The notes beneath the pieces were generated by a model. That model searched no databases, was not told the origin of the DNA, and worked only from the letters and a program-made list of their open reading frames with translations. DNA of 64,000 nt from Aureococcus anophagefferens (taxonomy: Eukaryota; Sar; Pelagophyceae; Pelagomonadales; Pelagomonadaceae). The stretch is from positions 1,853,699-1,917,698 of the forward strand of contig NW_008705566.1 in NCBI RefSeq assembly GCF_000186865.1, written 5' to 3'. Each line of letters begins with the position of its first letter. Position 1 is the first letter of the stretch. The translations under genes and the position numbers were made by a program. Below are positions 1-64,000 of this stretch, one piece after another.

Positions 1-1430
1 CCGCCGACGTCCGCGGAGACGACCGCCAGCGCCGCGATCAAGTTTTCGACGACGAGGCACGCCTTGTCGTCGCCGCAGTGGAAGGCGTCGAGCGCCGCCA
101 CCAGGTCGCCGAGCGCGGCGCCCGCGGCGGCCCAGTCCTCGGCGACGAGCGCCTTGGCCGCGTCGTAGACCGCGTCCGCGACGTCGAGCCCGTCGACGAG
201 GATGTGGACGGGCGCCGCCGTGACGTTCGCGGCGCCGAGCTTCACGGCCTCGGCGGCGATCAAATCCGCGAGCGCGTCGAGCTGGCACGCGCGCGCCGCG
301 CCGCCGACGTCCCGCAGCGCCACGGAAAAGTCGAAGAGCCCCGCCTCGACGTCGCCCGCCGTGAGCGCCGCCGCGCCCTGGACGAAGAGGGTCTCGGCGT
401 CGCCGAGGTCCGCGGCGCAGTCGCCGGACGCGTCGGACCCGACGATGGCGAAGGCGTCGAGCAGGGCTTCGAAGAGGCCGCAGGCCTTGGAGTCGCAGCC
501 CGCGGAACGCAACGACAGGGCGAGCTTCGCGCAGGCGAGGCCCGCGGCCTTGGAGTCGTCCGCGGCCGCGGCCGCCGCGATGGCGGCCACGTCGCCGGAC
601 ACGTCCAGGCCCTCGACGGTCACGTTGAGCAGGACGCCCGGCGCGTCGGTGACGGTGACGTTCGCCGCCCTCAACTCGCCCGTCTCCTGCTGGAGCAGCG
701 CGGCGACGTCCGGCAGGCCGCAGGCGTCCGCGGCGCGCCCGAGGTCCGCCAGCGCCGCCACCGTCGCATTGAAGACGCCCGCGCCGTCGCCCTCGGAGAG
801 GCGCGAGACCGCCCGGGCGACGTCGCCGACGGCGTCCTCGAGGACGCCCTCGCACGCGGCCTGGTCCTGGAGGAAGATCTTCGCGCCGCCGAGCAGGCCC
901 TCGAAGAGGACGCAGGCCTCGAGCGCCGTTCCCGTCTTGCCGTCGCAGCTGAAGGACCCCTCGAGGGCGAGGATCAGATCACCGAGCGCCGCGCCCGCGT
1001 CCGACCCGGCGCCGTTCGCGGCGTCGTCGAGGATCCGGAGCACGTCCTCGGTGACGTTGAGGCCGAAGACGAGGGTCGTGAGCGCCTCGCCGGCGTAGTG
1101 GGCCGTCGCGTTGAAGCCCAGCGCGTTGGCGCCCTTCTCCAGGTAGTCGACGGCCAGGGGGACGTCGCAGTCGTCGACGGCGCGCGCGAGCGCGCGCGTC
1201 GACAGGTACAGGCCGTCGAGGGCCTGGGTGGCGGAGCCGGCCTCGATGGCGGCCACGGACGCGTTGAGCTGGCTCTCGAAGGCGCCTAAATCCCCGAGGC
1301 AGGTCGCGATCACGGGGCCCACGGAGGTGCCGTTGAGCTTGTCGAGGAGCGACTCCACGAGCGCCTCGAGGTCCAGGGCCCCGGCGACGCCGACGACGAG
1401 CAGGAGGACGAGGCGGGCGACCGTCTTCAT
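1..1430 (-). CDS. Secreted repeat protein, 3' end beyond window
   Basis: The reading frame opens at an ATG (1430-1428) and stays open to the window edge, about 476 codons, so the C-terminus is missing. The N-terminus (MKTVARLVLLLVVGVAGALD) is a clear signal peptide. The rest is acidic, Ala/Leu/Asp-rich and helical-looking. It is built from about three related units of roughly 150 residues. Each has a Cys-x(3-7)-Cys pair followed by LFEALL-like or VENLIAAL-like helices, and a module reading like ALGDLxxALxxxxC. Several Asn-x-Thr/Ser sites (for example NVTV, NATV, NGTS) fit a secreted glycoprotein. I do not recognise the family. The frame has no stop and is not interrupted, and long competing frames on the + strand are composition shadows. 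Function unknown. Confidence 0.8.
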   Translation of the reverse strand, partial: MKTVARLVLLLVVGVAGALDLEALVESLLDKLNGTSVGPVIATCLGDLGAFESQLNASVAAIEAGSATQALDGLYLSTRALARAVDDCDVPLAVDYLEKGANALGFNATAHYAGEALTTLVFGLNVTEDVLRILDDAANGAGSDAGAALGDLILALEGSFSCDGKTGTALEACVLFEGLLGGAKIFLQDQAACEGVLEDAVGDVARAVSRLSEGDGAGVFNATVAALADLGRAADACGLPDVAALLQQETGELRAANVTVTDAPGVLLNVTVEGLDVSGDVAAIAAAAAADDSKAAGLACAKLALSLRSAGCDSKACGLFEALLDAFAIVGSDASGDCAADLGDAETLFVQGAAALTAGDVEAGLFDFSVALRDVGGAARACQLDALADLIAAEAVKLGAANVTAAPVHILVDGLDVADAVYDAAKALVAEDWAAAGAALGDLVAALDAFHCGDDKACLVVENLIAALAVVSADVG

Positions 1431-1649
1431 GGTGGTTCGCGGGGGGCTTGGCCGACCAACTGCCGTTCGCCTTGACGAGACGAACGCGTCGAACGCGAGT
1501 TGGGGCTGCCGAGTCGGGCCAATCAGCTCGAAAAGCGGTTTTGGCACTAAGTCTTGAAAACCAAATCTAGCGAACAGCTCGGGGCTGCCTCTGCGCACCA
1601 CTCATCCGCTCCCGGCCCGCTCCGCCTTTCGTCGTCGCCCGCTGACACT

Positions 1650-2453
1650 ATGTCCAAGTTCATTCCGGAATCCGTCAACAGCTCCGTGCCCGGCCTCAGC
1701 ACGGCCACGGGCCTCGTCGACAAGACGACGGGCGCCCTCGACGACAATGTGCCTGGCATGAAGCACGTGTCCGGTGGGCTCGACCAGGGTATGGGCAAGC
1801 TCGGCGAGGGCGTCAACATGATCCCGGGCGCCCAGATGGCCCAGGACAACATGAACAAGGGCATGGGCGCCGTCGGCGACGGCGTCGGAAAGGTGCCTGG
1901 CATGGACCAGGTCAAGGGCGGCATCGCCGCCGTCCCGGGCGCGGACGGCACCATCCCGACGTCCGTCCCCGGCATGGACGGCAAGATCCCGGGCATGCCC
2001 GGCGGCGAGCCCCTCACGGAGGTGCCCGAGGACCTCGACGCCCTCGACAAGGACGCCCTCAAGGCGCTCGTGCTGAAGCTCAAGGAGGAACGCGACAAGC
2101 TCGCGTCGATGGGCATCCCGGGCGCGGGCATGGTCGGCGGCGGCGTCGGCCAGCTCCAGGGCGGCGTCGGCCAGCTCTCGGGCGGCCTCACGGGCGGCGT
2201 CGACCAGGGCATGGGCAAGCTGAACGAGGGCGTCAACATGGTCCCGGGCGCGAGCATGGGGAAGGACGCGCTCGGCAAGGGCACGGGCGCGCTCAGCGAC
2301 GGCGTCAACATGGTCCCGGGCTCGGGCATGGCCAAGGATGGCCTCGGCAAGGTGGCGGGCGGCGTCGACTCGGCGGTCGGCGCCGTCCCGGGCGGCACGG
2401 CCGTCAAGGACACGACGACGGGCTTCATCCCCGACAGCATGAAGTTCTGGTAG
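1650..2453 (+). CDS. Gly/Met/Val-rich internally duplicated protein, function unknown
   Basis: The protein has 267 residues, starting at MSKFIPESVN. An upstream in-frame ATG at 1554 would add 32 less ordered residues, so 1650 is preferred. The sequence is dominated by short motifs such as DQGMGKLxEGVNM and VPGxxMxK. The N- and C-terminal halves each hold a copy of one module of about 60 residues (roughly residues 40-95 and 190-255). They are separated by an acidic/charged helix (EVPEDLDALDKDALKALVLKL). There is no signal peptide or membrane segment. The look is that of a repetitive, probably flexible hydrophilic or amphipathic protein, loosely reminiscent of LEA or apolipoprotein-like repeats, but I cannot assign a family. 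Confidence 0.75.
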   Translation: MSKFIPESVNSSVPGLSTATGLVDKTTGALDDNVPGMKHVSGGLDQGMGKLGEGVNMIPGAQMAQDNMNKGMGAVGDGVGKVPGMDQVKGGIAAVPGADGTIPTSVPGMDGKIPGMPGGEPLTEVPEDLDALDKDALKALVLKLKEERDKLASMGIPGAGMVGGGVGQLQGGVGQLSGGLTGGVDQGMGKLNEGVNMVPGASMGKDALGKGTGALSDGVNMVPGSGMAKDGLGKVAGGVDSAVGAVPGGTAVKDTTTGFIPDSMKFW

Positions 2454-2838
2454 AACACCGAGGCGGCACCGAGCGCGCGCTCTGCTCGCTCCGCTGTACC
2501 CCCCGCAGCGTCGTCCGCGCCCCATTTCCCCCCACATAGCTGTCCAACCCCCCTCCCGCGTTCGCGCGACGTCGACCCCAAGTTGTAGCCCGAAGAGGGC
2601 CTAGTAAATCCGTCGCTTGCACCGTCGGTGGTGTGGTGCGCGGCGGGAGTCTGGCGGAGAAGCTCGGGCGGCCACTGCTCGGAAGCCCCGAAACTCAACC
2701 GTTACGCTGAGGCTCATGTCACGAGTCGTCCATCAACATCGCGGTCGCCGAGGCGCGAGCTGTCTGATCAGCGGCTTCGCCGTCGAAGTCGACATCCGTC
2801 GCTGCGCATCCAAGCCTCGAAGACTCGCCGCCGGCACC
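2454..2838. other. Intergenic stretch, no gene seen
   Basis: This holds the 3' flank of the Gly/Met-rich gene and the 5' flank of the TPR-Aha1 gene. A + frame runs through it into the next gene, but it is Arg/Ser-rich with no domain, so I treat it as untranslated. No RNA gene, repeat or splice-supported exon was recognised. Confidence 0.5.
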
Positions 2839-4014
2839 ATGATGAACTCGCCGTTTGGCGGCGCGCATCAGGACGTCCTCGGCCAGAAGCCGTCGGACCC
2901 CGAGTCGAAGGCGTCGCTCGTCGCCGAGATCAAGGACCGCGCGCGCAAGGCCTTCGCGCGCAAGGACATGCCCGTCTGCGAGGCGCTCTACACGAAGGCC
3001 ATCGAGACGCTGCCCGACGCGCCCCTCTACAGCAATCGGAGCGCCGTGCGGCTCACGCTGGGCAAGTTCGACGACGCGGCGAAGGACGCGTCGACGGCGA
3101 CGGAGCTCGACGGCGCGTACGCCAAGGGCTGGTACCGCCTGGGCCAGGCCAAGGAGAAGACGGAGGACTTCGCCGGCGCGCTCAAGGCCTACGAGGCCGG
3201 CGCGAAGCTCGAGCCCGACAGCAAGGTCTGGCCCGCGTCCGTCGTAAAGTGCAAGGCCGCGCAGGAGAAGTTCAAGCTCAAGCCGAAGAAGAAGGTCGAC
3301 GTCGCGCCGAAGATCGAGGCCTTCGTCAAGCCCGCGCCCATCGGCGACAAGACCAAGAGCGCCGCGCCGGCGGCCGGCGGCAAGTCCGACATGCGCGGCT
3401 ACAAGATCGACAGCCAGGGCCGGAAGACGACGTTCTTCAACAACGAGCTCAGCGACGAGGCCAAGGCCCTGATCGGCGACATCGCGCCGAAGAAGGTCGA
3501 GGCGCCCGTGTCCATGGCCACCAAGGCCGGCGAGTCGTCCTGGAACCAGGCCGGCACCTTCGAGTCCAAGGACCACACGAAGTGGGCCAAGGCGTGGCTC
3601 GAGGACAAGTTCGCGGACTTCATGGTCGACCTCCCCGACCGCCAAGTCGGCGCCGTGTCCGTGCCCTGCTTCCTCACGGTCAAGAAGTTCTCCGACTTCA
3701 AGGGCGACGCGTCGACGGCCCAGGCCCGGGGGAAGAAGAAGTGGGTCTTCGACGCGTCGTTCAAACTCGACTGGGAGTTCGCGCTCGACGACAAGGGCTC
3801 CGTGGCCAAGGGCTCCGTCGCCTTCCCCGACGTCTCCGGCGACGTCATCGACGAGGGCGACGCCCTCGAGTACGCCCTCGAGGTCGACTCCCTCACGCCC
3901 AACGACGCGTCCGCGCTCATCACCTCGCACATCAAGTCCGAGACCGCGGGCCTCCGACCCGCCGTCCGCGGCGTCGTCGCCGACCTCGTCGCCGAGTTCA
4001 GGGCGACGAAGTAG
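2839..4014 (+). CDS. TPR-Aha1 fusion, putative Hsp90 co-chaperone
   Basis: The predicted protein has 391 residues starting MMNSPFGGAHQD; the frame extends further upstream but without domain content. Residues about 30-135 are three TPR repeats of the STI1/CHIP type. They include YSNRSA and KGWYRLG, which carry the Asn and Lys/Arg of the carboxylate clamp that binds the EEVD tail of Hsp90/Hsp70. A Lys/Ala-rich linker follows. Residues about 225-390 match the N-terminal domain of the Hsp90 ATPase activator Aha1 (SSWNQAGTFESKDHTKWAKA, then the WVFDASFKLDWEF strand pair). In yeast and animals Aha1 has no TPR, so this joins an Hsp90-tail anchor to an Hsp90-ATPase activator in one cytosolic protein. 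The fusion lies in one uninterrupted frame. The role is inferred from the domains. Confidence 0.88.
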   Translation: MMNSPFGGAHQDVLGQKPSDPESKASLVAEIKDRARKAFARKDMPVCEALYTKAIETLPDAPLYSNRSAVRLTLGKFDDAAKDASTATELDGAYAKGWYRLGQAKEKTEDFAGALKAYEAGAKLEPDSKVWPASVVKCKAAQEKFKLKPKKKVDVAPKIEAFVKPAPIGDKTKSAAPAAGGKSDMRGYKIDSQGRKTTFFNNELSDEAKALIGDIAPKKVEAPVSMATKAGESSWNQAGTFESKDHTKWAKAWLEDKFADFMVDLPDRQVGAVSVPCFLTVKKFSDFKGDASTAQARGKKKWVFDASFKLDWEFALDDKGSVAKGSVAFPDVSGDVIDEGDALEYALEVDSLTPNDASALITSHIKSETAGLRPAVRGVVADLVAEFRATK

Positions 4015-4072
4015 GCGCGCCGGGCGCACCGGCCCCGCCCGAACCGCGCGTCTAACGGCGGCCAGTTTAACC

Positions 4073-4408
4073 TCACAGGTCGAGGCGGTAGCGCCGGTCG
4101 CGCTGGTGCTTCCGCGCCTTTCTGTCGTGCGCCGCGTTCTTCTTGTCCTCGCGCAGCTTCCGGTCTTTCCGCTGGAACTTGTTCCGCTTGCCCTTGCCGT
4201 CGAACTTGACCTGGTGCGCGTGCTTCCGGTCCGCGCCGTGGGACGCGGTGTGGCGCTGGACGTCCTGCGTGTAGAGGCCGTGGCGGGCCTTTTCCCGGTC
4301 GGTGATGCTCTTCGTCCGCTCCTTCGTCGACCGCTCCTTGGCCGTCTGCGGCCGCTCCGCCGCGGCGCACGCGAGCAGCGCCGCGACAGCGCAGGCGTAC
4401 GCGCGCAT
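4073..4408 (-). CDS. Small basic secreted protein, unknown
   Basis: The protein has 111 residues starting MRAYACAVAALLACAAAERP, a good signal peptide ending in AAA-E. The mature part is extremely rich in Lys, Arg, His, Asp and Gln, with runs such as KGKRNKFQRKDRKLREDKKN, no Cys and no hydrophobic core. It may be a disordered, polyanion-binding secreted or vacuolar protein. The upstream extension of the frame is Arg-rich without features, so the ATG at 4408 is chosen. It is divergent to the gene at 4617 and tail-to-tail with the TPR-Aha1 gene. Confidence 0.6.
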   Translation of the reverse strand: MRAYACAVAALLACAAAERPQTAKERSTKERTKSITDREKARHGLYTQDVQRHTASHGADRKHAHQVKFDGKGKRNKFQRKDRKLREDKKNAAHDRKARKHQRDRRYRLDL

Positions 4409-4491
4409 CCAGGCGCGGTTCGGGGGCTGCCCGCTAAAACGCGACTGCATCCAACGGAGGAGCAGGCAATGGAGCAGCCGTGTTGCATCAT

Positions 4492-4509
4492 CTCGCCTGC
4501 GCAGGCGAG
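4492..4509. promoter_or_regulatory. 18-bp perfect palindrome in a divergent promoter
   Basis: The sequence CTCGCCTGCGCAGGCGAG is perfectly self-complementary. It lies in the 208 bp between two divergently transcribed genes (starts at 4408 on - and 4617 on +). Its core TGCGCA resembles the dyad binding sites of dimeric transcription factors. A regulatory role is inferred from position and symmetry only. Confidence 0.35.
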
Positions 4510-4616
4510 CGCAGCGAGCTCGGCGCCACGAAGCAGAGGATCTCCGCGTCGCCGCTGATTTCGCCGCGATCCGCCATCCGCAGCACTTCAAAGCTGCATT
4601 AACACGCCGCACAACA

Positions 4617-4934
4617 ATGCGGCGCTTCCTCTGCTTCGTCGGCGCGCTCGCGCACGGCTCGACGGCGCTGGTCGCCCGGCCCGCGGCGGCCCTCCGTCGC
4701 CCGACGGCCGCCTCTTCGGTGCCGGTACCCGAAAACATCTACGAGGACGACGACCCGGAGAAGCCGCGCCTGATCACCGGCGACGAGGCCGACGCGTTCG
4801 TCGCCATGCTCGACGGGAGCGCCGCCACCGGCGGCGCGGAGCTCGTCGCCGAGCCCGCGGAGGCCGCGCCCGCGGAGGCCGCGCCCGCGGAGGCCGCGCC
4901 GAAGAAGCGCTGGGTGAAGCCGAGCGAGCGGTAG
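4617..4934 (+). CDS. Small protein with plastid-type presequence
   Basis: The protein has 105 residues. It begins MRRFLCFVGALAHGSTALVA, a signal peptide followed by an Arg/Ala-rich stretch with few acidic residues (RPAAALRRPTAASS). That is the bipartite layout of heterokont plastid proteins, with Leu in the place of the usual Phe. The mature part is short and acidic, with a triple tandem repeat (EAAPA, 15-bp DNA unit near 4858-4902) and a basic C-terminus KKRWVKPSER. No family was recognised. Plastid targeting is an inference. Confidence 0.6.
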   Translation: MRRFLCFVGALAHGSTALVARPAAALRRPTAASSVPVPENIYEDDDPEKPRLITGDEADAFVAMLDGSAATGGAELVAEPAEAAPAEAAPAEAAPKKRWVKPSER

Positions 4935-4973
4935 CTGCTACGTAACGGACCGGGCCGCACGCCGAATGGTTCC

Positions 4974-7900
4974 TTACTGGTAGGTCCTCACGTAGTAGGG
5001 CGCGGGCATGGGCGGCGCGGCCGGGATGCTCGGGTGCGGCCGCGGCGCGGCGAAGGGGAACGACTCGAGGAGGTCCGCGGAGTGCGCGCCGGCCTTGGCC
5101 GGGGCCGTGTGCACGTTGCGGACGCGCGGCGAGTCGGCGCCCGGGCCGCCGCGGGCCGGCCGCTCGGGCGTGAAGTGGGCGACGCCGTACTTGGCCGCGG
5201 CGGCGTCGTCGACGACGAAGCGGCCGTCCCAGGGCGGCCGGTGCTTCTTCGGGGACCCGACGCCGCCCGGCGGCGGCCGCGCGGCGCCCGCGGACCGCGG
5301 CTTCCGCGGCGACGGCGCGCGGGGCTGCTGCGACGCCGCCCGCGGGTTCGCGGACTTGGGCCGCGCGTCCAATTCCTCCGGCGCCGCGGCGTGGTCCGCC
5401 GCCGCCGCCTGCTTCGCGGCGCGCGGCGTCGCGGACCGGCTCGGCCGCGCGCGCGGCGGCCGCTGCGGCGACCGCTTCGGGCTCAGCTCGCCCGCGTGGT
5501 CCGGGTCCCAGCGGCCGATGGGCGTCGGCACCATGCTGTCGTCCCACTCGGGCTTGGGCTTGGGCCGCCGGTACGTCGCGGGCCGCGGGTAGTCGCGCGC
5601 CGCCGCGTCCAAATACGCGTAGACCAGCGCCGCGTCCTTGTCGCAGCGCACGCGAAACCCCCGCGGCGGCCGGTGCCGCGCGCCGACGACCATGAGGTCG
5701 CCGTGCTTCGTGATCGACGGGAGCACGTAGTCCTTGGCCGGGCCGCCCAAATCCTCGGCGAACGCCGCCAGCGCCGCGTCCGCGCCGCCCGCCCCCGGGA
5801 ACCCGTCGAGGAGGTCGAAGTCGCCGTCCAACAGCGGCACGCGCCGCGCGGCGACGGCCTCGAGCGCGGCCGCGGCGGCCCGCGCCGCGCGGTGGGCCGC
5901 CGCGACCGCGCCGTCGGCCGCGTGCGCGCGCGCCTCGCGCCACCGGCGCCGCTCGCGGTCCAGCGCGGCCTCGGGCGACGCCTCCAGCAGCGTGACGCGG
6001 TCCGCGGCGGCGGCGGCGAAGGCCTTGGCGACGATGGCCGCGGAAAAGACGCGCGCGCTCTCCGCCTCGGCCGCCGCGCGCGCCGCCGCGCGCTGGTCGT
6101 CCGCCTTCTTCTTCGCCGCGGCCGCCTTGGCGCGCTCCTTCTCGACGATCTCCGCCTTCTTCTTCGCCGCGAGCTCCGCGGCGGCCTGGCGGTCCCGCTC
6201 CGCGCGCCGCGCCATGTCCTCGCGGCGCTTCGCGGCCGCGAGGTGGTCCGCCTTCCGTTTCGCGATCGCGACGCGCTTCAGCTCGCGCGCGCGCTCGCGG
6301 TCGCGCTTGCCCTTCTCCGCGGCCAACACCCGCTTCGACTTGGCGGGGCCCGCGGCCTCGACGGGCTGGCCGCCCCAGCGCGACTTCTTCTCCGTCGCCG
6401 GCGACTTCTTCTTGCCCGGCGGCTTCGGCGCGGGCGACCCGAGCCGCGTCGACAGCGCGTCCGCGGCGCGCCGCGACTCCTCGGCGCGCCGCCGCTCGTC
6501 GTCCTCCGCGGCCCGGTCCAACATCTCGAAGACGCGCGCGGCCTCGGCGGCCGCGGCCTTGGCGCTCTCGACCTCCTCCCGGCGCCGGTGGACGAGCTCG
6601 GCGACGCGCGCGGCCTCGGCCGCGGCGCGCGAGATGCGGCGGTTCGTCGGGTCCGCGGCCGCCGCCGCCGCCGCGGCCTCGCGCGCCGCCGCGGCGGCCC
6701 GCTCGGCCCGCAGCCGCGCCAGGGCCTCGGCCTGCTCCGCGGCCTGCGACGCGCGGCGCACCTTCGACGCGCGCGCCTCCTCGTCCGCGGCCTCCTTGGC
6801 GAAGCGCTCGGCGAGCTGGAGCGACGCCAGGGCCGCGGCGGACATGCGCCGCCCCTGCGTGACCATGGACGCGCGCGCGTCGTCGTAGGGCGCGCCGTCG
6901 TCGTCGTCGCCGGCGTCGGAGCGCCGCCAGCCGTCGTCGAGGTCGTTGATCGCCGGCGCCTGGGCGACCATGGACCCCCGCGCGTCCGGCGGCGCCGCCG
7001 GCGCCGCGCGGAGCGCGCGCTTCGCGTCGAGGGCCGCCTCGTTCGCCGCGACGCGGTCCAGGTCCTCGTCGCGCTCCTGCTTCAGGCGCAGGAAGTCGGC
7101 GACGCGCGCGGCCTCGGCCGCCGCCACGGAGAGCCGCCGGCTCGCGTCGCGCGCGGCGGTCTCCTCGTCGGCGCGGTCCGCCGCGCGCCGCGCGAGCAGC
7201 AGCGACACGCGGCACGCGTCCGCCGCGGGCTTCGACACGTCGCTCGTGCCGACCAGCTCCCGCGTCGACAGCGACTGGAACGTCGCGAAGGTCACGGGCT
7301 CGGCGAGGGACGACTCGTCGTCCGAGTCCTCCCAGTCCCCGAAGTGCGCGGCGAGCGCCGCGTCGCGCTTCCGCCGCTCCTCGGCCTCCGCGGCCTCGCG
7401 GGCCAGCGCCGCGGCCTTGGCGTCCATGGACGCGCGCGCCCGCGCGGACAGCCGCCGGAAGTGCTCGAAGCGCACGGGCTCCGCGTCCTCCCCGTCGCCG
7501 TCGCTGTCCTCCCAGTCGCCGAAATGCGCCGCGAGCTCGTCCGCCCTCGCGCGCGCGTCCCGCTGCGCCACGAGCTCCGCGGCGATGCGCTCCTGCGACG
7601 CCTTGTTCGCGCGGAACGTCTCCGACGTGTGGATCTTCGAGAAGCAGCCGAACGTCACGGGCCCGAGGTCCTCGTCGTCGTCGTCGTCCGCCGCCGGTTC
7701 CGACACGTCGGCGGGCCTGACCTTCTCGGCGGGCTTCGTCGGCGCGCTCAGGCGCTCGAAGGTGCGGAACGTCACGGGGCCGAGCTCCAGCGACTCGTCG
7801 TCGCTCGGCGGCTCGCGGGGCTCCGCGGCGGCCTCGGCGACGGCGGGCTCCTCGGCGATCTGCGCGGGCATGGTCGGCGCCGGCGCCTGGGACTGGGCGG

Positions 7901-8572
7901 ACGTCGCCAGCGCGTTGAGGTCCCGCGCGCTGTCGCGGACGACGAAGCGCTGGAGCTCGAACGCCGCCTTCTCCGACGTGAGCGCGTCGNNNNNNNNNNN
8001 NNNNNNNNNNNNNNNNNNNNNNNNNNNNNNNNNNNNNNNCCGCTCTGCTGGCGGCCCGGGTCCGGCAGCAGGAAGATGGACGCGCCGACGAGGGACTTGT
8101 CGTTGCTCGTCGCGTCGCCGCAGTCGCCGGGGAGCCGGACGACGGAGAGCACGCCGACGCGGCCGACGACGTGGCGCGGCTCGACGATGAAGGTGCGGCC
8201 CGCGTAGATGTTCGGCACGCGCAGCGCGCTGCCGCCGTCGCGCTTCGGCCGCGGCTGGACGCCGCAGTAGAACTCGACGACCGACGTCGTAACCTCGTCG
8301 CCGTCCGGCGACGTCCGCAGCGGCACCCTCTCGCCGTAGGTGAGGCGCATGGGGTGGCGGTTGTCGAGGATGACGCCCTCGCGATTCTCCGGCATCTCCG
8401 GCAGCGCGCAGAACTCGGGCGTCAGCGGGCTCGGCGCCGCCTCGGCGACCGTCGGCGCCGGCGCCCGCTCCGGCGCCTGGCTCGAGCGCCGGAAGGACTT
8501 GGCGAAGCCACGGATGGACATGCGCGTCGACTGCTTCCGCGCCACCTCCTTGGCCGCCACGATCTGCTCCAT
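4974..8572 (-). CDS. Large repeat and coiled-coil protein, interrupted by an assembly gap
   Basis: The start is the ATG at 8572 (MEQIVAAKEVARKQSTRMSI). About 178 residues follow up to a run of 50 N, and the frame then continues to the stop at 4974. The two sides are in different apparent frames because the gap length is arbitrary. After the gap come four repeats of the form xPVTFxxFxxLS, each preceded by an acidic run. Two of these are also preceded by HFGDWEDSD. Then follow several hundred residues of Ala/Glu/Arg-rich coiled coil, and a basic, Pro-rich tail (SPRKPRSAG) ending in YYVRTYQ. No signal peptide or TM segment is present. I do not recognise the family; a cytoskeletal or scaffold role would suit the layout but is a guess. 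Confidence 0.75.
7990..8039. other. Assembly gap (50 N)
   Basis: A run of exactly 50 N, most likely a placeholder of unknown true length. It lies inside the large coiled-coil gene, and the reading frame changes across it. Confidence 0.98.
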
Positions 8573-8650
8573 GGCGACCGAGTCGCGCCCGGCCGCGCGC
8601 CGACGACGACGACGATGTGCCGGGCAGCCTCACTGCGATCGGTTTCAGCA

Positions 8651-8692
8651 CTCGAACTTGCACTCGAGATACTTCAGGAGTGCAAGTACGAG
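8651..8692. repeat. 15-bp inverted repeat (hairpin)
   Basis: CTCGAACTTGCACTC at 8651-8665 is matched by GAGTGCAAGTACGAG at 8678-8692 with one mismatch and a 12-nt loop. It lies in the 327-bp interval 8573-8899 between the start of the coiled-coil gene and the end of the UBM-protein gene. I see no coding sequence in that interval. It could be a transcript hairpin or a short mobile-element relic. Confidence 0.5.
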
Positions 8693-8899
8693 AAGATGCC
8701 CTTTTTTGAATTGGGAGCTGCGCGTGCGATTGGGGACGGCGCGTCGCCGCGCGCGGCTCGCAGCGCCGCGGGACGACGGCGACCCCAGCCAGCCGCGGCA
8801 CACGTCTTCCTGGCGTTTCTTATGAACTTGGCGGCGCGCGCGCGCTCGGTCGTCGCGGGGCCGCGGCGCCGGCGGACCCCGCGGGTTTCGGCTCGTCGC

Positions 8900-9452
8900 T
8901 CACGCGGCGGCGGCCTCGGCCTCGGCCTCGGGCTCCGCCGCGGGCTCCGCGGCCTCCTCGGCGGCGGGCTCCTCGGCGGCGGGCTCCTCGACGGCCGGCG
9001 GCGGCGACGTCCAGTAGTTGTCCATCTGGCTGTCCAGCGCCTTGCCCGGGTCGCTCTTGTACCAGTAGGCGTCCATCTCCGCCTCGAGCTCCTCCGCCGT
9101 CTTCGACTTCTCCTTCTCGCCCTTGCCGCCCTTGCCGCGGCCGCCGCCGCGGCCGCCGGCCTTCTTGCCGCCGCCGCGGCCGCCGCCGCCGCCGCGGCCG
9201 CCCTGCTTCTTGCCCTGCTGCTTGCCGGGCGACTTCTTGCCGGCGGCCGCGGGCTTCTTCGTCGCGACGACGACCTTCATCCTGCGCGGGGCGCGCGCGT
9301 CGGCGGCGGCGCGCGCGGAACAGTAACGCAGGAACATGCGTCTTCTTGCCATTCCCTTGCTTGGCCTTGTTGTTCTGCTGTTTCTTAGCCGGAGACTTGG
9401 CGCCGCCGCCCTTCTTGTTGTTGCCTCTGCCGCCCTTCCCTTGCTTCGCCAT
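8900..9452 (-). CDS. UAP56-binding-motif (FoP/ALY-like) basic protein, two exons
   Basis: Exon 1 is 9452-9340 (MAKQGKGGRGNNKKGGGAKS...) and exon 2 is 9281-8900. The 58-nt intron 9339-9282 has a GC donor (GCATGT) and a CGCAG acceptor. This is the pairing that joins the Lys/Gly-rich exon in frame to exon 2 (...GKK-T-MKVVVATKK). The 164-residue product has a Lys/Gly/Arg-rich RGG-like body. A conserved acidic block follows with two copies of a motif close to ELEAEMDAYW / LDSQMDNYW, then an Ala/Glu tail. That duplicated motif is the UAP56-binding motif of mRNA-export adaptors such as CHTOP/FoP and ALY/REF, implying a nuclear role in mRNA packaging and export. If exon 1 is not used, translation could start at 9280. 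The gene is divergent to MAD1. Confidence 0.72.
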
Positions 9453-9818
9453 GATCGACTCGCTGCGACGGCGGCCCGAGTGACAGAGCAGCCGCGATCA
9501 CGAGCGCTGCGGCCACTCGGCCTGAAGCCAAAATCGGCGCCGCCCGCCGGGGGGAAAGAGCGATGGTATTCGTCGAGAGGGCTGGGGAAGCGACACGTCT
9601 CTCTCCGGCGGAACTTTGAGAAGCGAGATGGTCGCTGGAGGAGGCGATGGCGTCGCCCGGTGCGCTCACGGAGGCGTCGCATGACCCGGGGCCCGCGGCG
9701 CGGTGCCGTGGCCTTGGCTGCGGCGGCCTCCGCGACGCCCTCGTCTTGCCCGCGCGCGCCGCCGCCGACGGGCGCAGCCCTCGTTGCCCGTCCGCGCCGC
9801 CAAGACCGAGCACTCACC
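9453..9818. other. Divergent promoter region, no gene seen
   Basis: This is 366 bp between the divergent starts of the UBM protein and MAD1. Open frames here are Arg/Ala-rich composition shadows. No RNA gene or repeat was recognised. Confidence 0.5.
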
Positions 9819-11626
9819 ATGTCCCGGCGGAGCAAGCGCTTCCGCGGCGAGGAGCCCGACGTGACGATCCAGCTCGAGCCGGACCTCGGCGCGCTCATCG
9901 AGAGCGTCGACGAGGGCGGCGACGCCGACGACTCCGCGCCCGCGGCGTCGGAGGCGGCGCTCGTGCGCACCCTCGGCTCGCTCAAGGCCGCGCAGGCCGA
10001 GGCGCGCGAGCTCCGGCGGAAGCTCGGCGCCGCGGAGACGTCGCTCGCGGCCGTCGAGCGCGAGCGCGCGCGCCTCGCGAGCGAGAACTCGTCCCTCGTC
10101 GAGATCGACGAGGACGCCGGCGCGCGGTCGCGGAGCGCGGCGGAGGCCGCCGAGGCCGCGCGCCTCGACATCGAGGCGCGCCTCGGCGAGGCGAACCGGA
10201 GCCTCGCCGCGGCCGACGCGCGCGGCGCCGCGGACGCGGACGCGCTCGCGGCCGCGCGGTCCGAGGCCGGGGCCTCCCGGAAGCTCGCGGCCGAGGCCCG
10301 GGCCGCCGCCGCCGCCGCCGAGGCCGAGGCGCGCACCGAGCGCGAGGGCCGCGCGGCCGACGTCGCGCGTCTCGAAGCCGACGCGCGGCGCCTCGCGGCC
10401 GCCGCGAGCAAACCGGCGCCCGAGGCCGCGGCCGCGGCCGAGGCGGCGACGCAGAAGGCGCTCGAGGCGCGCGCGGAGCTCGAGAAGGAGCGCGCGCGGA
10501 ACAAGCAGCTCCACGTCGAGCTCGCGGGCGTCCGCCGCGAGCGCAAGTCCGCCGCGGTGTCCGAGGAGCGGGTCCACGCGCTCGAGCGGCTCCTGGAGAA
10601 GGAGATCCAGAAGCAGAGCGACCACGACGCCGTGCGCGGCGCGCGCGACGCGCTCCTGGGCGAGCGCGCCGAGTGGGCCAAGCGCTTCCGGGCCTTGCTG
10701 GGCGACGACGCCGGCGGCGACGACGCCGCGGTGCCGCGGAAAGCGCTCGACGCCGTCCGCGACGCGCTCGCGACCGCGCGGACCGCGGACGTGTCGCGCC
10801 TCGAGGCCGCCGCGGAGGCGGCGCGGACCCGGGCGGCGCTGGAGGCGGCGACGGCCGCGCGCGGCGCCGCGGAGACGCGCGCGGCCGCGGCCGAGGCGCG
10901 GAACGCGGACCTCGAGGCCGGCGCGCTCGCGTGGCGGGCCGCTCGCGCGCTGACGCGCCGCGAGCACGCGAGCCTGAAGGAGCTCGTGGCGACCTACGGC
11001 GANGAGGGCGACGTGACGCGGCGCTCCGGGCGCGGGTCGGCGAGCTGGAGGCGACCCTCGCGGACGCGGCGCGCGCGCTCGAGGCCGCGGCCGCCGCGGC
11101 CGCCGCGGCGCCGCGGCGCGCCGCGGCCGCGGCCGCGGAGCCGGCCGCGGCCGCGGACGACGCGGGCGAGTTCCGCGTGCTCCACCTCGTCGACAACCCG
11201 GCGGCCGCCGCCGCCGCGGCCCACGCGCTCAAGAAGAAGGCCGCCGAGGAGGCCCGGGCTAAGGCCGACGAGCCCAAGAACGTCGTCGACGGCGCCAAGC
11301 TCCACGCGCGGCTCAAGGAGCGGTTCCGCGAGCACCTCAGCTGGTTCCGCGAGGCCGTCTACCTGCTGACGGGCTTCAAGGTCGACATGTCGGCGCTCGG
11401 CGAGGACAACCCCCAGGTCCGCCTCCGCTCCATCTTCGCGGAGGACGAGGACGACGCGCTCCTCTTCGCCTGGGGCGACGACGGCGTCCAGCTCCTCGCG
11501 ACGCCCTTCACGGACCGCCTCGACGAGCGCCTCTTCGCGTCCCTCAAGTTCTGCAACTCCGTCCCCGCCTTCCTCGCCAACGTCCAGCTCGACCTCTTCG
11601 AGAAGCAGACCCTCTGCCCCGGCTAG
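9819..11626 (+). CDS. MAD1: MAD1-like spindle checkpoint protein (frame broken at an N)
   Basis: The start is MSRRSKRFRGEEPDVTIQLE at 9819. A long Ala/Arg/Glu coiled coil of about 400 residues is followed by a globular C-terminus containing WFREAVYLLTGFKVDMSALG, LRSIFAEDEDDALLF, VQLLATPF and SVPAFLANVQLDLF. This closely follows the C-terminal fold of Mad1, which places Mad1-Mad2 at unattached kinetochores. The frame changes at the single N at 11003: the upstream frame gives ELVATYG and the downstream frame gives DAALRARVGELEATLAD. A one-base sequence error, rather than an intron, is the simplest explanation. Total length is about 600 residues, slightly short for Mad1. I did not find a clear Mad2-interaction motif. 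Confidence 0.85.
11003..11003. other. Single ambiguous base causing a frameshift
   Basis: One N lies in the coiled coil of MAD1. The upstream and downstream coding frames disagree exactly here, so the base count at this site is probably wrong. Confidence 0.9.
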
Positions 11627-11680
11627 TAGGGGCCTAATATGCCTTCACCTTGAACTCGCTGCCCCGAGAGCCGCAACACG

Positions 11681-12118
11681 ATGCTGAGCCCAAACGAAAT
11701 GCTGCGATGGCTCGTCGCCGCGGTCGGCCTCGCGGGCGCCGCGACGATGACGGAGGACGAGCGCTGCCAGGCCTGCCTGCGCCTCGTGCACGACCTGCAT
11801 CCCGCGCTGAAGACGCACGTGGAAAATCGGGCGACGATCCCCCGGGGCTACTGGACGCACGTCGTGGAACGCGTCTGCGCGCCGGGCACGCCCTGCGAGG
11901 GCGCCTTCCTGCTGCCCTACGGCGAGCACATCGCGCTGGAGCTCGCGGACCTCTTCGAGGCCGCCGACGGCGACCCGGACGACTCGAGCGTCAAGGAGCC
12001 GAACGCGCTCTTCTCCGCGGTCTGCGCGCCGGACTCGGTCACGTCCGCGTGCCGGCGGCGGCCCGCGTCCGAGGGGTACGCGCCCTCGGCGCCCGACGAC
12101 GACGACGATAATTTGTGA
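11681..12118 (+). CDS. Small secreted cysteine protein
   Basis: The protein has 145 residues. A second ATG at 11699 gives a cleaner signal peptide (MLRWLVAAVGLAGAATMTED), so either start is possible. The mature protein has six Cys, including CQAC near its start and a VCAPGTPC pair, and ends in a run of Asp before NL. The spacing (CxxC near the N-terminus, then paired Cys after a helix) recalls saposin-like or canopy-type ER proteins, but the match is too weak to name. It begins only 54 bp after the MAD1 stop. Confidence 0.65.
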   Translation: MLSPNEMLRWLVAAVGLAGAATMTEDERCQACLRLVHDLHPALKTHVENRATIPRGYWTHVVERVCAPGTPCEGAFLLPYGEHIALELADLFEAADGDPDDSSVKEPNALFSAVCAPDSVTSACRRRPASEGYAPSAPDDDDDNL

Positions 12119-12148
12119 GGTCCTTAGAGCGGGGGCGCCGAACGCGCC

Positions 12149-13768
12149 TCAGACGACGCCGAGGAGCAGCGCGCAGGCCTCGCCGCACTTGAAGCTGCCG
12201 TGGTCGCAGGTCGACTCCTTGGCCTTGCGGCCGTCGGCGCACTGGCAGTAGCCCGACGCGCCGGCAGGGACGGCGGCGTCGCAGGCCAGGTCCGCGCCGT
12301 CCTCGCGCGGGCCGCTCGGGACGCAGCCGCCCGTCTGCTTCCAGCCCTCGCAGACGCCCGCGGCGCCCGCGGCGGCGGCGGCGCACATGTCGGCGCAGGT
12401 GAAGGCCTCGTGCTGGCAGTCCGAGGGCGCCGCGCGCGCCCCGCCGGCGCACTCGCAGTAGCCCGACGCGCCCGCGGGCACCTCGTCGCCGCAGCGGCGG
12501 TCCGCGTCGCTCTCGCGCGGGCCCTCGGGCGTGCACCCGCCCGTCTGGCGCCAGCCGACGCAGGTGGCCGCGCCCTCCTTGGCCGCGGCCATGGCGGCCG
12601 CGAAGGGCGACGCCGCGGCCTCCGCGGCGGCCGCGGCCTCCGCGGCGGCCGCGGCCTCGGCCTCGACGCGCGCGGCCTCCTCCTCGGCGGCCTTCGCGGC
12701 CGCGGCCTCGGCCTCAACGCGCGCGGTCTCCTCCTCCTCGGCGGCCTTCGCGGCCGCGGCCTCGGCCTCGGCGGCCTTCGCGGCCGCGGCCTCGGCCTCG
12801 GCGGCCTTCGCGGCCTCCTCGACGCGCGCCGCTTCCGCCGCCGCCTCCTCTTCGGCGTTCGCCAGCGCGGCGTCGACGTCCTCGCTGGCGATCTCGGGCG
12901 CGTCCGCCTCGGGTTCCGGCTCGGCGGCCGCCTCGGGTTCGGGTTCGGGTTCGGGTTCGGCCTCGGCCGCGGCCTCCGGCTCCGGCTCCGCCGCCGCGGC
13001 CGCCGCCTCCGCCTCCGCCGCGGCGGCCGCCTCGGCCTCGACGCGCGCCGCTTCCGCCGCCTGCGCCTCGGCTTCGACGCGCGCCGCTTCCGCCGCTTGC
13101 GCCTCGGCTTCCAAGCGCGCCGCCTCCGCCTCGGCCTCCAAGCGCGCCGCCTCCTCTTTCTCGGCTTCCGCGCGCGCGGCCGCCTCCGCCGCGGCCTCGG
13201 CCGCGGCGACCTCGGCCTCGACGCGCGCCTGCTCCTCGGCGAGGGCCGCCGCCGCGGTCTCGTCGCGCTGGGCCTGGAGGAGCGCGAGGCGCGTCGCCTC
13301 GGCCTTGGCCTCGGCCCGGGCCGCGTCCTCCTCGTTCCTCTCCTCGACGGACGTGAGGCGCACGGTGGCCTCGCCCGTCGGCGACGGGTTGCCCATGCTC
13401 ACGGGCGGCATGATGAGGGCCCCCGACTCGCTCTTGTCGAATCGCCCGAACGCCACGGACTTGGTGAACGCGAGCTCCTCGTCGGAGATCTGGCCCTTGT
13501 CGTGGAGCACGCCCATCGCGCTCAGCGACGACACGAGCGGGTTGAGCACCGTGGCCTCGTGGACGGCGTGGGCGAAGGTGACGTCGTTGAGCGTGCCGCG
13601 CTCCTTCATGGCCTCGAGCTCCTTGAGCTGCAGCGCGACGCCCTGGAGCCCGGCGCCGGCGGCGACGGGCGCGTCGACGCCGAGGGCCGCGGTCTGGAGC
13701 ACGACGCCCGTGGCGTCGCCGCGCGCGCCGGCCGCGAGCGCGCCGGCGGCGACGAGGACGCGGAGCAT
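12149..13768 (-). CDS. Secreted protein with Ala/Glu coiled coil and two Cys-rich repeats
   Basis: The protein has 539 residues. The signal peptide is MLRVLVAAGALAAGARGD. Residues about 30-150 form a folded-looking region with SISDEEL-like and GRFDKSESGAL segments. Next comes a coiled coil of about 250 residues made from EAEAARxEAEAQAAEAARV repeats, broken by a Pro-Glu run. The C-terminus carries two tandem copies of a domain of about 58 residues: C-x-GW-x-QTGGC-x-P-x-GPRE-(x)-D-x(2)-C-x(4)-PAGASGYC-x-C ... C-x-H-x(2)-F-x-C-x(3)-C. I recall this WxxTGGCxPxGxRE type of Cys domain from stramenopile secretory proteins, but cannot name an official family. Probably extracellular or ER-luminal. Confidence 0.82.
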   Translation of the reverse strand: MLRVLVAAGALAAGARGDATGVVLQTAALGVDAPVAAGAGLQGVALQLKELEAMKERGTLNDVTFAHAVHEATVLNPLVSSLSAMGVLHDKGQISDEELAFTKSVAFGRFDKSESGALIMPPVSMGNPSPTGEATVRLTSVEERNEEDAARAEAKAEATRLALLQAQRDETAAAALAEEQARVEAEVAAAEAAAEAAARAEAEKEEAARLEAEAEAARLEAEAQAAEAARVEAEAQAAEAARVEAEAAAAAEAEAAAAAAEPEPEAAAEAEPEPEPEPEAAAEPEPEADAPEIASEDVDAALANAEEEAAAEAARVEEAAKAAEAEAAAAKAAEAEAAAAKAAEEEETARVEAEAAAAKAAEEEAARVEAEAAAAAEAAAAAEAAASPFAAAMAAAKEGAATCVGWRQTGGCTPEGPRESDADRRCGDEVPAGASGYCECAGGARAAPSDCQHEAFTCADMCAAAAAGAAGVCEGWKQTGGCVPSGPREDGADLACDAAVPAGASGYCQCADGRKAKESTCDHGSFKCGEACALLLGVV

Positions 13769-13972
13769 GGGTTCCTTGCCGACGACGAGGGCTGCGACGA
13801 CCGGTGACGAGGAACGGGGCTGCCCACGAAACGCGGCTCTATGGCGTTTCGTGCCGCTGCGTTGCGCGTTCCGTTGTGAGCGGGTCGGAGGTGCGCAGCT
13901 CGATGCCTCTCGTTGACGCTGTCACGCAGCTCGACGTGACGAGGTGTTGCTCAGCGCGGCTGCAGGAAGACC

Positions 13973-14419
13973 ATGTCGCAGGTGCGCTTTCTCGCCGCTG
14001 TTGCACGTTTGACGCGCGCGCCGCAGGAGGACTTCGACGCCAAGGTCGCGTTCGTCAAGTCGTGGACCTACGGCGGCTCCAAAGTCACCAACGACGAGAA
14101 GCTCACGTGCTACGGCCTCTACAAGCGCGTCGCCCCGGCGCCGCAACGCGCGCGGCCGCGCGCCGACGCGCGCGGCGCAGGCAGGTGACCGTCGGCGACA
14201 TCACGGACGCGCAGCCCTGGGCCGTCCAAATAGCGCGGCCGCGGCGTCCCGATCGCCGCCGCGCGCGCCCGCCGCCGCGACGCGCCGCCGCCGCCGCAGG
14301 AGGCGCGGGCAAAGTGGAACGCCTGGAACTCGCGCAAGGGCATGTCGAAGGAGGAGGCCATCAGCACCTACATCGCCGAGGTCGACGCGCAGCACGCCAA
14401 GTACGGCGACGGGCCCTAG
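13973..14419 (+). CDS. Acyl-CoA-binding protein, four exons
   Basis: Exons are 13973-13981, 14027-14124, 14181-14232 and 14300-14419. Spliced, they give a 92-residue protein with the classic ACBP layout: MSQEDFDAKVAFVKSW, LTCYGLYKQVTVGDI, PWAVQIEARAKWNAW, SKEEAISTYIAEV. The conserved Tyr of YKQ and the Lys of the KW helix, which contact the acyl-CoA, are present. Intron 1 (45 nt) is GT-AG; introns 2 (56 nt) and 3 (67 nt) use GC donors (AA|GCGCGT and ATA|GCGCGG). The GC choices are forced. They alone give YKQ-TVGD and the family's seven-residue spacing between the loop Pro and the (K/R)AKW motif. The protein carries medium/long-chain acyl-CoA esters in the cytosol. It is divergent to the secreted Cys-repeat gene. 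Confidence 0.88.
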
Positions 14420-14704
14420 GCGGCTTTTGGGATTGCGGTACTGGTGTAAGAGTCCCGGACGTCGTAGTTTGGATCCGTTCGTCTTACTCGCCGAGAGGCT
14501 TCAGGTGCTGGGGGGTTGCAGATTGGGAGCGTACTTGGAGATTTGTACGGCGCCCGGACTTTTTTTGCCACAGGCTTGGCACTGGTGGCACCTTGCAAAT
14601 CCTCGCCCTCGACGCGGCGGTTTTGCTCCGCGCGAACGCGTGCGAAGCCAAATCCTCGGCCAAGACGCGACGCCACGCTCGCCGTCGACGCCCTCGTGTG
14701 AAAG

Positions 14705-15379
14705 ATGTTCGGTCTCCCCGCCCTCAACGCCTTCTGGCTCTGCTTTGGCGCCATCTTCATCCCGATGAACCTCTCGGCCGCGGGAGATTGCCGAGGGTCG
14801 CTCGAGAGTTTCGTCGGCATCGAGCGCGACTGCGAGGGAGCCGAGGCCGGCATGACGAAGATCATGGACTGGCTCCTCGTCGGGTGGCTCGCGACGATCA
14901 TGGTCCTCGCGCTCCAGCCGCGCGTCTTCGTTCGCGCGGACAAGTCGTTCGACGCCGTCGCGACGCTGGGCGCGCTGAATTGTTGGACCATGCGCGTTGC
15001 GTTGGTCCTTTACACCCTGATATCGTTGATCATATGCCTCGAGGCGACGCTGACGCCCGTCGCCGAAGCGGACGGCGACGTCTTCGCGCCGATGGCGACG
15101 GTCGCTTTCTTCTACGTCCTGCCTCTCTGCGTCGCGTGGCCCCTCGCCATCTTCAAGCACACGGAGCCCGTCACGGAATCCCGGCTCTTCGAGAACCGGG
15201 CCCTGGCGCCGTCCGGGCCCGTGACGACGGCCGCCGCGCTCCACGCGGAGAAGTTCGCGAACGCGGACCTGCGGACGGCCATCCAGGCGCTCGAGGAGGA
15301 GAACGAGCGCCTCCGCGAGTACATGGAATACCCCGGCCGCCGCTCCAGCCTCACGAGCCTGCCGTCTACTCCTAGATGA
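14705..15379 (+). CDS. Four-TM membrane protein, unknown
   Basis: The protein has 224 residues starting MFGLPALNAFWLCFGAIFIP. About four hydrophobic segments are visible (residues near 5-25, 52-70, 95-115 and 130-155). A cytosolic tail of about 55 residues follows, with a short coiled coil (LRTAIQALEEENERLREYME) and a Ser/Arg-rich end. Cys near 28 and 42 lie in the first loop. No family was recognised. The last 77 bp are duplicated in tandem just after the stop. Two long unrelated frames overlap on the other strand and are not believed. Confidence 0.72.
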   Translation: MFGLPALNAFWLCFGAIFIPMNLSAAGDCRGSLESFVGIERDCEGAEAGMTKIMDWLLVGWLATIMVLALQPRVFVRADKSFDAVATLGALNCWTMRVALVLYTLISLIICLEATLTPVAEADGDVFAPMATVAFFYVLPLCVAWPLAIFKHTEPVTESRLFENRALAPSGPVTTAAALHAEKFANADLRTAIQALEEENERLREYMEYPGRRSSLTSLPSTPR

Positions 15380-15456
15380 ACGAGCGCCTCCGCGAGTACA
15401 TGGACGGCCACGGCCGCCGCTCCAGCCTCAGGCTCACGAGCCTGCCGTCCTACTAG
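15302..15456 (+). repeat. Tandem duplication of the 3' end of the membrane-protein gene
   Basis: The segment from about 15302, coding NERLREYMEYPGRRSSLTSLPS, recurs from 15379 to 15456 as NERLREYMDGHGRRSSLRLTSLPSY followed by its own stop. The second copy begins in an ATGA overlap with the stop codon of the first. The copies differ by a few substitutions and a 6-bp insertion. The second copy is in a different frame from the gene and is probably untranslated as it stands. Confidence 0.85.
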
Positions 15457-15532
15457 TACTCCGAGATGTTCAGCTAAGAGTAGATGCCCCCTGCCTACGG
15501 AAACGAAACAGCGACGCGTCTTACGCCCGCGC

Positions 15533-16657
15533 CTATGCGTCCGCCGGCGCGTCGTCGCCCGGCTCGGGCGCGGCCGGGTCCGCGGGCTCCGCGGCGTCGT
15601 CCGCCGGCGGCGCGTCGCCGTCGGGTGCGGCCTCGGCCTCGGGCTCGTCGGCGGGCTCGGGCTCGGGCTCGGGTTCCGGCTCGCGCATCTTGGCCTGGTC
15701 GACGCAGTACTGGAGCAGGTCGTCGACGAGCTTCGCGCCGAGGTCCGCGCCCCCGAGCTCCTCGTCGACGCGCGCGTAGAGCCAGGGGAGCGTCGTCGCC
15801 TTGATCTCGTGGAGCACGGGCTCGACCCAGGAGCCGCGGTCCTCGAAGTGGCGGTAGGCGCCCTCGAAGATCTCCGGCAGGAGCTGGTCGACGAGGCGCG
15901 AGCTCGCGACCTTGCGCGCGAGCGTCTGCTCCTCGACGAGGGCGGCCCGCGCCGACTCGAAGTCGCCGAGCTTGGCCTTCTCCCGGTCCACCTCGGCCTG
16001 CTCCATGGCCTCGACGCGCGCCTTCTCCGCGGCCTGCCGCGCGAGCTTGTCGGACATGTCGTCGGCGATGGCCGCGAGCTCCTCCTCCTGCTCGACCTCG
16101 AGCATGGCCTGCTCCAGGGTCTTGGACACGAGGACGGCGAGGAGGGGCTGGACCTCGTTGTTGAAGACGAAGGGCTGGTCGTCCTCCATGGACGTGGACG
16201 CGTCGACGCCCGTCTTCGGCGGAGCAAAGGGCGCGGGCGGCGGCTGCTCGAGGAAGCCGTCGGTCTGCGCCGCCTCCTCGACGGCGCTCGACGCGTATTC
16301 CTTCTCGACGAGGTAGGGCGTCAGGTCCAGGGCCTGCTTCGAGTTGCTCGAGGGCTTCGCGTCGAAGATGGACCGGCCGTCGGCCTTCTTCTTCTTCCGC
16401 CGCGCCTTGCGCGCCGGCGCGCCCCCGGGCGTCGGCGGCACCGTGTCCTCCATGGGCGCGCCGTCGCCGGGGAGCGACCGGTAGAGGCTGTAGGTCGACC
16501 CGCGGACGACGCGCGGGTCGCTCATGATGTTCAGGGGGCCGTCGATGTCGTTCAACAGCTCCGCCGTCGGCGTGGCCTTCGCCCGCGACGTCGACACGGC
16601 CTTGGGCCGCGACTCGAAGGCCCACGCCCCGCGGGACCCGCCCGTCTGCGCCACCAT
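15533..16657 (-). CDS. RSP3: Radial spoke protein 3 homologue
   Basis: The protein has 374 residues. The N-terminal part contains NIMSDPRVVRGSTYSLYRSL, and the middle has DGFLEQPPPAPFAPPKTGVD followed by FNNEVQPLLAVLVSKTLEQAMLEVEQEEELA. These are signatures of RSPH3/RSP3, including the region that dimerises and binds the regulatory-subunit-like domains of other spoke proteins. A coiled coil and a domain with PWLYARVDEELGG follow, then a disordered Pro-Glu tail. RSP3 anchors radial spokes to doublet microtubules of motile flagella and acts as an A-kinase anchor in green algae. It is shorter than the green algal protein (about 516 residues). It is divergent to the glutathione peroxidase fusion. 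Confidence 0.9.
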   Translation of the reverse strand: MVAQTGGSRGAWAFESRPKAVSTSRAKATPTAELLNDIDGPLNIMSDPRVVRGSTYSLYRSLPGDGAPMEDTVPPTPGGAPARKARRKKKKADGRSIFDAKPSSNSKQALDLTPYLVEKEYASSAVEEAAQTDGFLEQPPPAPFAPPKTGVDASTSMEDDQPFVFNNEVQPLLAVLVSKTLEQAMLEVEQEEELAAIADDMSDKLARQAAEKARVEAMEQAEVDREKAKLGDFESARAALVEEQTLARKVASSRLVDQLLPEIFEGAYRHFEDRGSWVEPVLHEIKATTLPWLYARVDEELGGADLGAKLVDDLLQYCVDQAKMREPEPEPEPEPADEPEAEAAPDGDAPPADDAAEPADPAAPEPGDDAPADA

Positions 16658-16809
16658 GGTGCGGGGCGACGCGGACGAGAGCTTTAGGCAGCGCCCTCGT
16701 TATTCAGGTGCTCCGTATCATTTTTATTGCTCCGTCCTGTCGATGCTGCCCTTCTCTCTCGGGCTGCCGTGCTCGTCGCGCCGCGCGGTGCCCGTCGTCG
16801 CGCCGCGCC

Positions 16810-17841
16810 ATGCCGGCGGCGTTCGGCCACGCCAAGGGCGGCGGCAGCAAGTCCATGAAGCCCGCGCGCGACGTGCCCAAGTTCCAGCAAACGCAGAGCG
16901 CGACGACGCACACGATCATGAACACGATCAACGACGCCTACAAGCTTGAGGCCGCGGCGCACGACGCGAGGAAGCAGGAGCGCTTGCGCACGTACTGGGA
17001 CTTCGAGCTCGTGCCCCTCGGCGGCGGCGCGCCCCTGACGCCGGCGCGGTACCGGCGCCGCGCGCACCTCGTCGTCAACACGGCCAGCCGCTGCGGCTTC
17101 GCGCCGCAGCTCCGCGAGCTGCAGGCCCTCTGGGCGCGCTACCCGGGCCTCGCGGTCCTCGCCTTCCCCTGCGACCAGTTCGGCGGCCAGGAGCCGGGCT
17201 CGGCGGGCGACATCCGCGACGCCTACGACCGCTACGGCGTCGATTTTCCCGTCTTCGAGAAGAGCGACGTCAACGGGCCGCGCGCGCACCCGCTCTTCAC
17301 CTACCTGAAGAAAGCCACCGCGGGGCAGCCCGTGCCGAACAAGGGCCTGCCCCGCGACGAGGTCCAGTGGAACTTCACGAAGTGGCTGATCGTCGACGGC
17401 GAGGTCCTCCGGCGCTACTCCTTCGACGCGAGCCCCAAATCCGTCCTCGCGGACGTCGTCTACACGCTCAAGCTCAAGGAAGTGATCGAAGAGGCGCCGC
17501 CGGCCCGGCCCGTGGAGGTGGAGAAGCCGGAGGCGGTGGACGTTCCGAAGCCGGCGGTCGTGCCGAAGCCGGCGCCGCCGGCGGCCGACGAGCCCGCGGC
17601 CGTCGTGCTGCACCACGCGCGGATGACCGTGAAGCTGCAGCTCACGGCGAAGCTCCGAAGGGACGGCACGGTCGCGCTCCTGAAGAAGCAGTTCGCGAAG
17701 GCGTGGAACAAGGACCCGTCCCGGCCGCCGCTCGCGAGGGACGCGGTCGCCTTCCGGAAAGCCGGAGACGTTCTCGACGCCGCCGCGCCGCTCGCGACGG
17801 CCATCGCCGACGGCGATGTGCTCGAGGCGCTCGTGAGTTAA
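16810..17841 (+). CDS. Glutathione-peroxidase-like protein with C-terminal ubiquitin-like domain
   Basis: The protein has 343 residues. Residues about 65-225 are a glutathione peroxidase fold: HLVVNTASRCGFAPQL with the peroxidatic Cys near 95, AFPCDQFGGQEPGS with a second Cys, and VQWNFTKWLIVDGEVLRRYS. The catalytic residue is Cys, not selenocysteine, as in plant and algal thioredoxin-dependent enzymes. A Pro/Val/Lys linker leads to a C-terminal domain of about 75 residues (MTVKLQLTAKLRRDGTVALL to GDVLEALVS) that reads like a ubiquitin-type beta-grasp. An upstream in-frame ATG at 16708 would add an Arg-rich presequence that could target mitochondria or plastid, so the start is uncertain. The enzyme should reduce lipid or organic hydroperoxides. 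Confidence 0.85.
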   Translation: MPAAFGHAKGGGSKSMKPARDVPKFQQTQSATTHTIMNTINDAYKLEAAAHDARKQERLRTYWDFELVPLGGGAPLTPARYRRRAHLVVNTASRCGFAPQLRELQALWARYPGLAVLAFPCDQFGGQEPGSAGDIRDAYDRYGVDFPVFEKSDVNGPRAHPLFTYLKKATAGQPVPNKGLPRDEVQWNFTKWLIVDGEVLRRYSFDASPKSVLADVVYTLKLKEVIEEAPPARPVEVEKPEAVDVPKPAVVPKPAPPAADEPAAVVLHHARMTVKLQLTAKLRRDGTVALLKKQFAKAWNKDPSRPPLARDAVAFRKAGDVLDAAAPLATAIADGDVLEALVS

Positions 17842-17915
17842 CTCCGATTATTTCTTAAATGTTCAACTCGCCTTCAAGCACGCATTGACAAAGCGAGCTT
17901 GCCACTACTGCCGCA

Positions 17916-19190
17916 ATGATGATGCTCCGTCGCGCCCTAGCAACCAGTTCGCGTCGTGCACGACGAACGGCATCGCTCGCGACGCTGCATCGAGCACAGC
18001 GACCAGCATCACTCGCGACGCGGCATCGAGCACGAACGGCATCGCTCGCGACGCTGCCCGATCAGGGCGACGACCTGCTCGACGCGGTGCACAGCGTCGA
18101 CGACTTCCAGCGGCTCGCGGAGACACTCCTGGACCGGCCGCTCTACGAGTACCTCGCGTCGGGCAGCGGCGACGAGGCGACGCTGCGGGACAACCGCGCG
18201 GCCTTCGGCCGCTACGCGCTGCGGCCGCGCGCGCTGCGGCCCGTCGAAGGCCTCTCGACGGCGCGGACGCTCTTCGGCGCGGAGCTCAACTTACCCGTCT
18301 TCGCGTCGCCCGCGGGCGTGCACGCGCTCGTCGACGGCGCGGGCGAGCGCGCCACGGCGCGCGCCTGCGGCCGCGCCGGCGCGCTCTTCGGCCTCAGCCA
18401 GCACGCGACGGTGAGCATCGAGGACGTCGCGGCCGCGGCGCCGAAAGCGCACCGCTGGTACCAGGCGTACCTGCTCAAGGACCGCGCCGCGACGCGCGAC
18501 CTCGTGCGGCGAGCGGTGGCCGCGGGGTCGCGGGGAATCTTTCTCACCGTCGACTCCGTGCGCTTCGGCTTCCGGGAGGCCGACGCGCGCAACGGCTTCT
18601 GCGCGCTGCCGCCGCCGTTGACGCTCGCGAACTATCTCGCGACGCCGCCGGGCGAGAGCGCGGCGGCCTGGGAGACGCGCGAGCACCGCGCCTGGGACCA
18701 GAACTCCGAGGCGCTCTTCGACACGGCGGCGTCCTGGGACGCCGTGGCCTGGCTCCGCGAAGAGCTCGACGATTTGGACCGGTCGATCCCGCTCGTGGTC
18801 AAGGGCGTCATGACGGGCGAGGACGCGGCGCTCGCCGTCGCCCACGGCGCCGACGGCGTCTTCGTGAGCACCCACGGCGGCCGCCAGCTCGACGAGACGC
18901 TCGGGAGTTTGGACGTTCTGCCGGAGGTCGTCGCGGCGGTGCCGTCGGGCACGCCCGTGCTCCTCGACTCGGGCGTGCGCCGGGGCACGGACGTCGTCAA
19001 GGCCCTCGCCCTCGGCGCGACGGCCGTCGGCGTCGGCAAGCCGCTCTTCTTCTCGCTCGCCGTGGGCGGGGAGCGCGGCGTGGACAAACTCTTTGACATC
19101 CTCGAGGAGGAGCTCCGCGTCGCCATGGCGCTCACGGGCTGCGCGTCGCTCGACGACATCACGGCCGACGTCGTCTGCGCGCGACCCTAG
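17916..19190 (+). CDS. FMN-dependent 2-hydroxyacid oxidase/dehydrogenase
   Basis: The protein has 424 residues. It starts MMMLRRALATSSRRARRTAS, a basic, Ser/Ala-rich presequence typical of mitochondria. The presequence contains three imperfect repeats of ASLATxHRAR, also visible in the DNA at about 17970-18060. The body is the TIM barrel of the glycolate oxidase / L-lactate dehydrogenase family: WYQAYLLKD, FLTVDSVRFGFREAD, PLVVKGVMTGEDA, FVSTHGGRQLDETLGSL, and the FMN-phosphate site VLLDSGVRRGTDVVKALALG. The catalytic His and the substrate-binding Arg are present in STHGGRQLD, but the usual Asn before the His is Thr. The substrate (glycolate or L-lactate) cannot be told from sequence. Confidence 0.92.
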   Translation: MMMLRRALATSSRRARRTASLATLHRAQRPASLATRHRARTASLATLPDQGDDLLDAVHSVDDFQRLAETLLDRPLYEYLASGSGDEATLRDNRAAFGRYALRPRALRPVEGLSTARTLFGAELNLPVFASPAGVHALVDGAGERATARACGRAGALFGLSQHATVSIEDVAAAAPKAHRWYQAYLLKDRAATRDLVRRAVAAGSRGIFLTVDSVRFGFREADARNGFCALPPPLTLANYLATPPGESAAAWETREHRAWDQNSEALFDTAASWDAVAWLREELDDLDRSIPLVVKGVMTGEDAALAVAHGADGVFVSTHGGRQLDETLGSLDVLPEVVAAVPSGTPVLLDSGVRRGTDVVKALALGATAVGVGKPLFFSLAVGGERGVDKLFDILEEELRVAMALTGCASLDDITADVVCARP

Positions 19191-19253
19191 CTCGCCGACC
19201 GCCGTTCCCCGCTCTCGCGTTCGCCATCCGTCCGTCGCCGCGCGCCCGACCCC

Positions 19254-19350
19254 CGTCGCTTCAACTAACGATGTCGCCTTCAAGTTACAGCTTGCACCTC
19301 CAGGGGGTCCCTCGCGCGTCGCTTCAACCAAACGATGTCGCCTTCAAGTT
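19254..19350. repeat. Promoter-proximal direct repeat (33/34 bp)
   Basis: Two copies, 19254-19286 and 19317-19350, share CGTCGCTTCAAC and AACGATGTCGCCTTCAAGTT and differ by one substitution and one indel. They lie 76-172 bp before the PH-PDZ gene start. The 12-mer CGTCGCTTCAAC also occurs inside the introner at about 22379-22390, so these copies may derive from an old element. That is a guess. Confidence 0.6.
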
Positions 19351-19425
19351 GCACACTCCGCAAAGCCGGGCGACGAGGTGGGGCGCCTCGGAGAAGCGCG
19401 TTTCGAGCGCCGTTCGCGCGCCGCC

Positions 19426-20953
19426 ATGTCGGCGCTGTCGCTGCAGTCGCTCGCGGAGCGCGCGCGCGACGCCGGCGCGACGCTCGTGGACGCGATTGCG
19501 GGCACGCCGCCCTACGCGACGCGGCTCGCGCGCGTGTCGGCGCGGAGTGGCTACCTCTGCGGCCTCGCGCCCAACGCGGAGTGGCAGCGGCGCTACTTCG
19601 TGCTCAAGCCGACGACGATGCTCTACTACTTCGGATCCGACATGGACGAGGAGCCCCTGGGCTGCGTCGACGTCGAGGCGTTCACGTCCGTGAGCTGCCG
19701 CGACGTCGACGGGAACGGCCGCGTCGTCATCGAGCTCGCGCGCGCGCCCGGCGAGGGCGGCGGCGCGTCGCCCGACGACGCGGGGCTCACGTTCCGGCTG
19801 CGGAGCGGCGGCGAGGAGGAGGGCTACGCCTGGATCGATTCCCTGAAGAACGAGAGCTACGCGCGGCTCAAGGAGACGAACGAGTTTTTAGCCAAGCAGT
19901 GCGACGAGTTCGCCGGCGAGATCGCGCGCCTCGAGGACGTGGCGAAGCGCGCGGCGGAGGACGCCCTGGTCGCCCAGCGCGAGGCCCAGTCCGCGCGGTC
20001 GCGCCACGAGCTCCTCTTCGGGGGCGTCGACGCGCTGTTCGAGCGGCTGAACCGGCGGCCGCCGGACGAGCGCCGCGACGGCGACCGATGGGGCGGCCGC
20101 GACGGCGACCTGCTCTCGGGCTTCGAGGCCCTCGTCGAGGAGCGGCTCCGCGACGTCGCGGCCCTCGAGCGCGGCGAGGCCGCGCGCGCGGCCGCGGAGC
20201 GCGACCGCGACCGGGGCCGCGCCGAGGCCGCGGCGCGCGACGCCGCGGAGCTCCGGCGCAACGCCGACGAGCTGAAGCGGCTCCGCGACGCGAACAAGCT
20301 GCTCAAGGACCAGCAGGNNNNNNNNNNNNNNNNNNNNNNNNNNNNNNNNNNNNNNNNNNNNNNNNNNNNNNNNNNNNCCGCCGCCGCCGCGCGCCGACCC
20401 GCCGCCGCCGCCGCCGGTCGAGGACTCGCCGGCGGCGCGCGAGGCCGCCGCGGAGCGGCGGCGCCGCTTCCGCGAGGACCTGCGCGACCGCGTCGCCGAC
20501 GCGCTCCGGCCCGACGACGGCGGCGAGGCCGCGGCCGCGGAGGCCGCGGACGAGAGCGACTCCGTCGCCAGCGTCGGCGACTTCAAGCCGGAGCCCCTCG
20601 ACGAGTCCTGGCTCGACGACGACGACGACGAGGGCGGCGGCGGCGGCGGCTCGGACGGCGGCGCGCCGTCGTCCGCGTCCGAGGCGCCGTCGGAGCCCCT
20701 CGCGGAGGTCGTGACCATCGAGTACACGCGGCCGCGCATCGGCATCAGCTTCGAGATCAAGGCCGCGGCGCTCGTCGTCCAGGACCTCGCCGAGGACTAC
20801 GACGCCGCGCTCGCGCGGCCGCGGAAGGGCGCGAAGCTCGTCGGCGTCGACGGGGCCTCCGTCGTCGACGCCGCGCCCGAGGACGTCATGGCGCTGCTGC
20901 GGCGCGCGTCGCGGCCCCTGCGCCTCGACTTCGTCAGTAAATTCGGAATTTGA
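19426..20953 (+). CDS. PH domain, coiled coil, PDZ domain protein (contains assembly gap)
   Basis: The start is MSALSLQSLAERARDAGATL. Residues about 40-145 are a PH domain (SGYLCGLAPNAEWQRRYFVL, MLYYFGSDMDEEPLG, and a C-terminal helix with EEEGYAWIDSLKNE). A coiled coil rich in Arg/Ala/Glu follows up to a 60-N gap. After the gap the frame changes. A Pro-rich and acidic linker leads to a C-terminal PDZ domain (VTIEYTRPRIGISFEIKAAA, then GAKLVGVDGASVVDAAPEDV). The protein ends VSKFGI. The layout suggests a membrane-associated adaptor that binds phosphoinositides through PH and peptide tails through PDZ. The gap hides some coiled coil of unknown length. Confidence 0.85.
20318..20377. other. Assembly gap (60 N)
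   Basis: A run of 60 N inside the coiled coil of the PH-PDZ gene; the coding frame differs on the two sides. Confidence 0.98.
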
Positions 20954-21024
20954 CTTGGACTGTGGGACCGGCGCGGCCGTAGTAACTCCGGAATGTGAAT
21001 TAGACGCGCGGCTCGCCCCCCGCG

Positions 21025-23657
21025 CTACCCGTCGGCGCCGCCGTCGTCGCGTTCGGCCGCGCGCGGACCGGCGCCGCCCCCCTGGCCCTGGTTTTGGTCG
21101 CGGTACTTGGCCGCGAGCTCGCCGGGCGTGCAGGCCATCTCGACGGTCTTGTCCGGCCGCTCGCGGATGAAGCGCGGGAAGCGCAGCGAGATGCCCCGCG
21201 ACTCGTGGACGAGGCCGACCGCGGCGCGGTGCGTCGGCGAGATGGACAGGTCCGCGCCCCGGATCTCCCAGACGAGGCGCGGCTCGAACCAGAAGAGGCA
21301 CCGCTCGCCCGTGTCGACGCCCGGCGCGGGCGCGTCGCGCAGCAGCACCGGCTCGTCGCCGGCCGGCGCGTCGGCGCCGATCTCCGCGCCGAGCGCGCGC
21401 ACCGTGAAGTCCTTGTAAAACACGTCCGTGAAGCCGCTCATGACGCGGCAGACGGAGCCGAGCGCTTCGGTCTCCGGGTCGCGCGTCGCGACCAGGATGG
21501 GGCTCACCCACTTGGACTTGCGGCCCTGGCCCTGCCACCCACCAATCACGACGAGGTCCAAGGAATCGCCCAAGGCATCGACGTAGTCCTTCTTCAGTTT
21601 CACCCAGGCGTCGGACCGCTTGCTGCCGAGCGAGTACTCGTAGGGCGCGTCCAATCGCTTCAGCATGAGCCCCTCGCAGCCCGCGTCGACGGACTCGAGG
21701 AGCGCGGCCGTGACGGCCTCCTCCAGCGGCGCGTCGTCGGCCGCCAGGTCGACGTCCGTCGACGCCGCGTAGGCGACGGCGGCCGACGGTTCGCCGAAGG
21801 CCGCCCGGAGCTTCGCGCGGCGCTCCGACAGCGGCAGCGCCGTGACGTCGGCGTCGCCGAGCCACAGGAGGTCGAAGAGCACGAGCCGCACGGCCTGCTC
21901 GACGTTGGCCTCCGTGACGCCGACGCGCTTCCGCGCGCCGAGGGCCTGGAAGGCCAGGGGGTTCGCCGCGGCGCTCACGGGCACGATCTCGGCGTCGACG
22001 ACGAAGGTTTGTGCGCACGCGGCGCGCGCGGCCCGGGCGACGTCGGGGTACTTGTCGGTCATGTCGTCGTTCTTCCGCGAGAAGATGCGCAGGGCGCCGT
22101 CGCTGCCGTGCAGCTGGGCCCGCTGGCCGTCGTACTTGTGCTCGAGGGCCGCGGCGCCGGCGGGCGCCGCGTACTTGCGGAGCTTGGCGATCGCGTCCTT
22201 CTCCGACGTGACGGCGTTGGCGAGCATGGGCGCGGGCGGGACGCCCGGCTCGAGGCGGCACGCCACCTCGAGCGCGGCGTCGAGCGCGTCGCAGAACGCG
22301 GCGGTTTCCGTTTCGGCGACGCCGAGGAGCGCCGCCGCGAGGACCCGGACGTCGCCTGGGCAGGACAAGGGTGATTCAACGTCGCTTCAACGTGAGTGTT
22401 CCGCGCGCGCGCGTTCCGGAAAAAGCGTCCACGCTTCGAGACCGTTCCGAGAGATGATCGCTCGTCCAAAAATCAGCCGAAACGAGTGGAAAACGACCGA
22501 GAAAGGAGCCTTTGAAGTTGGGAATTTCGCTCTCTCGTCCTGCCCTGGACGTCGCCCCTGCGCGAGAAGGCGCCCCGCGCGGCCCGGGCGACGCGGTCCC
22601 GCGCCTTGGGCGGGCACTTCTTCGCGCCGCAGGCGCGGATCAGGCAGGCCTTGGCGAGCGCGGGCACGACCGCGGCCTCGAGCGAGATGCCCGATTCCAT
22701 GTGGGGCACGAAGGTCCGCAGGAGCCACTTGGCCTCGGTGCCGCGCGACGCGCGGACGAGCCTCGCCATGCCGTCGGTCTTCGCTCGTTCGGACCCGGGC
22801 CCGCTCGGCTCGCCGAGGGCCTTGAGGGCCTCGAGGACGTCGACCGCGGCGGCGGCCGGCGGCGGCGGCCTCGCGGGCGACGGCGCGGCCTTCTTGAAGA
22901 ACTTGGCCGCGGCCGACGGCGCGTCCCGGAGCGCGACGACGGCGTCGCCGAGGCTCCCGTGGGCCTTGCGCGCGGCGGCCAGGGCGGCGGGCGACGCGCG
23001 GCAGCCCGCCGCCGCGGCCTCGACGACGGCGTGGCGCGAGAGGCCGAGCGGCGGGCCCGCCGCGTAGTCGGGGCGCAGCCGGTGGCCGCCGGTCTGCGCG
23101 TCCTTCGTGGGCGCGAGGAGGTAGCAGCACGCGGCCAGGTCGTCGGCGCCGCCCGCGGCCGCGGCCCAGCGCAGCGCGTTCGTGAGCGCCCGGTCCTTGG
23201 CGAGCCGCGACCGCGTCGCCGACACGGCGTCGAGGCACCGCGCGACGACACCGTAGGCCGGGCGGTTCCGCTCCGTCGTGAGCGTCGCCAGGCCGCGCGC
23301 CGGGTCGAAGGCGTCGACGTCCTTGGCGACGTCGTCGGGGAGTTCGGCGGCCGGCGCCGGCGGTGGCGCCGGCGGCGCCGTGCGCGCCTTCTTCGCCGGC
23401 GGCGGCGACGCGCGCTTTGGTGGCGAGGGCGGCGGTGGCGGCGCGTCGGGCGCCTCCGTCAGGTCGACGACGGTGTCGTCGGCGCGCGGCGACGACGGCG
23501 GCGCGGGCGCGACTCGCTGCGCGCCGCACATGGCGCAACAGAGGAAGCCAGCCTCGCCACCGTCGTGCGTGTACGTGCAGGTGCCGCACGTCCACTTCGC
23601 GTGCGCATTATTGGTTGTTTTCTTTGGGCTCTTGGCCTTGGCCAGGAAGGCGTCCAT
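21025..23657 (-). CDS. LIG1: ATP-dependent DNA ligase I with N-terminal RanBP2 zinc finger, introner-split
   Basis: Exon 1 is 23657-22556 and exon 2 is 22355-21025. The intron 22555-22356 is a GC-AG introner intron. Joined, they give 810 residues in frame. Residues about 20-50 form a RanBP2-type zinc finger (WTCGTCTYTHDGG ... CCAMCGAQR). After a Pro-rich linker comes the ligase DNA-binding region. Then come the nucleotidyltransferase core with KYDGQRAQLH (adenylated Lys near 441), EGLMLKRLD and WVKLKKDY, and the OB domain with GISLRFPRFIRERPDK. This is the replicative/repair ligase of eukaryotes, sealing nicks with ATP. A RanBP2 finger is not part of animal or yeast ligase I; it could bind RNA, ubiquitin or other proteins. 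Upstream is a minisatellite shared with the cytochrome c1 promoter. Confidence 0.92.
22356..22547 (+). mobile_element. Introner element, divergent subfamily, in the DNA ligase gene
   Basis: The element is 192 bp. It is flanked by the 8-bp duplication GACGTCGC (22348-22355 and 22548-22555; GCGACGTC on the coding strand). Its 11-bp terminal inverted repeats, read on the coding strand, are CAGGGCAGGAC and GTCCTGCCCAG, with one mismatch at base 2. The interior carries the block CGTCCAAAAATCAGCCGAA shared with the other three copies, but the ends differ. It runs antisense to the host gene and forms the ligase intron. Confidence 0.88.
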
Positions 23658-24014
23658 ATGACTCGGCTCGGCCTCGGCAACTCGTGCAACATTAGCTTCA
23701 CTTTAGTGCTCGCGTCGGCGTCCAGTCGCGGCGACGCGGGACTCGTCCTCTCGGGCCGGGCTCGGGCCTGACGTGCTGCCGGAGCAGCGATGCGAAATCA
23801 AGGGGCGCCCGCAGTTCCGGCGCGCGCGCGCGGACGCGAGAATTTGAATTCAAAAACCAAACCAGCGTGATCGATGTAGGAGAGTAGCGTAGGAGAGGCC
23901 TGAAAAAACCCACAACTCTGAGCCGACACGAGTGGCTGGCTTACTAGTGGGTGCCACACCCTCTCAACACGCGCCTGATGCACCGAGGGGGTTGACCGCC
24001 GGTATGCCTGGTAG
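23658..24014. other. Intergenic, no gene seen
   Basis: This 357-bp stretch lies between the DNA ligase start and the minisatellite. It is less GC-rich than its surroundings, with short A/T runs near 23840-23900. No convincing frame or RNA gene is visible. Confidence 0.5.
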
Positions 24015-24459
24015 TATGCGCCCGCTATGCGGGCTTTATGCGGGTGTTATGCGGGTGGTATGCGGGTGGTATGCGGGTGGTATGCGGGTGGTATGCGGGT
24101 GGTATGCGGGTGGTATGCGGGTGGTATGCGGGTGGTATGCGGGTGGTATGCGTCTGCTATGCCGGTGGTATGCGGCTGCTATGCCGGTGGTATGCGGCTG
24201 CTATGCCGGTGGTATGCGGCTGCTATGCCGGTGGTATGCGGCCGGGCTGCTATGCTGGTCTTATGCGGCTGCTATGCTGGTGGTATGCGGCTGCTATGCT
24301 GGTCTTATGCGGCTGCTATGCTGGTGGTATGCGCCTGCTATGCGCCTGCTATGCGTCTGCTATGCGCCTGCTATGCGCCTGCTATGCGCCTGCTATGCGC
24401 CCGCTATGCGCCCGCTATGCGTCTGCTATGCGGCTGCTATGCGGCTGCTATGCTGGTGT
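24015..24459 (+). repeat. 11-bp minisatellite, about 40 copies
   Basis: The array has units of the form TATGCGGGTGG. Variants are grouped in blocks: first about a dozen TATGCGGGTGG, then alternating TATGCGGCTGC/TATGCCGGTGG, then TATGCTGGTGG types, then TATGCGCCTGC/TATGCGCCCGC. Less regular half-units flank it at 24003-24014 and up to about 24486. Because 11 is not a multiple of three, all three + frames stay open and read as Met/Cys/Trp/Tyr-rich repeats; I do not regard these as genes. The array fills most of the promoter of the cytochrome c1 gene. Confidence 0.93.
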
Positions 24460-24592
24460 ATGCCGTGGCTGGTGTATGCCTGGTGGTCGGCCCCCTCTGC
24501 TGATGCAATGAACACACAACCCGTTCAACCTGTCCAATCTTTTCGTTTCCCCTCGCCGGCAGATTGCACGATAGAATACGGAAGGGGATCGC

Positions 24593-25405
24593 ATGGCCGC
24601 CTGGATGAGCGCATTGGCGCGGTCTGCCCGGCCCGCCGGCGCCGCGGCGACGGCCGTCTTCGCCGGGTCCGTGTCCCTCTGTAACGAGGACCACATCGGG
24701 TCCCAGGAGCTCCACTGGAGCCACCACGGCGCCCTCGCGGCCTTCGACGCCTGCTCGGTGCGCCGCGGCTTCCAGGTCTACAAGGAAGTGTGCGCGACGT
24801 GCCACAGCGTGGAGCGCCTCGCGTTCCGGAACCTCGTGGAGTACGGCGCGTGGTCCGAGGCCGAGGTCAAGGCCATGGCCGAGGAGATCGAGATCGTCGA
24901 CGGGCCGAACGACGAGGGCGAGATGTTCGAGCGCCCGGGCAAGCTGAGCGACCCCATGCCGGGCCCCTACGCCAACGAGGAGGCGGCGCGCGCGGCGAAC
25001 AACGGCGCCCTGCCGCCGGACCTGAGCCTCATCGTCAAGGCGCGCCACGGCGGCGCGGACTACATCTTCAGCCTCCTCAGCGGCTACTGCGACGCGCCCG
25101 AGGGCAAGGTCATGCTGCCGGGCCTCTACTACAACCCCTACTTCGCCGGCGGCGCCATCGGCATGCCCGCGCCCCTCATGGACGAGCAGGTCGAGTTCCC
25201 CGACGGCACGCCGGCGACGGTGTCGCAGATGGCCAAGGACGTCGCCGTCTTCCTCTCCTGGGCCGCGGAGCCGGAGCACGACGACCGCAAGAAGGCCGGC
25301 TTCCGCTGGCTCGTCGCCCTCAGCCTCGCGGCCGTCGTCGCGGGCTGGACCAAGCGCTTCCGCTGGAGCATCCTCAAGGCCCGCAAGATCTCCTACGAGT
25401 TTTAG
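24593..25405 (+). CDS. CYT1: Cytochrome c1, mitochondrial complex III
   Basis: The protein has 270 residues. A short presequence (MAAWMSALARSARPAGAAAT) is followed by the mature domain: WSHHGALAAFDACSVRRGFQ, the heme-c site CATCH at 67-71, PPDLSLIVKARHGG, LPGLYYNPYFAGGAIGMPAP with the axial Met, and LSWAAEPEHDDRKKAGFRWL. A C-terminal transmembrane anchor (LVALSLAAVVAGW) and a basic matrix tail complete the family layout. It passes electrons from the Rieske protein to cytochrome c in the inner membrane. A short poly-C run (near 25409-25422) follows the stop. The start is the ATG at 24593, which gives the whole presequence. Confidence 0.96.
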   Translation: MAAWMSALARSARPAGAAATAVFAGSVSLCNEDHIGSQELHWSHHGALAAFDACSVRRGFQVYKEVCATCHSVERLAFRNLVEYGAWSEAEVKAMAEEIEIVDGPNDEGEMFERPGKLSDPMPGPYANEEAARAANNGALPPDLSLIVKARHGGADYIFSLLSGYCDAPEGKVMLPGLYYNPYFAGGAIGMPAPLMDEQVEFPDGTPATVSQMAKDVAVFLSWAAEPEHDDRKKAGFRWLVALSLAAVVAGWTKRFRWSILKARKISYEF

Positions 25406-25478
25406 TCACGCCCCCCCCCCCCCGCCGCCAAGTCCCCCCCGGCCCGCGAGATCAACACCACATAACAATTCCCCGACA

Positions 25479-27341
25479 CTAGGGGCTCGCCGCCCGGACG
25501 CGGACGTCGAAGACGCCCGGCCGGACCTCCGCGGCCTTGAGCCGCGGCCGCTTCTCGAGGCACGCGCGGACCGCGGCGCCGAGCTTCGGCGCGCCGACGG
25601 AGTGCCTGCCGCGGCCGGCGATGAACTTGAGCGACGCCTTGCGCCTGTTGACCGTCGTCTCGAGCTCGTCGAGCGCCGCGTCGACGACGAACGTCGCGTC
25701 GCGCGCCGACAGCCAGTGCAAATCGATAAGCACGTCGTGGCCCACCCCGAAATGGGTCCCGCAGGCCGCCACGGCGACGTCGACGACGCCCTCGAAGCCG
25801 ATCTCGGAGCAGCGGTGCACGGCCGCGTCGGGCCCCAGCAAGGCGCCGTTGTTCGCGGCGAAGAAGAGCGCCGCGGCGACGTCGCGCTGGCGGTACATGC
25901 GGTCCCGGAGGGCCTTGGCCTGGCGGTAGGCCGGGTCGCCGCGCGCGCCGAGGCTATGGGCGCGGTCGAAGGCCTCGGCCATGGCCGCGCGCGTCGCGTC
26001 GGACGCGAGCCGCGCGGCCTCGGCGGCTTTGGCGAGCGTCTCCTCGGCGTCGACGCCGCGGCCGCGCGGCCTCCCGCGCTGGGCCTTGATCTGCTGCGAC
26101 GCACTCTCCTGGGCGTCGAGCTCGGCCTCGGGCACGGCCCAGGGCCGCTTGTCCATGGCGCGCCGCTCCCTCCGGTTGAGGGACGGGTCGACGGCCGGCG
26201 CCGGCTCCGGTTCCTCGGCGGCCGCGAGGGACCGCGCGAAGGCCTCGTCGGCCGCGTCGGCCGCGGGCCGGCCCCGGTGGGGCCGCAGCGCCGCGCGGAT
26301 CGCCGCGTCGTCGAGGGCCGCGCGCTCGTCCGCGCGCCGCGCCGCGTAGAGCGCCGCCGACGCGGCGGCCGCGGCGTCGCGCCGCGCGGCCGCGGCGGCC
26401 TCCTCGACGGCGCGCGCCGCGGCCCGCGCGCCCGCGTTCTCCTCCTCGGCGAGGCGCCGCGCGAGCGACGCGTCGCCGCCGCCGAGCTCCTCCTCGGCGA
26501 GGCGCCGCGCGAGCGCCGCGTCGTCGCTCGCGTCCGCGGCCAGCCGCCGCGCGACGGTCGCGTCGCGCTCCTCGGCCGCGAGGCGCAGCGCGAAGTCGCC
26601 GTCGTCCTCGGCCGCCGCCTCCTGGAGGTCCAACGCGAAGGCGAGGTCCGCGTCGCCGGAGAGGTCGACCTCGGCGCGCGTCCGCGCGCCCCGCTCCGCG
26701 TCGTCCTCGTCCTCGCACGCGAGGGCCTTGGCGACGACCGCGTCCTGCTCGACGTCGTCGCGCTCCGCGGCCGCGAGGCTCGCGAAGATCGCGCGCGCGT
26801 AGGCCTCGTCGGCGCTCTCCGCGGCGCGGCGCCGCGACGACCGCGCCTCCTCCTCGTAGACCTCGGACGCCGAGAGCGCCGCGGCGAACTCCGCGTCGGC
26901 CCGCTTGTGCTCCGCGGACGACGAGCGCGCGAGCGCCGCGCGCTCGAGGCTCTGCACGGCGGCGAGCGCCTCCTCGAGCTCGGGGTCCGGCGGCGGCGCC
27001 GGGGGGTCGGCGCCGTCGGCGCGCGCCACGGCCGCGAGCGCCTCCTCGAGCTCCGGGTCGTCCGCCTTGACCTCGTCGTCCGCGGCCTCGGCGGGCCAGG
27101 CCTCCGCGTCGGCCGCGGCCTCGTCGACCTCGACGCCGAGGGCGTTCATCATGCCGGCGAAGTCGACGGCGTCCTCGCCGTCGAGCTCGTAGGCCATCGC
27201 CGCGTGCGACGACGGCGACGGCGACGGGCGACGCTTGATGCTCACGAAAATTTCACCCGTCTCCTCGTCGACCTCGTGGATCTCCTCGTAGGGGTTCGCC
27301 TCATGGTTTCCTGCATGTGCCCTTTGCTGCGACATGTGCAT
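25479..27341 (-). CDS. DUF1771-Smr domain protein with long acidic repeat region
   Basis: The start is taken at the ATG at 27341 (MHMSQQRAHAGNHEANPYEE); the frame reaches slightly further only by a TTG. The 620-residue protein opens with an acidic segment (NPYEEIHEVDEETGEIFVSI). About 300 residues of Ala/Glu/Asp-rich sequence follow with repeats such as DDAALARRLAEEE and DPELEEALAAV, which resemble ubiquitin-interacting or CUE-like helices. The C-terminal 150 residues are a DUF1771 helical pair (AYRQAKALRDRMYRQRDVAA) and an Smr domain (VLIDLHWLSARDA, LKFIAGRGRHS). Smr domains act as RNA or DNA endonucleases, and this order resembles N4BP2-like proteins and eukaryotic translation-quality-control nucleases. 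Nuclease activity is inferred. Confidence 0.85.
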   Translation of the reverse strand: MHMSQQRAHAGNHEANPYEEIHEVDEETGEIFVSIKRRPSPSPSSHAAMAYELDGEDAVDFAGMMNALGVEVDEAAADAEAWPAEAADDEVKADDPELEEALAAVARADGADPPAPPPDPELEEALAAVQSLERAALARSSSAEHKRADAEFAAALSASEVYEEEARSSRRRAAESADEAYARAIFASLAAAERDDVEQDAVVAKALACEDEDDAERGARTRAEVDLSGDADLAFALDLQEAAAEDDGDFALRLAAEERDATVARRLAADASDDAALARRLAEEELGGGDASLARRLAEEENAGARAAARAVEEAAAAARRDAAAAASAALYAARRADERAALDDAAIRAALRPHRGRPAADAADEAFARSLAAAEEPEPAPAVDPSLNRRERRAMDKRPWAVPEAELDAQESASQQIKAQRGRPRGRGVDAEETLAKAAEAARLASDATRAAMAEAFDRAHSLGARGDPAYRQAKALRDRMYRQRDVAAALFFAANNGALLGPDAAVHRCSEIGFEGVVDVAVAACGTHFGVGHDVLIDLHWLSARDATFVVDAALDELETTVNRRKASLKFIAGRGRHSVGAPKLGAAVRACLEKRPRLKAAEVRPGVFDVRVRAASP

Positions 27342-27520
27342 CGACAATCGAGATCGTCCGCGTTTCAAGAACGGACAACAACGGCCAAGAGCCGTAAAGG
27401 TGCCGTCGACTGCTTCTCGATGTGCGAGGCAGCCCTCTGGCTTTTAGCGTGAGCGAAAGAGACGTCGTATTGGCCTGAAACGCCGCTCTGTAAAATCCCT
27501 TCGACTGTGAACTGCGTGTG

Positions 27521-28769
27521 ATGCAGCCCCGGCACGTCGCCGCCGGCGTCGGCGCGGGCCTCGCCCTGTGGCTCCTCTGGCGGCGGCTCCGACGGCGGCA
27601 GGACGCGAAGGCCGCACTCCACGCGACGGTCGTCCTCGCCAGCGCCGGCGGCCGCGCGCAGCCGCACGCCGTGCTGCACACGGGCCGCCTCATGCCCCTG
27701 GTCGGCCTCGGCACGTGGAAGGCGAAGCCGGGCGACGTCGAGCGCGCGGTCCGCGCCGCCATCGAGGCCGGCTACCGGCACATCGACTGCGCCAAATGCT
27801 ACGACAACGAGAGGGAAGTCGGCGCCGCGATCAGGGGCTGCCTCGACGCCGGCGTCTGCGCGCGCGAGGACCTGTTCGTCACGTCCAAGCTCTGGAACAC
27901 GGAGAAGAAATACGCGCGCGACGTCAGGAACGCGCTCGAGAACACGCTCCGCGACCTCCAGCTGGACTACCTGGACCTGTACTTAATTCATTGGCCCGTC
28001 GCCTTCGGCCGCGTCGTCAACTGCGCGTGCCACGGCAACGCGGGCGACGGCGCCATCTGCCCGTTCCCGAAGCGCGCGGACGGGGGCCTGAAGTACGACG
28101 ACGCGCGTCGCCGCGTCTTGAAAATGAATTCCGGAGATTTGGACGCCATTCAGGTGCCCCACGCGGAGACGTGGCGCGCGCTCGAGGCCTGCGTCGACGG
28201 CGGCCTCGCGACGCACATCGGCGTGTCGAACTTTAACGAGGCGCAACTCCAGGCGCTGCTCGACGCGTGCACCGTGCGGCCGGCCGTGAACCAGATCGAA
28301 CTGCATCCCTACAACGCGTCGCCGGCGCTGTGCGCCTACTGCGCCGAACAGGGCATCTTGCTGACGAGCTACTGCGTCCTCGGCCACGGCAGCGGCGCGG
28401 GCGTGCCGCTCTTGGAGAGCCCCGTCGTCGCGGCCATCGCCGAGAGGCGCGGCATGACGCCCGCGCAGGTGCTCATCCGCTTCCAGACGGAGCGCGGCGC
28501 GGCTCGGCGCCGAACGCGGGGCTTCGACGCGATCGGAACGCGGCGTAGGTATCGCGGCGATCCCGAAGTCGACGACGCCCGCGCGCATCGTGTCCAACCT
28601 CGACGCGGCGGACCCGTCCCAGCGCCTCGAGCCCGAGGACCTCGACGCGCTCCTCGCGATGGACGTGGGCTGGCGGTTCTGCGCCGCGCTCCGCGACAAG
28701 CACCTGGCCCAGTACCCCTTCAAGGACGAGCTGCCCGTGCTCATGCGACACGCGAAGCAGGCGAAGTAA
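27521..28769 (+). CDS. Aldo-keto reductase with N-terminal membrane anchor, two exons
   Basis: Exon 1 is 27521-28496 and exon 2 is 28549-28769. The 52-nt intron 28497-28548 has a GC donor and a GTAG acceptor. Only this join converts the broken frame into RFQTERGIAAIPKSTTPARI, the conserved cofactor strand of the family. The 398-residue product starts with a hydrophobic anchor (VAAGVGAGLALWLLW) and an Arg-rich stop-transfer. Next come LMPLVGLGTW, GYRHIDCAKCYDNE (Asp and Tyr of the tetrad), FVTSKLWNTEK (Lys), YLIHWPV (His) and HIGVSNFNEAQL. It should reduce aldehydes or ketones with NADPH at a membrane surface. A Cys-rich insertion of about 40 residues (CACHGNAGDGAICPF) follows the HWP motif. 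Confidence 0.92.
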
Positions 28770-28954
28770 GGGTGTTGTTTGAGCGTATTTTTTCGCAACC
28801 GGCACGGTGCGCTCCAGACTGCCGGGCCGCCGGAGCACGTTGCACGAAATCCTACCCGAAGCCCAGACCTTCTGGTGATCGGAAGCGCGTGTTGACGACG
28901 TGATACGCGCCCCCACACGCATCCCTACATCCTAAAGGAGCACACCGCACGAGC

Positions 28955-30217
28955 ATGTACTACCTGGAGTCCACGGGCGAAACCGTGCGTTCGTCGGGCC
29001 CCTTCGAGGTCGTCTTCTCCAAACACACGAATTCTTGGTGTTTCAAGACGCTCGGCGGCTCGCTCCGCGCCCGCAAGACCGGGGGCGTGGACTTCAACGG
29101 CGGGGGCGGCGCCTGGTCTCAGTGGCGGCGCAACCCCCTCGCGTCGACGGACGCGGAGGTGTTGCGGAACGTCGCCGATCCGACGAAACTGTTGCGTTGG
29201 GGCCGCGAGGGTCTCGCCGCGAAGACGACGCTCATCGACGACGATCCGACGACCCACTTCCGCCTCGCGCTCGTGTCGCGCATCACGCCGCCCGTGTCGC
29301 CGGCGTCGAACACGGGGTGGGAGGACGCGTCGATCGTGCCGCGAGACCGGAGCCGGAGCCTGTCGCTGAGCTTCGCGAGCGTGAGCGGCTCCGAGCAGAG
29401 CCGGAGCCGGAGCCGGTCCTTCAGCCTCGGCCGGTCGTCGAGCGAGTCGAGCGACGTCGAGCGCCGGGCGTCGTGGCGCGAGGACGTGGACCTCACGCCG
29501 CGGGACCTCGAGGCGTTTTCGCGCCGGGGCTTCGTCGTCGTCCGCGGCTGCGCGTCGCGGTGGATCGCCGGCGAGGCGCGCCGCGCCGTCAACGCCGCGG
29601 TCTTCGCGCGCGGAACCCTGCGGCACGTCGAGAAGGACCCCGCGGTGCTCGACGTGCTGTTCGAGAGCGACGCGTGGACGCTCGCGTCGCGCCTCGTCGG
29701 CCGCGACGAGGTCAAGACGGCGCGGCCCCGGACGTCCGTCCGCGTCTCGCCGCCGTCGCGCGACGTGGAGCGCGACGTCGCGCGCGCGGGCCGCGACGCG
29801 GCCCTGGGGACGACGGCCTGGGCCGTCGACGCCTCCTGCGCGCTCCGCGTCTTCGTCGCTCTCTCGGACTTCGAGGGCGACACGCGGGGCGGCCTCGTCG
29901 TCTTCCCGGGCTCCCACGAGACCGTCCACGCGGCGACGTCGCGGCCGCGGCTCCGGGGCGGCGTCGAGCTCGAGCTCGACGCGGGCGACGCGGTCCTGCT
30001 CCACCCGCTGCTCGCGACGGCCTGGGCCGTCAACGGCGCGCCCGACCCGGGCTTCGGCGTCGTGTTCCGCCTCGAGCGGAACACGCCGGGCGACGGCGGC
30101 GGCCTCTTCGGCGCCTTCGACGCGCTCACGGCCCTCGGCCAGACGGGCGACTTCGACGAGCTCGGCGCGGACCTGGAGCAGTTCGGGGCCGGCGACGACC
30201 ACCCCTTCTTCATGTAG
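28955..30217 (+). CDS. Phytanoyl-CoA-dioxygenase-like protein with altered iron site
   Basis: The protein has 420 residues. The first ~95 (MYYLESTGETVRSSGPFEVV) form an unassigned domain. A Ser/Arg-rich linker (RSRSRSFSLGRSSSE) follows. From about 180 the sequence follows the double-stranded beta-helix of the PhyH family: FSRRGFVVVRGCASRWIAGE, ALRVFVALSDFEGDTRGGLV, VFPGSHE and GDAVLLHPLLATAWAV. The strand that should carry the first His-x-Asp ligand reads TAWAVDAS, with Ala or Val where His is expected. The later His in LLHPLL is kept. Iron binding may therefore be weakened or lost, so it may be a pseudoenzyme. No targeting peptide is visible. Confidence 0.7.
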   Translation: MYYLESTGETVRSSGPFEVVFSKHTNSWCFKTLGGSLRARKTGGVDFNGGGGAWSQWRRNPLASTDAEVLRNVADPTKLLRWGREGLAAKTTLIDDDPTTHFRLALVSRITPPVSPASNTGWEDASIVPRDRSRSLSLSFASVSGSEQSRSRSRSFSLGRSSSESSDVERRASWREDVDLTPRDLEAFSRRGFVVVRGCASRWIAGEARRAVNAAVFARGTLRHVEKDPAVLDVLFESDAWTLASRLVGRDEVKTARPRTSVRVSPPSRDVERDVARAGRDAALGTTAWAVDASCALRVFVALSDFEGDTRGGLVVFPGSHETVHAATSRPRLRGGVELELDAGDAVLLHPLLATAWAVNGAPDPGFGVVFRLERNTPGDGGGLFGAFDALTALGQTGDFDELGADLEQFGAGDDHPFFM

Positions 30218-30297
30218 ATAGCCGCCATGATGACTGCCTGTACATAAACCACCCTTCGTAGCATGGTGCGGCTACTTGAGTAGTAGGGCCTCTAACA

Positions 30298-31074
30298 CTA
30301 CCCCCCGAACACGAAGTGGCGCGACGGGTAGAGGATGCGGTCCGCGGGCATGCCGATGATGGCGGCGTGCGACTCCGGGAAACAGGCCACGCCCGCGTCG
30401 CCGCCCGCGGCGCCGGCGACGACGAGCGTCGGGAAGAAGTGCTCGGACTCGCCGGCCCTGTGGCACACGCGCGCGCCCGGCGCGGCGTCCCAGCGCCGGA
30501 GCCGCGCGACCTTGTCGGCGGCGCCGAGCGACTCGACGAGCCAATCGTCGAAGGCGAAGGCCGCGTCGATGTTCGGCCGCCGCGGCGGGCCGAAGAGCAC
30601 GGAGAAGTTGTGGATCGACGGCACGCCCGACCCCACGACCACGACGCCCTGGGCCCGGAGCGGCGCGAGCGCCTCGCCCATCGCGAGGTGCGCCGCCGGG
30701 TCCTCGGTCCCGCGCAGCGACACGGCGACGACGGGCACGCCCCGGAACGCGCGCAGGCAGTCGCTGAGGCCGTGGCCGCGCACGGAGCCCCGGACCGCGT
30801 CCGGGACGGCCGCCACGACGGCGTCGCAGAGCGCCGCGTCGCTCCCCGCGAAGGCGACGCCGCGGCCGGCCGCGCCGAAGGCGTGCGCCTCGACGACGAC
30901 GACGCCCGTCGGCGCGCGCGGCAGCGTCTTCAGGAAGCTCTCCAGCATGTTTGACACGCCCGCGCCGCCGCCGGGCCCGTGGTTCATCGTCAGGACCGGC
31001 ATCTTCTCGCCGGCCTGGGGCGCGAAGGTCGCCGTGCTGCCGAAGAGGTAGGATGTCATGGCGGCGAGCGGCAT
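30298..31074 (-). CDS. LigB/DODA-type extradiol ring-cleavage dioxygenase
   Basis: The start is the ATG at 31074 (MPLAAMTSYLFGSTATFAPQ); a GTG further upstream is not used. The 258-residue product has the class III extradiol dioxygenase pattern: PVLTMNHGPGGG near the N-terminus, VVVVEAHAFG, GVVVVGSGVPSIHNFSVLFG and SEHFFPTLVVAGAAGGD. The His residues that bind Fe(II)/Zn in DODA-like enzymes are present. Plant DODA makes betalamic acid and bacterial relatives open catechols; the algal substrate is unknown. The length fits the family. Confidence 0.85.
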   Translation of the reverse strand: MPLAAMTSYLFGSTATFAPQAGEKMPVLTMNHGPGGGAGVSNMLESFLKTLPRAPTGVVVVEAHAFGAAGRGVAFAGSDAALCDAVVAAVPDAVRGSVRGHGLSDCLRAFRGVPVVAVSLRGTEDPAAHLAMGEALAPLRAQGVVVVGSGVPSIHNFSVLFGPPRRPNIDAAFAFDDWLVESLGAADKVARLRRWDAAPGARVCHRAGESEHFFPTLVVAGAAGGDAGVACFPESHAAIIGMPADRILYPSRHFVFGG

Positions 31075-31271
31075 CGCGGTTGTTATGACGCGTACCGCGC
31101 AGTGCTGCTCGACGACGACGCCCGGCGTCGATGCTCGAACAATCGCCTCGGAAGAGCGTTTCTTGAGGGTCAACTTGTCGTCAACCACGACCTCAATCCT
31201 GCACTCGTCGCGACGTTACGGCGACGCCCCCGGCGCGAGCCGGCGCGGGGGCAGGTTGGGGGTCCCCCGGC

Positions 31272-32591
31272 CTAGGGCTCGGGCGCCTTGCCGTCGAAGA
31301 GGAGGCCGCCGATGTCGCGCGCGATGTCGAGCGTCGCGTTCGGCCGCGCGGCGCGGAGCGCCTCCTTCTGCATGGCCTCGCGCTCGCCGGCCCGCGTGAG
31401 CCAGCGCGTGAGCGTCTCGGCGATCTTCTTGGGCTTCTTGACGAAGGCGCCGAAGCCGTTGCCCTCGACGAACTTGACGTTGCCGTACTCCTGGCCCGGG
31501 AGGTGCGAGCTCAGGAGGCAGGGCAGGCCCCGCGTCGCCGCCTCGGCGATGGTGCCCGGCCCCGCCTTGGTGACGATGCAGTCCGCCGCCGCCATCCACT
31601 CGTCCATGTTCTGCACGAAGCCGAGGATCGTCGGCTTGACGTTCGGGGGCCAGTCGCGCGCCTCGAGGTCCGCCTTCACGGCCTCGTTCTTGCCGCAGAC
31701 GACGACGAGGCCCGCCTCCTCGCCGGCGTCGCCGAGGTCGTCGCCGCAGGCGATCGCGACCTTGGCGATGCCGCCGACGCCGTCGCCGCCGCCGACGACG
31801 AGCGCCGTCGGCCGGCCGCCCTCCAGCCCCAGCGCCGCGCGCACCTCCTCCTTGGACCGGCTCTCGGCCGTCCAGAAGCCCTCGCGCAGCGGCAACCCGC
31901 GGAGCCGCAGCTTCGACTCGTCCAGGCCGCAGCGGCTCCCCATCTCGTAGAGCGCGTCGCTCGGCACGAACGTGTAGTCCGCGCGCTTGTGGAACCACGT
32001 GTTGTGCGCGGAGCCCAGGTCGGTGACGACCGTGACGAAGGGCGTCGTGCGCGACCCGCCGTCCAGCTCCTCGAGCGCCCGGAGCGGGATGTCCTGGCAG
32101 AGCGGGTGCACGGACACGACCATGTCCGGCGCGTGATGCGAGATGCAGTCGCGGAACTTCTCGAAGCACTGCCAGCGGCTCGTCAGCTCCTGGAGCTTGC
32201 GGCTCGGGTAGAAGCGGCCGTAGTACCAGATGATGCGCCAGATCCACGTCCGCTTCGCCGCGATCTGGTACCACGGCACAAAGTTCGAGTACGGCCAGCA
32301 CGAGTGGTCCGTCCAGATGTCGACGATGTCCGCCTCGACGCGGCCCGGGTAGAGCTCGTCCAGCGCGTTGACGAGGGCCTTGGCCGACGCGCGGTGGCCG
32401 CCGCCCGTGTCGCTCATGAGGAGCAAAACCCGTTTTTTGTCGCTCGCGACGGCGGGCGCGACGGCGGAGGCGACGACTCGCGTCCGCAGCGGTCGTCTGT
32501 CGGTGAGGACTCCGCGCGCCACCGTGCGCGCGCCGGGCGGCGCCACGAGGGCGCCGGCGCCGGCGGCGCACAGCGCGAGGATCGTCAACAT
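31272..32591 (-). CDS. MGD1: Monogalactosyldiacylglycerol (MGDG) synthase, plastid
   Basis: The protein has 439 residues. The start MLTILALCAAGAGALVAPPG is a signal peptide ending in an ASAF-like site (GALVAPP), and an Arg/Ala/Val transit region follows. The GT28 catalytic region shows VLLLMSDTGGGHRASAKALV, DIWTDHSCWPYSNFVPWYQI, VVTDLGSAHNTWFHK, the nucleotide-sugar motif VTKAGPGTIAEAATRGLPCL, and PGQEYGNVKFVEGNGFG. It transfers galactose from UDP-Gal to diacylglycerol, making the main thylakoid lipid at the plastid envelope. The ATG at 32591 is chosen because it begins the presequence. It shares an 85-bp divergent promoter with a plastid-targeted methyltransferase. Confidence 0.94.
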   Translation of the reverse strand: MLTILALCAAGAGALVAPPGARTVARGVLTDRRPLRTRVVASAVAPAVASDKKRVLLLMSDTGGGHRASAKALVNALDELYPGRVEADIVDIWTDHSCWPYSNFVPWYQIAAKRTWIWRIIWYYGRFYPSRKLQELTSRWQCFEKFRDCISHHAPDMVVSVHPLCQDIPLRALEELDGGSRTTPFVTVVTDLGSAHNTWFHKRADYTFVPSDALYEMGSRCGLDESKLRLRGLPLREGFWTAESRSKEEVRAALGLEGGRPTALVVGGGDGVGGIAKVAIACGDDLGDAGEEAGLVVVCGKNEAVKADLEARDWPPNVKPTILGFVQNMDEWMAAADCIVTKAGPGTIAEAATRGLPCLLSSHLPGQEYGNVKFVEGNGFGAFVKKPKKIAETLTRWLTRAGEREAMQKEALRAARPNATLDIARDIGGLLFDGKAPEP

Positions 32592-32676
32592 CACGATCGT
32601 GATGAGTGCTCCGAGCCGAGCCGGATCGACGCCGCCAGCACAGTCGCGACCGCTCGTCGCGCCGCCAAGCACACCG
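32592..32676. promoter_or_regulatory. 85-bp bidirectional promoter between two plastid genes
   Basis: Only 85 bp separate the start codons of MGDG synthase (-) and the methyltransferase (+), so both 5' UTRs and promoters must fit here. GCCGCCAAGCACAC near 32661-32674 also occurs upstream of the alpha/beta-hydrolase gene near 34870. Shared control is inferred from position. Confidence 0.6.
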
Positions 32677-33501
32677 ATGCGCAGCGTCCTCGCAACTCTC
32701 TGCACCGCCACGGCGTCGGCCTTCAGCCCCTTTGGCAAGTTCCTGCCCGACGGCTTCGGCTTCCGGCGCATGTCGGGCTTCCCGGCCAACGCCGTCGGCG
32801 TGAGCGACGTGCTCGCGTCGCCGCAGTGGCCCGCGGACTGGCCCTACGCGCCGCGGGACTTCCAGCGCGCCGACGACCTGCCGGACCAGATCTTCTACGA
32901 CGCGCCGCGGTTCTGCTTCCACGTCGACGACAAGGCCGTCGAAGCGCTCACGGCCCACTACGCCACGGCCTTCAAGGCCTGGGACAAGCCGGCGATCCTG
33001 GATATCTGCGCGAGCCACGTGAGCCACTTCCCCGCGGACATCGCCGACTACGCGGGCAAGCGCGTCGCGCTCGGCATGAACGAGGAGGAGCTCGCGCGGA
33101 ACGAGCAGGTGGACGAGTACGTCGTCAAGGACCTCAACGCGGAGCCGGTCCTGCCCTTCGAGGACGACTCGTTCGACATCGTGACGAACGTCGTCTCCAT
33201 CGACTACCTCACGCAGCCCCTGGCCATCTGCAAGGAGGTCGCGCGCGTGCTGAAGCCCGGCGGCCAGGCCATGTTCGCGCTGTCGAACCGGTGCTTCCCC
33301 AGCAAGGCCGTGGACATCTGGCTGCGCACCAACGACCTCGAACACGTGTTCGTAGTAGGCTCCTACTACCACTACTCCGGCGCCTTCCAGAAGCCCTTCG
33401 CCGTCGAGGTGTCCCCCAACCAGGCGACGACGCCGTGGAGCGGCGGCCGGTCCCAGAACATCGCCTACCTGGCTGTCGTCAAGGCGACGGTGGACAAGTA
33501 A
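32677..33501 (+). CDS. Plastid-targeted SAM-dependent methyltransferase
   Basis: The protein has 274 residues. It begins MRSVLATLCTATASAFSPFG with the heterokont plastid motif ASAF at 13-16, which argues for signal-peptide cleavage followed by import. The catalytic part belongs to a type-11-like methyltransferase group found in photosynthetic organisms. It has an unusual motif I, ILDICASHVSHFPADIADYA, in place of the glycine-rich loop. GMNEEELARNEQ, LPFEDDSFDIVTNVVSIDYL and KEVARVLKPGGQAMFALSNR follow. The substrate is unknown. Its stop lies only 11 bp from the stop of the convergent RNA-binding gene. Confidence 0.88.
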   Translation: MRSVLATLCTATASAFSPFGKFLPDGFGFRRMSGFPANAVGVSDVLASPQWPADWPYAPRDFQRADDLPDQIFYDAPRFCFHVDDKAVEALTAHYATAFKAWDKPAILDICASHVSHFPADIADYAGKRVALGMNEEELARNEQVDEYVVKDLNAEPVLPFEDDSFDIVTNVVSIDYLTQPLAICKEVARVLKPGGQAMFALSNRCFPSKAVDIWLRTNDLEHVFVVGSYYHYSGAFQKPFAVEVSPNQATTPWSGGRSQNIAYLAVVKATVDK

Positions 33502-33512
33502 GGTTCGGAGGT

Positions 33513-34553
33513 TTAGCTGCGCCCGCGCCCGCGCCCGCCTCCGCGGCCCCGCCCTCGCCCTTTGCCGCGGCCCTTGCCGCGGCCCTTGCCGAGCTTCACG
33601 AGGCGCCCCGCGCGCTTCTGCTTGTGGACCGGCGGCGCGACGCCGCGCTTGACGTCGCGCAGGATGCCCATGAGGAAGGCGGACACGGACTTGATCGCCG
33701 GCGCGGCCTGCTTCCGGGACCGGTCCGCCGCGACCTTTTTCGCGACGTCGTCGAGCGCCCGGCGCACGTCGTCCTCGGAGAACTCGGTCATGTAGGCGCG
33801 GCAGCGGCCGTCGACGTCGGCCCTGGCGAGCACCGACGCGTGGGCCTCGATGGCCGCGGCCACCAAATGGTCGACGTGGTCGGGCTCGAGGAGTCTGGGC
33901 GCGCCGCCGTCGTCCTCGCGCGCCGCGCGCTTCAGCACGCCGAGCGCGTAGGCGCTCGGGTTCGCCATGGCCTCCGCGCCCGGGAGCTCGCGCTTCTTCT
34001 GCACGTCGCGGCAGACCTTCTTGGCGACGGAGAAGGGCGCGCGGCCCAGCGCGGCCTTGACCTCGCCGTCGAGCGCGTCCGCGAGGCCGTGCTTCTTCGC
34101 GAGGGCCTCGATGGCGTCGCGGGCCTCCGTGTTTGGCGCCTCGGCCTTGGACGCCTCGGGCTGCTTGGCCTTCAGGCGGCCGGCGTCGTCGTGGCCGTCC
34201 GCGAGCAGCGCGACGCGGAGCCGGTGGCCGAGGAGCACGGAACCGTCGGCCGCGCGGCGGCACGCGTCGGCGTCGCTCTCGGCCTCGAAGACGGCGTAGG
34301 CGAGGCCCGCGTGCTTCCGGCCGGCGTCCTCCGACGAGGCGCCGTCGGCGACGAGGCGGATGGTGGGCCGCCGGCCGTCGACGGCGAGGTGCGCCGCGAG
34401 CTCCTCGGCGCCGGCGTCGTAGGCGAGCTGCGTCACTACCAGCGTCGCCTTCTTCTGGTTGCGCCAGCGCGCCTTCTTCTTCTTTTTGGGCGGGTCCGTG
34501 GAGTCGGGCTGGCTGCGCTTTTTGCTCTCCATTTTGCTGGAGCTGGCTTCCAT
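33513..34553 (-). CDS. Nuclear RRM protein with RGG-like tail
   Basis: The protein has 346 residues from the ATG at 34553 (MEASSSKMESKKRSQPDSTD). A basic nuclear-localisation-like stretch (PPKKKKKARWRNQKK) is followed by an RRM-like fold: ATLVVTQLAYDAGAEELAAH as RNP2 side, HAGLAYAVFEAESDADACRR as RNP1 side. A helical region follows with two copies of a short motif (NPSAYALGVLKRAARE and SVSAFLMGILRDVKR). The C-terminus is a GKGRGKGRGRGRG tail, typical for RNA binding. The frame extends upstream for more than a kilobase but without protein-like content. An mRNA- or rRNA-related role is inferred. Confidence 0.8.
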   Translation of the reverse strand: MEASSSKMESKKRSQPDSTDPPKKKKKARWRNQKKATLVVTQLAYDAGAEELAAHLAVDGRRPTIRLVADGASSEDAGRKHAGLAYAVFEAESDADACRRAADGSVLLGHRLRVALLADGHDDAGRLKAKQPEASKAEAPNTEARDAIEALAKKHGLADALDGEVKAALGRAPFSVAKKVCRDVQKKRELPGAEAMANPSAYALGVLKRAAREDDGGAPRLLEPDHVDHLVAAAIEAHASVLARADVDGRCRAYMTEFSEDDVRRALDDVAKKVAADRSRKQAAPAIKSVSAFLMGILRDVKRGVAPPVHKQKRAGRLVKLGKGRGKGRGKGRGRGRGGGRGRGRS

Positions 34554-34898
34554 CGCTCTCCGGCCGAAGGTTTTGCCACTGGGGGGTTTTGCGGATGTTT
34601 TGCGAGATGCGCCACTCGAGAGCTCTCCCAGCGGTGTCGCGATGGACTCGGAGGCTGCGTGAGTAGCGGACACGTCGTCGTCTTCGGAGCGGCGTAGCCG
34701 GCGTGTACGCCGGTCGCGGCTGGATGCTCTTTTTGTCGGAGTTGAGACTCGCTTGAAGAATTTGTTGAAGCAGCAGCCTCTCTCGTGATTTGCCCGCCTC
34801 GTGGATCGGTGCGTTCGGCGTAAGTACAACCACATCGCCATCGGCGTTGCCAGCGCGACAACCCCTGTGCCGCCAAGCACACGCGCCACAGCACGACG
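34554..34898. other. Divergent promoter region, no gene seen
   Basis: 345 bp lie between the RRM gene and the alpha/beta-hydrolase gene. It holds a 7-bp inverted repeat (CCGGCGT-GT-ACGCCGG, 34698-34713). I see no coding or RNA gene. Confidence 0.45.
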
Positions 34899-36281
34899 AT
34901 GCTCGTCCCAGCCCTGCGCAACCAATCCGCAACCACGCTGAGCAACGCGGTGCAGATGCTCGCCTGCCGCGCGCTGATCCTGTGGATCCGCACGACGCCG
35001 CTGTGGCTCATGGCCGTCGCGCTCCACGCGCTGCCGGCGGCGGCCGCGTTCGCGGCGCGGCACTACGCGCTCTACCTCTGGTGCCTCGGCGAGCTCGCGT
35101 TCGTCAACTACTACATGATGCTGCGCTGGCGCGTGCGGCGCGCGCCGGCGCCGCGGCGCCACGAGTGCGCGACCGCCGGCGACCGCCGGCGCCTCGCCGA
35201 GCGCGCCGTCGACGACATGTGCAACCTCGGCGCCTCGAAGCAGGCCTTCCTCGCGGGCTGGTTCCACGGCGCGACCTGCGTCACGCGCGACGCCTTCGAG
35301 CGCTGGACGGCGTGGGCGTTCTTCGACGCCGAGCCCCACGAGCTCGAGGAGGACGCAAAAGCGGAGCTCCGCGACCTGGTGACGTGGTTCGAGCGGCGCG
35401 TCGGCCACGTCTTCCCGCGCCGAGGGCCAACAGCAAACTGCATCCGCCTCAAGTACGACGCGGTCAACGACGTCTACCGCCCCTTGATGTACTACTGGTG
35501 CACGTGGCACCTCTGGGCGCTCGGGCGCCTCGTCGTCCGCCTGCTCGGCTTCCGCCAGGACGCCGCGGACCGCCGCGTCTTCTACCGCGCGTCGGCGGGG
35601 CCGGGGACGCCCCTCGTCTTCGTCCACGGCATCGGCATCGGCTTCGTCCACTACGCCCTGCTCCTCGCGTCGCTGCCGCGCGAGGCGCCCGTGGTCCTCG
35701 TCGAGTGGCCCCACTGCTCCCAGTGCCTCGACGGCCGCGACCCGCCGAGCCAGCAGGCGACGGTGGCCTCCGTGCGCCGCGCGCTCGCGAGCCGCGGCCA
35801 CGGCCCCGCGGTGTTCCTCGCGCACTCGCTCGGCACGACGGCCGTCGCCTGGTGTTTGAAGGCGAAGCGGTCGCCCGTCCGTTCCGTCATCCTGATCGAC
35901 CCCCTCTGCTTCCTCCTCGTCGCGCCCACGACCGCGTTCAACTTCCTCCACCGCGCGCCGTCGAGCGCCATCCAGCTGCTGCTCCAGTTCTTCATCGCCA
36001 CGGAGCTCTTCACGGCGAACACGATCCAGCGCCACTTCTCCTGGACGCACAACACGCTCTTCGTCGACGATCTGCCGGCGGCGCGGTCGACGGTGATCCT
36101 CGCGGCGAAGGACCTCATCACGAACGCGCCGCTCATCCGCCAGTACCTCCAGCCGGCGGCGTCGCGCGGCGACGTCGACGTCCACTTCCACCGCGGCCTC
36201 GAGCACGGCGAGCTCTTCCTCCGGCCGGCCCTCGTCGCGCGGACCGCGCGCGCCGTGCGCGCGCACTGCGGGTTGCCTTAA
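34899..36281 (+). CDS. Membrane-anchored alpha/beta hydrolase
   Basis: The protein has 460 residues. Two hydrophobic segments lie in the first 80 residues (LWLMAVALHALPAAAAFA and YALYLWCLGELAFVNYYMM). Then comes a region of about 130 residues with HYALLLASLPRE-type and WHLWALGRLVVRLLGF features. The hydrolase fold follows: PLVFVHGIGIGFVHYALL as the oxyanion loop, FLAHSLGTTAVAW as the nucleophile elbow (Ser present; the usual first Gly is Ala), and late candidates for Asp and His (DVHFHRGLEHGELF). A lipid ester substrate is plausible given the anchor, but not shown. It is convergent with the GST gene. Confidence 0.82.
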   Translation: MLVPALRNQSATTLSNAVQMLACRALILWIRTTPLWLMAVALHALPAAAAFAARHYALYLWCLGELAFVNYYMMLRWRVRRAPAPRRHECATAGDRRRLAERAVDDMCNLGASKQAFLAGWFHGATCVTRDAFERWTAWAFFDAEPHELEEDAKAELRDLVTWFERRVGHVFPRRGPTANCIRLKYDAVNDVYRPLMYYWCTWHLWALGRLVVRLLGFRQDAADRRVFYRASAGPGTPLVFVHGIGIGFVHYALLLASLPREAPVVLVEWPHCSQCLDGRDPPSQQATVASVRRALASRGHGPAVFLAHSLGTTAVAWCLKAKRSPVRSVILIDPLCFLLVAPTTAFNFLHRAPSSAIQLLLQFFIATELFTANTIQRHFSWTHNTLFVDDLPAARSTVILAAKDLITNAPLIRQYLQPAASRGDVDVHFHRGLEHGELFLRPALVARTARAVRAHCGLP

Positions 36282-36366
36282 GCCGCCTTCCCTTTCCGTG
36301 CCGTGCGGGCGCACAGCGGGTTGCGTTACACCTTTGGGTTGCGTTACGCCGCTTTCCCTTTCCGCC
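36252..36366. repeat. Imperfect tandem duplication at the junction of two convergent genes
   Basis: The segment 36252-36300 (GCCGTGCG, GCGGGTTGC, CTTCCCTTTCCG) recurs in modified form at 36300-36366, with an extra GGGTTGCGTTAC. The first copy ends the hydrolase gene, with its stop inside TTGCCTTAAG. The second supplies the last codons and stop of the GST gene on the other strand. Confidence 0.65.
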
Positions 36367-37300
36367 GCGCCGCCGTGCGGCTCCACGGCGTCGCGCCGCG
36401 CGTCCCGCGCGGGTGGACGAAGCCCCGCGGCGGCGCGGTCTCGAAGCGCGGCTCGCGCTCCGCGAGGTAGCGGGCGACGGACGGCAGCGCCGCGCAGTGG
36501 CGCACGAGCGCGCCGACGAGGGGGTAGGCCGCGCGGTCCGCCGGGTGGAGGTAGCCGCAGGCCTCGAAGCCCTCGACGCAGTCGAAGAAGCAGAGGTCCG
36601 CGAACGAGAGCGCGCCGCCGGCGAGGAAGGCCACGCCGCCGACCGCCGGCTGCTTCCGGAGCCAGCGCTCGAAGGTCTCGCACCACCGCGTGTGCTTCGC
36701 CGTCATGCGGTACCGCGCCGTCGCGTAGCAGACGCACAACCCGAGGCAGTTGCGGCCGGGGCAGACCGCGTCGCAGAAATAGCGCGCCAGCCACGACCCG
36801 TAGTACAACTCGTCGTACATCTCCTGGATCGAGCAGCACGCCGACGTCGCCAGCGACAGCGCCGCGGGATCCGATGGCGCCAACCCGGTGGCCAACCCGC
36901 AGTACTGGGCCGCGGCGACGGTCTGGGCGACGCTCACGCAGGCGCCGCCGCGCGCGTGCTGGACGACGGGCGCCTGGTCGAAGGCGAGCGGCGACGCGTC
37001 GCCGAGGGCCGCGCTCTTGTAGGGCAGCAGGCCCGCGGGGAACTCGAGGCGCACGTCGTCGAAGGGGACGTCCTGGCTCGCGAGGATGAGCCGCAGGCAC
37101 TCGCCGCGGTTCGCGGCGTCGAAGTAGATGACGCGCCAGCCGGCCCGCGGCTCCAGGGGCAGCAGGGGCTCCAGCGGTTCGGGCTCCGGGGCCGCCTGGC
37201 CGACCCGGAAGAGGCGCATGATGCGCGCGAAGAGCCGGCCGAGCTCGTAGCGCACGGCCAGGTTCGCGGCCCAGAGGATCTCGACGGCCGCGGCGAGCAT
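36344..37300 (-). CDS. Glutathione S-transferase-like protein with N-terminal anchor
   Basis: The protein has 318 residues. An N-terminal hydrophobic/basic segment (MLAAAVEILWAANLAVRYEL) and a Pro-Glu-Leu linker precede a thioredoxin-fold domain. That domain opens WRVIYFDAANRGECLRLILA, which follows the Tyr- and Arg-containing glutathione site of sigma/alpha-like GSTs. An all-helical C-terminal domain ends SFADLCFFDCVEGFEACGYL, the usual GST folding motif. A Cys-rich insertion (CDAVCPGRNCLGLCVCYA) in the middle is unusual. The anchor suggests a membrane-associated enzyme. Substrates are unknown. Confidence 0.82.
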   Translation of the reverse strand: MLAAAVEILWAANLAVRYELGRLFARIMRLFRVGQAAPEPEPLEPLLPLEPRAGWRVIYFDAANRGECLRLILASQDVPFDDVRLEFPAGLLPYKSAALGDASPLAFDQAPVVQHARGGACVSVAQTVAAAQYCGLATGLAPSDPAALSLATSACCSIQEMYDELYYGSWLARYFCDAVCPGRNCLGLCVCYATARYRMTAKHTRWCETFERWLRKQPAVGGVAFLAGGALSFADLCFFDCVEGFEACGYLHPADRAAYPLVGALVRHCAALPSVARYLAEREPRFETAPPRGFVHPRGTRGATPWSRTAARRKGKAA

Positions 37301-37670
37301 TAGTAGTGGTTTTTGTCGGGCTGCTGCCTTTTCTTTCTTGGGCTTGGGCTGCTGCCTTTTCTTCTTGGTCCGAGCTTTGGTCTTTTAAAAAAAAAAAGTC
37401 TACTGGGGTCAGCGCTGTCGCCGCGACGACTCTGTCCTCGACGACTCCGTCACCGAGCTGGACGACGGGCAGCCTCAGGCCGCGGACCAGACTCGATGGG
37501 GAGCGGCAACAAAGCAGGGTGAACGTCAACGTCTGGTTGGTTGACATAACGGGGCGATCGATAGTCGGCTGCCTTCGGCCGTCGCAGCGCCGACGCGGTC
37601 GCTGCCGACGGCAAAAGAGCACACCGCTGGTCGCCGAACGCGTCTCGTGACACGCGCTGCGAAAGACGCG
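37301..37670. other. Divergent promoter region with short repeats
   Basis: 370 bp between the GST and FKBP genes. A 23-24-bp direct repeat (GGGCTGCTGCCTTTTCTT...) lies at 37318-37341 and 37346-37368, and an 11-A tract is at 37387-37397. No gene seen. Confidence 0.55.
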
Positions 37671-38856
37671 ATGGCCGACAACGAGCTCTACGCCGAGATG
37701 GAGGAGACGTGGGGCAAGCGCGCGGCGCGGGGCATGCGCACCTGCGTGCGCGGGCGCGAGGTCCTCGTCGACGGCCGGACCGGCGACGCGGCGCTCGACG
37801 CCGCGCCGGCGAGCGACGAGGGCCCCGAGGCCGTCTTCCTCCGGGAGTTGGCCGCGACGCGTAAAGCCAAGGAGGAGGCGAAGAAGGAGCAGCAGGGCGG
37901 CTCGCGCGCGGCCCAGCGGCGGCGGAAGCGCGGCGGCGCGTCCCAGTCGCCCGCGCCGCCCGCGGATCGGAACGCCGCCGACGACGCGAAGGCGCTCAAG
38001 GAGGCGAACGTCCCGGACGCGAAGCCCGAAGCGAAGAAGCCGAAGACGCCCCGGGAGCCCAAGGAGCCCAGGGCCAAGAAGCAGAAGAAGTCGCCGGACC
38101 AGCGGAGCCTCTTCATGACGTCCCCCACGTCCCACCTCCTCGGCGGCAAGACGTCCAAGGCCGACGCGGCGAAGCAGCGCGAGCTCTCCATGGCGCCGCG
38201 GAACGTCGGCGGCGGCCTCTGGGTCCGCGACACGGCGCTCGGCTGTGTGCAAATCAAATCTTCAACCCGACTTCAATGTGCGCGTATTCGAATGGTTTGA
38301 CACGAGCACTTCCGCCGTGCTTCGAGAACTCGCTGAGAGCAATCGATTCGTCCAAAAATCAGCCGAATCGACTTCGATTCGACCGAGCTCGAGAATTCTG
38401 AAGTTTGGCCCCGACGTCCCAGCTCACTGGTTGATTTGCACACAGGCGCTCGGGCCCGACGGCGCGCCCGAGGCGTCCGGCTGCGTCTCCGTCGGCGTGC
38501 TCTACACGGCGCGGCTCCACGCGACGAAGAAGCGCTTCGACCACCGGTCGAACCCGAACTCGCCCTTCGTGTTCCCGTTGGGGCGGAAGGTCGTCGTCGA
38601 CGGCTTCGAGCGCGGCGTCCTCGGCATGCGCGTCGGCGGCGAGCGCGAGGTCGTCGTGCCGCCGGACCTCGGCTACGGCGCCGAGGGCGCGCCGCCCAAG
38701 GTCCCGGGCGGCGCGACGCTGCACTTCACGATCAAGCTCGTCCGCGTCGGCGACGCCGACGGCGCGACCGCCAAGGCCGAGCCGACGCTGCGGCGCCGCG
38801 CGCGCGGCGCGCGCGGCGGCGCGCGCGCGCACAAGAAGCGCAACGCCGCGGCATGA
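37671..38856 (+). CDS. FKBP-type peptidyl-prolyl isomerase with basic N-terminus, introner-split
   Basis: Exon 1 is 37671-38234 and exon 2 is 38446-38856. The 211-nt intron between them is an introner with a GC donor and CACAG acceptor. The joined protein has 324 residues. Its first ~190 are charged and low-complexity (KKPKTPREPKEPRAKKQKKS), with a nuclear-type basic cluster. The C-terminal domain is FKBP: GVLYTARLHATKKRFDHRSN, FVFPLGRKVVVDGFERGVLG, MRVGGEREVVVPPDLGYGAE, ATLHFTIKLVRVG. Basic N-terminal extensions of this kind occur in nuclear FKBPs that act on histones and ribosome biogenesis; that role is inferred. It ends in an Arg/Ala-rich tail. Confidence 0.9.
38243..38445 (+). mobile_element. 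Introner element in the FKBP gene
   Basis: The element is 203 bp with perfect 15-bp terminal inverted repeats (CTGTGTGCAAATCAA at the left, its exact complement at the right). It is flanked by the 8-bp duplication GCGCTCGG (38235-38242 and 38446-38453). It runs in the same direction as the host gene. The intron is the left duplication plus the element. Confidence 0.95.
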
Positions 38857-38941
38857 GAGAGGGGTGGTCCCCCCCCCCGGGAGGCGTCCGACGACGCTCC
38901 GGCGCGCGACCCCGAGCTCGGTCCGCCGCGCCCCGCTAACC

Positions 38942-40387
38942 TTATGACACGTTACACAGCGAGTTGAGGAGCGCGTTCAGGTCCGCGAGGCCGACGGCGT
39001 TGCCGACGTAGTACGGCGCGCCGAGCTTCCGCGACGGCCCGGTCCGCGGGTGGACGACCCAGGGGCACGCGCCGCCGACGCCGCCGCCGCAGCAGGCGCC
39101 GCCGGGGCACGTCCCGGCCTCGTCCACGCTCGCGGCGCCGTGGGCGAAGCTGGAGAAGCCGATGTAGTGGTGCGCGCTGTTCGCGTCGAAGAAGCGGGGG
39201 AGCGTGATGCCGAAGGTGTCGTGGACGTCGTAGCGCGACCGTCGCAGGTGCGCGAGCTGGAGCGCGTGGGCCTTCGCCAGCTTCGCGTTCGTGCGGTACT
39301 CGACTTCGCGGTCGTCGTGGCGGCGGAAGGAGTAGGCCGGATTCGTCCGCCAGACCAATCGCGTCGTCTCGGGCGCCGCCGCGGCGAGCGCGTCGACGAA
39401 CGCCTTCCACGCGTCCACGTAGGCCTCGACGTTCACGTCGCGCAGGTCCCAGTGGCCCATGTTCACGACGACGACGTCGGGCGCCGCGGCGAGGATCGCG
39501 GCGACGAGGGACCCGTCGTCCCGGGGCACCTTGTTCGCGGCGAGGAAGCGGACGTCGCCGCGGCTCCGGATCGTCCAGTTGCCCGCCTTCGTCGTCGCGT
39601 CGGGGCCTACGAAGGGCGACGGGGTCGGAGTTCTTCCGGCGAGAATTGCGCGAAAAAGCACTCCCGTCGCTCGACGCCGGTCGGGGCCGGCGGGCTGGGG
39701 CTGCGGCGCCAGCGCGTCGGCGACGAGGCGCGTGTGCGAATCGCCGACGAAGAGCACCGTCCGTCCCGCGAGGCATCGCGTCGCCTCGTCGCGGTCGTAG
39801 ACTCGGGGCGCGCACCGCGACGGGGCCCAGGCGAGCGCGCCGTCCCGGAAGGTCCAGCGCCCGACGTCGGCGCGGTGCCTTCGAGACGCGAAGGACGAGC
39901 ACGGCCGCGAGGCGTCGACGGCGCGCGCGGCGGCGTCGACGGACGGGAGCCCCCGCGTCGCCGTCAGCGGCCGGCAGAGCGGCCGCGGCTGCCGCCCCGG
40001 CGCCGCGCCGGGCGCGAAGGCCAGCGTCTCGTTCTCGAACATGAGCAGCACCTCTAACGCGTACGCGCCGGCGTCGCGGACGTCGCAGCGCAAGGCGTAG
40101 CCGTCGCTCGCGGCGTCGACGGCGCAGGGGGCCAACGACGGGCCGACGAGGCGCGCGGCGAGGGACGCGCCGGGGCCCACCGTCGTCGTTATGTTGCAGC
40201 GCGCGGTGCTCCCCTCCATGACGAGTGGGCTCATGACCCACCGCCCGCCTGCGGCTGGGACCGGTCCGCCGCGGCAGAACTTGGCCACATCGTCCGGCGT
40301 GCCGTTCCAGATGGTCGGCGGGCCCAGGGTCGCCGCGATTGGGCTGCTTGCAGCGACGCTCGCCGCGACGGCGAGCAGCCGGATCAT
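38942..40387 (-). CDS. Secreted PC-esterase / TBL-like SGNH protein
   Basis: The protein has 481 residues. The signal peptide is MIRLLAVAASVAASSPIAAT. After an unassigned region with N-glycosylation sites comes GRWTFRDGALAWAPSRCAPR and LAGRTVLFVGDSHTRLVADA. This is the block I nucleophile (GDSH, Ser) of PC-esterase/TBL-type SGNH hydrolases. VVVVNMGHWD follows in the middle and a C-terminal D-x2-H-like region before YIGFSSFAHG. A Cys-rich loop (GTCPGGACCGGGVGGACPW) lies near the end. Plant members O-acetylate wall polysaccharides. An extracellular or Golgi role on glycans is likely here, and the exact reaction is unknown. Confidence 0.82.
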   Translation of the reverse strand: MIRLLAVAASVAASSPIAATLGPPTIWNGTPDDVAKFCRGGPVPAAGGRWVMSPLVMEGSTARCNITTTVGPGASLAARLVGPSLAPCAVDAASDGYALRCDVRDAGAYALEVLLMFENETLAFAPGAAPGRQPRPLCRPLTATRGLPSVDAAARAVDASRPCSSFASRRHRADVGRWTFRDGALAWAPSRCAPRVYDRDEATRCLAGRTVLFVGDSHTRLVADALAPQPQPAGPDRRRATGVLFRAILAGRTPTPSPFVGPDATTKAGNWTIRSRGDVRFLAANKVPRDDGSLVAAILAAAPDVVVVNMGHWDLRDVNVEAYVDAWKAFVDALAAAAPETTRLVWRTNPAYSFRRHDDREVEYRTNAKLAKAHALQLAHLRRSRYDVHDTFGITLPRFFDANSAHHYIGFSSFAHGAASVDEAGTCPGGACCGGGVGGACPWVVHPRTGPSRKLGAPYYVGNAVGLADLNALLNSLCNVS

Positions 40388-40475
40388 TGGAGCTGCCTCA
40401 TGGCTGCGCCCGGCCCATCGTCACCTTTACATCTGCAACATGCATTTGAGCACTCTCATTGCAGTGTGTCGTGGC

Positions 40476-41109
40476 ATGGCTCGTGCTCGTGTGCTCAAGG
40501 TCGTCAACGCAGCGTCAACAGCAAAAAGCGCAAGCCATGCGCATGTCTGAAACACACACGCAATCGTAGGTCTTGCTCGCGTGCCTCGCCGCAGCCTCGG
40601 CGTTCGTCCCGGCGCCCGTCGCCAAGGCGCGCCTCGCGCCGCTGCAGGCGGAGAAGACCTTCGTGGAGACGGTGCAGACGGCGATCCGCATCTTCCAGGA
40701 GTCGACGTCGCAGGGCGCGGACTTTAAGCAGGCCGTCGCCGACGCGCTCGCGGGCGAGTACGACCGCGCCGCGGCCCAGGCGACGCTCGACGACTACGTC
40801 GCCTCGGCGCCCTGCGTCGTCTTCACCTGGAAGCCGTCGCCCTTCAGCCAGAAGGCGCTCAAGTACCTGGACGTCGCCGGCGCGGACGTCAAAAACGTGC
40901 GCCTCGACGACCCCTGGGCCGAGGGCAACCCGCTGCGCGCGGAGCTCGGGCGCATGGTCGGCCGCACGTCCGTGCCCTCCGTCTTCATCGGCGGCAAGTA
41001 CGTCGGCGGCTTCGACGGCGGCGTCTCCGAGGACCAGCCGGGCATCCTCGACCTCGCCTTCCAGGGCAAGCTCCGGCCGCTCCTCGAGGACGCGGGCGCG
41101 CTGAAGTAA
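40476..41109 (+). CDS. Plastid-targeted glutaredoxin-like protein lacking active-site cysteines, two exons
   Basis: Exon 1 is only 24 nt (40476-40499) and exon 2 is 40570-41109, with a 70-nt GT-AG intron. Exon 2 alone has no ATG. The join makes MARARVLKVLLACLAAASAF, a signal peptide with the ASAF plastid motif at 17-20, which strongly supports it. The 187-residue protein has a helical N-terminal part and then a glutaredoxin fold: CVVFTWKPSPFSQKALKYLD and TSVPSVFIGGKYVGGFDGGV. The redox site CPFC/CPYC of the family is SPFS here, with both cysteines replaced by serine, so classical disulfide exchange is impossible. The glutathione-binding TVP-like and GG motifs are kept. Confidence 0.86.
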
Positions 41110-41210
41110 GGAGGACAACCCAAACGCAAGTTCAAAGGGCAGTTCGGTTAAAGAAGCCCACGCGCGCGCGAGGAACGCCGCGCGGGGTGGAAAGAGGGGC
41201 GCGAATTCGG

Positions 41211-42254
41211 TCAGACGACGGCGGCGGGGTCCTCGGGGTCCGCGGCCGCGCGCGGGTCCTCGTCGCCGTCGGCGGGCGCGGTCGAGGGCGCGACGGACAC
41301 GTTCGACGGCGACGGCGGCGCGGGCGTCGCCGGCGGCGTCGGGTCCGCGGCGGCCGGGCTCGGCGGCGCCGCCGGCGCCGCCGGCGGCGGCGCGGGCTTG
41401 GCCGGCGGCGGGTCCGCCATGTCGTTCGGCGGCGCGATGGGGCCCGGGCTGATCTCCCACGTCGCGACCTTGTAGCCCATGACGCGGTGGAAGTCGCGGT
41501 ACTTGACGTCCGTCGGGAGGAGGTACATGGGCCAGGGGTCGACGCCGAAGACGTCGACCCAGGGCACGGGCGCGAAGTTGCCCTTGGGGCCCCGCTTGCG
41601 CATGCGGTCGATCGTGCCGATGCCCGTGACGATCGCGTAGATCTGGTTGTACATCATCGTCGCGACGAACATGAGCGTCGCGATGGACACGGCCAGCAGC
41701 GCCGCGACGAGGCCGCTGCAGGCCGCCGACGGGTACGTCGTGCCGTTCGAGTAGTTGGTCGCGATGAGCGCCAACGCGTAGACCGCCTCGACGATCGTGT
41801 AGAGCAGGAAGAGCATGAAGTGCTTCTGGTTGTTCGCGCCGATGCAGTTGTTCATCCAGGGGCAGTGGTGGTCCATGCGCACGATGCACCGGTTGCAGAT
41901 GCGGCAGTGGTGGGACCGCGGCGGTTTGTACGCGTCGCAGCGGCCGCAGATCGTCTCCGGGATGCCGCTCTCGCTCGCGCGGATGAGGGGCTGCGCGTGG
42001 CGCGGCACGGCGCCGGGGTTCGTGAACATGGTCTTGAGCTGGCTGATCAACGCCATGAAGCTCAGGAAGAAGTAGAGCGGCACGTTGTAGATGCCCCAGC
42101 CGCCGACGACGGCGACGTAGACGACGACGATGTCGCTGTAGAGCGTCAGCACCCAGAGCATGGACGACATGACGGCGCCGGGGTTGTCCCGCTTGTTGCA
42201 CCAGTAGCGCGCCCCCTCGTGCGTCCCGCAGACCGCGGCATCGAGCTCGTCCAT
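41211..42254 (-). CDS. DHHC-type protein S-palmitoyltransferase
   Basis: The protein has 347 residues from the ATG at 42254. Two N-terminal TM segments are followed by the Cys-rich domain ([20 protein letters not shown]) with the catalytic DHHC in [20 protein letters not shown]. Two more TM segments follow ([20 protein letters not shown] and [20 protein letters not shown]), then a cytosolic tail that is Pro/Ala-rich at the end. The enzyme attaches palmitate to protein cysteines at endomembranes. All metal-binding Cys/His appear intact. Length and topology are standard. Confidence 0.95.
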
Positions 42255-42627
42255 CGTTTCCAATCGGTTTTCGATCCGCGCTCAGTCAGGCGGCGGGGTG
42301 CGGAGTCGCGCGGGGACCGCCGGCCGCCGTCCGCCGGGGCCGCGGGCGCCCGCTGGCGTCGCGCGGCGCGTCGGGGCGGTCGGCGGGGGGGGGGCGGATA
42401 GCGGCTGCCAAAGCCAAGACGGGCGACTATTGGCGCCCAAGTCCTTGCCACAGTCGATGTATGACGAAATTCCTGTTTCGATGAAGATCTTGAAGTGGAT
42501 ACAGGCCTGGATACAGCTTGCAATGCCGTGCGGCGCCGGCGAGCCGCGAGGTCACTCGTCGCGACACGCGCACCCTCCCTCGTCCTTCGTCTTCGGTGTA
42601 TCCAGACATAAGGACCGCGCGAGTCTT
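42255..42627. other. Intergenic, no gene seen
   Basis: 373 bp between two - strand genes. It holds a short G run (near 42387-42396) and a repeated GGATACAG (near 42495-42514). I see no coding or RNA gene. Confidence 0.45.
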
Positions 42628-44577
42628 TCACGCGCGCTCGAAGAGGAAGGGGTGGAGCTTGGCCGTGGTCGCGCTGGGCCGCGCGTCCGGGTCGATGGCG
42701 AGGAGCTCCTGGACGAAGTCGACGAAGGCGTCGTCGGGCGGGAGGTGGAGGCGGCGCGCGAGGGTCGTGTGCTGCGGGAAGACGACGACGAGGGCCTCCT
42801 CGGGCCGCTCGGCCGAGGACGCGGAGTCGTCGTCGCGCGCGGCGTCGCGGCGGCCCGAGTCGAAGCGCTCGTAGACGTGGCCGCTCCGCGTGAAGAAGGC
42901 CGCGCGGTTCGGCGCCCGCTCGACCATGGCCCGCGGGATGGGGCCCAGGATGCCCTGGAGCCGCGCGAGCATCGTCGCGACGGAGTCGTTCTGCAGCAGG
43001 ACGTAGCCGCCCCAGACCTCCGCGAGCACGCAGCCCAGGGACCAGACGTCGACGCCGGCGTCGTAGTCGAGGCCGAGCACGACCTCCGGCGCGCGGTAGG
43101 ACCGCGACTGGACGTAGGTCGCCAGGCGGTCGCTCGCGAAGCACGAGCTCCCGAAGTCGATGATTTTGACGGACCCGGCCTCGTAGTCCTCCAAGACGAT
43201 GTTCTCGGGCTTGATGTCGCAGTGGATGATGCCCAGCGACGCGCAGTAGGCCAGCGCCGCCAGGCACTGGCCGGCGATGGTGCGCACGCGGCCCCGCGTG
43301 AAGTAGCGCTCGTCGCGGTCCCGACAGAGCTTGCCGTACTCGTACAAATTCTCCTTGAGCAGCTCCGTGACGATGACCAAATGCTCGCGAAAATAAAACG
43401 CGTCGAGCAACGTCACGACTCTCGAACAGCCGCCGCCCGCGCCGAGGTACCGCAATAATTTGATCTCGTCGAGCGACTGGTCGAAGAAGTCCTTGTTGTT
43501 CTTCACTACTTTCAAACAGACGCGCCGCCCGGAAACGCCCGGCGCGTGGTCGACGGCGGCGTAGGCGCTCGAGAAGGCCGCGCGGCCCACGAGGGCCTCG
43601 ACCTCGTAGCGGCCCGCGAGCGACGACCCCGGCTGGGCCGCGAGGTCCTTGCCGAGCTCGAAGCCCGTCTTCAGCTGGTCGAAGACGACGCGCAGCGGGA
43701 AGCTGCCGAGGGCCGACGCGCACCCGGGCGGCGCGTCGTCCGCGGCGAGGCTCGCGGCCGCGCGGCGGAGCGGGGAAGAGGCCGCGCGGAGCCGGTCGCG
43801 CCTCCGGCGCCGGTCGCACTCGTCGCCGCCGCTCCGTCGCGGCGGCGGCTCGAGGGGGCCGAGGCGCGCGAACTCCTCGGCGGTCACGGGCACGAGGGCG
43901 AAGCCCGGGCCGTCGTCGTCGTCCCAGTCGTCCGCGTCCGACGGTTCGCCGCCGCCGTCGCAAACGACGGACGGCCGCGACGCCTCCGAGCCGTCGTCGT
44001 CGTCGGCGACGCGCGGCGGCGAGGGCTCGCGGCGCCGCGCGCCGTCCTCGAGGGCCGCGCGGCCCAGGGCCGACGCCTCGAGGAAGCCCTCGAGCTCCGC
44101 CTCGGCCGCGCCGTCCAACACGACGCCCGCGGCGCGGCACCGCCGCGCGGCGTCGACGAGGTCCGCGACGAGCGCGGCGGCGGTCTCGGCGCCGTCGTCG
44201 CCGGCGTCCTCGGGGTCGCCGCCGCGCACCGCGCGCTCGACCTGCTCGGCCATGTCGTCGTTCCACGACACGCGCGGCGCCGGCGGCGGCGCCGCGGGCT
44301 CCGCGGCCGTCAGCGCCAGGGACGCGTAGTGCAGCTTCCGCGCGAAGTGGAAGTTCTCCTCCTCGCTCGCGTCGTCGTCGTCGTAGGACGACGCGTCGCT
44401 GCCGTCGTCCCGGCGCCGCCGCCCGTGCCGCGGCGGCGGCGCGCCGAAGGCATCGCTCGGCGGCCGCCGCCCGGCGAGGCCGTCGCGCGGCGGGCGCGAC
44501 GAGTCGGCGACGTCCGTCGACGACGTGCCCGCGTCGCTGTCCGCCGAGGGGGACCGCGCCACCGGCGAGGCGCGCAT
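42628..44577 (-). CDS. DYRK-family protein kinase
   Basis: The protein has 649 residues. The first ~310 are low-complexity, acidic and Ser/Arg/Pro-rich. The kinase domain follows: VGRAAFSSAYAAV in place of a standard Gly loop, RRVCLKVVKNNKDFFDQSLD with the ATP Lys, ENLYEYGKL, IIHCDIKPENIVL as catalytic loop, KIIDFGSSCF as DFG, and YVQSRSYRAPEVVLGLDYDA as the activation loop. The Y-x-Q-S/T-R-x-Y loop and KNNKDFFDQSLDEIKLL mark the plant-type DYRK group, which self-phosphorylates on the loop Tyr. The Gly-rich loop is degenerate (GRAAFS). A role in growth or cell-cycle control is typical of the family. Confidence 0.92.
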   Translation of the reverse strand: MRASPVARSPSADSDAGTSSTDVADSSRPPRDGLAGRRPPSDAFGAPPPRHGRRRRDDGSDASSYDDDDASEEENFHFARKLHYASLALTAAEPAAPPPAPRVSWNDDMAEQVERAVRGGDPEDAGDDGAETAAALVADLVDAARRCRAAGVVLDGAAEAELEGFLEASALGRAALEDGARRREPSPPRVADDDDGSEASRPSVVCDGGGEPSDADDWDDDDGPGFALVPVTAEEFARLGPLEPPPRRSGGDECDRRRRRDRLRAASSPLRRAAASLAADDAPPGCASALGSFPLRVVFDQLKTGFELGKDLAAQPGSSLAGRYEVEALVGRAAFSSAYAAVDHAPGVSGRRVCLKVVKNNKDFFDQSLDEIKLLRYLGAGGGCSRVVTLLDAFYFREHLVIVTELLKENLYEYGKLCRDRDERYFTRGRVRTIAGQCLAALAYCASLGIIHCDIKPENIVLEDYEAGSVKIIDFGSSCFASDRLATYVQSRSYRAPEVVLGLDYDAGVDVWSLGCVLAEVWGGYVLLQNDSVATMLARLQGILGPIPRAMVERAPNRAAFFTRSGHVYERFDSGRRDAARDDDSASSAERPEEALVVVFPQHTTLARRLHLPPDDAFVDFVQELLAIDPDARPSATTAKLHPFLFERA

Positions 44578-44796
44578 ATCGTCTCGCGACGCGAACGCAG
44601 CCCCCGAAATTGAAAACCTCCAGCTGGGACGACCGCCTCAAACATCTACCTCCACAATCTTTGCCCCGACCTAGCAAAACCTGCCATAGCTCTCCTCTCC
44701 ACAAGAAATTGTGGCCGAGCGGCGTCTCGCTGCGCCCAGTCCAACTCGCTCGGGGGCCCCGGAGGGGCGCCCGGCGCGGGCACCATCGCGAGCTAC

Positions 44797-47728
44797 ATGG
44801 TGCTCGAGCTCGAGGAGGAGGGGGGCTCCAAGGCCGCCGCCTCCTCCGCCGGCGCCCCCGAGGACGCCGGCGCCTCCGGTGCGCCCGAGGAGCCCGCCGA
44901 GACCTCCCCGGCCCCGAAGCCGCGGCGCAACAAGCGGCCGTCCATGCTCGAGCGCGGGTCCGGGGCCGCGGGCTTCTGGTTCGGCTCCCAGCTCAGCGAG
45001 CACAACGTGAACATCGAGTACCAGAACACGTTCAAGGAGACGCACGAGGAGGCCAAGTCGAAGAAGAAGAAGAAGAAGAAGGACGGCGGTGGCGCCCCCC
45101 GCACGCGGAGCCGCCGCGTGTCGTCGTCGACGGCCTTCTTCAACAAGTTCCTCGGCTGCGCGTACCGCAAGTCGCGCGACGACCTCGCCGACGGCGACGA
45201 CGGCGGCGGCGGCGACGACGACGCGTCCGACGAGTCCGAGTCCGACGACGAGGGCGGCGCGGGCCTCCAGCGGGGCCTGTCGAAGCGCGTGTCGTCCTTC
45301 GCGGGCGGCCGCGCGGCCAAGGCCGGGTCCGTCGACAGCGACGACGGCGACAGCTCGGGCAGCGGCCGCGCGTCCGTCGGCAACCGCGCGTCGCGGAGCG
45401 GCATCAAGCGCATGACGCCCACGCACAAGTCGTTGTCCCTGGCCGCCATCGACGCGTCGGGCCTCGACGACTTCGAGGCGGGCCACAAGTTCGCGCACTA
45501 CCGCTTCGGGAAGAACTGGGAATTCCAGGATTTTCCCGAGCACCCCTTGAACCGCGAGCTCGACTGGTACGACTACCTGGCGCACACGGAGCTCTGCACC
45601 ATGAACTACGACGCGCTGCTCCACGGCGACACGGAGAAGCTCGCGGAGATGACGCGCGTCTTCATGAACCTCCGGTTCCTCCAGACGCTCCGGCTGAAGA
45701 CCGTGTGGAAATCAAATCTTCAACCCGACTTCAATGTGAGCGTATGCGACCGTTTCGACGCAAGGCTTTCTGCTGTGCTTCGAGAACTCGATGAGAGCGA
45801 TCGATTCGTCCAAAAATCAGCCGAATCGACTTCGATTTGACCGAGCTAGAGAATTCTGAAGTTTGGCCCCGACGTCCCAGCTCACTGGTTGATTTCCACA
45901 CAGGCTGAAGACGGAGACGCTCGCGGCCTTTCTGGGCGACGTCTGGCGCATGATGCCGCCGAAGAACTTCTACCACAACTTCTCCCACATCTGCGACGTG
46001 AGCCAGTGCATGTACACGCTCCTCGTGGCCACGCGCCTCGTCGGCCGCTTCGACCCGCTCGTCGTGTGCGCGGCGATCTGCGCGGCGATCTGCCACGATT
46101 TGGAGCACCCGGGCCTGTCCAACGTCTTCCAGAACTCGGAGAAGACGGCGTTGTCCCTGCGCTACGACGGCAAGTCGCCCCTGGAGAACCACCACTGCGC
46201 GTGCTTCGACCTGTTGGTGACAAAGCACGGCCTCCTCGACAAGCTCAACGCGGCGGACGGCGCCAAGTTCACGGCGCTCGTGAAGCGCATGATCCTGACG
46301 ACGGACATGGCGAACCACAACCAGCTCATGTCGGCCGTGCGCGAGCGCCTCGAGGGCGGGCAGAATTTGTTGGCCGACGCCGAGGGCACCGCGCTCGTGC
46401 TCAGCCTCGTGCTCAAGTGCTCCGACATCAGCAACCAGGCGCGGCCCTGGCGCACGGCGGAGCGCTGGACGGGGCGCGTCTACGAGGAGTTCTACCACGA
46501 GGGCGACCTCGACCGCGCCGCGGGCCGGCCCGTGTCCGCGCTCCACGACCGGGGCACGAACAACATCGCCAAGTCCTCCGTGGGCTTCATCACCTACATC
46601 GTCGAGCCCCTCTACAAGCTCCTCGGCGCGGCCATCCAGGCCTGCGCGGGCCGCGGCGAGGACATCCACGTCCGCGTCGTCGACGAGTGCCTCGTGACGC
46701 TGAGCAAGAACAAGGAGCGGCACAAGCAGGTGAGCGAGGGCCTCGAGCCGACGCCCTTCCAGACGGAGGACGACATGGTCGCCCAGGACCACAACGACCG
46801 CCTCCGCGAGCTCGCGGGCCGGCCGGGCTGCAACGGCTACCAGCAGCTCATGCAGGAGAAGCGCTTCAACTACCGCGCGGCGCACGACGGCTCCATCGGC
46901 CGCGTCGACGACGAGGACGCGAACGCGGACCGCTCCTGCAAGCCCATCGCCGACATGGTCCAGTTCTTCAAGGCCAAGGGCGAGTCCACGACCTACGGCG
47001 AGGCCGCGGCGCGACATCACGAGCCGGCCGAGCCCGCGCCCGAGGAGGTCAAGGCGCCGGACGCCGACAAGGACGCGGCGCCGCCGCCGCCGGCCGCGGC
47101 GCCGCCGGCGCCCGAGCCCGAGCCGGAGCCGGAGCCGGAGCCAGAGCCCGTCGCGGCGCCCGAGCCGGAGCCGGAGCCCGTCGCGGCGCCCGAGCCGGAG
47201 CCCGTCGCGGCGCCGGAGCCCGAGCCCGTCGCGGCGCCCGAGCCGGAGCCGGAGCCCGCCGCGGCGCCCGAGCCCGAGCCCGCCGCGGCGCCCGAGCCCG
47301 AGCCCGAGCCCGCCGCGGCGCCCGAGCCCGTCGCGCCCGCGCCGCCGCCCGCGCCGGAGCCCGCGCCGCCCGCGGCGGTCGCGCCGCCGCCGGCCGAGCC
47401 CGCGGCGGCGGCGCCCGCGCCGCCGGCGACGCCGACGGCGGAGATTTTGCCCGCGCCCGCGCCGACGCCGACGCCCGGGAAGAAGATGAAGCGCGTCTCC
47501 AAGGCCGAGGCGGCGCTGCGGCGCGAGGCCAAGGCCGCCGAGGCCGCGGCGATCGCGGCCGGCGAGCTGCCGCCCAAAAAATCGAAGAAGCGGACGTCGA
47601 CGCTGAAAAAGGTGTCGGAGCAGGCGGCGAGGAATCCCGAGGCGTCGCCCGAGGAGCCGTCCCCGGGGGGCAAGGCGGGCGAGAGCAACGGCGGCGGCCT
47701 CTCCGTCAACGGCGCCGCGGCGAGATAG
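44797..47728 (+). CDS. Class I cyclic-nucleotide phosphodiesterase, introner-split
   Basis: Exon 1 is 44797-45692 and exon 2 is 45904-47728; the intron between is an introner with a GC donor. The joined protein has 906 residues. The N-terminal 230 residues are charged and basic ([13 protein letters not shown]). The catalytic domain includes [34 protein letters not shown] and [15 protein letters not shown], the paired His/Asp metal ligands of PDE1-11-type enzymes. The introner cuts just before the HNFSH metal motif (..[13 protein letters not shown]). The tail of about 250 residues is a PEPEPVAA repeat followed by a basic coiled coil. It hydrolyses cAMP and/or cGMP; specificity cannot be read. 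Confidence 0.94.
45701..45903 (+). mobile_element. Introner element in the phosphodiesterase gene
   Basis: The element is 203 bp with 15-bp terminal inverted repeats (CCGTGTGGAAATCAA and TTGATTTCCACACAG, one mismatch at base 2). It is flanked by the 8-bp duplication GCTGAAGA (45693-45700 and 45904-45911). It runs in the same direction as the host and is nearly identical inside to the FKBP copy. Confidence 0.95.
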
Positions 47729-47847
47729 ACCCGCCCTCGCGTCGCTCGCCCTTCTTCCCGAGCACCATCTGCTTTTTTCCGCACGCCGCCTGACCCATCG
47801 CGCCTCCACTCGTCGCCTGGCATGTAAACACCTACCCCCCTCGCCCC

Positions 47848-50490
47848 TTAGTAGGCGAGCGTCGGTCGGAACGGGCCGCCGTCGCGCGCGTCATGCTCCC
47901 GCGGCGCGGGCGCGGCGCCGGCCTCGTGCCACTCGCACTCGTAGGACCAGGACCAGAGGCCCGGCCCCGCGGGCGAGAGGTGGTGGAGGAGCGCGAGCGC
48001 GCCCGGCGCGACGGCCGCGGTGTGCTGGAGCGACCCTCGGTGGCTCGCGGCGTTCCGCGCGTTCCCGCAGTCCATCGTGAAGTCGAGGGGCTTCTCCCCC
48101 AGGTTCTCGACGGCGAAGGACACGCCGTTGCCCCCGGCCGTGAGCGCGTGGATCGTGAAGCCGTGCTCCGGGTAGGGCGACGCGTCCCCGAGCGTCCTGA
48201 GCGCGACGTCGACGGCGTCGCCGAGCGCCGCCGCGTCCGCCGGCGCGGGCGACAGGGCCAGCGGCGCGTCCGTCGCCGCGTGGACGACGATGGACACGTC
48301 CGCGGCGCGCCCGCCGCGGAGCCGCGCGCCCGAGGACCAGGCGATGACGACGTAGGCGCCCGGGCCCAGGAGGAGCCGCGGCGTCGCGACCTGGCGCTCG
48401 AGCGACGGGAACGCGGCGTCGACGAGGTCGTAGCCGCCGCCGTCGCGGCGCCGCAGGACGACGAGCGCGAGGTCCACGTAGGCGTCGGCGCCGTCGCCGC
48501 GCTCGTCCGCCTGGTGCGCGGCGACGTAGCAGTCCGCGGGCGCGCCGCCGCCGGAGAGGACGAGGTCCGCGTACGCCGCTGCGTCGCCCTCGGCGAGCGA
48601 CGCGTCGAGGGACGCCGTGCGCCAGGCGCCGCCGCCGCTCGGGTTCAGGTGGCACGCGCTGAGGAGCGCGAAGGTCGCCGCGGCCGCGCGCCAGTCCATC
48701 CAGAACGTGCCCGGCTCCTTGCGGCGGTCGCCGCCGTCGCGCGGCGCCTCGTCGACGACGCCGTCCGGCGGGCCGACGCCGCCGGCGTCCCGCAGGAGCA
48801 GCGCCTGGCGCCGCTCGTGGCCGTCGGCGCCGCCGAGCACGTCCGCGGCGCGGAGGAGCGTGTAGACCGTGTCCGCGCGCGCGTCGCCGTCGTCGTCGTC
48901 GGGCGTCGACGCCGTCACGAGCGACCCGGAGTCGAGCCAGAAGCGCAGCTTCGCCCAGAGGTCGCCGGACTCGAGGTCGCGGCGCACGCGCGCGTCGCCG
49001 AAGCGCACGGCCTCGCACGGCGCGCCCGTGAGCGCGAGCAGGCCCTCGTAGGCCCAGCCGCGCCGGAGCGCCGCGTAGGACCCGAAGGCCTTGGCCGCGG
49101 CCTTCTCGAGGAGCTGGGCCCAGGCCTTGTCCCGGTCGCCGCAGGCCGTGAAGAGCACGCCGCCGCCGGCGCCCGCGTGGCACGGCGCGAGATCGTCGAC
49201 GGCGACCGTTCGGGCCGTGCCCCGCAGGAAGAGGCGGCAGGCCACCTCGTGGGGCCCGTCGAGGGCCGGGAAGCAGGCCTCGACGGCGTCGGGCCGCTCC
49301 GCGAGGGCGTTCATGGCGCCGCAGAGCCAGCGGTCCTCGAGCAGCCCCCCGCGCGCGTCGCCGGGCCGCGCGCGCGCGGGCCCGAAGAGCGCCGCGCGCC
49401 GCGCGGCCTCGTCGTGTCCGCCGAGGCAGCGCCGCCAGGCGACGGGCGCGGCCCGGAGCGGGTCCGCGGCGTCGCGGGCGATGGACTCGGGCGCCGGCGG
49501 GAACGCGCCGTCGACGTAGGCGCCGTCGGCCTCGAACGCCGCCGCGGCCGGCGCCTCTCCCGCGGACGCGTCGCGGTACGCGAGGGCGCAGCGGAGGCGC
49601 CAGGGCTCGCCCGGCGCCTCGACGGCGGCGCCGGCGAGGCGCACGAGGGCGAAGGGCGCCGCGACGACGGCGCCGGGCGGCGCGTCCGCGGCCAGGTTCC
49701 GCGAGCCGCCCAAGTCCGCGCGGACCTCGACGGCGGCGAGGCCGCAGCGCTCGACGGCGAAGGTCCAGGCCCCGCCGGCCGCCGTCGCGTGGAGGTAGAC
49801 GCCCGGCGCGACCTCGGCGCTCCGGAAGGCGTCCGGCGGCGCGCAAGAGCCGCACTCGGCGATGCCGCCGCTCCGGAGCTCGCGGGTCGGCGCCGCGCGC
49901 GGCGGCGCCGCCGCGGGCGCGGGCGCCGGGCCGTCGCCGGGCGCGGGGCCGTCGAGGCCGCCGGCCCACCACGCGAGGAAGGCCGCGAAGGGCACGACGC
50001 CGTCGCCGGCCGCGTCGACGCGGCGGCGGATCGCGCGGACTTCGGCGTCGTCGTAGTCGCCGCCCATGTCGCGGAGGAGGGGGCCGACGTCGGCGGCGTC
50101 GACGGCGCCGCGCCGCTCCGGGTCGTAGGCGCCGAAGTGGGACCGGAGCGCCCGGAGCTCGCCGCCGCCGACGCGGTGCGCCGCGCACGCCGCGGCGACG
50201 GCCTCGGGCTCCGCCGCGGGCGCCGCGTCGCCCGCGCGGTCGTGCTGGCTCGCCGCGAGGCGCGCCGCGTAGGCCTCGAGCTCGCCGCGCCGCGCCTCGA
50301 GCCACGCGTCGAGCGCCGACGCCGACTCGAGCTGCTCGAGGTCGCCCGCCTCCCAGGCCGGCGGCCGCAGCGAGCTCAGGCCCGACGGGATCGGCGCCGC
50401 CCGCTTCTCGAGCAGCGCCGCGTCCCGGCACGCGGCCTCGTAGCGCGCCCAGAGCGACGACCGCCGCTTCGCCAGCGACGGCGACGCCAT
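47848..50490 (-). CDS. Calpain-like protein with degenerate catalytic triad
   Basis: The protein has 880 residues. An N-terminal coiled coil is followed by an EF-hand-like pair (HFGAYDPERRGAVDAADVGP, then VDAAGDGVVPFAAFL). A beta-sandwich-like segment comes next, then a papain-like calpain core: LLEDRWLCGAMNALAERPDA, AWAQLLEKAAAKAFGSYAAL, RRGWAYEGLLALTGAPCEAV and EPGTFWMDWRAAAATFALLS. Two C-terminal beta-sandwich regions (CBSW type) finish it. The active-site GDCW is EDRW, so the nucleophile Cys is Arg. The His position (normally HAY) reads DTVYTLL and the Asn position reads LLRDAGG. All three triad residues are gone, so this should be a non-proteolytic calpain relative. It is divergent to the gene at 50753. 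Confidence 0.85.
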   Translation of the reverse strand: MASPSLAKRRSSLWARYEAACRDAALLEKRAAPIPSGLSSLRPPAWEAGDLEQLESASALDAWLEARRGELEAYAARLAASQHDRAGDAAPAAEPEAVAAACAAHRVGGGELRALRSHFGAYDPERRGAVDAADVGPLLRDMGGDYDDAEVRAIRRRVDAAGDGVVPFAAFLAWWAGGLDGPAPGDGPAPAPAAAPPRAAPTRELRSGGIAECGSCAPPDAFRSAEVAPGVYLHATAAGGAWTFAVERCGLAAVEVRADLGGSRNLAADAPPGAVVAAPFALVRLAGAAVEAPGEPWRLRCALAYRDASAGEAPAAAAFEADGAYVDGAFPPAPESIARDAADPLRAAPVAWRRCLGGHDEAARRAALFGPARARPGDARGGLLEDRWLCGAMNALAERPDAVEACFPALDGPHEVACRLFLRGTARTVAVDDLAPCHAGAGGGVLFTACGDRDKAWAQLLEKAAAKAFGSYAALRRGWAYEGLLALTGAPCEAVRFGDARVRRDLESGDLWAKLRFWLDSGSLVTASTPDDDDGDARADTVYTLLRAADVLGGADGHERRQALLLRDAGGVGPPDGVVDEAPRDGGDRRKEPGTFWMDWRAAAATFALLSACHLNPSGGGAWRTASLDASLAEGDAAAYADLVLSGGGAPADCYVAAHQADERGDGADAYVDLALVVLRRRDGGGYDLVDAAFPSLERQVATPRLLLGPGAYVVIAWSSGARLRGGRAADVSIVVHAATDAPLALSPAPADAAALGDAVDVALRTLGDASPYPEHGFTIHALTAGGNGVSFAVENLGEKPLDFTMDCGNARNAASHRGSLQHTAAVAPGALALLHHLSPAGPGLWSWSYECEWHEAGAAPAPREHDARDGGPFRPTLAY

Positions 50491-50639
50491 GCGGCGCGGG
50501 TCGGCGGCGCGCGACGACGATCAAAACTGTGTGGGCTGCCCGCAAGTTCAAGAATCGGCTTTCAGGCTTGAGCCGGGGAGATCGTTGCATACGACATGCC
50601 TTTTTTCGGTTGGGGCCTTAAAGGCTGCCCGTAGACTAG

Positions 50640-50750
50640 TCGTCGTCTCGCGCCCGTCGCTGCGTCGTCGTCGTCTCGTCTCGTCTCGCTGCTGTCGTGC
50701 TCGCCGTCGTCGTCTCGTCTCGCTGCTGTCGTCGTCGTCTCGTCGCTGCG
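50640..50750. repeat. CGTCGTCGTCTCGTCTCG repeats before a start codon
   Basis: Short imperfect tandem repeats of CGTCGT, CTCGTCTCG and CTGCTGTCGT fill about 110 bp right up to the ATG of the gene at 50753. They are probably its 5' UTR or core promoter. Confidence 0.6.
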
Positions 50751-50752
50751 TC

Positions 50753-51757
50753 ATGGCGGCGCTCGTCGACCAGGTCAAAGGCAAGCGCCAGCAGCTCGCG
50801 CCGTCGGCCGAGTCGCTGGACCTGCGCGCCATGGCCGCGGCCCAGTACGCGAACACGGACCACGACACGGACTACGGCCGCCTCGTCCAGGGGCAGGTGG
50901 ACCACACGCGCTTCCCCGGGCGCCGCGTCCGCGCGACGGCGGCGGAACTAGAAACCGTGGCGGCCGACTTCCGCGAGAACTTTGGCGGCGTCGCCGAGAC
51001 GACCCGCTTCCTGCTGGGCACGTGCCCCGCGTGCCAGCGGGAGGTCACGCACGGCGACTTCGGCGTCGACCACATTTTTTACTATTTAGAGGGCGACGAG
51101 GACAAGAAGCCGGTCAAGGCGCGCTCGATCCCGCGCATCTGGCGCGGGCCCTGCGCCGAGAAGCGCGCGAAGCAGATGAGGAAGCCGCGGGTGAAGAGCC
51201 GGACGGAGAAGGCGCTCGCCGACGAGTGGACGTCCTTCGTCAACGACGTGAACCGCGAGCAGGGCCACGCCGTCGTCGAGGAGGAGGCGGCGGCGACGCC
51301 CGCGAACGCGGCGACGGCGTCGCTCTGGGCCTGGCTCGCGGAGGCGCTCGTCGGCGCCGCGGGCGCCGAGGGCAAGGTGTCCTTCGAGGTCACGCGCGTC
51401 GACCCGCTCCCGGGCAGCGACGTCGACGCGCGCCGCGGCGCCTTCGCCGTGCGGCTCCGCGTGAGCTACCGCGCGACGACGGCGCTCGTCACCGGCGAGC
51501 CCGTCGACGCCGCGGGGAGCTCCGTCGTGTCGCTCTCGCTCGAGCCCGGCGCCGCCGCCGTCGCCATGGCCACGGAGCCCGGCGGCGCCGCCGCGCTCGC
51601 GTCGGCGCCGCCGGCCGACGGCGACGTCCTCGACCGGTGCCTCCGCAAGGTCGACCTCGCGGCCAAGGTCTGGGCGAAGAAGGGCGCCGCGGGCGTGATC
51701 TTCGCGCGCCTGGGGGGCATGCGAGAGGCGGCGCTCCGCTTCGCGGCCGCCGAGTGA
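50753..51757 (+). CDS. Unknown conserved-looking protein
   Basis: The protein has 334 residues starting MAALVDQVKGKRQQLAPSAE. The frame stays open upstream through the CGT-rich repeat, which I exclude. The N-terminal 130 residues look folded (AAQYANTDHDTDYGRLVQGQ, FLLGTCPACQREVTHGDFGV with a CxxC). A Lys/Arg-rich middle follows (AEKRAKQMRKPRVKSRTEKA). The C-terminal half is a predicted alpha/beta domain (KVSFEVTRVDPLPGSDVDAR ... VIFARLGGMREAALRFAAAE). The CPAC pair with the following His could bind a metal. No family was recognised. Confidence 0.7.
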   Translation: MAALVDQVKGKRQQLAPSAESLDLRAMAAAQYANTDHDTDYGRLVQGQVDHTRFPGRRVRATAAELETVAADFRENFGGVAETTRFLLGTCPACQREVTHGDFGVDHIFYYLEGDEDKKPVKARSIPRIWRGPCAEKRAKQMRKPRVKSRTEKALADEWTSFVNDVNREQGHAVVEEEAAATPANAATASLWAWLAEALVGAAGAEGKVSFEVTRVDPLPGSDVDARRGAFAVRLRVSYRATTALVTGEPVDAAGSSVVSLSLEPGAAAVAMATEPGGAAALASAPPADGDVLDRCLRKVDLAAKVWAKKGAAGVIFARLGGMREAALRFAAAE

Positions 51758-52091
51758 ACAGGGGCCGGGGGGGTCGTTAACATATACCGCCGCCGTTTGA
51801 GCTGCTGAATTCCAAAATCAACACCACGATTGTACCGTAGAAGCTACAGCTTCTCGTGACTCGCGTGCTTCCGCGTCGCCGGGCGCGCGCGGGACTTCGC
51901 GCGGGACTCATGGCCCGGCCGACCTTTGCCCCGGCGAGATTTCCCTTGCCGGGCCGTGCATTTTTGATGATCGACGCCGCAGACGCGACGGGACGGCCTT
52001 GGCCGGCAGCATATTCGGTGCCCCCCGCCGCGGCGCGGGGCGAGGTGCATAGCGTCCGGCGCGTCCGTCCGTGTCGGAAAGCCCGCCAAAA
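51758..52091. other. Intergenic, no gene seen
   Basis: 334 bp between two + strand genes. It contains a perfect dyad, AGAAGCTACAGCTTCT with a 2-nt centre, near 51838-51855. The opposite strand has an Arg-rich open frame that I regard as a shadow. Confidence 0.45.
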
Positions 52092-53922
52092 ATGCCGCGC
52101 AACAAGCAGCAGATGCCCATGTGCCAGTACGGCGCGTCGTGCACGCGCAAGGGCTGCGTCTACCGCCACCCGCCCAAGCCCGCGAAGAAGGCGGTGAAGA
52201 ACGTGGAGATCTGCGTCCACTTCATCGGCGGGGCCTGCAGCTTCGGCGACAAGTGCGCGAACCGCCACCCGGGCAAGGCCGAGGCCGCGCGGTTCCGGGA
52301 GACGTGCGCGTCGATCGCGTGCCGCTTCGGCGCCGGCTGCGCGAACGCCGCGTGCCTCTACAACCACGACGGCCGGGGCCGCGTGCCCGCGGCGCGCCCG
52401 GCGCCCGCGCCCGCGCCGCCGGCGGCGCCGCCGCCGGCGCCCGCGGGCGACGGCTGGTGGCAGGCGCCGGGCGCGCTCGGCGAGGGCGGCGACGAGTGCT
52501 GCGACCCCATCTCGCTCGAGCCCCTCGCGGAGCTGGGCTACCCGCCCTTCGGCCTCTGGGAGAGCGGCCGCTGGCACTGGTTCGACGGCGCCGTGCTCGC
52601 CACGTACCTCGTGTCCACGGCGACGTTCGCGAACCCGCTCACGCGGACGGCGCTCGCGCGCGAGGACTGCCGCGCGCTCGACGACTACCTCAACGACCAC
52701 GGCCTGCGCGCGAGCGAGAACATGGGGAGCGTGCTCGTGACCCACGCCTTCGACCTCCTCGAGCTCACGGCCCGCGGCGGCGGCGCCGAGGAGCGCGCGA
52801 TGGTCTCGCGGTCGCAGCGCGAGGCGACGACGGTGCTCCGCAGCCTCTTCGGCTTCGCGCGCTACGAGCCGCCGCCGGAGCCGCCGCGCTTCCCCGACGC
52901 GCCGCCGCCCCGGGCGCCGGCGCCCTACGAGGACTCCTTCGCGCCGCGGCCCGGCGGCCTCGGCCTCGGCGGCGGCGCGTCGCTCGGCGACGCGCTCGCG
53001 GCCGCCGAGGGGCCGCGCGTGCCCTACGGCGCCGCGGCCTCGGCGCCCCTCGACGACGTCGCGGAGAGCGACCTCGACGCCGGCGCCTTCCCCGCGCTCA
53101 GCGCGCTCGCGGCGCTCGGCCTCGGCGACGCGCCGCCGCCGCCGCCGCTCGGCGCGCCGTCGTTCGCCGCGCAGGCGGCCAAGCCCGCCGCGCCCGGCGC
53201 GTTCGAGGTCCCGGCCTACGTCGAGGCGCCCCAGAGCGCCGGCGGCGGCCGCCGGGCCGTCCGCGTGCCCCGCGAGATCCAGTGTGGAATTCAACCACTG
53301 GTTTGGGTGGTCCTGACCAAACTTGAGAATTCTCTAGCTCGGTCAAATCGAAGTCGATTCGGCTGATTTTTGGACGAATCGATTGCTCTCGTCAAGTTCT
53401 CGAAGCACAGCCGAAGAGATTGCGTCGAAACCGTCGCATACGCTCACATCGAAGTCGGGTTGAAGATTTGAATTCCACACAGGCGAGATCTGGGTGCCCC
53501 TGCGGAACGCGCGCGTCTTCGAGGTCCGCGACCCCATCGAGCGCTACCGCCTCGTCGCCGCGGCGCACGACCGCGGCGACGTCGTCGACCTCCACTTCCA
53601 GTCCAACCGCACGGCGCCCGTCGTCCTCGACGCCGTCCTCGACGCCGCGCTCGCGGGCCACCCCGCGGGCGTCTGGGTCGTCACGGGCTCGGGCCACCAC
53701 GCGCCCCAGCGCAGCCACCAGAAGCTCCACGCCACGCTCTTCCATTTTACGCAGGACTGGCTCGCGACGCGCCGCTACGCCTTCGCCGTCGCCAAGGACC
53801 ACAACGGCTTCGCCGGCGCGTTCCTCGTCACGGGGCTCCCGCCCGACCGGCGCGCGGCGCGCTTCGTCCGCGGCGCCGCGGGCGCGACCTGGGGCCCGCC
53901 GCCGGCCGCGGGCGGCTGGTGA
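52092..53922 (+). CDS. CCCH zinc finger, U-box-like and Smr-like domain protein, introner-split
   Basis: Exon 1 is 52092-53271 and exon 2 is 53483-53922, joined across a GC-AG introner intron. The protein has 539 residues. Three CCCH fingers lie in the first 100 (CQYGASCTRKGCVYRH, CVHFIGGACSFGDKCANRH, CRFGAGCANAACLYNH). After a Pro/Ala linker comes a region resembling a U-box (CDPISLEPLAELGYPPFGLW to TFANPLTRTALAREDCRALD). A disordered segment follows. Exon 2 holds an Smr-like domain: DVVDLHFQSNRTAPVVLDAV and VWVVTGSGHHAPQRSHQKLH. The combination suggests an RNA-binding protein with nuclease-like and possibly ubiquitin-ligase functions in mRNA surveillance. The start is the ATG at 52092. Confidence 0.85.
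53280..53482 (-). mobile_element. Introner element, reverse orientation, in the CCCH-Smr gene
   Basis: The element is 203 bp with 15-bp terminal inverted repeats (CAGTGTGGAATTCAA and TTGAATTCCACACAG, one mismatch at base 2). It is flanked by the duplication GCGAGATC (53272-53279 and 53483-53490). Its interior is the reverse complement of the FKBP and phosphodiesterase copies, yet it still forms a GC-AG intron. Confidence 0.95.
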
Positions 53923-54270
53923 GGCGACGACCCGGGGCCGGCGACGACGCGGGCGCGCGCGCGTCGCGGTAACGGAGGCCCTGGTCGGTTCGGGCGACGA
54001 CGGCCGGTGGGGGGGGGGGCGTCGGGCGACGACGGCCGGCGGTGCCGCGCCCGGCGCCGCGACGGCCGGGGGCCCGCGGTGACTCGCGCTCGTTTACGCA
54101 CAGACGGCTCTGCGTGGCGCTCCGACCGCCAAGCTCGACGCGCGGGAGGTAGGGGCCCCGGCGACGCGCGCGCGCGCGCGCGCGCGGACCGCGCCCGGTC
54201 GGCGGCGGGAGGAGGCGCGGCCGGCGACGCCCCCGGCGTCGAGGTCGCCCGAACTCCGGACTTGGCGTCC
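53923..54270. other. Convergent intergenic region with simple repeats
   Basis: 348 bp with a 10-G run near 54010-54019 and an alternating CG run near 54165-54187. No gene seen. Confidence 0.5.
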
Positions 54271-54626
54271 TCAGCGCCGGACCTTGTCGGCGACGCCCTT
54301 GACGAACGCGACGGCCGAAATGAGGAACCACGCGTACCTGCGGACAAACGGTCGACGTCTCGACGCGGCCGGAGCTCCGGCGCGGCATCCCGCGCGACGT
54401 AGGCGCCCGCGACGTCGCCACCGCTCGCGTCCGCGGCGCGCGCCGGCGCGGCGGCGGCGAGCGCGGGCGCCGCGGCGGCGAGCGCGGCGGCGAAGGCGTC
54501 GATGCGTCGCGGTGCCGCGAGGCGTGCCGGTGCGTGCAACTGCGGGACGCGTCGCAGCGGCGCCTGCCACGCTTGCGTCGCAGCGCAACACAACGCGAGC
54601 AAGTGCAGTAGTGTTTTTTGCATCAT
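54271..54626 (-). CDS. Small thylakoid-targeted membrane protein, two exons
   Basis: Exon 1 is 54626-54394 and exon 2 is 54337-54271. The 56-nt intron 54393-54338 has a GC donor (GCGGGA) and a CGCAG acceptor. The 99-residue product starts MMQKTLLHLLALCCAATQAW, a signal peptide with an ASAF-like site (ATQAW). A basic transit stretch follows, then a second hydrophobic Ala-rich segment ending PARAADA, the pattern of a thylakoid-transfer signal. The mature part is about 34 residues with one TM helix (YVAYAWFLISAVAFVKGV) and a basic end. It resembles the small nuclear-encoded photosystem or cytochrome complex subunits in layout, but I cannot match it to one. Without the intron the frame runs into obvious antisense of the neighbouring gene. 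Confidence 0.6.
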
Positions 54627-56238
54627 TTACTGGCGTTGTCGGCGATCGATGCGTTTGTTGACGTTGCAATGCGTCTGATGGCAGCGCACTGCGTGCAGGT
54701 CGTTGATGACAGCGCACTGCGTGCAGGATGTCGATGGTTGCGGCGCTGCGTCACGTTGTTGATTGCGCGCTGGACGCCGCTCTCAGGTCTTCGACCTCTC
54801 CGAGTCTGGCCGGGGGTAATTCTGCGCTGCTGGCAGGGCGCCACGGTCCCGTGGACGCATCCGAGGCGTCGCGAGTCGTGCCGATGGAGCGGGGGAGCCC
54901 GCCAGGCACCCTCCCGCGTTCGCAACGCGCTCGCGGCGACGGGTCCTGGCAGCTAGCCAGACTGCTTCTGCGGACGCTGAACTTAAGGCCCGCCGCCGCG
55001 CGCCGTCGCGCTCTCAGGTCGCGGCCTTTTCGCCGCTTTCCATCCGGTTCAGAGCAGCGTGCCGTTGGTTCGGGTATTCGCACAGGGGCGTTTTGCTGCG
55101 CCTTCATGCGTGCGGGCGAACGGCAAGCGTCGCGCACGTGCAAACTTTGCCCCGGCTACACGAGGCGACCACGGACAAAAGATTCGAACCTCACGCCGAG
55201 GTGGGTGGGTGGGGCCCGGGGCCCGGATTTGGAAATCGCAGGGTGTACTGAGTGCTTACTGGTAGGTCCCGCGCGCGCGCGCGCCGCGCGCGCGCGCGCG
55301 CGCGCGCCGCGCAGCGCGCCGCGCGGCGGCTCCGCTAGTCGTCGCCCTGGTAGATGTCGGGCGCTTTCGTCTTGCGCTTCGAGGCCCGGCTCGGCTCCGC
55401 CGCGGGGCGCTTCGGCGTCGGCGCCTTCTTCTTCTTTTTCTTCGGCGGCTGCGCGCTCGCGTCCGCGGCCGGCGCGGGCCGTTCGACGTTCGGCGGCGCG
55501 GGCGCGCGCGCGTTGTGGCGATTCGGCGAGCGGCAACTTGAAGGTAACTAACGAAAAGGAGGTCCCTGATTGGCCAGGAGGTGGGTGGGTGGGTGCCGGG
55601 CCCGCGAGCGAGGAACCCGGCGTAGGGTACCGCGGCTTTTATCCCGGGCGCCTCTTGCCGGCTATTCGATCTCATCTCTCACCCAAATTTGACCCGCGGA
55701 TCGTGCCAAATCGCGGTAGGTTGAGGATCAGAGAGCACGCGCGCCACCGTGTCCGCGCAAAACCCCTTCCGACGGTCTTTACTCGCTCGCCGCGCCCCCT
55801 GGGCGGCCCACCCCGCCCATCGCCCGCGAAGACACCGGCGAAAAAGACCGAGAAGCCGAAGAGCGATCGATTCGTCCGTTCGACGGCAAAAATCCGCCCG
55901 CTTACCGGGGGCCGACCCCCGAGACGCCCCGTCACCCCCCCCTCCGGCCCCGACCCGACCCCCGAGGGCCTCTCCCGCCGGATGCCCCCCCGCCCCCGCG
56001 CGCGCGCGCGAACGCCGGCGGCCTCGACGGCGTCCGGTACCGCTCGAAAGCCGTTCGCCGCGCCCCCGCCGCCCTCCCCCCCCCGCCGACCCCCCTCGCC
56101 CCCCGCCCCGGCCCCGGGGCGCCCCCGACGCCCCCGCCGACACGACATTCGACGGGCCTCGGCGCCGCTTTCCGCGCTCGCCCCGCTCGAAGACCGAACT
56201 CGTAGGTTCGCGGATTCCGGTCCAGGGGCCACAGCGAC
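54627..56238. other. 1.6-kb low-complexity intergenic region
   Basis: No convincing gene. It holds a short repeat of GCGCACTGCGTGCAGG (near 54686-54726) and two GGTGGGTGGGTGGG-type G-rich motifs (near 55200 and 55580). A CG-alternating run lies at about 55268-55320 and C-rich tracts at 55900-56130. An Arg/Pro-rich open frame on + (54728-56242) looks like a composition artefact. The last ~500 bp probably hold the promoter of the giant secreted protein. Confidence 0.55.
55268..55320. repeat. Alternating CG simple repeat
   Basis: About 50 bp of nearly uninterrupted CGCGCG, broken by single CC and GCA steps. Such DNA can adopt Z-form and is prone to sequencing error. Confidence 0.8.
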
Positions 56239-59200
56239 ATGAGCACGCGCCTCGTGCTCCTCGCCCTCGCGGCGTCGAGCGCCGCGGCGTTCAAGAACAT
56301 CAAGAAGCGCGCGGAGGTCACCGTCGGCGCGCCCAAGGTCGGCCGGCCGCCGGCGGCGCGGCCGGGCGACCCCCCGGCGGCCAAGCGGCGCGGCGCGCCC
56401 CGGCGCGGCGCGGGCGCCCCCGCCGGGGGCGCGCCCCGGCGCCCGTCCAAGGCCGCGCTCGCGGCGCGCGCGCCCGGCGCGGCGCGCGGCGCGGCGGCCG
56501 CGGGCCGCGAGGCCGGCGCGCGCGGCGCGCGGCGCCTCCAGAACTGGTGCTACGGCGAGGACGGCACCCAGCACGAGTGCGACGACGACGAGCACATGTA
56601 CTACTACGGCGAGTACAAGTACTCCGACTTCTACTACGGCGAGACGTACTACTCGGGCGGCGGCGTCGCCGACGACGACCACTACTACGGCGCGCACGAC
56701 CACTGCCTGGACCTCGCGCAGACCTGGCGCTGCCACGCCAAGCAGTTCCGGTACGAGGCCGACAGCGACTGCGAGATCTGCTCCGGCCCGGGCATGGTCT
56801 GCGAGCCCGGCACCAAGGGCGGCAAGCTCTGCGAGGACACGCTCGGCTTCTGCGGCGAGCACGACGCCTTCGAGGACTACGTCCACGGCGGCTACGGCTC
56901 GCTCACGATGCAGGACAAGGCGGACATGGAGGCCGAGGAGGCCGAGCACGGCGTGTCGCACCCCTGCATCTCCGAGGCCTGCCTCGGCGACCCGAAAGGG
57001 TCCGCGTGCGCCGCGGACATGACGGGCTACTGCGGCAACAACGAGACCAAATGCTCCGCCACGGGCTGCACGAGCTTCTACCACAACGTCGAGTGGCACC
57101 GCGAGGACGCGTTGGGCGCCGTCTCGGGCGCGCCCGGCCCCTTCGTCTCGGGCGCCGCCAAGGACGACGTGCTCGACGAGCGCTACGCCGAGACGGGCTG
57201 CCCCTTCGCGGACGAGGCCGCCACGTGCCAGCGCGCCGAGTGCGTCGCCTACAAGAGCCAGATCACGCAGTACGCGCGCGAGGACGCGTGGGACATGTTC
57301 CGCCGCCACCCGCGGGCCAAGAAGCGCTTCGTCGACAAGCTCGTCGACGTCTGCAACGGCAACCTGCCGCCGCCGCCGGTGTCCCCCGCCCCCTCGGGCG
57401 CCCCGGCGGTGTCCCCCGCCCCGTCGCCCGCCCCGGGCCACGCGTTCGAGGGCGACGCGGCGCTGGAGGCGGCGGCCTTTCTCTTGAAGACCGATTACGA
57501 CCTCGCCATCGAGCTCTACGGCCCCGTCGGCACGTGGAACGTGTCCGGCATCACGGACATGAGCGGCCTCTTCCGAGACGTGGACGGCTTCAACGAGGAC
57601 ATCGGCGACTGGGACGTGTCGTCCGTGACGACGATGGCGGGCATGCTCGCGTCCAATGCGGCCAAGAACGACGGACGCACGGACGAGTGTGACGGGTTCA
57701 ACCAGTTCATCGGCTTCTGGAACGTGTCGTCCGTGACCGATATGCGGGACATGTTCCGAGGCCAGGAGTGCGTCGACCGGCACGTGGGGCTCGACTACTG
57801 GGGCCAGTGCCACATCAGATCAACCACGTGCGTCCCGATCGGCGTGCTCGTCGAGGGCGTGCTCGTCGGCACGTCGCCCACCGGCTGGTTGGGGTGCCCG
57901 GCCTGGCTCGACGAGAAGTCGGACGAACTGCGCGGCGTCGGCGACGCCGGCGGCCCCTGCGGTGACGGTGGCGCCGGGTACCCGACCGCGCCCACGACCC
58001 AACCGACGGCCCCGCCCACGGGCACCGATCAGTGCTTCATGGAGCTGCTCCCGGACGCGGACGCGTGCTCGGCCTCGTCGCAGGAGGACGGCGCCCACTG
58101 CGGGAGAACGCTCGACGGTCAGAACGACACGGGCTGGTTGGCCGAAAATTCGACCAACCAGTCGATCGCCTACGACCTCAAGGCGACGCACACCGTGACG
58201 GGCGTGTGCCTGGTCTGGGACTGGAGCGGGGACAACATGTTCGGGGCTACGAGCGTGCGCGTCGACACGTCGGACGACGGCTCGACTTGGACGACGAGCC
58301 CGAGCTGGACCTACGACGAGACCGACGGCATGCTCGCCGGCAACGGCGACCCGAGCTTGCTCCCGGACGTCATGGACGCGTGCTTCGCCATAAGCCCCGT
58401 CGAGACGCAGCACATCCGCCTCTTCTTCGAGGAGGCCTTCGATGTCTATTTGGGCATCGCGGAAGTCCGGTTCGTGGAGCTGCGCGGGATTACGTCCCTC
58501 GAGGAGGCCAGCGACTGCCTTTCTCTTGCTTCCTACAGCTACACTTACTCGTACGGCTCCGAGGTCGGGACGCCCGCGAACCGCCGCGACCGGCGCCTCG
58601 GCGCGGGCGCGATCGACGAGGAGTCGGCCTTCGAGGCCTGGTGGGACCGCGCCCCGGGGCGGTTCCCCTTCGGCGGCCGCGGCCTCGCCGAGGACTACCC
58701 CGGCTTCGACGAGAAGAAGGGCACGTACTGCGGCTTCTCCTTCTGCGCGGCGGGCCACGCGTGCCACGCGTGCGCGGCGAACGCGGCGAACGCGACCGCG
58801 GTCCAGGCCTGCTGCGCCGCCTACGACGTCGCCGGCACGAAGGCCGGCAAGACCAAGGACGCGCGGCACCAGTGCGCCGAGGCCGTCGTCGACTACTGCG
58901 AGGGCCCGGGGCTCAACGACACGGCGTGCGCGCCGTCGTTCGGCGAGCACCACGCGCCCTGCGAGGCCTTCGCGGCGCGGCCGCTCTGCGAGCGGTCCGC
59001 GTGCTCGCTCTACCGGCGGGAGGTCCTCGAGGCCTACGGCGCGGCCAAGGCCTTCCGCGCGGGCGAGCACGAGTGGGTCCGCCGCGCGACGCCCGGCGCG
59101 TTCGGCGACGACGCCTACGCGCCGCCGCCCTGGGACGCCATCGCGTCGCCCTACGCCACGACGATCTGCGGCGCGGCCAACGCGAAGCTCCTCTACGAGT

Positions 59201-62200
59201 GCACGACGCTGACCATCGACGACTGCAACGCGAAGGACCACTGGGGCGACGAGGACTGCAAGACGAAGCTCTCGACGTGCGGCGACGGGCTCCTGACCTG
59301 GGGCGAGGAGTGCGAGGGCAAGGGCTTCGACGGCTGCCACGAGTGCGAGTACGACGTCCGGCTCACCTACTGCCACACGCCGGGAGAACCCTGCGAGGCC
59401 TGCTACCGCGCGCACGCGGTCGAGGTCATCGGCGGCAACTCGCGCGACTACTGCCCCATGTGCAAGGAGCGCATGGACCTGAGCCTGGGCTTCGGGCCGA
59501 GCGACGACCTGCCGTCGCCCTGCGAGGTCGACGCGTGCCTCAAGGTGACGGACCTCGACGGCGCGCGGGCCTGCGACGCCGCCGTCGCCGAGTACTGCGG
59601 CGCCGTCGGCGCCGTCGGCGGCCGCGACCCGGGCTGCGAGGCCTACGCGCCCCAGGCCTACGACTACGCGCTCCCCCAGGTCGCCAACGACTGCGCCTAC
59701 CAGCTCGAGCGCCTCGACTTCGCCGTGTCCGACGACTGGGCCATCGTCGGCGCGGAGGTGCTCGTCGTCACGTGCGAGTTCATCGACAAGGCGGGCGTCC
59801 TCGAGGACCTGACGCCCTACATCCCCTACGTCTACCACCCGACCTTCCACATGAGCGACGAGAAGCTCGCGGAGCTCGGCGAGGACATGCCGGAGGTCCA
59901 CGCGGCCCTCACGGCGTGGAACGGCACGCTCCCCGCGCGCTACGGCTACCGCGACCTCTTCCCGATGACCGAGGTCGCGCTCGACGAGGTCTACGAGTAC
60001 GGCAACGTCGACATCTACGAGGAGGCGAGCTGGGACCGCGACTACGGCCGGACGCTCCACCGCGGCTGGGAGTCCGTCGCGCGGCTCGTCGTCAAGGACG
60101 GCCGCGTCGGCGGCGACGGCGACGGCGACGACGCGTTCGGCGGCTACTACTACTACGACGAGTACTCCAGCGACTGGGACGACGACTGGTACCAGGACGA
60201 CCACTGCGACGACTGGTCGGGCCGGGCGCTCGTCACGCTCCCGCCCTGCGCGCGCGACCCCATGGCGCACGCGACGGACATGCTCGCGAGGCGCCTCAAG
60301 TGGGGCGCGGTCCACGACACGGGCGACCGGGACTCGCAGTGGTCGCCGTACGGGGGCCTGCCGACGGGCAACGTCGACTGCGAGCTCGTGCCCGGCACCT
60401 ACGTCGGCGCGACCATCGCCTCCTGGATCTACGCGGACTGGGACGGCACGCTCCGCAAGGAGGTCGAGTGGATCTGGGGCGACGGCGGCGACGTCCGCGT
60501 CGACGAGGCGCTCGAGGGCGGCGGCCTCGCGCTCCGCTTCGGCGAGGACGCCATGTTCGCGAGCGGCTGCGCCGACACGGACTGCGCCTACGCCATCGAG
60601 TCCTGCGCGACCATCGAGCTCGCGCCGCGCGTCATGGAGCCGTCCGCGGCCGCGTTCCACGAGGTCGAGGCCGAGCTCGTCGGCGCGATCGACGCGCTCA
60701 TGGACGTCCGCGACTGGGGCGACCTGAGCGTGGCCAACTTCCGCATCGCCCAGCTCGCGGCGTCGGCCGCCTACAAGGACGCCCTCGACCTCGTCGACGA
60801 GCTCCTCGTCGTCGGCGAGAAGACGACGTACCTCTCGGGCGTCGAGGACTACTGCCCGCACGACTACCACGTCTACAACGCGACGACCTACGTCTGGGAC
60901 CGGAACCCGGCCTGGCAGGGCGACCCCTGCTGCAACTGGGAGCTCCGGCGGGCCCAGTGCTGCCGCCCCGCGGACGTGCCCAACGGCTTCGCGCGCGTCG
61001 TCGAGTCCGCGGACGTGCCCGCGCTCCGGACGCGGTGCACGAACGCGTCCGTCGCGGAGATGCTCGGCAAGCTGCCCCAGATCATGGAGAGCGTCAACGG
61101 CGCCGCGGCCTGCGCCGAGGCGCTCGCGTCCGGCGCCGCGTCGGAGACGAACAAGAACCAGTTCGACGAGTTCTGGCGCTTCCGCGACGAGTGCCGCGAC
61201 GCGATCGAGAACGGCGAGGACTCGGACGTCGGCAACGCCTGCGAGACCGCGGACGACTGCTACTGCTCCTACAGCACCTGCGAGACCGAATCCTGGAGCG
61301 CCTCCAAGGTCTGCCAGACGACGACGGAGGACTTCGTCAAGTGCGAGGCCGAGTGCTACGGGTCGAAGATCGACGCCGTCGCGATGCGGTTCCTCAAGCA
61401 GGACTGGAACGTGTCCGCGACGGACGACGCGGGCTACGTCGACGCCTTCGTCGCCCGCATGACCGACGACCACTGCATCGGCGACCGCCAGTGGGAGGAC
61501 GGCATCAACTCGCCGCCGGGCGTCCGCTGGGTCTGCGACCGCCAGTGCCAGATGGACAACGCGTGCGACTCGTGGACGCTCGTCGACGCCTACCGGGCGC
61601 AGCACCGGGAACACTGCGAGGCCAACGGCTTCTCCACGCCGGAGTGCTTCCGGCCCGCCTCCTGCGACGACTGGTCGACCTACGACTGGGAGACCTGCGA
61701 GCACTGGAGCGACTTCTACCGCAACGCGGACCTCTGCGCGTTCTACGGCGGCAACCTCGAGTGCACCTGGGAGAACGCCGACGGGGACTGCGGGCACCAC
61801 GACTGCAAGTTCCCGCCGGCGAACACTCCCTCGGGCCTGCCCTGCGACGCCTACGACCAGTGCCGCGAGGCGCAGCGCGAGCCGTGCGAGACGTCCGCCG
61901 GCTGCGAGGCCGCCGGCGGGACGTGGTACAACGACCAATCCGACGAGGACTGGTGCTGGGGCGAGTGCGGCCAATGCTGCCCCGCCGGCGCCCACGTCAG
62001 CGTGGCACCCTGGGACCCGGACTACGAGCAGTGCACCTGGAAGGAGCCGGGCTTCCCCGACGCGCACGAGCTCGGGCACCCGACGTGCTGCGCCATCTAC
62101 GGCGGAAGCTGGCGCCAGGAGGGGGACGAGCCCACCGAGGGCGCCTGCTGCTACGGCGAGTTCATGACGTGGTGCGACTGGGGCACGAACGACTGCCACA

Positions 62201-64000
62201 CCTACTGCAACGAGCACGCGTCGTTCGAGTGCTGGGACGAGGACGCGTGCGACCAGGACGCGTGCGCGGACTGCCACGACGAGCAGGACTGCTGCGGCGA
62301 CAAATTCGTCCCCATCGACGCGGCCAAGTGCGAGTCCTTCGAGGCGTGCAACAGCCTCGAGTACCGCGAGGTTTGGGGCGACCACCACGGCGAGGCCTGC
62401 GACGTCGACGAGGGCTGGTGCGGCATGTGCTACGGCACGTGGTGCTACGAGGAGAGCGAGCCGACGACGTGCTACTGGAGCGACGGCGACCTGACCGAGG
62501 CCGACTGCGCCGCGCTCGGCGGCGCCTGGGACGAGGACTCCCACTGGCTCTCCTGCGCGCGCGCCGTCGCGCTCACGGGCGACCCGGCCGCCGACGGCGC
62601 GGCGTGCTTCGCGCACGTGTCGGACTACGCCGGCGCGCCCCCGGCCGCGGACGCGTGCCCGAGCCCGACCCGCGACGACGACTACATCGTCGCGCCGGCC
62701 TACCCGTGGCACGGGACTTGGTGCTCGCGGGGCTGCTACTACACGGCGCCCGTCGAGAGCTGGGACATGTCCTACTGCGGCTACGTGGTACGGGGCCCCG
62801 ACTGGGAGTTGGGCGGCGACGTGGATTTCGACGACGAGCTCTGCTCCTTCTCCGCCGCCGAGTCGGAGTGCTCCGGCGCCGTCACCGTGTACACGTGGCC
62901 GAACGGCAAGGGCGTCTACGAGCAGATGGCCGTCGCGCCCGCGTACGAGAGCGGCGGCGCGTTCAGGTACTGCACCTTCGCCAGGGCCTCCTGGACCGAG
63001 ACGCGCATGGACTGCGAGGCGGGCGGCTGGTACGACGCGAACGCTCGCGGCGGCGAGGGCGCGTGCCGGGAGACCGACGAGCTGCTCGACGCGGGCGCGT
63101 GCGAGGCCGTCGGCGGCGCGCTCGTGCCGCACGACATCTACTACCGCCCGGGCCGCTTCGGGACCGAGGCCCAGTGCAACGAGGGCGAGTGCAGGGGCTT
63201 CTACGCCGAGGACGAGGCGGGCGAGCTGCGCCACCAGTGGGGCGGCTACACGCGCGAGCAGTGCGCGGCCGCGCCGGGCGAGGCCTGCGACCGGTCCTGC
63301 CAGCGGTGCATGTCGGAGAACGACGAGGCCCTCGACGACGGCCTCTGCTTCAACGCCGCGGGCGTCGTCCAGGTCGGCGAGTCCAAGGCGGACTGCTTCG
63401 CGAACGAGGCGTCCGGCTGGGAGTGGGCCGACTGCGCGTCGCAGGCCACGTACGACGACTGCTACCTCGCGAACGACGCGCGGCCCGAGCTCCAGTGCGC
63501 GATCCGGTGGGACACGTGCACCGACGAGGCCGCGTGCGACGCCGCGGGCACGTGCGACGACCAGTGGTGGAACCGCCGCGAGCTCTGCGGCGACGCCGGC
63601 TGGGCGCACGGCGACACGTGCTGGGCGCACTACGACAACGCGACGACCGTCACGGTCAACGGCACGACGACCACGACCTACGAGTGGATCTACGAGTCCT
63701 GCGACGACTGCAAGCGCCCCAGCGGCGTCTGCGTCGAGGACTTTGGGACCTACGGCTGCGAGCGCTACGCGTGGCACCAGTTCGGGTGCAAGGTCTTCGG
63801 CTCGAACTCTCCCGAGGACTGCGAGGCGCGCGGCAACGGCGCGACGTGGCGGACGCCGTCGGCGACGCGCGCCGAGTGCGAGGCGGCGACGCGCTGCGAG
63901 GAGGAGTGGTACGGCGCGAGCTCCAAGAGCCCGGAGGAGTGCGAGGCCTGCGGCGGCACGCAGGTCCGCGCCTGGCACTGGCACGGCGGCCAGTGGAGCG
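56239..64000 (+). CDS. Giant secreted cysteine-rich protein (DUF285, F5/8C), 3' end beyond window
   Basis: The frame opens at MSTRLVLLALAASSAAAFKN (signal peptide) and stays open to the window edge, at least 2,587 codons. After an Arg/Pro/Ala-rich stretch comes an Asp/Tyr/His-rich Cys domain. Two BspA/DUF285-type leucine-rich units follow at about residues 420-510 (WNVSGITDMSGLFRDVDGFN, WDVSSVTTMAGM, FNQFIGFWNVSSVTDMRDMF). A discoidin-like F5/8C domain is near 610-750 (DGQNDTGWLAENS, IRLFFEEAFDVYLGIAEVRF). Then come some 1,800 residues of Cys-rich modules, many with the motif C-x(3)-GG-x-W (CEAAGGTWYN, CAALGGAWDE). Tyr/Asp-rich and N-glycosylation sites are frequent. This suits a cell-surface or extracellular matrix protein. 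Discoidin domains often bind glycans. No TM segment is seen before the window ends. Confidence 0.9.
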   Translation, partial: MSTRLVLLALAASSAAAFKNIKKRAEVTVGAPKVGRPPAARPGDPPAAKRRGAPRRGAGAPAGGAPRRPSKAALAARAPGAARGAAAAGREAGARGARRLQNWCYGEDGTQHECDDDEHMYYYGEYKYSDFYYGETYYSGGGVADDDHYYGAHDHCLDLAQTWRCHAKQFRYEADSDCEICSGPGMVCEPGTKGGKLCEDTLGFCGEHDAFEDYVHGGYGSLTMQDKADMEAEEAEHGVSHPCISEACLGDPKGSACAADMTGYCGNNETKCSATGCTSFYHNVEWHREDALGAVSGAPGPFVSGAAKDDVLDERYAETGCPFADEAATCQRAECVAYKSQITQYAREDAWDMFRRHPRAKKRFVDKLVDVCNGNLPPPPVSPAPSGAPAVSPAPSPAPGHAFEGDAALEAAAFLLKTDYDLAIELYGPVGTWNVSGITDMSGLFRDVDGFNEDIGDWDVSSVTTMAGMLASNAAKNDGRTDECDGFNQFIGFWNVSSVTDMRDMFRGQECVDRHVGLDYWGQCHIRSTTCVPIGVLVEGVLVGTSPTGWLGCPAWLDEKSDELRGVGDAGGPCGDGGAGYPTAPTTQPTAPPTGTDQCFMELLPDADACSASSQEDGAHCGRTLDGQNDTGWLAENSTNQSIAYDLKATHTVTGVCLVWDWSGDNMFGATSVRVDTSDDGSTWTTSPSWTYDETDGMLAGNGDPSLLPDVMDACFAISPVETQHIRLFFEEAFDVYLGIAEVRFVELRGITSLEEASDCLSLASYSYTYSYGSEVGTPANRRDRRLGAGAIDEESAFEAWWDRAPGRFPFGGRGLAEDYPGFDEKKGTYCGFSFCAAGHACHACAANAANATAVQACCAAYDVAGTKAGKTKDARHQCAEAVVDYCEGPGLNDTACAPSFGEHHAPCEAFAARPLCERSACSLYRREVLEAYGAAKAFRAGEHEWVRRATPGAFGDDAYAPPPWDAIASPYATTICGAANAKLLYECTTLTIDDCNAKDHWGDEDCKTKLSTCGDGLLTWGEECEGKGFDGCHECEYDVRLTYCHTPGEPCEACYRAHAVEVIGGNSRDYCPMCKERMDLSLGFGPSDDLPSPCEVDACLKVTDLDGARACDAAVAEYCGAVGAVGGRDPGCEAYAPQAYDYALPQVANDCAYQLERLDFAVSDDWAIVGAEVLVVTCEFIDKAGVLEDLTPYIPYVYHPTFHMSDEKLAELGEDMPEVHAALTAWNGTLPARYGYRDLFPMTEVALDEVYEYGNVDIYEEASWDRDYGRTLHRGWESVARLVVKDGRVGGDGDGDDAFGGYYYYDEYSSDWDDDWYQDDHCDDWSGRALVTLPPCARDPMAHATDMLARRLKWGAVHDTGDRDSQWSPYGGLPTGNVDCELVPGTYVGATIASWIYADWDGTLRKEVEWIWGDGGDVRVDEALEGGGLALRFGEDAMFASGCADTDCAYAIESCATIELAPRVMEPSAAAFHEVEAELVGAIDALMDVRDWGDLSVANFRIAQLAASAAYKDALDLVDELLVVGEKTTYLSGVEDYCPHDYHVYNATTYVWDRNPAWQGDPCCNWELRRAQCCRPADVPNGFARVVESADVPALRTRCTNASVAEMLGKLPQIMESVNGAAACAEALASGAASETNKNQFDEFWRFRDECRDAIENGEDSDVGNACETADDCYCSYSTCETESWSASKVCQTTTEDFVKCEAECYGSKIDAVAMRFLKQDWNVSATDDAGYVDAFVARMTDDHCIGDRQWEDGINSPPGVRWVCDRQCQMDNACDSWTLVDAYRAQHREHCEANGFSTPECFRPASCDDWSTYDWETCEHWSDFYRNADLCAFYGGNLECTWENADGDCGHHDCKFPPANTPSGLPCDAYDQCREAQREPCETSAGCEAAGGTWYNDQSDEDWCWGECGQCCPAGAHVSVAPWDPDYEQCTWKEPGFPDAHELGHPTCCAIYGGSWRQEGDEPTEGACCYGEFMTWCDWGTNDCHTYCNEHASFECWDEDACDQDACADCHDEQDCCGDKFVPIDAAKCESFEACNSLEYREVWGDHHGEACDVDEGWCGMCYGTWCYEESEPTTCYWSDGDLTEADCAALGGAWDEDSHWLSCARAVALTGDPAADGAACFAHVSDYAGAPPAADACPSPTRDDDYIVAPAYPWHGTWCSRGCYYTAPVESWDMSYCGYVVRGPDWELGGDVDFDDELCSFSAAESECSGAVTVYTWPNGKGVYEQMAVAPAYESGGAFRYCTFARASWTETRMDCEAGGWYDANARGGEGACRETDELLDAGACEAVGGALVPHDIYYRPGRFGTEAQCNEGECRGFYAEDEAGELRHQWGGYTREQCAAAPGEACDRSCQRCMSENDEALDDGLCFNAAGVVQVGESKADCFANEASGWEWADCASQATYDDCYLANDARPELQCAIRWDTCTDEAACDAAGTCDDQWWNRRELCGDAGWAHGDTCWAHYDNATTVTVNGTTTTTYEWIYESCDDCKRPSGVCVEDFGTYGCERYAWHQFGCKVFGSNSPEDCEARGNGATWRTPSATRAECEAATRCEEEWYGASSKSPEECEACGGTQVRAWHWHGGQWS

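Follow-up and report, generated by a model that had tools for sequence, protein, structure and literature searches.

How does a gene remain readable when a 203-bp element lies in the middle of its coding sequence? The question is raised by an FKBP gene of Aureococcus anophagefferens, found on the plus strand of the 64,000-nucleotide stretch of DNA analysed here (the window). Exon 1 of this gene (37671–38234) comprises 188 codons in the plus-strand frame selected by our codon model, and exon 2 (38446–38856), which contains an FKBP_C domain (PF00254, E 2.2e-23), continues in phase 0 to a TGA stop. The two exons are split by an introner element of 203 bp (38243–38445), which ends in CAG and whose 15-bp terminal inverted repeats, CTGTGTGCAAATCAA and TTGATTTGCACACAG, are perfectly complementary in this copy. 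On either side of it lies an 8-bp direct repeat, GCGCTCGG, at 38235–38242 and 38446–38453, the right-hand copy forming the first 8 nt of exon 2. The element, its inverted ends, the flanking repeat and the frame of the gene had all been described in an earlier reading of the bare sequence, and each was confirmed. The GCGCTCGG pair was also recovered, with a 15-bp inverted end, among the matches listed in a window-wide scan for 8-bp direct repeats lying 150–259 bp apart around low-GC or inverted-ended segments.

We propose that a non-autonomous, MITE-like DNA transposon (an introner) inserted into the FKBP gene at GCGCTCGG, presumably by means of an unseen transposase, with duplication of 8 bp. 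The left duplication would then supply a GC 5′ splice site at 38235 and the terminal CAG of the element would supply the 3′ splice site. A GC-AG intron of 211 nt in phase 0 (38235–38445, one duplication plus the element) would thereby be removed precisely and the pre-insertion codons restored. Since the same inverted repeat stands at both ends, the element would work in either orientation, and a copy would persist in a gene only if the gene strand of the duplication starts with GC or GT, purifying selection being the presumed cause of the resulting strand pattern. That the FKBP copy is an introner of this kind, taking one splice site from its own target duplication and carrying the other, appears highly probable from the family pattern and the homologs presented below.

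Candidate donors at the FKBP intron

The sequence-only reading had held GC38235 to be the only frame-preserving donor, on the ground that the GT in the left end of the element would break the frame. When the GT and GC dinucleotides between 38180 and 38289 were joined to the acceptor at 38445, six donors kept the frame without a stop: GC38193, GT38205, GT38223, GC38235, GT38247 and GC38280. The objection is correct for the first GT of the left end, at 38245, which adds 10 nt, but fails for the second, at 38247–38248 in the left inverted repeat. The latter adds the 8-bp duplication plus CTGT (CTGT|GTGC), that is 12 nt encoding the four residues ALGC, and stays in frame. The claim of a single possible donor was therefore wrong, and GT38247, which we regard as a decoy, is the donor used in the public NCBI model of the FKBP gene (P0004). 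Moreover, none of the equivalent +12 translations from 83 family copies shows a stop. Frame alone therefore cannot decide between GC38235 and GT38247, and frame preservation was rejected as proof of a donor; our preference for GC38235 comes from the population pattern and the homologs.

Copies in the window and the genome

A search of the whole-genome DNA (49.05 Mb, 86 contigs) gave 1760 first-look candidates, 40 of which were scored and all 40 of which matched; the 39 other than the FKBP-gene element of the window are 95–99% identical to it. Exact-pattern counts across the 49-Mb genome found 1065 intact 15-bp ends, followed by GC in 400 cases, GT in 306, GA or GG in 65 and a base other than G in 294. 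As each copy has two ends, the number of copies with an intact end must be 533 or more. Near-identical copies in unrelated genes, target-site duplications and terminal inverted repeats place the element among the introners, and its small size (203 bp), inverted ends and lack of a transposase of its own place it among the MITEs. Specifically, the FKBP-gene element has stops in five of six frames, and the only open frame, of 67 residues, is too short to encode a transposase. Twenty places in the genome carry an exact 15-bp end with different following bases, with no inverted pair within 10 kb among them. Duplications of 8 bp are made by transposons of the hAT superfamily. A search of the genome for hAT transposases (PF05699) gave no match, in a test in which 0 of 14 controls matched either, and no match was obtained in a phage collection with the element as query.

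Four copies of the family lie within the window. In addition to the FKBP copy (38243–38445), a second interrupts a cyclic-nucleotide phosphodiesterase gene in phase 2 (45693–45903, plus strand), where the GC-starting duplication GCTGAAGA precedes an element at 45701–45903 and is repeated at 45904–45911. The third (53272–53482, plus strand, phase 1) consists of the duplication GCGAGATC and an element at 53280–53482 in the opposite orientation, with the duplication repeated at 53483–53490; its gene frame encodes what we take to be CCCH-type and Smr-like motifs. The fourth (22356–22555, minus strand) is a diverged relative of 192 bp, with its element at 22356–22547, different ends (CTGGGCAGGAC) and CAG at its end on the gene strand. 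Its 8-bp duplication, GACGTCGC, reads GCGACGTC on the gene strand (minus), with the other copy at 22348–22355, and gives a GC-AG pattern on the minus strand; this copy perhaps represents a second introner subfamily. With the gene strand as assigned by the codon model, for which the window was among the training data, all four copies start with GC and end with CAG. Elsewhere in the window, an array of 11-bp repeats spans several hundred bases (23925–24513), its period not being a multiple of 3.

Splice-site pattern on the gene strand

The sample comprised 92 distinct copies, taken from 90 loci and the window, in which the 8-bp duplication has no more than two mismatches. Sixteen matches without acceptable ends were left out, including the window copy at 53280–53482, which was resolved afterwards. 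The gene strand of each copy was called from about 360 bp of joined flanks, with the 8-bp duplication counted once and no rule on GC or GT. The codon model used for this purpose was self-trained on the window and 18 non-redundant loci, starting from a general high-GC codon prior; it replaced a first model, trained on the longest open reading frames, which scored TAC, AAG and ACG negatively and chose the wrong strand. Confident calls were obtained for 83 of the 92 copies, all of which interrupt coding-like frames, and nine were dropped as uncertain (seven with GC or GT on the called strand, two without).

On the gene strand, the duplication of these 83 copies starts with GC in 55, GT in 27 and GA in one, so that 82 of 83 start with GC or GT; on the opposite strand the number is 23 of 83. 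In 59 copies only one of the two strands has such a start, and this is always the gene strand. The same pattern was found in the 45 copies that had been fetched without duplication bases in the query, a set free of this possible bias: 44 start with GC or GT on the gene strand (25 GC, 19 GT; the remaining one GA) against 11 on the other, and the discordant copies divide 33 to 0. Since 50 elements have one orientation with respect to the gene and 33 the other, the pattern tracks the gene and not the element. CAG stands at the element end on the gene strand in 83 of 83 copies, and its A is never changed there, whereas its mirror base at the opposite end has been altered in 20 of them (p ~1e-6). 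By this sequence pattern, one splice site is carried by the element and the other co-opted, and the family-wide data lend support to the proposal, already made for the FKBP copy in the sequence-only reading, that GC would come from the left duplication and CAG from the right end of the element.

The GTs inside the element behave differently. T4 and T6, the bases that make them, are changed in 11 and 9 of the 83 copies and their mirrors in 8 and 6; as these rates are about the same, the internal GTs appear to be under no extra constraint. The GT at +12 is absent from nine of the 83 copies, and five have no GT at all in the first 10 nt of the element, yet they still have GC- or GT-starting duplications and open frames. 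We also considered whether pairing of the inverted repeats is needed to define the intron, an idea for which the end-change counts in the 83 copies gave no support: changes at T4 and T6 of the left end, mostly T-to-C, break the pair, those at the right end, mostly A-to-G, keep a wobble pair, and the two are about equally frequent.

A partly overlapping sample was taken from contigs C1–C3, which hold 215 of the 1065 ends: 68 elements with both 15-bp ends intact, 54 of them exactly 203 bp long, and 79 unpaired ends. Of the 68 two-ended elements, 67 have GC or GT next to one end or both; with independent ends, about 9.6 elements would have been expected to have neither. Exactly one end qualifies in 49 elements, with GC in 25 and GT in 24. 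Two rare copies have a duplication without GC or GT: one (L016:2189) starts with GA on the called gene strand, and the other (G000:C3:1341493-1341693) has GA beside one end. They may be examples of the rare GA donors reported for introners, the donor shares given for introner families in the available text of PMC9860276 being 0–50% for GC and 0–40% for GA.

The share of GC donors has to be read against the sequence in which the elements lie. GC accounts for about 79% of the GC plus GT available in the flanking coding sequence and for 25 of the 44 GC/GT copies (57%) fetched without bias, so that retention of GT, relative to its availability, is about 2.9-fold that of GC (p 0.001). Of the 17 donors at introns that begin at codon position 2, where the flanks offer almost no GT, 16 are GC. 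Past the first two bases the donor consensus is slight (A at +4 in 12, G at +5 in 31 and T at +6 in 8 of the 83 copies). GC-AG at the FKBP gene is an ordinary outcome of a GC-rich genome and is not special to this gene. A tolerant spliceosome would presumably lie behind such use of GC-AG; a search for U1 RNA gave no match, with 0 of 14 controls matched.

Homologs, rival readings and known introners

The best named NCBI proteins for the FKBP gene (97% identical over aligned columns), the phosphodiesterase gene (98%) and a CTP synthase gene interrupted by another family copy (98%) all belong to Aureococcus anophagefferens. The NCBI FKBP model P0004 reads RDTALGCALGPDG, which is exactly the GT38247 product with its four additional residues; of the 10 FKBP homologs that were aligned, the other nine all lack this insertion. 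Among these, the ENA-sourced P0003 (98%, 324 aa; 39 member sequences, 7 contigs) reads RDTALGADG, its source not stating whether it derives from empty DNA, RNA or a spliced gene model. The ortholog from Pelagomonas calceolata (P0005) is likewise free of the insertion.

At the phosphodiesterase site, neither P0029 nor the MMETSP protein P0031 is interrupted, and the NCBI model P0030 lacks six residues, a deletion that fits use of a GT donor 18 nt upstream. P0029 (ENA/JGI-sourced) has a translated introner as its C-terminus, at a position where the studied genome lacks one, and therefore seems to come from unspliced genomic DNA. Having one introner that is absent here and lacking the one present at 45693, it seems to record presence and absence of introners between close genomes. 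P0031 was rejected as RNA proof for this copy and is given little weight: its best match is another locus, on contig C16 (73% over residues 1–413), only its middle part is near-identical to the window gene, the ends being closer to the C16 locus, which suggests a chimera of two phosphodiesterase genes or a paralog, and its strain is not known to carry the element.

The CTP synthase copy (L081) has a GC-starting duplication. Of 7998 matched homologs, 120 were listed, and 118 of these are gapless at the junction; the other two are the A. anophagefferens model P0065, which contains ALRC, the +12 product, and P0098, which has a long insertion nearby. P0067 and P0068 seem to retain other introns in unspliced form and would thus represent genomic empty sites at this junction. 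Together with P0029, they read through sites that are filled in the studied genome, so that presence and absence between close relatives is seen at the protein level. P0064, whose strain may or may not carry the element, ends in an adapter-like tail, is transcript-like in appearance and has no insertion.

Pfam scores were compared for the duplication-donor and the +12 products of five domains. They are higher for the former in CTP_synth_N (371.8 v 363.7), EF-hand_6 (32.9 v 24.7) and Sel1 (78.4 v 75.9), and equal in PDEase_I (175.5) and tRNA-synt_2b (84.2), two comparisons that are uninformative because the junction lies outside the profile. In all three genes checked (38247, 45693 and L081:1501), the NCBI models disagree with the duplication-donor reading, with four residues gained in P0004 and P0065 and six lost in P0030.

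The main rival explanation is that the element carries both splice sites, with GT38247 as donor and the duplication plus CTGT left in the mRNA. Such a product is in frame without a stop, the NCBI models of the FKBP and CTP synthase genes follow it, and Fig. 2F of PMC9860276 prints an Aureococcus introner that adds 12 bp, made of an 8-bp duplication and 4 bp of the element. If the element brought its own donor, however, copies with other duplication starts would persist, and there would be no reason for the difference between 82 and 23 of 83 on the two strands; the +12 GT is no better conserved than its mirror, and the CTP synthase and FKBP homologs are nearly all without the insertion. The printed example is probably one that RNA-seq did not cover, since the methods of that paper omit genus-level TARA metagenomes from this analysis. 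Taken together, these points make this rival very unlikely. A variant compatible with our explanation would have both donors in use, GC38235 for the most part and GT38247 as a minor site, giving isoforms four residues apart. The open frame of all 83 +12 products would allow this, but the internal GTs bear no signal of selection and copies dependent on them are nearly absent, so that we regard a minor isoform of this kind as unlikely.

The GC/GT starts might instead reflect only an insertion preference of the transposase and say nothing of splicing, a reading with which the near-universal GC or GT beside at least one end of the C1–C3 elements agrees. It is nevertheless extremely improbable: the starts follow the gene strand in every discordant copy with elements lying in both orientations, and a transposase acting on symmetrical ends has no obvious way to read the direction of a gene. 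That the element is simply retained and disrupts the FKBP gene is barely credible, as retention would bring an early in-frame stop within the element, yet the two exons are still open in frame and coding-like by codon score, and the domain is intact. GC38235 thus appears much the better reading of the FKBP donor, judged by the population pattern and the homologs, and we infer that splicing very probably removes the element from the RNA as an intron that owes its 5′ signal to the bases copied at insertion.

This mechanism is already published for A. anophagefferens. Huff, Zilberman and Roy reportedly described in 2016 that the introners of this species carry one splice site and take the other from the duplication. 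As far as the available text of the later papers goes, A. anophagefferens introners have direct repeats and inverted ends whose lengths are constant (PMC7789003) and, on transcriptomic and genomic evidence, insert in both orientations with co-opted splice sites (PMC10228655), and their introns are of about 210 bp (PMC9481584), in line with the 211 nt found here. The same text of PMC7789003 calls their splice motifs canonical, a remark that does not fit the GC share of the present family, which is 25/49, 25/45 or 55/83 depending on the sample. More distant systems share parts of this design. In Symbiodinium microadriaticum (PMC9860276, Fig. 2B), introners likewise have inverted ends, a 3′ splice site in the element and a 5′ splice site in the duplication, which is 4 bp there and 8 bp here. 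In the portion of PMC7789003 on Amoebophrya, introner elements are likewise described with inverted repeats at the intron ends, direct repeats at the exon boundaries and non-GT introns, but with splice sites that lack a clear signature, unlike the GC/GT and CAG of the present copies.

The closest comparison is with the family 4 introner of Aureococcus sp. (PMC9860276, Fig. 2F–G), in which the duplication contributes 8 and the element 4 of the 12 bp added. The printed case (3289–3365, 77 bp) comes from a TARA genome and was read as carrying both splice sites. Like the FKBP copy, it has an 8-bp duplication and an internal donor 4 bp into the element (CTGT|GTG); in the family studied here, however, it is the start of the duplication and not the internal GT that carries the signal. 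As the methods section of that paper places genus-level TARA metagenomes outside the RNA-seq analysis, the example may derive from gene models, and the same donor ambiguity may, by analogy, affect it.

The FKBP copy belongs to a known introner family, in which it is unexceptional and looks young. What the present analysis adds is that public gene models appear to mis-splice introner introns. About half of this very large class of transposon-made introns would use GC donors with little consensus beyond G-C/T, and in every intact-ended copy a decoy GT, also in frame, would lie exactly 12 nt further downstream (8-bp duplication plus CTGT). Because gene finders restricted to GT would take the decoy, public A. 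anophagefferens proteins would carry spurious 4-residue duplications where introners have inserted, an artefact that may also account for the printed Aureococcus introner said to add 12 bp. We lean towards this account as a whole, with no more than modest confidence. A correction of gene models at introner sites was not found stated in the available text of the literature searched.

The mechanism is one by which a jumping element would make a working intron in a single step, and the window offers four examples of it. Its main by-product is a simple and testable reason for the 4-residue duplications seen at introner sites in public models. If this is true genome-wide, many A. anophagefferens protein models and some inferences of intron gain would need revision, and A. 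anophagefferens would be a good system in which to study how a spliceosome comes to accept GC almost as readily as GT.
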